32,633 bases of DNA from Candidatus Iainarchaeum sp. (GTDB taxonomy: Archaea; Iainarchaeota; Iainarchaeia; Iainarchaeales; JAAZKV01): positions 1 to 32,633 of the forward strand of contig JAQVQA010000008.1 in NCBI GenBank assembly GCA_028701835.1, in the 5' to 3' direction. The translations under genes and the position numbers were made by a program. Position 1 is the first letter of the stretch, and each line of letters starts with the position of its first letter. Below, piece by piece: positions 1-32,633 of this stretch. The notes beneath the pieces were generated by a model. That model ran no database searches and was not told the origin of the DNA. It saw only the letters and a program-made list of their open reading frames with translations.

Positions 1-1342
1 GAACAGGGACAAGTCCACATTTATCACAATAAATAAAAGGAATCGGAGTCCCCCAATATCTTTGCCTGGAAATTAACCAATCTCTTAACTTGAAGTTAAC
101 TGTTCGCTTACCAATTCCTTTAGAAATTAAGTAATCAGTAATTTTTTCTATTGCAACCCTATTTTCAAGATTATTAAATTCACCAGAATTAACCAAAACC
201 CCATCTTCAACATAAGCTTTTTTCATTTCATCTACGTTAAAAGCAATAGAATTTTTAGGTCGAATAACTAACTTAAGAGGAATATTATATTTTTTAGCAA
301 ATTCATAATCTCTTTGATCGTGAGTCGGTACAGCCATTACCATTCCTGAACCATAATCAGCAACAACAAAATTTCCTGCATACACGGGAACTTTCTCGTT
401 AGTCATTGGATTAATTGCGTAAGAACCAGTAAATACTCCTTCCTTATCCATTTCTTCCATTTCTTTTTCAGAAACACTTTTTAATTTCTTTAAAAATTCT
501 TCAACAGTACTTTTCTGTTCAGGAGTAACAAACGAAAACAATTTACTATGCTGTGCACTAACAACAACAAATGTAACTCCAAAAATAGTATCAGGACGCG
601 TTGTAAAAACAGGCCAAACTTCACCATTTATCTTGAATTCAATTTCTGTACCATAACTTTTTCCAATCCAATTTTTTTGCATTGATTTAATTCTCTCAGG
701 CCAATCTAAATCATCAATCATTTCCAAAAGTTCTTCAGCATAAGCAGTAGTTTTTATGAACCATTGTTCTAAGTGCTTTATTTCAACATCAGTGTCATTG
801 TGTCTCCAGCATTTACCATTATGAACCTGTTCATTTGCAAGAACTGTATTACATTTATTACACCAATTAACTGCAGATTTTTTTCTATAAACTAAGCCCT
901 TCTCAAAGAATTTTAAAAAAAAGTACTGGTTCCACTTATAATATTCATGAACAGATGTTTTAACTAACTTATCCCAATCATAACTTATTCCCAAAGCTTT
1001 TTGTTGAATCATGAAGTTTTCAATAGAACTTTTTGTGTAATCATCAGGGTGTTGACCAGCTTTAATTGCAGCATTTTCAGCAGGAAGCCCCAAAGCATCA
1101 TAACCCATTGGATAAAGAACAGAACAGCCATTCATTCTCCAATACCTTGCTTGAATATCCCCAATAGTATAATTCAAAGCATGCCCCATGTGAAGCCCCG
1201 CTGCAGAAGGGTAAGGAAACATTTCAAGAACATAAAAATTTTTGTCAGATGATTTTGTAAAAAAAGTTTTTGCGTTATCCCAACTAGTTTGCCATTTACT
1301 TTCAATACTATGAAAATCAACTATCAAATCCAACAAAATCAC
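1..1342 (-). CDS. leuS: Leucyl-tRNA synthetase, bacterial-type, N-terminal part (runs off the window edge)
   Basis: Manual minus-strand translation gives ...KNFYVLEMFPYPSAAGLHMGHALNYTIGDIQARYWRMNGCSVLYPMGYDALGLPAENAA... and ...NFKLRDWLISRQRYWGTPIPFIYCDKCG. Start uncertain (GTG at 1342 or a downstream TTG). Confidence 0.93.
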   Translation of the reverse strand, partial: MILLDLIVDFHSIESKWQTSWDNAKTFFTKSSDKNFYVLEMFPYPSAAGLHMGHALNYTIGDIQARYWRMNGCSVLYPMGYDALGLPAENAAIKAGQHPDDYTKSSIENFMIQQKALGISYDWDKLVKTSVHEYYKWNQYFFLKFFEKGLVYRKKSAVNWCNKCNTVLANEQVHNGKCWRHNDTDVEIKHLEQWFIKTTAYAEELLEMIDDLDWPERIKSMQKNWIGKSYGTEIEFKINGEVWPVFTTRPDTIFGVTFVVVSAQHSKLFSFVTPEQKSTVEEFLKKLKSVSEKEMEEMDKEGVFTGSYAINPMTNEKVPVYAGNFVVADYGSGMVMAVPTHDQRDYEFAKKYNIPLKLVIRPKNSIAFNVDEMKKAYVEDGVLVNSGEFNNLENRVAIEKITDYLISKGIGKRTVNFKLRDWLISRQRYWGTPIPFIYCDKCGLVPV

Positions 1343-1668
1343 TAAATTATTTAGAATAAGAAACTCTTTTTAATGTTGTATTAAGCTATAATAGACCACC
1401 TAATTTTTAATTAAATAAATAACCATTAACCAACGTGAGCTCAAAAGAATAATAAAAAAGGTTTTTTACAAATCAAACAAAACTTGATTGCACATAAAAA
1501 ACAAATAATTTTTTTACTGTTTTACAAAAAAAATTAAATTAAAAGCAACAAATAACAGAGTGTTAAAATCATTTTATTTAAATAAATTGTTAAAAAATAA
1601 AAAAATGAATTCATTGAATTATCCCAAAAAGAAACCAATAAATAACCCCAACTTCCTACTAATATTGC

Positions 1669-2634
1669 ATGAGGAATAATTTTACAGGAATAATATTTTC
1701 ACTTATAATACTAATTAGTTTTGTAATGGGAGGTTATTTTTTTTCCCAAACTCAAATTAGTTTAAATAGCTTCTTAACCATAAACATCGGTCCTTTATTT
1801 GAATCAATAATCTCTTTAGATTTTTTATTATTTTGTGTAAGTATTTCAATAGGGCTTGGAGTAATGATAAGTTTAGGTTCTTTTTATGAAATAAAAAAAG
1901 CAACTATATTTGCAACCGGGTCTTATTTATTATCAATTATAATTACAGTAATTTTATTTAATTTATATGATTTTTTAGCCCCTTTATTAATAAGCGCATT
2001 TACTATAGTATTTTGTATTAAATCTCTTCAAAAAGCAAGGGAATACAAAATTTTTCCAATATTAAGAATAGGAATTTATTCTTCAAGTCAATTCTTTTTA
2101 ATTTTCTCAACAGCATTCTTTTTTTTGTTATTCTTTAATTCAATTAACCAAATTAGTTATCTGGAATCAAATTTTTCAAACGAAATACTTGGTTCAACTA
2201 TAGGAAACGAAGTTACCCTAAGTGATCAATTCACTTTACAATTGGCACAAGCAATCGCAAAAAATCAATCCGATACAATCGAATTAATGCAAAATCAAGA
2301 AGAATTACTTAGAATGACTGATGAAGGAATAACCGATGCCTTAATCTATAATCAAAAATTATCTGCATACAAAACCGCTTATAGTGAAGAAGAATATATC
2401 CAAAAAATAGCAGAAACCATGAAGAATAATCAATTAAATATAGGGGAAGAAATTGTTAATAAATTTCCAATAATCAAATTAATGGCAAAATACGCTTTTT
2501 TATTATACCCTTTATCAGCATTTTTATTAATTCTATTCATAGGAAACATAATCATAAAAAATCTTGCAGGATTAATTTTTTCAGGAATTGTTAAATATTA
2601 TCCAAATATTGAAGAAACCGAAAAAAAAGCATAA
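1669..2634 (+). CDS. Multi-pass membrane protein of unknown function
   Basis: ORF track; several hydrophobic segments flanking a soluble Glu/Gln-rich region (about residues 190-270); no family recognised. Confidence 0.7.
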   Translation: MRNNFTGIIFSLIILISFVMGGYFFSQTQISLNSFLTINIGPLFESIISLDFLLFCVSISIGLGVMISLGSFYEIKKATIFATGSYLLSIIITVILFNLYDFLAPLLISAFTIVFCIKSLQKAREYKIFPILRIGIYSSSQFFLIFSTAFFFLLFFNSINQISYLESNFSNEILGSTIGNEVTLSDQFTLQLAQAIAKNQSDTIELMQNQEELLRMTDEGITDALIYNQKLSAYKTAYSEEEYIQKIAETMKNNQLNIGEEIVNKFPIIKLMAKYAFLLYPLSAFLLILFIGNIIIKNLAGLIFSGIVKYYPNIEETEKKA

Positions 2635-2666
2635 TAATTAAAACACCTAAAACATGAGGATTATTT

Positions 2667-3278
2667 ATGAACGAAAAGATTGTTCTTGATGATAAAAGCT
2701 TTAAAGCACTTTCAGCAGACTCAAGAGTGGGAATCTTAAAAAGTTTAAATGAAAGAAGAAGAACATTAAGTGAATTAAGTCAAAAACTTGATTTAGGAAA
2801 CTCCACTATTAAAGAACACTGTGACATACTTGTTAGTGCTGATTTAATAAAACAAATTGATGAAGGAAGAAAGTGGAAGTACTATGAATTAACTCAAAAA
2901 GGAAAACAAATTGTTTCTCCTAATTTAATGGAAGAAGTTAAAGTCTTAATCTTATTATGCATAGGGGTTTTCTTAGTCGGAGGATTTATTTTAATGAATT
3001 TAAACCTTATCAATAATTTTGATTTTATTAACACAAATAATAATCAAACATTATTAGAAAAAACGGACTTTACTATTAGAGAAACTTCAATTGATGCACC
3101 TTTACTCTCAAAAAATGTTGGAGAAGAAGAGATTAATCCAATTAATAGTCAAAATTTATTTAATTATCCAATAGAATCAAATTCAGAAACAATTACTAAA
3201 GAATTTTATGCAATAAGCATTTTAATATCCTTAATAACAGGGATAATTATAGGGTGGATTTTTTTAAGAAGAATCTGA
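2667..3278 (+). CDS. Winged-helix (ArsR-like) transcriptional regulator with C-terminal transmembrane segments
   Basis: N-terminal KALSADSRVGILKSLNERRRTLSELSQKLDLGNSTIKEHCDILVSADLIKQ...WKYYELTQKGKQIV is a wHTH; two C-terminal hydrophobic helices; RBS-like ATGAGGA upstream. Confidence 0.85.
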   Translation: MNEKIVLDDKSFKALSADSRVGILKSLNERRRTLSELSQKLDLGNSTIKEHCDILVSADLIKQIDEGRKWKYYELTQKGKQIVSPNLMEEVKVLILLCIGVFLVGGFILMNLNLINNFDFINTNNNQTLLEKTDFTIRETSIDAPLLSKNVGEEEINPINSQNLFNYPIESNSETITKEFYAISILISLITGIIIGWIFLRRI

Positions 3279-3329
3279 TTAACACAAGAAATAAAATTAA
3301 ATCATAAATTTTTTAGAAAATTGATTTAA

Positions 3330-3926
3330 TTAAATAAACCACATTATAAAGAGAATAATAATTAGTAATACTTCAAATGCAATTAATACTATTAAACCCC
3401 CTCCAATTAATTCAATTAATCCACTACCTTTAGAAGAAGGGTTCATGTATTCAAAAGGACTTTTTTCTTCAACAACTTCTTTTTTTGACTCAACTAATTC
3501 AGGTTTATCTTCAACACTACTAGAATAATTTTTTTCTTCAACAATTGTTGGCTTTATTGAAATATCCTCAATTATTTTTTTATTATAATTGTTTTTAGAA
3601 ATTCTTTTAACATTTTTTTTTGAAGACTTATTTTTATCATTTTTATTTGTTAAATATGTCTTAGTTATTTCTTTTTTCTTATAAATCCCTTTTTTATTTT
3701 TGTTTGAACTTTTTTCTTTAACTACAGTTTTTTTTTCAATAACTTCAACAAACTTTTTTGAAGAATCATTATTTTTACTAGAATTATTTAAAATAGCTTT
3801 TTTTTCAGCCTCAAGCTCCAAAGCTATTTTTGCAGCATCTAAATAAGAATCTTTATTCCCTTTTTTGTTGTTAGAAACCATTACAAAAATAAGAATTAAC
3901 CCTATTAAATACTTAATCCTGAACAA
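3330..3926 (-). CDS. Lys/Ser-rich low-complexity protein with N- and C-terminal hydrophobic segments
   Basis: ORF track; hydrophobic N-terminus, basic low-complexity middle, C-terminal TM helix. Confidence 0.6.
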   Translation of the reverse strand: MFRIKYLIGLILIFVMVSNNKKGNKDSYLDAAKIALELEAEKKAILNNSSKNNDSSKKFVEVIEKKTVVKEKSSNKNKKGIYKKKEITKTYLTNKNDKNKSSKKNVKRISKNNYNKKIIEDISIKPTIVEEKNYSSSVEDKPELVESKKEVVEEKSPFEYMNPSSKGSGLIELIGGGLIVLIAFEVLLIIILFIMWFI

Positions 3927-3990
3927 AAAAATTATGTTTTTTATGAAAAAGAATATAAAACCCTCTACTCTTGTTTGATATGGTATTAAA

Positions 3991-4902
3991 ATGAATGATT
4001 ATGATGTAGTAATTATTGGAGCTGGACCCGCAGGACTAACTGCAAGTTTATATTGTGCAAGATACGGCTTGAAAACAGTAATTATTGAAAAAGGAATAAT
4101 TGGGGGAACAGCTTCATGGGCAGGAAGTATTCAAAATTACCCTGGTTACTTAGATATTAGTGGACTTGAATTAATGATGAAGTTTGAAGAACAAGCAAAA
4201 AAAGCAGGTGTCATAATAGAACTTGATACCGTTCAAGAAATAAGACCAATTGAGAATGATAAAGAAATAATTCTTTCAGGAAAAAAAATTAAAGCAGGGG
4301 CTGTAATAGTAGCGGTTGGCACAAAGAGTAAATGGTTAAATGTTAAAGGTGAAAAACAATTCCTAAACAAAGGTGTGCATTTTTGTGCTACTTGTGATGG
4401 CCCATTATACCAAAGAAAACCAGTATGTGTTATAGGTTCTGACAATAGAGCTACTGAAGAAGCTATTTATTTATCAAGCGTAACTAAAGAGGTTTTTTTG
4501 CTAAGTCCTCAAAAAGAACTTAGTGCAGATTTCACAAAACAAAAAATGCTTTTAGAAAAAAAAATAGATGTAAAATTGGGTGTAACAATTATTGAACTTT
4601 TTGGAAAAGAAATGCTTGAAGGAATAAAAATCAAGAATAATTTAGGAGAAGAAGAAATACTTAACATAAATGGAGCATTTATTTTTGTAGGCACTCAACC
4701 AAATACAGATTTCATAAATGTGAAAAAAACAGAGCAAGGTAGAATAATTGTTGATAATTCTATGCAAACCAATGAAAAAGGATTATTTGCATGCGGGGAT
4801 TGTATTGAAAAAGAATTAAATCAAATTGCTACTTGTATTGGAGAAGGAGCAATAGCCGCACATACAACTGCAAAATATATTCAAAACAAAGATGTTCAAT
4901 AA
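3991..4902 (+). CDS. trxB: Thioredoxin reductase-like FAD-dependent pyridine nucleotide-disulfide oxidoreductase
   Basis: N-terminal GAGPAGLTAS, redox CATCDG (CxxC), C-terminal GLFACGDC; NADPH motif divergent. Confidence 0.9.
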   Translation: MNDYDVVIIGAGPAGLTASLYCARYGLKTVIIEKGIIGGTASWAGSIQNYPGYLDISGLELMMKFEEQAKKAGVIIELDTVQEIRPIENDKEIILSGKKIKAGAVIVAVGTKSKWLNVKGEKQFLNKGVHFCATCDGPLYQRKPVCVIGSDNRATEEAIYLSSVTKEVFLLSPQKELSADFTKQKMLLEKKIDVKLGVTIIELFGKEMLEGIKIKNNLGEEEILNINGAFIFVGTQPNTDFINVKKTEQGRIIVDNSMQTNEKGLFACGDCIEKELNQIATCIGEGAIAAHTTAKYIQNKDVQ

Positions 4903-4936
4903 ACTTTAAACTTAATCAATTCAAGGGATAAATTAA

Positions 4937-5485
4937 TTATTTTCTTTTAGCACTAAAATCCTTAATTTTAGAATTGTAATCAATTTCAACATTTCTTAAC
5001 ATTCGCTCAATTCTAGAAGGAATTGCTAATTCAATAAAATTAGAACCATTAACCAACTTGATAACAACATCATCTTCATTAACTGAATTAGAAGGTTCAA
5101 AATCAAAATCCCCTCCAAAAGAATTAACAATTCTTACATATCTTGAATTTTTTGACTTAACTTTCTTTAACAATTCATTTATAGCAATAGGGGAAAAAGA
5201 AACTCTAGAAGCAATTTCAAATTCACTTATTCTTTTATTAGCATCAATTATTAATTGATTGATTTCTTTATCATTCAAACCATGCGTTAAACAACCATCT
5301 TGTAAGCTCTCGCTAACTGAAACATGACAACCAATACAATGAAGACCTGCTTGAGCAAAAACAGGAGTCACTTCAGGATATTTAAAAACAATATCCCCTA
5401 TCAAATCAGTTTTTTTTATAAAAAATTTACCACTACTATTCCCCTTTTTTTTTGATTTACTTAATTTAATGACCATAACAACCAA
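4937..5485 (-). CDS. DUF1858 (redox-disulfide) domain fused to a HesB/IscA-like domain lacking the usual cysteines
   Basis: N-half DLIGDIVFKYPEVTPVFAQAGLHCIGCHVSVSESLQDGCLTHGL resembles DUF1858; C-half VSFSPIAINELLKKV...VRIVNSFGGDFDFEP...LRNVEIDYN resembles an A-type carrier fold; start codon uncertain. Confidence 0.75.
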   Translation of the reverse strand: MVVMVIKLSKSKKKGNSSGKFFIKKTDLIGDIVFKYPEVTPVFAQAGLHCIGCHVSVSESLQDGCLTHGLNDKEINQLIIDANKRISEFEIASRVSFSPIAINELLKKVKSKNSRYVRIVNSFGGDFDFEPSNSVNEDDVVIKLVNGSNFIELAIPSRIERMLRNVEIDYNSKIKDFSAKRK

Positions 5486-5540
5486 CAGATGAATTTGTGT
5501 TCATGTGTGTTTATAATACTATACATTATTAAAAAAAATA

Positions 5541-6182
5541 CTATTTTAATCCTTTTTTAGGACAAAGATTTCTTTTATTCAAAAAACAAATGTTGCATTT
5601 AGGATTTCTTGCAACACATATTCTTCTACCATGAGATATAAATAAACCATTAACCCTGCCCCAAATTTTTTTATCAAAAATTTTCAATAAATCCTTCTCA
5701 ATCTTAAATTGTTCTCTAAAATTCGTGAAATTCATCCTTCGAGCAAGTCTTGCGACATGAGTATCTACAGCAATTCCTTCAATAATTCCTTTATTTGCAA
5801 GAACAAGATTTGCAGTTTTCCTACCTACCCCAGGAAGACTAATAAGATCACTCATTCTTAAAGGAATTTTTCCACCATAATTATTTTTAATAATATTAAA
5901 ACATTCAATCACCCTTTTTGCCTTTTGTTTATAAAAACCAGTTGATTTTATTTCAATTTCAAAAATTTTTAAATTTGCATTAGAAAAATCATTAACAGAT
6001 TTATATTTTTTAAACAATTCTTTTGTCACTTTATTTACTTGAGCATCAGTACTTTGTGCAGAAAGAATTATTGCACAAAGCATTTGTGCATCAGTTTTGT
6101 AATCCAAAAACAACAAAGGAACTGAAAAATAATTTTGTTCCAATTTTGAAAAAATTAATCTTGCTCTTTTTTTATCATCCAT
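5541..6182 (-). CDS. nth: Endonuclease III
   Basis: LSAQSTDAQVNKVT, HhH LPGVGRKTANLVLAN, VDTHVARLARR, C-terminal four-Cys Fe-S loop. Confidence 0.95.
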   Translation of the reverse strand: MDDKKRARLIFSKLEQNYFSVPLLFLDYKTDAQMLCAIILSAQSTDAQVNKVTKELFKKYKSVNDFSNANLKIFEIEIKSTGFYKQKAKRVIECFNIIKNNYGGKIPLRMSDLISLPGVGRKTANLVLANKGIIEGIAVDTHVARLARRMNFTNFREQFKIEKDLLKIFDKKIWGRVNGLFISHGRRICVARNPKCNICFLNKRNLCPKKGLK

Positions 6183-6270
6183 AAAAAAACCAAAAAAAAT
6201 GCATTACATTAAAAAAATAACTAAATAAAAAACACAAAAACAAAGTAACTTCCAACATCAACAAAATTTT

Positions 6271-7347
6271 TTAATAATCAAATAATTTTTTTTGAAATCC
6301 ACTATTCTCTTCAAAATTTGAAACTCTCACACCTATCCTTCTTACATATATTGTTGATTCATTTAAAAATGATCTTAATAAATCTCTTGAAACTTCTTTT
6401 AATTCATCAACTGAAGAAATATCTGCAGATTTTGTTCTAGATTTTGTAATCGTATCCATTTTGTCAGTAACAATAATTAGAGAAATTGTCCTAAATCTTT
6501 TATTAAAATACAAAATCTTTTTGTATAACAAATCCACTAAAAAATCAACATTTAAAACAACGACATCAAAATCATTTGAATCTTCTCTAATTGTCATTAA
6601 TCTGCTTAATTGTTGTTTTTCCCTATTAGATTCAACCACTCTAGAATCAATTCCAAAAGAATATTCATAAAACTTTGATCCGAGAGTTTCACCAAACCAA
6701 GATATTAAATCAATCTTCTCGAATTTATGAATATCACTAATATTCACTACTCCATGTCTTTTGAACTCCTCTTCAGTTTTCTCCCCCACTCCAATTAAAT
6801 CCCCAACTTTGTGTTTAAGAAGAAAAGAATTAACTTGATTTGAATAAACCACAAATAAACCATCAGGTTTTTTGATTAAAGAAGCCATTTTTGCAATTAA
6901 TTTATTAGGGCCAATGCCAATAGAACAAGTCAAACCAAGCTCAGATTTTATTCTATGTTTAATTTTAAGTGCAACTTCTTGAGCCTTATCATATCCAAAA
7001 TGACTACTTAAATCAAAATAAGCTTCATCAATTGAAACCTGTTCAACTTTTTCACAAAAATAATCTACCACCTCAAAAACTTTTATAGATACTTCTTCAT
7101 AATAAGATTTGTCTGCATTAATAAAAATAGTTGAAGAATTAGCTAATTTTTTTGCAAGATTCAAAGACATCCCTGATTTTATTTTCAATGCACGTGCTTC
7201 ATAATTACAAGTAGCAATGACACCCGAATTTTCTCTTATCGAAGGCATTACAATAACAATAGGTTTTTCTTTTAAAGAAGGATTTCTAACAACTTCACAT
7301 TGAGCATAGAAATAGTCTAAATCAAGTAACCCAATTATTCTTTCCAT
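6271..7347 (-). CDS. dinB: Y-family DNA polymerase IV (Dpo4/DinB)
   Basis: LLDLDYFYAQCE, VIATCNYEARALKIKSGM, EQVSIDEAYFD, SIGIGPNKLIAKMAS. Confidence 0.95.
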   Translation of the reverse strand: MERIIGLLDLDYFYAQCEVVRNPSLKEKPIVIVMPSIRENSGVIATCNYEARALKIKSGMSLNLAKKLANSSTIFINADKSYYEEVSIKVFEVVDYFCEKVEQVSIDEAYFDLSSHFGYDKAQEVALKIKHRIKSELGLTCSIGIGPNKLIAKMASLIKKPDGLFVVYSNQVNSFLLKHKVGDLIGVGEKTEEEFKRHGVVNISDIHKFEKIDLISWFGETLGSKFYEYSFGIDSRVVESNREKQQLSRLMTIREDSNDFDVVVLNVDFLVDLLYKKILYFNKRFRTISLIIVTDKMDTITKSRTKSADISSVDELKEVSRDLLRSFLNESTIYVRRIGVRVSNFEENSGFQKKLFDY

Positions 7348-7401
7348 AAAATAATATCTTAAAAGAGGTTCTTTTAATTATTACCAAAAAACTTATTTGT
7401 T

Positions 7402-8187
7402 ATGAATAACAAAGAAAAAGAGAAACTTGTAAAAAAATTATATGAAAAATACCCTTACCCATCAAGAATTGATTCTAGTGAAGAAAAACTGAAATCATTT
7501 GCCTTATGGACAGCAAAAACTATTAATGAAAATAACACTTATTGGAAAGGAAAAACAATTCTTGAACTCGGCTGTGGAACAGGAGAACTATCAGTAGGAA
7601 TTGCCTTGTGTGGAGGAAAAGTAACTGCAGTTGATTTTTCAAAAGCATCAATAAAAAAAGCTAAATTGCTTGCTAATAAAAAATGCAAACAAAATAAACC
7701 CACATATTTTCTAAGAAATATTTTAAAACTAAAAGAGAATGAATTCAAAAAAAAATTTGATATAGTTATTGCATTAGGATCCCTCCACCACACAATAAAT
7801 GCAAAAAAAGGATTTGAAATAGGATGTAAAAATCTTGCAAAAGAAGGAATCATGTTTATAGGATTATATAACAAATATTCTAGATTAAGACATCGAATAA
7901 AAAGAATTTTTGTTAGAATTATTGCCGGAGACAATATTGAAAAAAGAATAAAAATAGGAAAATTATTTTTTAATAAAAAAACCCAAAAAGAAAGAATTGC
8001 AGATAAATTTGGACAAATCCATGAATCATACCACAGCATTAATGAAATTTTAGAATGGTTTAAAGAACAAAATATGGAATTTATTGGATCAAAACCAAAT
8101 TACAAAACCCCTATAATTGATGAAATTAATTGGCTTCTTAAAAAAAGAAATGCTTTTTTTGTGATGAGCGGGAAAAAAAAAGCTTAA
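7402..8187 (+). CDS. Class I SAM-dependent methyltransferase
   Basis: ILELGCGTGELSVGIALCGGKVTAVDFSKASI; FDIVIALGSLHHT. Confidence 0.88.
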   Translation: MNNKEKEKLVKKLYEKYPYPSRIDSSEEKLKSFALWTAKTINENNTYWKGKTILELGCGTGELSVGIALCGGKVTAVDFSKASIKKAKLLANKKCKQNKPTYFLRNILKLKENEFKKKFDIVIALGSLHHTINAKKGFEIGCKNLAKEGIMFIGLYNKYSRLRHRIKRIFVRIIAGDNIEKRIKIGKLFFNKKTQKERIADKFGQIHESYHSINEILEWFKEQNMEFIGSKPNYKTPIIDEINWLLKKRNAFFVMSGKKKA

Positions 8188-8261
8188 ATAATAACTAGAA
8201 ATTTCACCAAAAGCTTTAAAAAAACATATGAATAAATTTTCATGAATCGAGGTGTATACAA

Positions 8262-8510
8262 ATGACTAGTGTAATAGTATATTCAACAAATACTTGCCCT
8301 TACTGTGTAATGGCAAAACAATGGCTTAAAGAGAAAAAAGTGGATTTTGAAGAAGTGAATGTGGGAATTGACCAAGAGAAAGCTAAAGAAATGATTCAAA
8401 AAAGCGGTCAAATGGGTGTTCCTGTAATTGATATTGGGGGAGACATAATAATTGGCTTTGATAGACCAAAAATGGAAGGTTCACTAAAAACAAAAGGACT
8501 CATAAAATAA
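8262..8510 (+). CDS. Glutaredoxin-family protein (CPYC)
   Basis: VIVYSTNTCPYCVMAKQWLKEKKVDFEEVNV...GVPVIDIG; RBS GAGGTG upstream. Confidence 0.92.
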   Translation: MTSVIVYSTNTCPYCVMAKQWLKEKKVDFEEVNVGIDQEKAKEMIQKSGQMGVPVIDIGGDIIIGFDRPKMEGSLKTKGLIK

Positions 8511-8514
8511 TAAA

Positions 8515-8560
8515 AATAAAGTTAGTTGATTTGTATTACACAAATCAATTAAACTTTCAA
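8515..8560. terminator. Putative bidirectional terminator hairpin between convergent genes
   Basis: TTGATTTGT...ACAAATCAA 9-bp perfect arms in an AT-rich convergent intergenic gap. Confidence 0.4.
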
Positions 8561-8596
8561 AAAAACCTTAATTAAATTTTTTACTTAAAAAAATTT

Positions 8597-9289
8597 TTAC
8601 AAAACAAATTTTCCATCAATAAATTTAAAATAAACCATTCCAATAAGAATTATTATTCCTAATAAAACCCACCATTGACGAGTAAGATCCACTACAATCA
8701 GTTTCATCGCCTGCATAGCCATAGAAACAGCTAAAACCAATAACCAAAATAAAATAGACCAAAACAAAGCTTTTTTCCACCAAATATTATTAAACATTCC
8801 TCGGCTTCTAACGTGTTTTTTAGATGAATCTTCAACAGAATAATCTTCTCCTAGTTGATCTGATTCACCCTCTTCTTGAAAATCATCTTCACTTTGAGAA
8901 TACTCTTCACCCAACTCATCACTAGAAGAGGTCTCACCAGCAAACTCACTTTCTTCATCAACTTCTTCTTCAACAAGCCTTTTCTTTTCCTTTACTAAAC
9001 CCAAGCCCGTAGCAATAGAAACCTTATCATACCTACTTTTTTTTGAATCAAAAACTTTCCTATTATCAGAATCAATTCTTTGACCCCTATCATGAATAAT
9101 AACTGGTTTTTCAACTATGAAAGTTTTAACACGAACTTTCTCTAATTGAGGCATTTCACTCTTAATTACTTCCTTCATTCTTTGAAAAAACCCTTCATTA
9201 GAAACACTTTTCTTAGAAGAAGCTAAACGATTTGACCTAACACTTCGCTTAGAGACAGATTTATTTCTCTTTTTTGACTTAATAACCAT
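8597..9289 (-). CDS. Hypothetical membrane protein: basic N-terminus, acidic middle, two C-terminal TM helices
   Basis: ORF track; N-term MVIKSKKRNKSVSKRSVRSNR, acidic EEVDEESEFAGETSSSDELGEE..., C-terminal hydrophobic helices. Confidence 0.65.
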   Translation of the reverse strand: MVIKSKKRNKSVSKRSVRSNRLASSKKSVSNEGFFQRMKEVIKSEMPQLEKVRVKTFIVEKPVIIHDRGQRIDSDNRKVFDSKKSRYDKVSIATGLGLVKEKKRLVEEEVDEESEFAGETSSSDELGEEYSQSEDDFQEEGESDQLGEDYSVEDSSKKHVRSRGMFNNIWWKKALFWSILFWLLVLAVSMAMQAMKLIVVDLTRQWWVLLGIIILIGMVYFKFIDGKFVL

Positions 9290-9373
9290 GCAAGAATAAG
9301 TGAAAAGAGGTATTTAATTATTACTAAAAAAAAGTTTTTGATATAATAACGAAACCATGCTTAATAAAAAAAT

Positions 9374-10207
9374 TTAATTAACAAGAGCATTTTTAGTATA
9401 AGAAATTTCTTCAATAGGGATTTTCTGTATTAATTGAACAAATATTTCCCCAAAAAACTCATTTTGATAAGCAACTACTTTTCCACTATTCATCAAAAAC
9501 AATATTGGTAAAAAAATATCAACCAATCCATCCACCTCATCCGAATCAACTAAATCCTTGAAAAGAACAATGCCTTGAGAATCAACTTTCTGTTTAATCA
9601 AATCAAAAACACCATCAAGTTTTTCTTCAATAGAAATTGAGTCAAAATTAATTTCAATTTTTGGAACATTTCTTGAAGAATTTTTTTTTGGATTAGTTCT
9701 TTGAATAATATCCTCAATACTCATTACAAGCTCATCAAGAGTAATTCTACCCTCTCTTGACATCCTCTCACTCATCAAATCAGGTATAGTCGCAAGCATT
9801 AAATCTTTTTGTTCTTGAGTCAACTCAACTTTTTCATCTTCTTCTTGAAGAGAACTTATCTTTAAATATTTTGATTTTGTTTTAACTAAAATCGCACAAG
9901 CAAGAATAGCATTAGCAGGAACTCTTAAATTATTTCCTTCAAGTTCACTAATTTTTTTTAAATATTTTTCGCAAAGAATTATTACATCAATATTCCAAGG
10001 ATCCATTTTTTCAGATTCAACCAAATCAATCAAAATAGTTTTCCAAGCAGGTTGATCAATTAAATCCACTAAATCCATTTTAGAATAATCTCTCTCAACA
10101 ATTTCTTGTGAATCTTCAATTAAAACCTCATCAAAACTCACTTCGTTTTCAACAAGACTTTTTTTAGAGAAACTCTTTTTCTTAACTTTTTTTGAACTAT
10201 TCTTCAT
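9374..10207 (-). CDS. scpA: Segregation and condensation protein ScpA (kleisin)
   Basis: LIDLVESEKMDPWNIDVIILCEKYLKKI...LRVPANAILACAILVKTKSKYL. Confidence 0.87.
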   Translation of the reverse strand: MKNSSKKVKKKSFSKKSLVENEVSFDEVLIEDSQEIVERDYSKMDLVDLIDQPAWKTILIDLVESEKMDPWNIDVIILCEKYLKKISELEGNNLRVPANAILACAILVKTKSKYLKISSLQEEDEKVELTQEQKDLMLATIPDLMSERMSREGRITLDELVMSIEDIIQRTNPKKNSSRNVPKIEINFDSISIEEKLDGVFDLIKQKVDSQGIVLFKDLVDSDEVDGLVDIFLPILFLMNSGKVVAYQNEFFGEIFVQLIQKIPIEEISYTKNALVN

Positions 10208-10308
10208 AAATTAAATAGATAATAAAAGGATATTAACTTTTCTTTTACAGCTAGAAACCATTAAATACAACTTTTTTCATCAATTATTACAATTGAAAGG
10301 TGATTTAA

Positions 10309-11019
10309 TTGGAGAGGACAAAAACAGGAATACCAGGGCTTGATGAATTGCTAAACGGCGGAATCCCAAAAGGAAGTAATGTTCTAGTTACTGGAGGAGC
10401 AGGAACCGGAAAAACAATACTAACAACACAATACTTGTATGAAGGAGCCTTAAAATACGGTGAACCAGGAGTTTTTGTTACACTTGAAGGAAATATACGA
10501 GATATTGCATGGAACATGGAGTCATTTCAATGGGATATTAAATCACTTCAAGACCAAGGAATGTTTACTATTTACAAAATGAGTATGGAGTTTGCTAGTC
10601 AAAAAGAAACTCTTGAAGACAGACTAGCTGAAGAATTAAAAGAAATTGAGAGAGAAGTAAAAGACATTAATGCAAAAAGACTAGTTATTGATTCAACAAC
10701 AGTTTTTGGAGCATACCTTGAGCCAAGTATGCTAAGAACAACATTATTCAAACTTGCAGATAGTCTAAAAACATTTGGATGCACTACAATTTTGACTGCA
10801 GAGACTCAAGCGACAAAAAATACTTTCTCTTCATTTGGAGTAGAAGAATTTGTTGTTGATGGCGTAATAGCATTATACTTTACTCCCCCAAATAGAAGTT
10901 TGTTTGTAAGAAAAATGAGAGGAACTCAACACGATGCAAACCCACACCCCCTAACAATAGGTGGAAATGGAATAAGTGTCAACCCAAGAGACAATATTAT
11001 TTGGGATGCAATTAAATAA
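10309..11019 (+). CDS. KaiC-like RecA-superfamily ATPase
   Basis: TTG start with AAAGGTGA upstream; TGIPGLDELLNGGIPKGSNVLVTGGAGTGKT (Walker A), RLVIDSTTVFG (Walker B). Confidence 0.9.
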   Translation: MERTKTGIPGLDELLNGGIPKGSNVLVTGGAGTGKTILTTQYLYEGALKYGEPGVFVTLEGNIRDIAWNMESFQWDIKSLQDQGMFTIYKMSMEFASQKETLEDRLAEELKEIEREVKDINAKRLVIDSTTVFGAYLEPSMLRTTLFKLADSLKTFGCTTILTAETQATKNTFSSFGVEEFVVDGVIALYFTPPNRSLFVRKMRGTQHDANPHPLTIGGNGISVNPRDNIIWDAIK

Positions 11020-11072
11020 ATTAAAAAACATTATATTAATTTGTTTAAAATAATAAAGTTAGGAGTAATTAA

Positions 11073-11744
11073 TTACTCCTTAACTATTCTTCTAATTATC
11101 TCTTCAGCAGCTTTAATTGAATCTACAGGAGGAACATTACCATCATACTTGTAAAGAATTCCTTTTGATTTATAATAATCAATCAAAGGAGAAGTCTTCT
11201 CAATAAAAGTATCATACCTCTTTGAAATAGTTTCGGGCTTATCATCATCCCTTTGAATCAAATTCCCACCATCATCATCACAAATACCTTCACTTTTCGG
11301 AGGAAGAGAAACTGTGTTATATACTTTCTTACACTTCTCACAAGTCCATCTCGAAGAAAGTCTCTTAACCACACTCTCTTTTGATGACTCAATATAAATA
11401 ACTGCATTTAATTTCTGATTAATTCCTAACAAAATATTTTCAAGCATAGATGCTTGAGACTGAGTCCTTGGAAATCCATCAAAAATGACTCCATTAAAAT
11501 CTGGGTTAGACGCTTTTTTTGTCAAATCCTTTAAAAGCATTTCACTAACTAAATCATCACTAACCAATTGACCAGCATTCATTACTTCAGCCAACTTTTT
11601 TCCAAGTTCGGAACCAGAAGCAATTTCTGCTCTTAATAAATCCCCAGTAGAAACTTGAACCAATTTATACTTATCCATTACTGCCTGCGCAACAGTACCT
11701 TTACCAGCCCCAGGAGGACCTAAAAAAATTAAATTTAGAACCAT
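11073..11744 (-). CDS. adk: Adenylate kinase with zinc-type LID
   Basis: NLIFLGPPGAGKGTVAQ, STGDLLRAEI, DGFPRTQSQA, LID CEKCKKVYN...CDDDGG. Confidence 0.95.
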   Translation of the reverse strand: MVLNLIFLGPPGAGKGTVAQAVMDKYKLVQVSTGDLLRAEIASGSELGKKLAEVMNAGQLVSDDLVSEMLLKDLTKKASNPDFNGVIFDGFPRTQSQASMLENILLGINQKLNAVIYIESSKESVVKRLSSRWTCEKCKKVYNTVSLPPKSEGICDDDGGNLIQRDDDKPETISKRYDTFIEKTSPLIDYYKSKGILYKYDGNVPPVDSIKAAEEIIRRIVKE

Positions 11745-11839
11745 TTTTTACTCACCTAAAATAAGTAAAAAAGAATTAATTTATAAATTCGATTTTTAAA
11801 TCAAGATGCAAAAATTATTTTTTTTATACAAAATCAAAT

Positions 11840-12727
11840 TCAATTAAGAACTTTAATATCAAAAACCACTTGTTCTTTTGTAGGAGAAAACTGTCTAACC
11901 CTCGCAATCCTCATAACCTCAACCCTTTTCTTAGATTTTTTTGCTTCATCTATTATCTGCTTTGTGGGAGTACTCATATCACCTTTTACAACTATTTCAT
12001 AAAAATGAATTACTCCATTTGGTTTAATACAAGCAAAAGCTTCTTTTAAGAATTGATAACCAGTATGGGGAAGAGGCATTGCAATTCTATCAAAATAGTT
12101 CTTATATTTTTTATAAACTTTTTTCACATCACCTTTAATAAAAATAACTTTTTCCTTTCCTTTAGCACAATCTTTGTTTACTTTATTTAATTCACCATTT
12201 TTAACAGCAAATTTGTGACCAGCTGGATTTAATTCAATTGCAATAATTTTACTTGCTTTAGAATTTTTTGCAATTACTACTGGGTAAGGCCCCACCCCAC
12301 TAAACCAAGCACCAACAATTTCCCCCGGATGAACTAAATAAGCAATTCTTAATCTCTCCCCACTTAATCTAGGTGAAAAGAAAACTTTCCCCAAAGGAAT
12401 TTGAAAAGCACATCCATTCTCTTTGTAATCAGCAATTAAATTCTTTTTGCCAGCAATTACTTTTACTTTTTGTATCCTATATTTTCCTTCATGATTACTT
12501 TCAATAGAACAAACAGTTTCAAACCTTGGCTGAACTTTAAGCAAAGTTTCCCCTATTAACTTTTTTCTTTTAATTAATTCACGAGGAATTTCAATTACAG
12601 CAATATTTCCAAAAGTATCAAAAGCACTTGGAGCAAAAGGTTTCTCTTTTTCATTAAGTAAAGACAAAAGCGCTTCTTTTAGAGAGAATGAATACTTCTT
12701 TTTGTCAAGTTTTGTTTCTTGGCTCAT
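11840..12727 (-). CDS. Trm5-like tRNA (guanine37-N1)-methyltransferase
   Basis: GKVFFSPRLSGERLRIAYLVHPGEIVGAWFSGVGPYPVVIAK; IIAIELNPAGHKFAVKN; IAMPLPHTGYQFLKEA. Start at MSQETK preferred over the 12772 extension, which would cross the divergent gene start. Confidence 0.85.
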   Translation of the reverse strand: MSQETKLDKKKYSFSLKEALLSLLNEKEKPFAPSAFDTFGNIAVIEIPRELIKRKKLIGETLLKVQPRFETVCSIESNHEGKYRIQKVKVIAGKKNLIADYKENGCAFQIPLGKVFFSPRLSGERLRIAYLVHPGEIVGAWFSGVGPYPVVIAKNSKASKIIAIELNPAGHKFAVKNGELNKVNKDCAKGKEKVIFIKGDVKKVYKKYKNYFDRIAMPLPHTGYQFLKEAFACIKPNGVIHFYEIVVKGDMSTPTKQIIDEAKKSKKRVEVMRIARVRQFSPTKEQVVFDIKVLN

Positions 12728-12764
12728 AGTTAGTATTAATAAGGTTTTGAATTTAAAGTTACCC

Positions 12765-13646
12765 ATGAGCATAGATTTGATATTTGATTACTTCATCAAA
12801 CCCATAATGAATCCTGAAATTGCAGGGTACAATTTGGTAAATACCCTAACTTACATAATTCTCCTAATAGTTGCATGTTCAATAATTTATTTCATTTTAA
12901 GAAAGAAAGTTGAATTTGACGAAAAATTCTTCCTTGCAATAAGCCCATATATTTTGATTGGGGTTTCACTACGAGTTTTAATGCATCAAATAGAAAGTGG
13001 AAATTTAATTATTGACGGAATTACAAAAACTGCTGACCCAATGCAATTAGGATTTTGGTTCTTTACCCCAGGAGTTTGGATTTTAACTTTTGCAATTGTA
13101 ATACTTGGATTATTAATAGCAAAAATTTGGGGTGAACTCAACCACAAGAGATTATTTATTTTTGGAATAATTGTTGCATTACCCCTTGTTTTATTTAATT
13201 TAAGCAAGTTCAATAATTGGAGTTGGTTTATTGGAACTGTTGCACTAATTGCAATTGTAACTTATACACTATGCTGGTTGATTAACAAATTCACACCATA
13301 CAGAATTCTTAAAGATCCATTAAATATTTTTATAGTAGCTGGGCAAGCAATTGACGGAATTGCAAGTGTTATTGCAATAACTTTCTTTAATTTCTCAGAA
13401 CAACATGTAATCTCAAACCTTGTAATAAATATTCACCCTGCACTTTTTGCAGGAATAAAGTTACTCTTAGCAGTTTTAATTTGTTATAGTTTGGATGATT
13501 ATTTAAAAGAATCAATAAATAAACACTCAAATAAACCAGGAAAGAGCTTGAATAGAAAAAATTTAATAGGATTTGTAAAAGTGATAATCGCAATACTTGG
13601 TTTTGCTACTGGCCTTGCAAGTTTATTCAAAATGGGTTTAATTTAA
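12765..13646 (+). CDS. DUF63-family membrane protein
   Basis: YNLVNTLTYIILLIVACSIIYFILRKKVEFDEKFFLAISPYILIGVSLRVL typical of the archaeal DUF63 family; internal ATG at 12765 preferred. Confidence 0.82.
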   Translation: MSIDLIFDYFIKPIMNPEIAGYNLVNTLTYIILLIVACSIIYFILRKKVEFDEKFFLAISPYILIGVSLRVLMHQIESGNLIIDGITKTADPMQLGFWFFTPGVWILTFAIVILGLLIAKIWGELNHKRLFIFGIIVALPLVLFNLSKFNNWSWFIGTVALIAIVTYTLCWLINKFTPYRILKDPLNIFIVAGQAIDGIASVIAITFFNFSEQHVISNLVINIHPALFAGIKLLLAVLICYSLDDYLKESINKHSNKPGKSLNRKNLIGFVKVIIAILGFATGLASLFKMGLI

Positions 13647-13658
13647 AACAAAACAAAA

Positions 13659-14099
13659 TTAAACAACTTTATTATTCAACTTTTTTTCAGAAATTAACCC
13701 TTTTTCAATCATTTTCTTTAAAATTGAATTAACCATTGTCACTGTAACAAAATATTTTCTACCATGCATTTCAACTTTAGTTCCTCTGTATAATCTTTCA
13801 GCAGCACAAGCAATATCAACTTTGAAAGCACTTTTTGGATTCTGTAATTGATGAGCAAGAGTGCGAGCAATAACTCTCTCTCCCGATTCACTAAAATTTT
13901 TCTCAATTGCTTTTTGAGTACCCATAAATTGAACAATTTTTGGATTCGACTTATTTTCAAAAGAATGACTCTTTTTTGCTTTCGCAACCCCCATTATTCT
14001 CTTTTTTCTTCCAAGTCCACTAACAGGATTAGTTGCTGTTTTTATTAAATAACGATTTTTTCTAAGCAATCCAGATTGAACTCTTCCAAGTAAAGGCAT
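13659..14099 (-). CDS. Small basic protein, unknown; possibly nucleic-acid or ribosome associated
   Basis: ORF track; highly basic N-terminus, C-terminal wHTH-like segment; overlapping -/+ ORFs 13739..13987 and 13848..14048 are less plausible. Confidence 0.6.
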   Translation of the reverse strand: MPLLGRVQSGLLRKNRYLIKTATNPVSGLGRKKRIMGVAKAKKSHSFENKSNPKIVQFMGTQKAIEKNFSESGERVIARTLAHQLQNPKSAFKVDIACAAERLYRGTKVEMHGRKYFVTVTMVNSILKKMIEKGLISEKKLNNKVV

Positions 14100-14159
14100 A
14101 TTATAATTATTACAAAAGTTATATTTAAATGAATTGAGAATAAGAAAATAACTGATAAT

Positions 14160-14930
14160 ATGCTATATTTAATCGGACTAGGACTAAAACCCTCTCACTT
14201 GACTCTTGAGGCAATTGAAACTATCAAATCCTGCGACAGCTTATTTGTAGAAGTATACACTTCACAATATGCAGAAGGATTCATAAAAGAATTAAAAGAA
14301 CTCACAGGAAAAAACATTATGGAACTTAATAGAATAGAAATAGAACAAAACTTTGAATCAGCCCTAATAAGCGCAAATAAAAATAAAATAGGATTATTGA
14401 TTTTTGGTAATCCCTTAACTGCAACAACTCACATTCAAGTACTTCTTGATGCAAAAGAAAAAGGAATCAAATACAAAATAATTCCTGGAATCTCAATTAC
14501 AAACATGATTGCAGAAAGTGGTCTAGATGAATACAAATTTGGAAGAACTATAACTATTTGCTACCACATACTAGGATTTGAACCCGAAAGTTTTTACGAC
14601 CAATTAAAGGAAAACCAAAAAATGGGACTTCACACTCTTGCATTACTTGATATTAAAAAAGATCAAACTCCTCCAAAGATGATGAACTCAAGAGAAGCAA
14701 TTAACATTCTTGAAAAAATTGCAGAGAAAAGAGGAGAGCACAACAATTTCAAATACATTGCGCTAATAGGAATGGGAAGCGAGAAGCAAAAAATCATTGT
14801 AGGAAGAGAAGAGATAATTAATTCGAAAGAAATTTATGAATTATTTCCCCAAACTTTAATTATTGCTGGCAAAATGAATGAAAAAGAAAAAGAAGTTCTT
14901 GAGAAACTGCATAATAAAAAATTTGAATGA
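14160..14930 (+). CDS. dphB: Diphthine synthase
   Basis: MLYLIGLGLKPSHLTLEAIETIKSCDSLFVEVYTS; LLIFGNPLTATTHIQVLLDAKEKGIKYKIIPGISI. Confidence 0.95.
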   Translation: MLYLIGLGLKPSHLTLEAIETIKSCDSLFVEVYTSQYAEGFIKELKELTGKNIMELNRIEIEQNFESALISANKNKIGLLIFGNPLTATTHIQVLLDAKEKGIKYKIIPGISITNMIAESGLDEYKFGRTITICYHILGFEPESFYDQLKENQKMGLHTLALLDIKKDQTPPKMMNSREAINILEKIAEKRGEHNNFKYIALIGMGSEKQKIIVGREEIINSKEIYELFPQTLIIAGKMNEKEKEVLEKLHNKKFE

Positions 14931-14953
14931 AAACATACATTTAAGTGATTAAA

Positions 14954-15244
14954 ATGAGTTTGGAAGAAGAATTAGAAAAAAAAGTTGATAAATACCAAAA
15001 ATTAACTGAAAAAGCACTTAATTTGGTTAAATTAAACGAAAAATTAAATACAGAACAAAAATTGATTGCAGAAGATTTTTTGTCAATGACAAGAAATTAT
15101 TTAAACGATGGTAAATATTACCGAGAAAAAAAAGAATTGTTAATTGCACTAGCAAGTTTTTCATACGCCCACGCTTGGCTTGACGCAGGCGTAAGAGCAA
15201 AAATATTTTATGCAAAAGACGATCAATTATTCACTCTTCCTTAA
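14954..15244 (+). CDS. DUF357-family protein
   Basis: EDFLSMTRNYLNDGKYYREKKELLIALASFSYAHAWLDAGVRAKIF; ATG at 14954 or GTG at 14945. Confidence 0.8.
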   Translation: MSLEEELEKKVDKYQKLTEKALNLVKLNEKLNTEQKLIAEDFLSMTRNYLNDGKYYREKKELLIALASFSYAHAWLDAGVRAKIFYAKDDQLFTLP

Positions 15245-15316
15245 TTTTGTTAATAAAAAAAAATTGTAAAAATATGTTAAAGCAATCTTTAAATACATCA
15301 ACTACTTAATCATTTT

Positions 15317-15859
15317 ATGTCACTATACGGACCTAAATTAAACTTACCTAAAATAAATTTACCTAATCCAGCTAATCCTTCTTGGGATTTTGAAAAAGAA
15401 AGAAAAATAATTGGAGGAGCCCTTATTGCAATAATAATCATCTTTTTATTAGTATTATTAATGCCAAATATAATTGAAGGAATAAATAATATTAACTTTC
15501 CAAACTTTAATTCTTCAGTTAATATTGTTTGGAGAAACAATCCTTTAGACATTACTCAAGGAATAAAAGAAGCTCAATTAGATTTAATTTTGACGAATAA
15601 TTCAGAAGAACTAATTGAAGAAACTCTATTTAATATTACCACTGATTCTCAAGAAATAATTATATTTTGCCCAAACTCAATTTATGACCCTGATAAATCA
15701 GCATACGTTATTGAAAATTTGGCTCCACAAGATAAAAGAAAAATACCCTGCATAATAAGAAGAAATGCTTCAACACCAGTTTTTAGCGGAACCTACACCA
15801 TAAATATTAATACTACTCTAGGGAATGCAATTACAAGATTTGAAATAATTACAAAGTAA
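15317..15859 (+). CDS. Membrane-anchored protein with predicted extracytoplasmic beta domain
   Basis: Single TM (IIGGALIAIIIIFLLVLLM) then beta-rich region; no family recognised. Confidence 0.6.
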   Translation: MSLYGPKLNLPKINLPNPANPSWDFEKERKIIGGALIAIIIIFLLVLLMPNIIEGINNINFPNFNSSVNIVWRNNPLDITQGIKEAQLDLILTNNSEELIEETLFNITTDSQEIIIFCPNSIYDPDKSAYVIENLAPQDKRKIPCIIRRNASTPVFSGTYTININTTLGNAITRFEIITK

Positions 15860-15935
15860 ATAACTAATAAAAATAATTACTAAATTTATTTTAAAATAAA
15901 TATTTAATTATTCCAAAAAAAAAGGTTTTTTATTA

Positions 15936-16361
15936 ATGGTCACAAAAATTGATTACGACAAATACTTGGCTTCTAAAACAGCTGAATTAATTAGAGAAAA
16001 TTTTCCTGAAAAAGGAATAACAAACATATTAATTGTTAAATGGAGTACAAAAAAATCAAAAAGAATATTAGGCCACATAAAATCATTTAAAGATATTAAT
16101 TTTGGATCTATAATAGAAATTAATCCTTTATTAAAAGATTTATTTGTCCCACAATATGTTTTAGATTATGTGTTAATGCATGAATTAACTCATTACTTTC
16201 AAGGCTTTGGTTCAAATCATGAACGAAAACACAAATATCCTCACAAAGGAGGAATAGTTGAGAAAGAACTTGCACGACACGGATGGGAAGAAATAACTCA
16301 AAAATCAGAGAAGTGGATTAAAGAAAACTGGAAAAACTTGATTTGTAAAAAAACAAACTAG
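15936..16361 (+). CDS. SprT/DUF45-like putative zinc metallopeptidase
   Basis: LDYVLMHELTHYFQGFGSNHERKHKYPHKG, HExxH. Confidence 0.75.
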   Translation: MVTKIDYDKYLASKTAELIRENFPEKGITNILIVKWSTKKSKRILGHIKSFKDINFGSIIEINPLLKDLFVPQYVLDYVLMHELTHYFQGFGSNHERKHKYPHKGGIVEKELARHGWEEITQKSEKWIKENWKNLICKKTN

Positions 16362-16429
16362 AATAAAAAATACAAACTTAATAAAACAAATAAAATTAAT
16401 TAATAATTAGTTTAAAATTTAATTTTATT

Positions 16430-17851
16430 TTAATGATTACTTAGTTGTTTTGCCGTAATAGAACCATCTTTATTATCAATTAACTGAATCCCTTGTCTTT
16501 CTAACTGCATTCTTATTGAATCAGCTTTAACCCAATTCTTTTCTATTTTCGCAATTTTTCTTTCTTCAATTAATTGAATTTGTTCTTGATTTAATTCAAA
16601 AAACTTTTCAGAAAAATCTAAAACACCTATAACAGAATCAACTTTTTTCAAAAATAAAATTGCATTATTTGCTCCTTCTAAACCCACTACCCCTTCATCA
16701 ATCAATTTATTTACTTTTTTAACAAAATCAAAAACAACAGCCATCGCTAAAGGGACATTCAAATCATTATCCATTGCCTCAATAAAATCATTCAAAGCAT
16801 TATTTGCAAATAAATCAACACCATCCCCTTTTTTTAACTCCTTAATCTCAAATAATCTTTCAATAAAATTTTGTAACCCTTGTATAGTCTTTTTTGAATC
16901 CTCTACTCCTTCAAAAGTAAAATTCAAAGGTTGCCTATAATTACTATTAATAAGAGTATATCTAATCGCTTTAGGATCCAAACCCTTTTTTATTAAATCA
17001 TTCAAAGTAAAAAAATTCCCTAAACTCTTAGACATTTTTTGACCATTAACCATTAAATGAGCTGTATGCAACCAATAATTAACAAACTTTTTTCCACTAA
17101 CGCCCTCGCTTTGCGCAATTTCATTCTCATGATGCGGAAATTTATTATCAATCCCCCCAGTATGAATATCAAATTGGTTTCCTAAATAATACATACTCAT
17201 AGCCGAACACTCAATATGCCACCCCGGTCTACCCTTTCCCAAAATAGTGTCCCAATAAACTGGACCATCATTCTCATCCCAAGCCTTCCACAAAGCAAAA
17301 TCACCCACACCTTCCTTTGAATACTCATCTTGTTTAACCCTAGCCCCCGCCTTTAGTTTAGTAGGATCAATTCCAGCTAGTTGACCATATTTCGAAAATT
17401 TTTTTATTGAAAAATAAATACTCCCATCTTCCCCCTTATACGCCAAACCTTTATCTAGTAGTTTCTTTACTACCCCAACCATTTGAGGAATGTGATCAGT
17501 TGCTGCACAATAAACTTCAGCAGGCAAGATATTCAATTTTTTTATATCTTCTAAAAAATAATCCTTATACCTTTGAGTATACTCTATAAGAGGAATACCC
17601 TCATTAATACTACCTTTAATGGTTTTGTCATCAACATCAGTATAGTTCATCACTTGTTTTACTTTAAAACCTCTAAAAAGCAAATATCTCTTCAACAGAT
17701 CCTCCCAAACATAACACTTTAGATTTCCTATATGTGCAAAATTATAAACAGTAGGACCACAAGTATAAAGACCAACAAACCCCTCTTTAATTGATTTAAA
17801 CTCTTCTACTTTATTCCCTAGAGAATTAAAAAACTTCAAAACCATAGACAA
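16430..17851 (-). CDS. cysS: Cysteinyl-tRNA synthetase
   Basis: LYTCGPTVYNFAHIGN; FDIHTGGIDNKFPHHENEIAQSEG; KMSKSLGN. Confidence 0.97.
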   Translation of the reverse strand: MSMVLKFFNSLGNKVEEFKSIKEGFVGLYTCGPTVYNFAHIGNLKCYVWEDLLKRYLLFRGFKVKQVMNYTDVDDKTIKGSINEGIPLIEYTQRYKDYFLEDIKKLNILPAEVYCAATDHIPQMVGVVKKLLDKGLAYKGEDGSIYFSIKKFSKYGQLAGIDPTKLKAGARVKQDEYSKEGVGDFALWKAWDENDGPVYWDTILGKGRPGWHIECSAMSMYYLGNQFDIHTGGIDNKFPHHENEIAQSEGVSGKKFVNYWLHTAHLMVNGQKMSKSLGNFFTLNDLIKKGLDPKAIRYTLINSNYRQPLNFTFEGVEDSKKTIQGLQNFIERLFEIKELKKGDGVDLFANNALNDFIEAMDNDLNVPLAMAVVFDFVKKVNKLIDEGVVGLEGANNAILFLKKVDSVIGVLDFSEKFFELNQEQIQLIEERKIAKIEKNWVKADSIRMQLERQGIQLIDNKDGSITAKQLSNH

Positions 17852-18081
17852 ATATTATTTAGTTTATTTTATATTCATTACTTTTAAGAAAAAAATAGAG
17901 TCAAGACAAATAAAAAACAAAATTTAGCGGGAAAAAAAGTTTTTAAAAAAAAAGAAAATTTTTTTTAAAAATGTTATTTAAAATGATTTTTAAAATATGA
18001 TTCCTAAATAAATAATTAAAATTCTAATTAAAAATCGACTGACTTACACACTGATTTTAATTAATAAAATAAATTCTATTA

Positions 18082-18315
18082 TCAATCCGAATCATAATCA
18101 TACTCTGATTCATCAGACTCGTCAGAAGCCTCATCACTTAATTCAAACTCCTTACTCTCAACAAGTTTTAAAGCCCCTTTTTTGTCAATTACAACCAAAT
18201 ACTCTAAATTACATTCGGGACAAGAAACCGCATCCCCTTCCTCAAGCTCACTCCAATCAACATCAAACCTTGCCTTGCAATCAGAACAAACCTTTTTTTG
18301 TACTTGCGAAACCAT
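18082..18315 (-). CDS. LysW-like zinc-ribbon protein with long acidic C-terminal tail
   Basis: VCSDCKARFDVDWSELEEGDAVSCPECNLEYLVVIDKKGALKLV plus tail EFELSDEASDESDESEYDYDSD; start at MVSQVQKK likely (track start 18348). Confidence 0.78.
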   Translation of the reverse strand: MVSQVQKKVCSDCKARFDVDWSELEEGDAVSCPECNLEYLVVIDKKGALKLVESKEFELSDEASDESDESEYDYDSD

Positions 18316-18466
18316 AATTATTTTCCTTGCACTCACCTTTATAAACATTTCTAAAACCAGCTAAAAACGACTAAAAACTAGGATTAACTACAAAGTAATA
18401 TTAAAAAAATTGAATAAAACATTCATTAACAAATCAAATAAATTTTTTTTTTGAATAAATTTATTG

Positions 18467-19033
18467 TTAAATTAAAAAAATAGATAATAAATTACTCAAC
18501 AAAAAAGATATTAATGAATTTAAAAACATGAAGAGAATCCAATTAATCAATAGTTTCAATTTATTAATCTTAAGAACAATCTTAAGCATTTTAAATGAGG
18601 CAATTATCCAAGAAATGACTAAAATAATTAATGCTACAAAAAAAATCCCTGCAATAACATTAAATAAAATTCCATTTATTATAGGCAGAAGCAAACAACC
18701 CCCAAAAATCAAAGAATAAAAAATCAAATTAATTTTCCAAAGTTTACTCAAAACAAAAAGGGAACGATTAAAAACTTTAGAAGAAGATTTAATTCTTTTT
18801 TTATTATGAACAAACTCAAAAAAGAATAACAAACCACTCAACACAATCCAGTTAACAATATTAATTATAAAAGAAATGATTGAAAAAACAAGACTGGATG
18901 TTAATAAGAAAACTGAAGCAGATAATAACAAACCTGATAAAATAATTACTGTCAAAACACTCTTAAAATCAAACTCACTATTAAAAGCTGATTCAAAAGA
19001 ATTTGTAGGGTGAAACACAATATCAAAAATCAT
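18467..19033 (-). CDS. Yip1-like multi-pass membrane protein
   Basis: About five hydrophobic helices; N-terminal IVFHPTNSFESA as in many Yip1-domain proteins. Confidence 0.6.
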   Translation of the reverse strand: MIFDIVFHPTNSFESAFNSEFDFKSVLTVIILSGLLLSASVFLLTSSLVFSIISFIINIVNWIVLSGLLFFFEFVHNKKRIKSSSKVFNRSLFVLSKLWKINLIFYSLIFGGCLLLPIINGILFNVIAGIFFVALIILVISWIIASFKMLKIVLKINKLKLLINWILFMFLNSLISFLLSNLLSIFLI

Positions 19034-19223
19034 TAAACCACTATGAAACTAATAATTTCCAGCTATTTAAATTTAATCATTTCAAAAATATAGTAAAAAT
19101 AATCACGAACCCTAAAATAAAATTTGCTTTTTTCAGAAAATTAAATTCAAAAATAACTTATTTTGAAAAACAAAATTTAGTGATTTATAAAAGAAGTATA
19201 TGTAACCCACTTCAAAAAAATAA

Positions 19224-19697
19224 TTAAACTCGTTTCAATTCCTTCTTCATTAAATAATTATTAACATATTTTCCATTAACAAGAGAAGCTTTTGATAAAA
19301 CACCATACTTTTTAAAACCAATTTTTTTATACAAATTAATTGCAGGAGCATTACTCTCATCAACCGCTAACAAAACTAAAAATACTTTTTTTGGCAAGTT
19401 ATTCAAAACAAATTTAACCAATTTACTACCAATACCTTTCTTTCTAAAAGAAGGATGAATAACTAAAGAAGATAAATCTGCCCTGTGTTTATGAAGTCCT
19501 TTTCCAAAAGTCACTTTCAAGTGCCCAATTATTCTACTATCACTCAATACAACAAAACGCTCGTCCTTGCCTTTGAGAGTATCCCTAATTTTTTTTTGAA
19601 CAGAACTCTTCCTCCAATTAACAAACAAATTAGACATTTCATTAATGACATTCAAGTCAGAATCAACTAATTTTTTAAACTCTAAAACACTATCCAA
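19224..19697 (-). CDS. GNAT-family N-acetyltransferase
   Basis: ADLSSLVIHPSFRKKGIGSKLVKFVL...NAPAINLYKKIGFKKYGVL; TTG start at 19697 preceded by GGGAGTGA (track start 19715). Confidence 0.85.
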   Translation of the reverse strand: MDSVLEFKKLVDSDLNVINEMSNLFVNWRKSSVQKKIRDTLKGKDERFVVLSDSRIIGHLKVTFGKGLHKHRADLSSLVIHPSFRKKGIGSKLVKFVLNNLPKKVFLVLLAVDESNAPAINLYKKIGFKKYGVLSKASLVNGKYVNNYLMKKELKRV

Positions 19698-19711
19698 AAA
19701 AATCACTCCCT

Positions 19712-20152
19712 TCAAACAAAAAAATTTTTCTCAGCATCATTCTCCCCTGACAAACGTTCCCTTTCAGAAACATCCTTTGACGAAGCAACCTTATTAGTTT
19801 TATGAGTCTTAGAAACATCAATAATAAAATTATTATGAATAATATCCCTTCCAATTAGAATAGAATAAGGCAAACCCTCCCTATCCTCAATATTAACACC
19901 AGTCTTTATTTTCTTTCCTTTAACCAAAATAATTGCTTCCGCAATCGCCCTTCGAGTATAACCCCTCTTTGAAGAAGCACTCTTAACTTTAACACTTGAA
20001 ATAATTGGACCCACCCCCGCCTTAGCAGCAACTCTTACATCAATAGAAGTCCTAGTAGCCCCTGTATCAAAAAGAGCCTTTTTTGTAACAACCCCAATCT
20101 TACCCTTAATTTGAACCGATTCAACCAAACCAATAACCTTTTTTGAAACCAT
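19712..20152 (-). CDS. RimB-like retropepsin-type putative protease (PF05618-like)
   Basis: KKALFDTGATRTSIDVRVAAKAG (DTGA), FIIDV, LPYSILIGRDII. Confidence 0.82.
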   Translation of the reverse strand: MVSKKVIGLVESVQIKGKIGVVTKKALFDTGATRTSIDVRVAAKAGVGPIISSVKVKSASSKRGYTRRAIAEAIILVKGKKIKTGVNIEDREGLPYSILIGRDIIHNNFIIDVSKTHKTNKVASSKDVSERERLSGENDAEKNFFV

Positions 20153-20274
20153 CTAAGCCATAATAGGAAATAGTTCTTATTAAAACTATTGGTGACCAAA
20201 AAAACTCTTTTAAAAAATAATTTAACTAAAAAGCAAAGCCTTTTATTAACCACTACAAATTAATAAAATTATAA

Positions 20275-21219
20275 ATGAACATACTTATTTTAGCTGAAAA
20301 AAAAAAGAAAGTTCAAAACTTACTAAATGCATTAAATGAATCTAAAAACACCACTTACCTAAGATTATCAAAAGTAGTTTTAGTAAGCAAAAACAATAGA
20401 ACAAGAATAAAAGCTTTTGGAACCGAACTTGAAGAATACGACGCAATTTATATACAAGCAAGAACCTCCTTATCCCCATTTATTGAACCACTACTTGAAG
20501 AAATAGAACAAATAGGAAATTATACAAATATAAAAAAAGGATCATATTACATTGGAGAAAATGAACCATACTTAACTGTAGTTCTATCCCAAGCAGAAAT
20601 ACCAACCCCAAAATCAATCTCAACAGGTTCTGTTAAAAATATTGAATCAATTGCAAAAAAAATACAATACCCTTTAATAATAAAAACTTTCTTTATAAAA
20701 AAACCCCAACAAGTGCTATTAGTCAATTCTCAAAGAGAATTAAAGTTATTTATTAAAAGTATAAAAACAGAGATTGATGGCTTCTTAATAAGAGAATTTA
20801 TTCAAGGAGACATAATTTCTTGTGCAGTAATTGGAGAAAAAATATTTCCAGTAAAAAGAAAATCTTCTCAAACTAATTCAAAAGAAATTGAACAAGGAAA
20901 AAAATACAAATTGAATCAAAAAGAAAGAGAAATAATACTAAAAACACTGAAAACAATAGGTTATGACATAGCAAGAATTGATTTAGTGAAAGGAAAAATA
21001 ATAAAAGTAGAACCAATTATTCCATTTGAAGAATTTAGAGGAGTTTATACAAACCAAATAGAATTACAACTAGCAAATCACCTAACTCAAAAAGCACTTG
21101 AACATGAAGCAAACAAAATAAGCCCATATGACTTTTTAGGAATAAGAAAATTCCTTTCTAAAACATTCTTTGCCCCCCTAATAAAACACTTGACTAAAAT
21201 ATGGAGAGATAAACAATGA
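20275..21219 (+). CDS. RimK-like ATP-grasp protein, probably catalytically degenerate
   Basis: Order matches RimK (PTPKSI...YPLIIKTF...DGFLIREFIQGDIISCAVIG...YDIARIDLVKGKIIKVEP) but Gly-rich loop and metal motif altered. Confidence 0.75.
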   Translation: MNILILAEKKKKVQNLLNALNESKNTTYLRLSKVVLVSKNNRTRIKAFGTELEEYDAIYIQARTSLSPFIEPLLEEIEQIGNYTNIKKGSYYIGENEPYLTVVLSQAEIPTPKSISTGSVKNIESIAKKIQYPLIIKTFFIKKPQQVLLVNSQRELKLFIKSIKTEIDGFLIREFIQGDIISCAVIGEKIFPVKRKSSQTNSKEIEQGKKYKLNQKEREIILKTLKTIGYDIARIDLVKGKIIKVEPIIPFEEFRGVYTNQIELQLANHLTQKALEHEANKISPYDFLGIRKFLSKTFFAPLIKHLTKIWRDKQ

Positions 21220-22109
21220 AAAAAAGACTTGCAATAATTGGTTCAAAAACATTCAAACAATCAACAATAAACGCCATGACTGAAGAAGCTAAAAAAAAGT
21301 TTGAGACAGTAGTCTTTGCTCCAATCAACGAATTAATCATTCAAAATATTGACGGGAAAACAAGCGTTTTATTCAAGTCACAAAACTTACTAAACTTTGA
21401 TGCAATATACCCCCGAATATCTTCAAGAGACATGCTACTAGGAGAAACACTACTAAAAGCAATTGAAAAAAGCAAAGCATACTGTCCAGTAAATATACAA
21501 GCATACCAAATCACCAACCACAAATTCTATACTGTACAAAAATTAACAAACGAAGGAATTGCAGGAATAACTAGCACACTATTCATCTCCCCAAAATACG
21601 CTGACTATGCCATAATGGAAACAGGATACCCCTTTGTAATGAAACTAATTTCAGGATTTGCAGGAAAAGGAGTAGTACTAATAAACAATAAAGAACAAAT
21701 GGAAAGCATACTTGATGCAATTCATTTATTTGAAGAATTCATTTGCACACAAAAATTCATTAAAGGAAAAAATTATGATGTAAGATGCTACGTTATTGGA
21801 GACTACGTAATAGCAGTTAAACGAACAAGTAGAAAAGGAGAATGGAGAGCAAACGTTTCAAAAGGAGGAAGTGCAGAATTAATCAACCCTACCCCCGAAA
21901 TGCTAGAAATCGCAAAAAAATCTGCAAAAATATTAGGGACAGATATTTGTGCAGTTGATTTAATGGATAAAAAAAAGAAGTGGGTAGTAATTGAAGTAAA
22001 TTTTATGCCAGGTCCATTCAAAAAATACCTTGGAACAACCATAATCCAAGAATGGTTAAGATTAATATCCAACAAAATAGAGTCAAAAGAATCAAATCAA
22101 ATAAATTAA
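21216..22109 (+). CDS. RimK-like ATP-grasp ligase
   Basis: YPFVMKLISGFAGKGVVLINN; FIKGKNYDVRCYVIGDYVIAVKRTSRKGEWRANVSKGG; ICAVDLMDKKKKWVVIEVNFMPG; ATGA overlap with upstream gene. Confidence 0.9.
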   Translation: MKKRLAIIGSKTFKQSTINAMTEEAKKKFETVVFAPINELIIQNIDGKTSVLFKSQNLLNFDAIYPRISSRDMLLGETLLKAIEKSKAYCPVNIQAYQITNHKFYTVQKLTNEGIAGITSTLFISPKYADYAIMETGYPFVMKLISGFAGKGVVLINNKEQMESILDAIHLFEEFICTQKFIKGKNYDVRCYVIGDYVIAVKRTSRKGEWRANVSKGGSAELINPTPEMLEIAKKSAKILGTDICAVDLMDKKKKWVVIEVNFMPGPFKKYLGTTIIQEWLRLISNKIESKESNQIN

Positions 22110-22191
22110 AACTAAAAATAAAAACAAACCTTAAAAATAACTTCTAATTAAATTAAATAAGTTTAATAAAAACAAAATAATTATTCTTTTT

Positions 22192-23307
22192 ATGAAATTT
22201 TATAACTATACTTTGGTTGACCAAAAAATATGTCAACTAGCAGCAACAATAGAAACAAATATTCTAAGCTATATTAATCCAATCAATCTTGATGAAGAAA
22301 AAGAAAATTTTTTCAATACACTAAACAAAAAAGAACAATACAACCCAAACTTTAACTACGTAGCAAAAAACCCTATTTACAAATATTACTCAAAAAACAT
22401 TACCCTCCCAGTATTCAAAAACGAAATGAACGAATTATTCAAAGAAATTGGATCAGATTCATTAGGATTAATATTTGAAAGAAAACTCCTTGATTTATTT
22501 GACAGAATTGAACTAATCAAAAGTGTAGGAACCGAAAATTTTTCAGAAAACTCACAAGGTTATTATGGCGAAATAACATCTAATGCAAGAAAATATGCTC
22601 AAGAAATAATATCAAAAAAAATTGAGCCAAAAGAAAACACTTTAACATTTGAAGAATCAAAAAAAATAATGGAATCAGCTTTACATGAAAGAAAATTAAA
22701 ATACAAGGTAATTGAAAAAAAGACTCCCGGATCAAAGGTTTCAGTGAATATAAGAACTAAAGAAATTATGATATCAAAAAAAGCCCAATTATCAAAAATG
22801 GATTTATCTAGATTAATAGCTCACGAAATAGAAGGACATATTTATAGATACGAAAATGGATGTACCCAACCTTACAAAATATTTTCAAGAGGACTAAGCA
22901 AAGAAACTCTAAAAACAGAAGAAGGAATCGCAGTATACATAGAACAACAAGAAGAAATAAACATTGACGAACAACTCAAACAATACGCTGGAAGAATAAT
23001 CGCAATACAAACTGCAAAAAAACACTCTTTTTTTGAAACATTTGAAGAAATGAATAAATATTTTAACAAAGAAGAATCATTTAACCTCACTCTAAGAGCA
23101 AAAAGAGGAACCTTTAACCAAGAAAAAGGAGGGGCTTTTTACAAAGACTCACTATACTTACAAGGATACTTAGAAATAAAAGAGTTTACAAAAGACAGAA
23201 ACTTAAAAGAACTTTATTACGGCAGATACTCTATAAATGACGCCCCGTTAGTTTTCGATGTAGATGGACTAATAAAACCAAAATATTTTCCAAAGGTGAA
23301 AAAATGA
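22192..23307 (+). CDS. DUF1704 (MATCAP / QEGLA-motif) metallopeptidase-like protein, copy A
   Basis: LIAHEIEGHIYRYENGCTQPYKIFSRGLSKETLKTEEGIAVYIEQQ. Confidence 0.85.
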   Translation: MKFYNYTLVDQKICQLAATIETNILSYINPINLDEEKENFFNTLNKKEQYNPNFNYVAKNPIYKYYSKNITLPVFKNEMNELFKEIGSDSLGLIFERKLLDLFDRIELIKSVGTENFSENSQGYYGEITSNARKYAQEIISKKIEPKENTLTFEESKKIMESALHERKLKYKVIEKKTPGSKVSVNIRTKEIMISKKAQLSKMDLSRLIAHEIEGHIYRYENGCTQPYKIFSRGLSKETLKTEEGIAVYIEQQEEINIDEQLKQYAGRIIAIQTAKKHSFFETFEEMNKYFNKEESFNLTLRAKRGTFNQEKGGAFYKDSLYLQGYLEIKEFTKDRNLKELYYGRYSINDAPLVFDVDGLIKPKYFPKVKK

Positions 23308-24380
23308 ATTCACTAATGAAAAATGACGAGTTTATTTTTAACTCGTCAAAAAAAATTGAGAAAAATTTTCTTGACTCAATTAACCCTATTAATTCGATAA
23401 AAGAAAAAAAAACTTTTTTTCAAGAACACAATAAATTCATTGAATACAACCCAAATTTTGAATATATTAAAAAAATAGATTATTCAAAAGAAAAAAATAA
23501 TTTAATCGAATCAGAAAAAATAATAGGGAAGAAAATGATTGAGAAAATATTCAAAACAAGAATCTGCAATTTATTAAAAGAAATTGATTTAATAGAAAAA
23601 ATTAACACAAAAAAATTTTGTAATAGTTCAATAAAACTTTTTGGAAAACCAAAAAATAGTGAAACAAGACTTGCTGAAGAACTAATTCAAAAAAAATTAA
23701 AAGTTTTAAAGAAAAATATTAAACCAAATCAAATCAAAGAAAAAATTCAACCCCTACTAAACAAAACTGGATTTAAAGCAGAATTAAAACAAAATATGTC
23801 TGCAAAAGCAGCAGTAAACTTAACTAAAAAAAAGCTGTTCATTAATACTAATTCAAATTTCAGTAAAAGTGATGTCACTAGATTTAAAGTTCATGAAATA
23901 GAAACCCACATATATAGATATCTTAACGGATTAAACCAACCATTCAAAACACTCTCAATAGGCTCTGGGGAAGAATACCTAAAAACTGAAGAAGGACTAG
24001 CAATATTTAATGAATTAAAAATAACTCAAACCAACTCTTTTCAAGAAAAAATAATTGCCGCGAGATTATACGCAATTAAATATGCTCTTAAACATGATTT
24101 TTTTGACACATTTGATGAATTAAATAAATTCTTTGAAAAAGAAGACGCTTATGTAATAACCCAAAGAGTAAAAAGAGGAATACCTTATTGTGATAAAGGA
24201 GCATTTACTAAAGATTACTGCTACTTTTCAGGATTATTAAAAATAACTAATTTTGTAGACAAAGGCGGGAAAATTGAAGATTTATACTATGGGAAAATAA
24301 GCATTGAAGAAACTAAAATAGTGAAAAAAATAAAAGAAATAAATAAACCAAAATACTTACCAAAACACTACACTAACTAA
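23304..24380 (+). CDS. DUF1704 (MATCAP / QEGLA-motif) metallopeptidase-like protein, copy B
   Basis: FKVHEIETHIYRYLNGLNQPFKTLSIGSGEEYLKTEEGLAIFNELK; ATGA overlap with copy A. Confidence 0.85.
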   Translation: MNSLMKNDEFIFNSSKKIEKNFLDSINPINSIKEKKTFFQEHNKFIEYNPNFEYIKKIDYSKEKNNLIESEKIIGKKMIEKIFKTRICNLLKEIDLIEKINTKKFCNSSIKLFGKPKNSETRLAEELIQKKLKVLKKNIKPNQIKEKIQPLLNKTGFKAELKQNMSAKAAVNLTKKKLFINTNSNFSKSDVTRFKVHEIETHIYRYLNGLNQPFKTLSIGSGEEYLKTEEGLAIFNELKITQTNSFQEKIIAARLYAIKYALKHDFFDTFDELNKFFEKEDAYVITQRVKRGIPYCDKGAFTKDYCYFSGLLKITNFVDKGGKIEDLYYGKISIEETKIVKKIKEINKPKYLPKHYTN

Positions 24381-24419
24381 CACTATTAAAAATGCCTAAA
24401 GCTTTTTTTTTGCGACCAA

Positions 24420-24489
24420 GCAAAAGCAAAGGCTTTTGCGAAGCATCACAAAACTTTATTTTGTGATGGCGATTTTTGCAAAGCAAAAA
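24420..24489. repeat. Three consecutive short perfect hairpins
   Basis: GCAAAAGC-AAAG-GCTTTTGC (24420-24439); CATCACAAAA-CTTTA-TTTTGTGATG (24444-24468); TTTTTGC-AAA-GCAAAAA (24473-24489). Confidence 0.85.
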
Positions 24490-24662
24490 GGGCTCATGCT
24501 GAAAGCTCTTCTTTCCGCGAACGCTTTCTTCTGAAAGAAGAAAGGGCTCATGCAGAAAGCTCTTCTTTCCGCGAACGCTTTCTTCTGAAAGAAGAAAGGG
24601 CTCATGCAGAAAGCTCTTCTTTTTGCGAACGCTTTCTTCTGAAAGAAGAAAGGGCTCATGCA
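24490..24662. repeat. 54-bp tandem repeat, three copies plus 11-bp start of a fourth, each with a perfect 9-bp hairpin
   Basis: GGGCTCATG starts at 24490, 24544, 24598, 24652; unit contains CTTTCTTCT-GAA-AGAAGAAAG. Confidence 0.95.
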
Positions 24663-24839
24663 CGGGGACGGGCTCGAACCGTCGAACGCACTAAGCGGCC
24701 AGATAACTCTGATTCTTTTTGAATCACGAAAAACACTTAATAGTGTAGTGCTTTGCTTTAGCAAAGCATTTTCGCGCACCTTTTGCTTGCCAAAAGGCGC
24801 TCTTGAGTCTGGTGGGTTTGACCACTCCCCAACCCGTGC
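24659..24839 (-). tRNA. tRNA-Leu(CAA) with intron
   Basis: GCACGGG/CCCGTGC acceptor, CCAGA-CTCAAG|intron|A-TCTGG anticodon arm, CGC/GCG variable arm, GACGG-TTCGAGC-CCGTC T-arm; CCA not encoded. Confidence 0.9.
24705..24801 (-). other. 97-nt tRNA-Leu intron at canonical position 37/38
   Basis: Interrupts anticodon loop after G37; ACTC/GAGT 4-bp central helix possible (BHB-like); contains TGCTTTGC-TAAA-GCAAAGCA and GATTC-AAAAA-GAATC hairpins. Exact cut sites not verified. Confidence 0.75.
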
Positions 24840-24939
24840 AATTTAAACAATTAAACAATCTTTGATTGCGTAATATAATAAATAGTTTTTTGATAAGTTA
24901 TTAAATACTTGACATTAAGGACAAAAATGACTTTTTCGA

Positions 24940-25350
24940 CTATTTAAATACTAAAACATCCCCAACTCTAACCAAACATTGCTTTTTACCTTTTAAAAAA
25001 ATTGAACCCTCAAAACCCGATATTAACTCCTTTACCGAAGAATTAAATTTCTTTAAATCAGAAATACTAAATTCAACGCCATTAATCTTTGTTTTCATTC
25101 TTTTTTTCAAAACACCTTCATCAACAAACCCAAACAACATTACTTCTTTACTAATGTCATAAACACTCTTAACAACAAAAATATTTCTCACAGCTTTTTT
25201 TGAGACTTTAACTTGTTTCTCTCTAACATGAATAGGGATAATAACATTATCTACAGAATCACCTTCATTCAACAAATCTCCCTCAACAATAGATTCATTC
25301 TTATCAACTAAAGCCTTTTTTTTCAAAAAACTAATCAAACCCATATACAA
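24940..25350 (-). CDS. Hypothetical protein resembling a standalone translation-GTPase domain II beta-barrel
   Basis: NIFVVKSVYDISKEVMLFGFVDEGVLKKRMKTKINGVEFSISDLKKFNSSVKELISGFEGSIFLKGKKQCLVRVGDVLVF has an EF1A/IF2 domain II-like pattern. Confidence 0.55.
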   Translation of the reverse strand: MYMGLISFLKKKALVDKNESIVEGDLLNEGDSVDNVIIPIHVREKQVKVSKKAVRNIFVVKSVYDISKEVMLFGFVDEGVLKKRMKTKINGVEFSISDLKKFNSSVKELISGFEGSIFLKGKKQCLVRVGDVLVFK

Positions 25351-25548
25351 AAATCAGTGAGGCAAAACAAATAAAACACCACTTGTTTGAAAAAAACTTT
25401 AAAAAAATTAGTCGATTAAACTAAAAAAACTAAATTATAAAAAATAAAAATTAATTATAAAAAAAAATAAAAAAATAAAAAAATAATTTCTCTATAAAAA
25501 AGATTACAAAAAAATTATTAAAAAAAGTTTAAGTGAAAATTAGAAAAG

Positions 25549-25562
25549 GTTTAAATATAAGT
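25549..25562 (+). promoter_or_regulatory. Candidate archaeal TATA element upstream of the Lys-rich micropeptide gene
   Basis: AGGTTTAAATATAAG about 60 nt upstream of an ATG with strong SD; AT-richness lowers specificity. Confidence 0.4.
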
Positions 25563-25614
25563 TTGTTGTTTCTATAAATAGAACTATTGATTTAGTTTGA
25601 GGGGTGAAAAAATT

Positions 25615-25656
25615 ATGGCAGCAAAGAAAAAGAAAAAAGCAGCAAAGAAAAAATAA
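25615..25656 (+). CDS. 13-aa Lys/Ala micropeptide MAAKKKKKAAKKK
   Basis: ATG GCA GCA AAG AAA AAG AAA AAA GCA GCA AAG AAA AAA TAA; SD GAGGGGTGA with 7-nt spacing; hairpin 20 nt after stop; not in the ORF track because too short. Confidence 0.6.
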   Translation: MAAKKKKKAAKKK

Positions 25657-25675
25657 AGTAAATAATTTTTGTTAC

Positions 25676-25701
25676 TAGTGGAAGAATTTTTTCTTCCACT
25701 A
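25676..25701 (+). terminator. Perfect 11-bp hairpin with TTTT loop after the micropeptide ORF
   Basis: TAGTGGAAGAA-TTTT-TTCTTCCACTA. Confidence 0.55.
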
Positions 25702-25800
25702 CAACATTTTGTAAAACTAATTTTTATTAAAAAAAATGATTTTTTTAGAATTTTTTCTTCCACAGCAGGATTTAAAACCCCTCAATACTAAAAAATAATT

Positions 25801-26310
25801 ATGAAAATAATTGAAATAAATGAATTTACTTACTTAAAAAAGTCAAAAATACACAATAATGGGGTGTTCGCATCAAAATTCATTCCAAAAGGAACAAGAC
25901 TAATGGAATACACTGGCGAATTGGTTTCAAAAGAAGAGGGTACAAAAAGATGCGATTTGAGTCATGCAGAACACAAAAAAAATCCAAACAAAGGAGCAAT
26001 CTATATTTTTGATATTGATGAAGAAAATGATTTAGACGGAGACACTCCTGATAATTATGCTAAATTTATTAATCATTCTTGTGAAACAAACTGTGAGTAT
26101 GAACAAGAAGGGAAAAAAATATTTGTTCAGTCAACAAAAGATATTAATAAAGATGAAGAACTAACAATAAATTATGGTTTTACTTGGGGAGAAGAAGATT
26201 ATTTTGAACACCCTTGTAAATGTGGTTCAAAAAATTGTGTAGGATATATCCTTGATGAAGATGATTGGCCAAAACTAAAAGAACACTTAAAAAAGAAAAA
26301 ACAAAACTAA
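25801..26310 (+). CDS. SET-domain protein lysine methyltransferase with post-SET Cys cluster
   Basis: GVFASKFIPKGTRLMEYTGELVS; AKFINHSCETNCEYE; DEELTINYGF; post-SET HPCKCGSKNCVGYI. Confidence 0.92.
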   Translation: MKIIEINEFTYLKKSKIHNNGVFASKFIPKGTRLMEYTGELVSKEEGTKRCDLSHAEHKKNPNKGAIYIFDIDEENDLDGDTPDNYAKFINHSCETNCEYEQEGKKIFVQSTKDINKDEELTINYGFTWGEEDYFEHPCKCGSKNCVGYILDEDDWPKLKEHLKKKKQN

Positions 26311-26339
26311 TTTAAATCTAAAAAATACTTAATTAAACA

Positions 26340-26807
26340 GTGGTTTTTTTGACAAAAAATAATTCAGCTCACAAAATTTTTTTGAAAGAAGCAATTATTG
26401 AAGCTAAAAAAGGTTTAAGAGAAAAAGGAATACCCATTGGTTCTGTTTTAGTTTTGAATGGAAAAATAATTGGAAGAGGACATAATAAAAGAATCCAAAA
26501 AAAATCCCCTATTTTGCACGCAGAAATGGATTGCTTAAATAACGCAGGGAGATTAAAAGCTAGTGATTACAAAAAGTGTGTTATTTACTCTACTCTAAGT
26601 CCTTGCGAAATGTGCACAGGTGCAATAATATTATACAAAATACCAACTATAATAATTGGCGAGAATAAAAATTTTAAAGGACCAGAAGAGTATTCTAAGA
26701 AAAAAGAAATTAAAATAATTAACCTCCACTCAAAAGAATGCGAAGAATTAATGAGTGGATTCATTAAAAAAAATCCTACCCTGTGGTTTGAAGATATTGG
26801 AGAATAA
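26340..26807 (+). CDS. CDA-superfamily deaminase, closest by eye to yeast-type (FCY1) cytosine deaminase
   Basis: HAEMDCLNNAGR; STLSPCEMCTGAIILYKIPTIIIGENKNFKG; C-terminal LWFEDIGE; start GTG 26340 or TTG 26349. Confidence 0.85.
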   Translation: MVFLTKNNSAHKIFLKEAIIEAKKGLREKGIPIGSVLVLNGKIIGRGHNKRIQKKSPILHAEMDCLNNAGRLKASDYKKCVIYSTLSPCEMCTGAIILYKIPTIIIGENKNFKGPEEYSKKKEIKIINLHSKECEELMSGFIKKNPTLWFEDIGE

Positions 26808-26943
26808 AATAATAAACTCTGAGAATGAAACAATGTCAAAAAAACCTACAAGATAAATACCCAGCCATTTCTTTTCTTTTAGCAACTTACATTTCATGTC
26901 GAAACTATTGTTTCATAACGCTACCAAACTTTAGTTTACTTAG

Positions 26944-26964
26944 TCTCTTTTTCACAAAAAGAGA
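26944..26964. repeat. Perfect hairpin just 3' of tRNA-Ser(ACU)
   Basis: TCTCTTTTT-CAC-AAAAAGAGA. Confidence 0.75.
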
Positions 26965-26972
26965 AAATGCAA

Positions 26973-27056
26973 CGCTGAGAACGAGATTTGAACTCGTGCT
27001 TCCTTTCGGAAAACGGATTAGTAGTCCGCCGCATTTGACCGCTCTGCCATCTCAGC
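26973..27056 (-). tRNA. tRNA-Ser with anticodon ACU (A34)
   Basis: GCTGAGA/TCTCAGC acceptor, GCGGA-CTACTAA-TCCGT anticodon arm, TTCC-GAAA-GGAA variable arm, ACGAG-TTCAAAT-CTCGT T-arm, G73. Confidence 0.88.
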
Positions 27057-27093
27057 TGAAGGGTTCCGCCCCTTCAGGACGTACGCCACACTC
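27051..27093. repeat. 43-bp direct repeat, copy 1 (tRNA-Ser 5' leader with GC-rich hairpin)
   Basis: CTCAGCTGAAGGGTTCCGCCCCTTCAGGACGTACGCCACACTC, identical at 27315-27357; hairpin CTGAAGGG-TTCCGC-CCCTTCAG. Confidence 0.95.
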
Positions 27094-27122
27094 GCTACTG
27101 CTTGGTGACGTCTAATTGTCTG

Positions 27123-27141
27123 GCAAATGCTTCGCATTTGC
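27123..27141. repeat. Perfect hairpin
   Basis: GCAAATGC-TTC-GCATTTGC. Confidence 0.85.
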
Positions 27142-27235
27142 ATGACTTAAATATTAAACTTCTAGGAAATCTAAAAAAATTGTGCGGTGGAAGAATTAAA
27201 AACTTGATTAATTAGAACAAAAAAATTAATAAGAG

Positions 27236-27320
27236 CGCTGAGGACGAGATTTGAACTCGCGCTCCCTTTTCGGGAAACGGATTAGCAATCCGCCGCATTT
27301 GACCACTCTGCCACCTCAGC
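27236..27320 (-). tRNA. tRNA-Ser(GCU)
   Basis: GCTGAGG/CCTCAGC acceptor, GCGGA-TTGCTAA-TCCGT anticodon arm, TCCC-GAAAA-GGGA variable arm, T-arm TTCAAAT, G73. Confidence 0.95.
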
Positions 27321-27357
27321 TGAAGGGTTCCGCCCCTTCAGGACGTACGCCACACTC
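27315..27357. repeat. 43-bp direct repeat, copy 2 (tRNA-Ser 5' leader)
   Basis: Identical to 27051-27093. Confidence 0.95.
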
Positions 27358-27365
27358 ATTTCCAA

Positions 27366-27462
27366 GCAAAATGCTTATGCATTTTGCAGGACCTATAAAA
27401 GCTATTAGCTTTTATTTGGTCACTCGGTGACGCTAAATAATTAAAAACAGCTCTGCTGTTTT
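27366..27462. repeat. Array of four back-to-back perfect hairpins
   Basis: GCAAAATGC-TTAT-GCATTTTGC (27366-27387); ATAAAAGCT-ATT-AGCTTTTAT (27395-27415); GTCAC-TCG-GTGAC (27419-27431); AAAACAGC-TCT-GCTGTTTT (27444-27462). Confidence 0.9.
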
Positions 27463-27563
27463 GTTAAATATTAATTATTATGAAAAGCATTAAAAACGCT
27501 GTTTTCAAAATAATTTTTGCCAGGAAACGTTAAAAAGCTTCCACGCTTATACTAAGTGGTGTT

Positions 27564-29096
27564 ATGTTAACTGAAGAAATTAAAAAATACCCTCCAACAC
27601 TAAAATTAACTATTGTTGAAGGAATGTTTACCTCTCTAATGACTGGAGGGGCAGCTACTTTCATTATCCCATTCGCTTTGTTTTTAGGAGCAACTAGTCA
27701 AGAAATTGGTTTTTTAGTAGCTTTCCCTGCACTAATCGCTGCATTTACCCAACTAGGTTCACTAAAAATTTTAGAAGTTTATAAAAAACGAAGAACTGCA
27801 CTAACTTCAATGGTACTACTACAATCAATTAGCTGGCTAGTTATTGGATTAATTCCATTCTTTTTCAAAACCGATCAAGTACTAGCCCTAACAATAATTT
27901 ACATAGTGGGCCAAGTAATTGGTTCAATGGGCAGCCCCATTTGGCAGAGTTGGATGAGTAGTCTTGTTCCAAGAGAAATAATTGGAGAATACTTTGGAAT
28001 TAGGAACGCTTTAACAGGAATAATTGTTTTTGTAACAATGCTATTAAGTGGAGTTGCGTTGAAATTCGTTGAACCAAGTTACACGCTTTACATTTTTAGT
28101 GCAATATTCATAATATCATTCTTTGGAAGATTTATCGCATCAATTATATTCTCAAAAACACAAGATCCTGAATTAATTCCTGAAAAAGATTCTACTCACT
28201 TTATTAACTTTATTACCCAGTTAAGAAAAGATAATTTTGGATACTTTGTTTTATTTGGTTCGCTAATGACTTTTGGAATCGCACTAATAGGACCATTCTT
28301 TTCAGTGTACTTGCTTGAAGAAATTGGGTTAAAGAATGATTACTTAACCTACACACTAATAATTGCAGCAACAACATTATCCACTCTAATATCAATGCCT
28401 TATTGGGGAAAAATAATTGACAAATACGGGCCAATAAAAACAATTAAAGTAACAGGATTACTCGCTTCACTATACCCACTCTTATTAATTTTTGTCCGAG
28501 AACCAAATGGATTAATAATGATAGAAGTACTATCAGGAATAATATTCAGTGGATTGAATCTTTGTTTAGCTAGTTTCATTTATGAGTCATTCAAACAAGA
28601 AAAAATAATCAAATATGCAGGTTATCAAGCAGCTTTATTTGGAATAGCAACTTTTTTTGGAGTAACATTATCAGGGTGGATACAAACATTCAACCCCACG
28701 ATAGGAATACTAGATAATTCTTTTTATGTCATTTGCGTAATCTCAATAATAGTAAGGTTAATTGTGTACGCTACTCTAGTAAATAAAATAAAAGAAGTGA
28801 GAGAGACTAAACAAATAAAGGACAGAACACTAATTATAGGAGTACTAACTCTTGAACCAATAAGAACAACATTCTTTTCAAGTGCATTTTCAATAATTAC
28901 TTTAACAGAAAACCTAACCATAACAGGAATTAAGACAGTTGGTGGATTAGCAAAGAAAAGTATAACCACTGCAGAATATTATACTAAAAACGCTAGTAAA
29001 CTAGCTGAAGAAGGAATTGATAATGTAGAAGTAATTGCAAAGAAAAAAATTGCGAATGTAAAAGAAGTTATTAAAAAAAGAAAAGGATTCTTTTAA
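27564..29096 (+). CDS. MFS transporter
   Basis: 12-TM-like hydrophobic pattern; GATSQEIGFLVAFPALIAAFTQLGSLKILEVYKKRR. Confidence 0.85.
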   Translation: MLTEEIKKYPPTLKLTIVEGMFTSLMTGGAATFIIPFALFLGATSQEIGFLVAFPALIAAFTQLGSLKILEVYKKRRTALTSMVLLQSISWLVIGLIPFFFKTDQVLALTIIYIVGQVIGSMGSPIWQSWMSSLVPREIIGEYFGIRNALTGIIVFVTMLLSGVALKFVEPSYTLYIFSAIFIISFFGRFIASIIFSKTQDPELIPEKDSTHFINFITQLRKDNFGYFVLFGSLMTFGIALIGPFFSVYLLEEIGLKNDYLTYTLIIAATTLSTLISMPYWGKIIDKYGPIKTIKVTGLLASLYPLLLIFVREPNGLIMIEVLSGIIFSGLNLCLASFIYESFKQEKIIKYAGYQAALFGIATFFGVTLSGWIQTFNPTIGILDNSFYVICVISIIVRLIVYATLVNKIKEVRETKQIKDRTLIIGVLTLEPIRTTFFSSAFSIITLTENLTITGIKTVGGLAKKSITTAEYYTKNASKLAEEGIDNVEVIAKKKIANVKEVIKKRKGFF

Positions 29097-29116
29097 AAAA
29101 AAATTAAGAAAAACAT

Positions 29117-29536
29117 TTACTTAGGTAAAAAAGATAATTTTAATTTAAATCCTTGAGAAGCTTTGCCTCTAACAAGAGTACCTGAAATTGGTTTTCTTCC
29201 TTGAGTAAAAACATGAAGTGCTCCCCACAAATCCCCTCCACCTAATTTAAAGTGACCTGAAGCCCTCAAAATTTTGGTATTAGAAAAATCAATTTTCTTA
29301 AACTTACTACCCTCCATAGCGTTAACAGTAGCAGTAGATAAGACTCCATCAACATCCACAACATCAGCTTCTCTAACTTCATTCTGACTAAGCCCATCCT
29401 TAATGCAAGACATTAAATCGTCACCCTCATCAAATTCAAGGGTAAGCAACTTTTTCTTAATAGGTTCTTTAATCAGAACGGAATCAATATTCTTAGGCAT
29501 AAACAATACTCCAAAACAACTAACAGAGTTAAACAC
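29117..29536 (-). CDS. PPC/DUF296-domain protein
   Basis: EFDEGDDLMSCIKDGL...GVLSTATVNAME...ILRASGHFKLGGGDLWGALHVFTQGRKPISGTLVRG. Confidence 0.78.
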   Translation of the reverse strand: MFNSVSCFGVLFMPKNIDSVLIKEPIKKKLLTLEFDEGDDLMSCIKDGLSQNEVREADVVDVDGVLSTATVNAMEGSKFKKIDFSNTKILRASGHFKLGGGDLWGALHVFTQGRKPISGTLVRGKASQGFKLKLSFLPK

Positions 29537-29574
29537 AATCCATTTTTAAGGGTTGGTTTTGAATAAAAACTTAA

Positions 29575-30258
29575 TTATTTTTTTGACACAAAAGAAGTTA
29601 TTCTCTTAAATGGATTAATTATTTTTTTTTCAACATCTTTTTCTTTACCAGAAGGAACAACTAACAGCAAAACATCAGTTTTTTTTAACTTAACTTTTTT
29701 TGAAAAATTAAATTTCCCTTTAGAATAAATTGCAATAGCATTATAATCAACACTATCCAACTCCCCAAGCTCTCTCCCCTCAAAATCAGTTAAAGCTACA
29801 TCAACTTCAATCATATCAAATTGCCCATCACCTATATTAACCAACTCACTAACCGCAGGACGTTTAATCATTAATTCAACAGCATTAGCTGCAAACCTAT
29901 CCGCATTAATAGGAACAATACCAATTTTTTTCATCATACCCTCAATATCAAAACTATCAACACAAGCAAAGACTTTCTTCGCGCCAGATTCCTTAGCATA
30001 CATAGCAGAAATTAAATTATCTTTATCAAGTTCAGAAGCAGCTATAAAAACATCACACTTCTCAAGTTCTAATTCATCCAAAACCTCTGGTTTAGTTGCA
30101 TCAGCATTAACTACATTAACCCCTACTTCCTCAGTAATCCTAATCGCATCATCTTTCTTCTTAACTACCAAAACAATCCTTTCACTACTATCCTCATTAT
30201 GTAATAAATGAGCAAAAGAACTAGAAAATTCAGTACTACCAACAATTATAATATACAT
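29575..30258 (-). CDS. trkA: TrkA-like potassium uptake regulatory subunit
   Basis: MYIIIVGSTEFSSSFAHLL; VNADATKPEVLDELELEKCDVFIAASELDKDNLISAMYAKE; C-terminal TrkA_C-like barrel. Confidence 0.88.
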   Translation of the reverse strand: MYIIIVGSTEFSSSFAHLLHNEDSSERIVLVVKKKDDAIRITEEVGVNVVNADATKPEVLDELELEKCDVFIAASELDKDNLISAMYAKESGAKKVFACVDSFDIEGMMKKIGIVPINADRFAANAVELMIKRPAVSELVNIGDGQFDMIEVDVALTDFEGRELGELDSVDYNAIAIYSKGKFNFSKKVKLKKTDVLLLVVPSGKEKDVEKKIINPFKRITSFVSKK

Positions 30259-30332
30259 TAAAACTAAAACCTTCTCTTAACCAAATAAACATACAAAATA
30301 GCATTTTTATATTTTTTGATGAACCAAAAAAA

Positions 30333-31772
30333 TCAAATCTTACTTCCAAAACCAAAACTTTTTATTAATATCAAGAAAGGAAGAATCTCCATTCTACCAA
30401 CAATCATGTGCAAACTAAGCAACAATTTCAATAAAGGATGCAAATTAAATAAAGAATATGAACTAAGAATACTCAAACCAGAATTACCTTGTGCAGAAGA
30501 AACAGTGAAAACACTCTCTAAAATTCCATAACCAAAAAGCATGAAAATAATAGACCCAATCACTATGAAAAAAAAGTATAATGCTAAATAAGAAAGAGCT
30601 TTTAACGCACTCTCATCAGAAATTACCTTATTACCCACTTTAATTGGAAAAACTGTGTGATTAGGTAAGAAAGCCTTATGAATCTCTCTACGAATAACCC
30701 TAAACAAAATAATTATTCTCCAAATCTTTAAACCTCCTGTAGTAGAACCATAACAAGCCCCAAAAATCATTAACACTAAAATCAAAAAAACTGACAAAGC
30801 AGGAAAATCACTTACAGAAACAAAAGTAGAAGCCCCCGTACTAGTAATAGCCGAAACAACATAAAAAAAACCTTCAAAAAAATTTTCTTTATTCAAAAAA
30901 AACAAATTAAACAAAACTAATAAAAGAGAAATAATTAATATTCCTAAAAAAAATTTTATTTCAGGATTATTAAAAAACTTTTTTACCCTACCATGCATCA
31001 AATCAAAATGAGATTCAAAACTAATACCCCCAAGAATCATTAAAAACATTGACACAAGCATTGCATTCGAACCAAAAAAACCTATTCCTATTGAATGAGT
31101 AGAAAACCCTGCAGTAGCAATTGAAGTAAAAGAATGAAAAATCGATTCAAATAAACTCAAACCAGAAAATAAAAACAAAATAATTCCTATAAAAGTATAG
31201 CCAAAGTAAATAACCATTATAGTTCTAGCAACCTTGACTACATTAACATAAAAGTCCTCGCTCCTACCCTCCGCAGCAAATAAATTATGAGCCGTCTGAG
31301 GCTTTTCAAACACAAGCAAAGCTAATAAAACAATTCCGAACCCACCAAGCCATTGAATAAAACCCCTCCAAAAATTAATTGATTGAGGCAAATCTTGAGG
31401 AAATTCAATCATACTAATACCAGTACCAGACCAACCAGAAACAGATTCAAAAAAAGAATCCAACGGATTTAAACCAACAAACAAAAAAGGAACCGCAGAA
31501 ATAAAACCAATTATAAACCAAGCAAGAGCAATAGAAATAATTGCATGCCTAAACCGAACCTCCCTCTTACCCAAAACTATTCTAAAAACAGAAAAAATAA
31601 TTAAAATGGACAAACCCATTAAACCAAAAAGCTCTGCAAAAAAAAATTCTTCTAAAAAAAATGCTACTAAAGCAGGTACAAACATTACCCCACCCACAAA
31701 ACGCAACATATTAGAAATAGTGTAAATAATAGAAAAAAAATCACTTGAATCTAACTCCAAAAAAACCACCAA
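30333..31772 (-). CDS. trkH: TrkH/KtrB-family potassium transporter
   Basis: VSGWSGTGISMIEFPQDLPQSINFWRGFIQWLGGFGIVLLALLV; SIATAGFSTHSIG; ITSTGASTFVSVSDFPALSVF; CYGSTTGGLKIWRIIILFRVI. Confidence 0.93.
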   Translation of the reverse strand: MVVFLELDSSDFFSIIYTISNMLRFVGGVMFVPALVAFFLEEFFFAELFGLMGLSILIIFSVFRIVLGKREVRFRHAIISIALAWFIIGFISAVPFLFVGLNPLDSFFESVSGWSGTGISMIEFPQDLPQSINFWRGFIQWLGGFGIVLLALLVFEKPQTAHNLFAAEGRSEDFYVNVVKVARTIMVIYFGYTFIGIILFLFSGLSLFESIFHSFTSIATAGFSTHSIGIGFFGSNAMLVSMFLMILGGISFESHFDLMHGRVKKFFNNPEIKFFLGILIISLLLVLFNLFFLNKENFFEGFFYVVSAITSTGASTFVSVSDFPALSVFLILVLMIFGACYGSTTGGLKIWRIIILFRVIRREIHKAFLPNHTVFPIKVGNKVISDESALKALSYLALYFFFIVIGSIIFMLFGYGILESVFTVSSAQGNSGLSILSSYSLFNLHPLLKLLLSLHMIVGRMEILPFLILIKSFGFGSKI

Positions 31773-31905
31773 GTCAACTCAAATACTAATAAAAAACGAC
31801 TTAAAAAACTTCACTAAACAAAAAAATTGTTAAAAAAAAATAATTAATTTTTACTAAAAATAAGTTTATAATATAAAACACATAACTTAATACTAGGGTG
31901 ATTAA

Positions 31906-32226
31906 TTGATTTCAAAATCAAAAAACACAGTAAAAGAATTCATGGGATTCTTAAGAGAATACAATGTAATGGCTTTAGCAATTGCATTCATCATGGGTGC
32001 GGCTGCAACAAGTCTAGTAAAATCGTTAGTAGATAACCTAATAATGCCAATAGTTGGATTCTTAATCCCAGGCGGAGCTTGGAAAGAATTCATACTACAA
32101 ATAGGACCAATATTCTTCAAATTAGGAGCATTCTTTGGAGAACTACTAAACTTCATAATAATAGCATTCGTAGTATTCATTATAGCTAAATACCTCATGA
32201 AAGAAGAAAAAGTAACTAAAAAATAA
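31906..32226 (+). CDS. mscL: Large-conductance mechanosensitive channel
   Basis: TTG start after GGGTGATT; EFMGFLREYNVMALAIAFIMGAAATSLVKSLVDNLIMPIVGFLIPGG. Confidence 0.93.
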   Translation: MISKSKNTVKEFMGFLREYNVMALAIAFIMGAAATSLVKSLVDNLIMPIVGFLIPGGAWKEFILQIGPIFFKLGAFFGELLNFIIIAFVVFIIAKYLMKEEKVTKK

Positions 32227-32237
32227 GAAAAAATTTT

Positions 32238-32272
32238 TTTGATTTGCAAGAGAAAAACTTTTGCAAATCAAA
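32238..32272 (+). terminator. Hairpin between convergent mscL and a small ORF
   Basis: TTTGATTTGCAA-(11 nt)-TTGCAAATCAAA, 12-bp perfect arms. Confidence 0.55.
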
Positions 32273-32286
32273 TATTTTTAAAAAAA

Positions 32287-32421
32287 TTAAATCAAACCCT
32301 CTTTTTTTAATTCAACCTTAATCTCTTTAACACTCTTCTTATAATACTCCCCTTCTTTAATCAACTTATCCCCAAACTCATCCAACCTAAAAAGCAACTT
32401 CTTAACCCTCACAATATTCAT
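32287..32421 (-). CDS. 44-aa basic small protein, unknown
   Basis: MNIVRVKKLLFRLDEFGDKLIKEGEYYKKSVKEIKVELKKEGLI by manual translation; compact amphipathic-helix-like sequence; below track cutoff. Confidence 0.45.
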   Translation of the reverse strand: MNIVRVKKLLFRLDEFGDKLIKEGEYYKKSVKEIKVELKKEGLI

Positions 32422-32508
32422 TTACTACCACCACTCAAAACAATAAACAGAAAAAATTAAAAAAAGAACTATTAAAAACAAAACAAAAAAAATGAAAAAT
32501 AAAATAAG

Positions 32509-32581
32509 CGCCCCAGGAAAGACTTGAACTTTCGACCTACCGGTTAACAGCCGGGCGCTCTACCTACTGAGCTACTAGGGC
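32509..32581 (-). tRNA. tRNA-Asn(GUU)
   Basis: GCCCTAG/CTGGGGC acceptor, CCGGC-TGTTAAC-CGG anticodon arm, T-arm GTTCAAG loop, G73. Confidence 0.95.
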
Positions 32582-32633
32582 AATCAACTCAGCCTTTTTT
32601 TCAAACTAACTATTTATTTAGTTGAATTAAAAG

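Follow-up and report, generated by a model that had tools for sequence, protein, structure and literature searches.

A 13-residue Lys/Ala peptide gene and its hyperbasic relatives across an archaeal order

The DNA analysed here (the window) is a whole contig, C26, of 32,633 nucleotides from the genome of a Candidatus Iainarchaeum species (G000; 742 kb, 52 contigs). An archaeal origin is indicated by a histone-fold gene, a PriS primase of archaeal/eukaryotic type and TATA-type promoters, and the small genome suggests a DPANN lineage. The window contains a real gene for a 13-residue Lys/Ala peptide, MAAKKKKKAAKKK, one of the shortest in a scattered set of stand-alone, all-basic mini-proteins across the archaeal order. 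The gene has a promoter-to-hairpin architecture and is conserved in the sister species, its relatives recur in the order and occupy conserved addresses in other families, and the group is not linked to SET-domain genes, one of which lies beside it in the window. The product is probably a tail-like protein that neutralises or compacts nucleic acids (rough probability 0.6).

The peptide gene and its counterparts in the genus

A 13-codon ORF with an SD site, a TATA box and an 11-bp hairpin, located upstream of a SET-domain gene, had been described in the first-pass annotation, and all the particulars checked were confirmed. The features of the locus are listed below, together with their conservation in the sister species (G001) and in a third member of the genus (G004).

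24940-25350, minus strand: EF-Tu domain-2-like gene, divergent neighbour of the peptide gene (PF03144 at 22.6 bits, under the cut-off; synteny in G001 and G004)
25550-25557, plus strand: TATA box of the peptide gene, TTTAAATA, a perfect TTTAWATA 65 nt 5' of the ATG
25599-25607, plus strand: SD-like site, GAGGGGTGA, read from the sequence and identical in G001
25615 (ATG)-25656 (TAA), plus strand: 13-codon ORF of the hyperbasic microprotein MAAKKKKKAAKKK (sequence and G001 orthologue)
25676-25701, plus strand: terminator-like hairpin with an 11-bp stem and a 4-nt loop (predicted fold), conserved in G001 apart from a 3-nt change in its loop
25771-25777, plus strand: possible TATA-like element of the SET gene, TTTAAAA, 30 nt 5' of the SET ATG (sequence only)
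25801-26310, plus strand: SET-domain protein of 169 aa, KMT2/MLL-like SET and post-SET (PF00856, E = 8e-23)

The peptide carries a charge of +8, and 144 bp separate its stop codon from the SET ATG. Folding of region 25657-25720, which holds the hairpin, gave -17.2 kcal/mol (z = -4.2), while an Rfam scan of the window returned tRNAs and nothing else. When the window was Markov-resampled at orders 1-3 (100 windows each), ORFs of at least 10 codons with at least 85% K/A/R numbered 0 in the 300 resampled windows and 1 in the real window.

The orthologous peptide of the sister species, MAAKKKAAKKKAAKKK, was 16 aa long, and the sole difference between the two ORFs was a 9-nt indel, which lies in frame. 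Aligned columns were 95% identical between the TATA box and the SD site, 100% across the ORF and 98% over the hairpin-bearing 3' UTR; in the flanks, identity was 82% for the upstream spacer, 87% for the downstream spacer, 83% for the SET gene and 80% for the EF-Tu-D2-like gene. By these values, selection maintains the peptide gene as a whole, promoter and hairpin included. Since the UTRs are conserved like the ORF, the identities between these two genomes alone cannot separate a coding from an RNA function; the wider relatives do. In G004, a 24-aa peptide adjoined the same EF-Tu-D2-like gene with no SET gene adjacent, and within the genus the peptide adjoins the EF-Tu-D2-like gene in 3 of 3 genomes and the SET gene in 2 of 3.

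Other features of the window could also be recorded. A cluster at 19712-24380 comprises two RimK-like ATP-grasp ligases (20275-21219 and 21216-22109) followed by two paralogous MATCAP-type (PF08014) metallocarboxypeptidases (22192-23307 and 23304-24380), beside a divergent Zn/Asp-protease-like gene (PF05618) at 19712-20152; this arrangement of ligases and carboxypeptidases is reminiscent of a tail ligation/removal cycle. At 10306-10983, a KaiC-like frame is broken by one in-frame TAA, and it may be a pseudogene or have a mis-set start, because an ORF starts at 10309.

Relatives and recurrent genomic addresses

Stand-alone Lys-rich ORFs devoid of acidic and aromatic residues were found in 30 of the 81 genomes of the order, distributed over 12 families. 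In total, 31 genes of 11-123 aa were collected from these 30 genomes, plus a second, tandem ORF of 10 residues in G015; the 51 of 81 genomes that yielded no member are to be read against non-exhaustive search patterns and the incompleteness of many genomes. A pattern of SD plus ATGGCNNNNARRAARAAR matched 18 of the 81 genomes, 14 of the 18 loci being stand-alone hyperbasic ORFs, and the reversed-pattern control matched 0. The AAKKKAAKK pattern was found only in G001 and G002 among 98 genomes because the spacer residues vary. A GGGGT-SD pattern retrieved mostly ordinary proteins starting with MAxKKK, the peptides appearing only in G000, G001, G057 and G065. A DNA search with a 261-bp region across the order produced many low-complexity matches, among which G001 alone was full-length; the remaining matches yielded members only through their ORFs.

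The 30 tabulated members comprise 1176 residues, of which 597 are K, 167 A, 144 R, 120 T, 63 V and 38 P, with none of D, E, F, W, Y, C or H. Because some members were picked up by filtering on K/R content, part of their high K/R share reflects that selection; the acid-free composition of long members retrieved solely through their first six codons does not. An SD-like G-rich element preceded the ORF in all 30 tabulated relatives, a perfect TTTAWATA at -90 to -30 was present in 17 of the 30 against 1.6 expected from shuffles, and a hairpin 3' of the stop codon was seen in about half of the members. Two arrangements of micro-ORFs were also observed. In G015:C48 (L033 1386-1545), the tandem ORFs MAAKKKAKKKARR (13 aa) and MAQKKKKKRR (10 aa) each have an SD site, with a hairpin and a T-run between them, and in G034:C7 (L089 1437-1505), the micro-ORF MPCCCCGGVKKKPKAKKGKKKK follows a strong SD and joins a four-cysteine start to a lysine tail.

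Four recurrent addresses could be distinguished. The first, 3' of the gene for a KaiC-like ATPase (PF06745) and converging with those for tRNA-Phe and tRNA-Lys, is occupied in G002, G006, G007 and G009 of one family and in G015 of another (families f1 and f7); in the G009 stretch, tRNA-Lys alone was seen. Partial forms were present in G008, where the peptide adjoins KaiC, and in G020, where it adjoins the tRNAs, and the tRNA-Phe/Lys adjacency extends to family f12. The peptide was absent from the KaiC loci of G001 and G004, which makes relocation inside the genus likely, though not proven; the KaiC locus of G000 lies at a contig end. The second address lies between the genes for PriL (PF04104) and PriS (PF01896), co-directional with them, in families f15, f8 and f10, and the peptide stands directly 5' of PriS in G021, G026 and G073 (f13, f18 and another f8 genome). 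When PriS loci were fetched without regard to peptides, one was present at 11 of 30. The PriL-PriS loci with a hyperbasic ORF of 11-123 aa are L062, L058, L059, L123, L125, L127, L133 and L140. At the third address, occupied in three f2 genomes, a DUF63 gene lies on one side and a TP_methylase gene on the other; the fourth was found in two f17 genomes. Common descent between the addresses cannot be shown, because low-complexity sequences may arise repeatedly.

Proposed function and comparison with known basic proteins

In the proposed mechanism, the group would consist of free-standing Lys-rich polycations of 10-123 aa, mostly K with A, T, V, P and R, whose composition suggests disorder. Each member would be transcribed from its own archaeal promoter with an SD leader and often a 3' hairpin. 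Made as separate proteins, they would play the part of the histone H1 C-terminal tail or of chlamydial Hc2: with no preference for sequence, they would bind the phosphate backbone and so neutralise or condense DNA, and possibly RNA, together with the histone-fold protein encoded in the same genomes. Length and spacer residues would be able to drift freely because only charge density would matter. Translation, abundance, nucleic-acid binding and a chromatin role are what we infer for the group as a whole. The primase address suggests DNA as the partner, whereas the tRNA and EF-Tu-D2-like addresses are compatible with a role on RNA. The 13-residue peptide with its charge of +8 may by itself have only a weak affinity for DNA in salt. 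A histone (PF00808) was present in 64 of 79 genomes, including all 23 of the 23 best and the window's genome, and the idea that the peptide substitutes for a missing histone was rejected on account of this presence.

The likeness to an H1-type tail, proposed in the first-pass annotation for the window's peptide, extends to relatives of up to 123 aa, which share the AAKKK/PAKK-type disordered polycation character of the linker histone C-terminal tail. No Pfam match to the winged-helix globular domain of H1 was obtained in members up to 123 aa. Tail-only H1 proteins, polycations of the same type, are known in trypanosomatids. The bacterial proteins Hc2 of Chlamydia and BpH1 of Bordetella (PF07382) contain Lys-rich repeats spaced by A/V/T/P, vary in length through in-frame gain and loss of repeats, and lack acidic residues in their DNA-binding part (PMC2848022). 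Composition, predicted disorder and length drift of the archaeal peptides match that part (PMC2848022) as well as the H1 tail, since they are likewise Lys-rich, variable in repeat number and free of D/E in 30 members, but Hc2 is a bacterial protein of 165-237 aa and the archaeal peptides have 10-123 aa. The best PF07382 score was 24.5 bits (a 59-aa member) against a 40-bit cut-off, and the window's peptide, at 13 aa, is below the length that can be scored. The lack of a globular domain places the peptide outside H1, and the score places it outside PF07382, but it would work like these proteins without being classed with them if the proposed function is right.

The ribosomal micro-proteins eL41 and bacterial bTHX, of about 25 residues, are also small and very basic, but they contain Arg/Trp and have a nearly fixed length, and the peptides described here are Lys/Ala repeats of drifting length. 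A role of this kind, as a ribosome- or tRNA-associated polycation that stabilises rRNA or tRNA, is the strongest of the alternatives, although we regard it as unlikely. The small size would agree with it, as would the tRNA-Lys/Phe genes adjoining the peptide at one address, the EF-Tu-D2-like neighbour with its sub-threshold match to the tRNA-binding Pbp11, and the binding of RNA also by chlamydial Hc2 (PMC2848022). However, the extreme length drift of 11-123 aa does not resemble that of a ribosomal protein, the primase address indicates DNA, and the peptides have neither Trp nor the Arg-rich motif of eL41.

A leader peptide or non-coding RNA, in which the unit would regulate the gene behind it by attenuation and the peptide made would be of no consequence, is a considerably weaker candidate. 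The 5' and 3' untranslated parts are conserved equally with the ORF and a hairpin lies 3' of the stop codon, as such a unit would have, but in-frame relatives reach 94-123 aa, the hyperbasic composition persists despite DNA drift, the downstream gene varies, and the window's Rfam matches are all tRNAs. A lysine attenuator for the SET gene in particular was rejected, as the downstream gene is not constant.

The SET neighbour and the wider meaning

The SET gene is intact, as the first-pass annotation had reported, with NHSCETN, ELTINYGF and CKCGSKNC all kept. Its product shows the catalytic NHSC, the ELxxxY motif and the post-SET cysteines of a lysine methyltransferase, and its best PDB match was the SET domain of human KMT2D (4z4p, E = 3e-20). 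No SD site precedes the SET ATG, and the gene is possibly short-leader or leaderless; since the peptide gene has its own promoter, SD site and hairpin and the SET gene has a TATA-like element and no SD, separate transcription units look likely. A second, divergent SET-domain gene of the same genome was observed at G000:C31:13672-13860, with no Lys-rich ORF nearby.

The first-pass annotation had proposed a possible substrate-writer pair. In the strict form of this reading, the peptide would serve the neighbouring SET enzyme as a dedicated substrate, and methylation would tune the binding of the peptide. The two genes are adjacent and co-directional in G000 and G001, the SET and post-SET motifs are of an intact KMT2-like type, and precedents exist in cpnSET, which methylates Hc1, and Go1-SET, which methylates MC1-alpha (PMC3980110). 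These resemble the present case in combining a SET enzyme with a basic DNA-binding protein within one genome (PMC3980110), but the present locus differs in showing no general linkage and in having a SET activity that is putative. PF00856 matches were found at 26 places in 19 of the 79 genomes searched, and a Lys/Ala peptide lay upstream at 2 of the 26, which are the orthologous loci of the sister species. Genomes with both peptide and SET numbered 6 against 6.6 expected (Fisher p = 0.79). The peptides of G004 and G002 have no adjoining SET gene. Among named GTDB genomes, the only SET relatives were three Bryobacter-type bacterial loci (about 40% identity to the window SET), none with a basic ORF nearby. 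With linkage confined to the two sister species and transcription apparently separate, the pair idea rests on one ancestral adjacency. The reality of the peptide gene and its tail-like character stand, while the SET link falls away; the two genes are neighbours by local accident in a pair of sister species, and a dedicated pair is improbable, more so than a leader. The SET enzyme, whose activity is putative, may nonetheless accept the peptide as a methylation substrate alongside other basic proteins. Adjacency in a single genome says little in favour of an enzyme-substrate pair.

Least probable is a chance ORF in A-rich DNA: the spacer is AT-rich and AAA codons are many, but the resampled windows held nothing comparable, G001 keeps the SD site and, through an in-frame indel, the ORF, and recurrence in the order contrasts with 0 control matches.

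Archaeal histones have been described as tail-less, and archaea as devoid of known H1 homologues (PMC6136690). Searches of the open-access literature turned up no account of archaeal micro-proteins of this kind. Some members are shorter than any usual gene-calling threshold, and the PriL-PriS and KaiC-tRNA loci are clear places to seek overlooked genes. A bolder proposal, to which we give somewhat less than even odds, is that a free-standing, histone-tail-like polycation class, with members down to 10-16 residues, is a widespread chromatin or replication component in the order, kept between primase subunit genes in several families. Partnering the tail-less histones of archaea, it would be the first counterpart of the linker-histone tail in that domain. 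If this is true, separately encoded all-basic mini-proteins would show small-genome archaea adding a tail function to tail-less histones.
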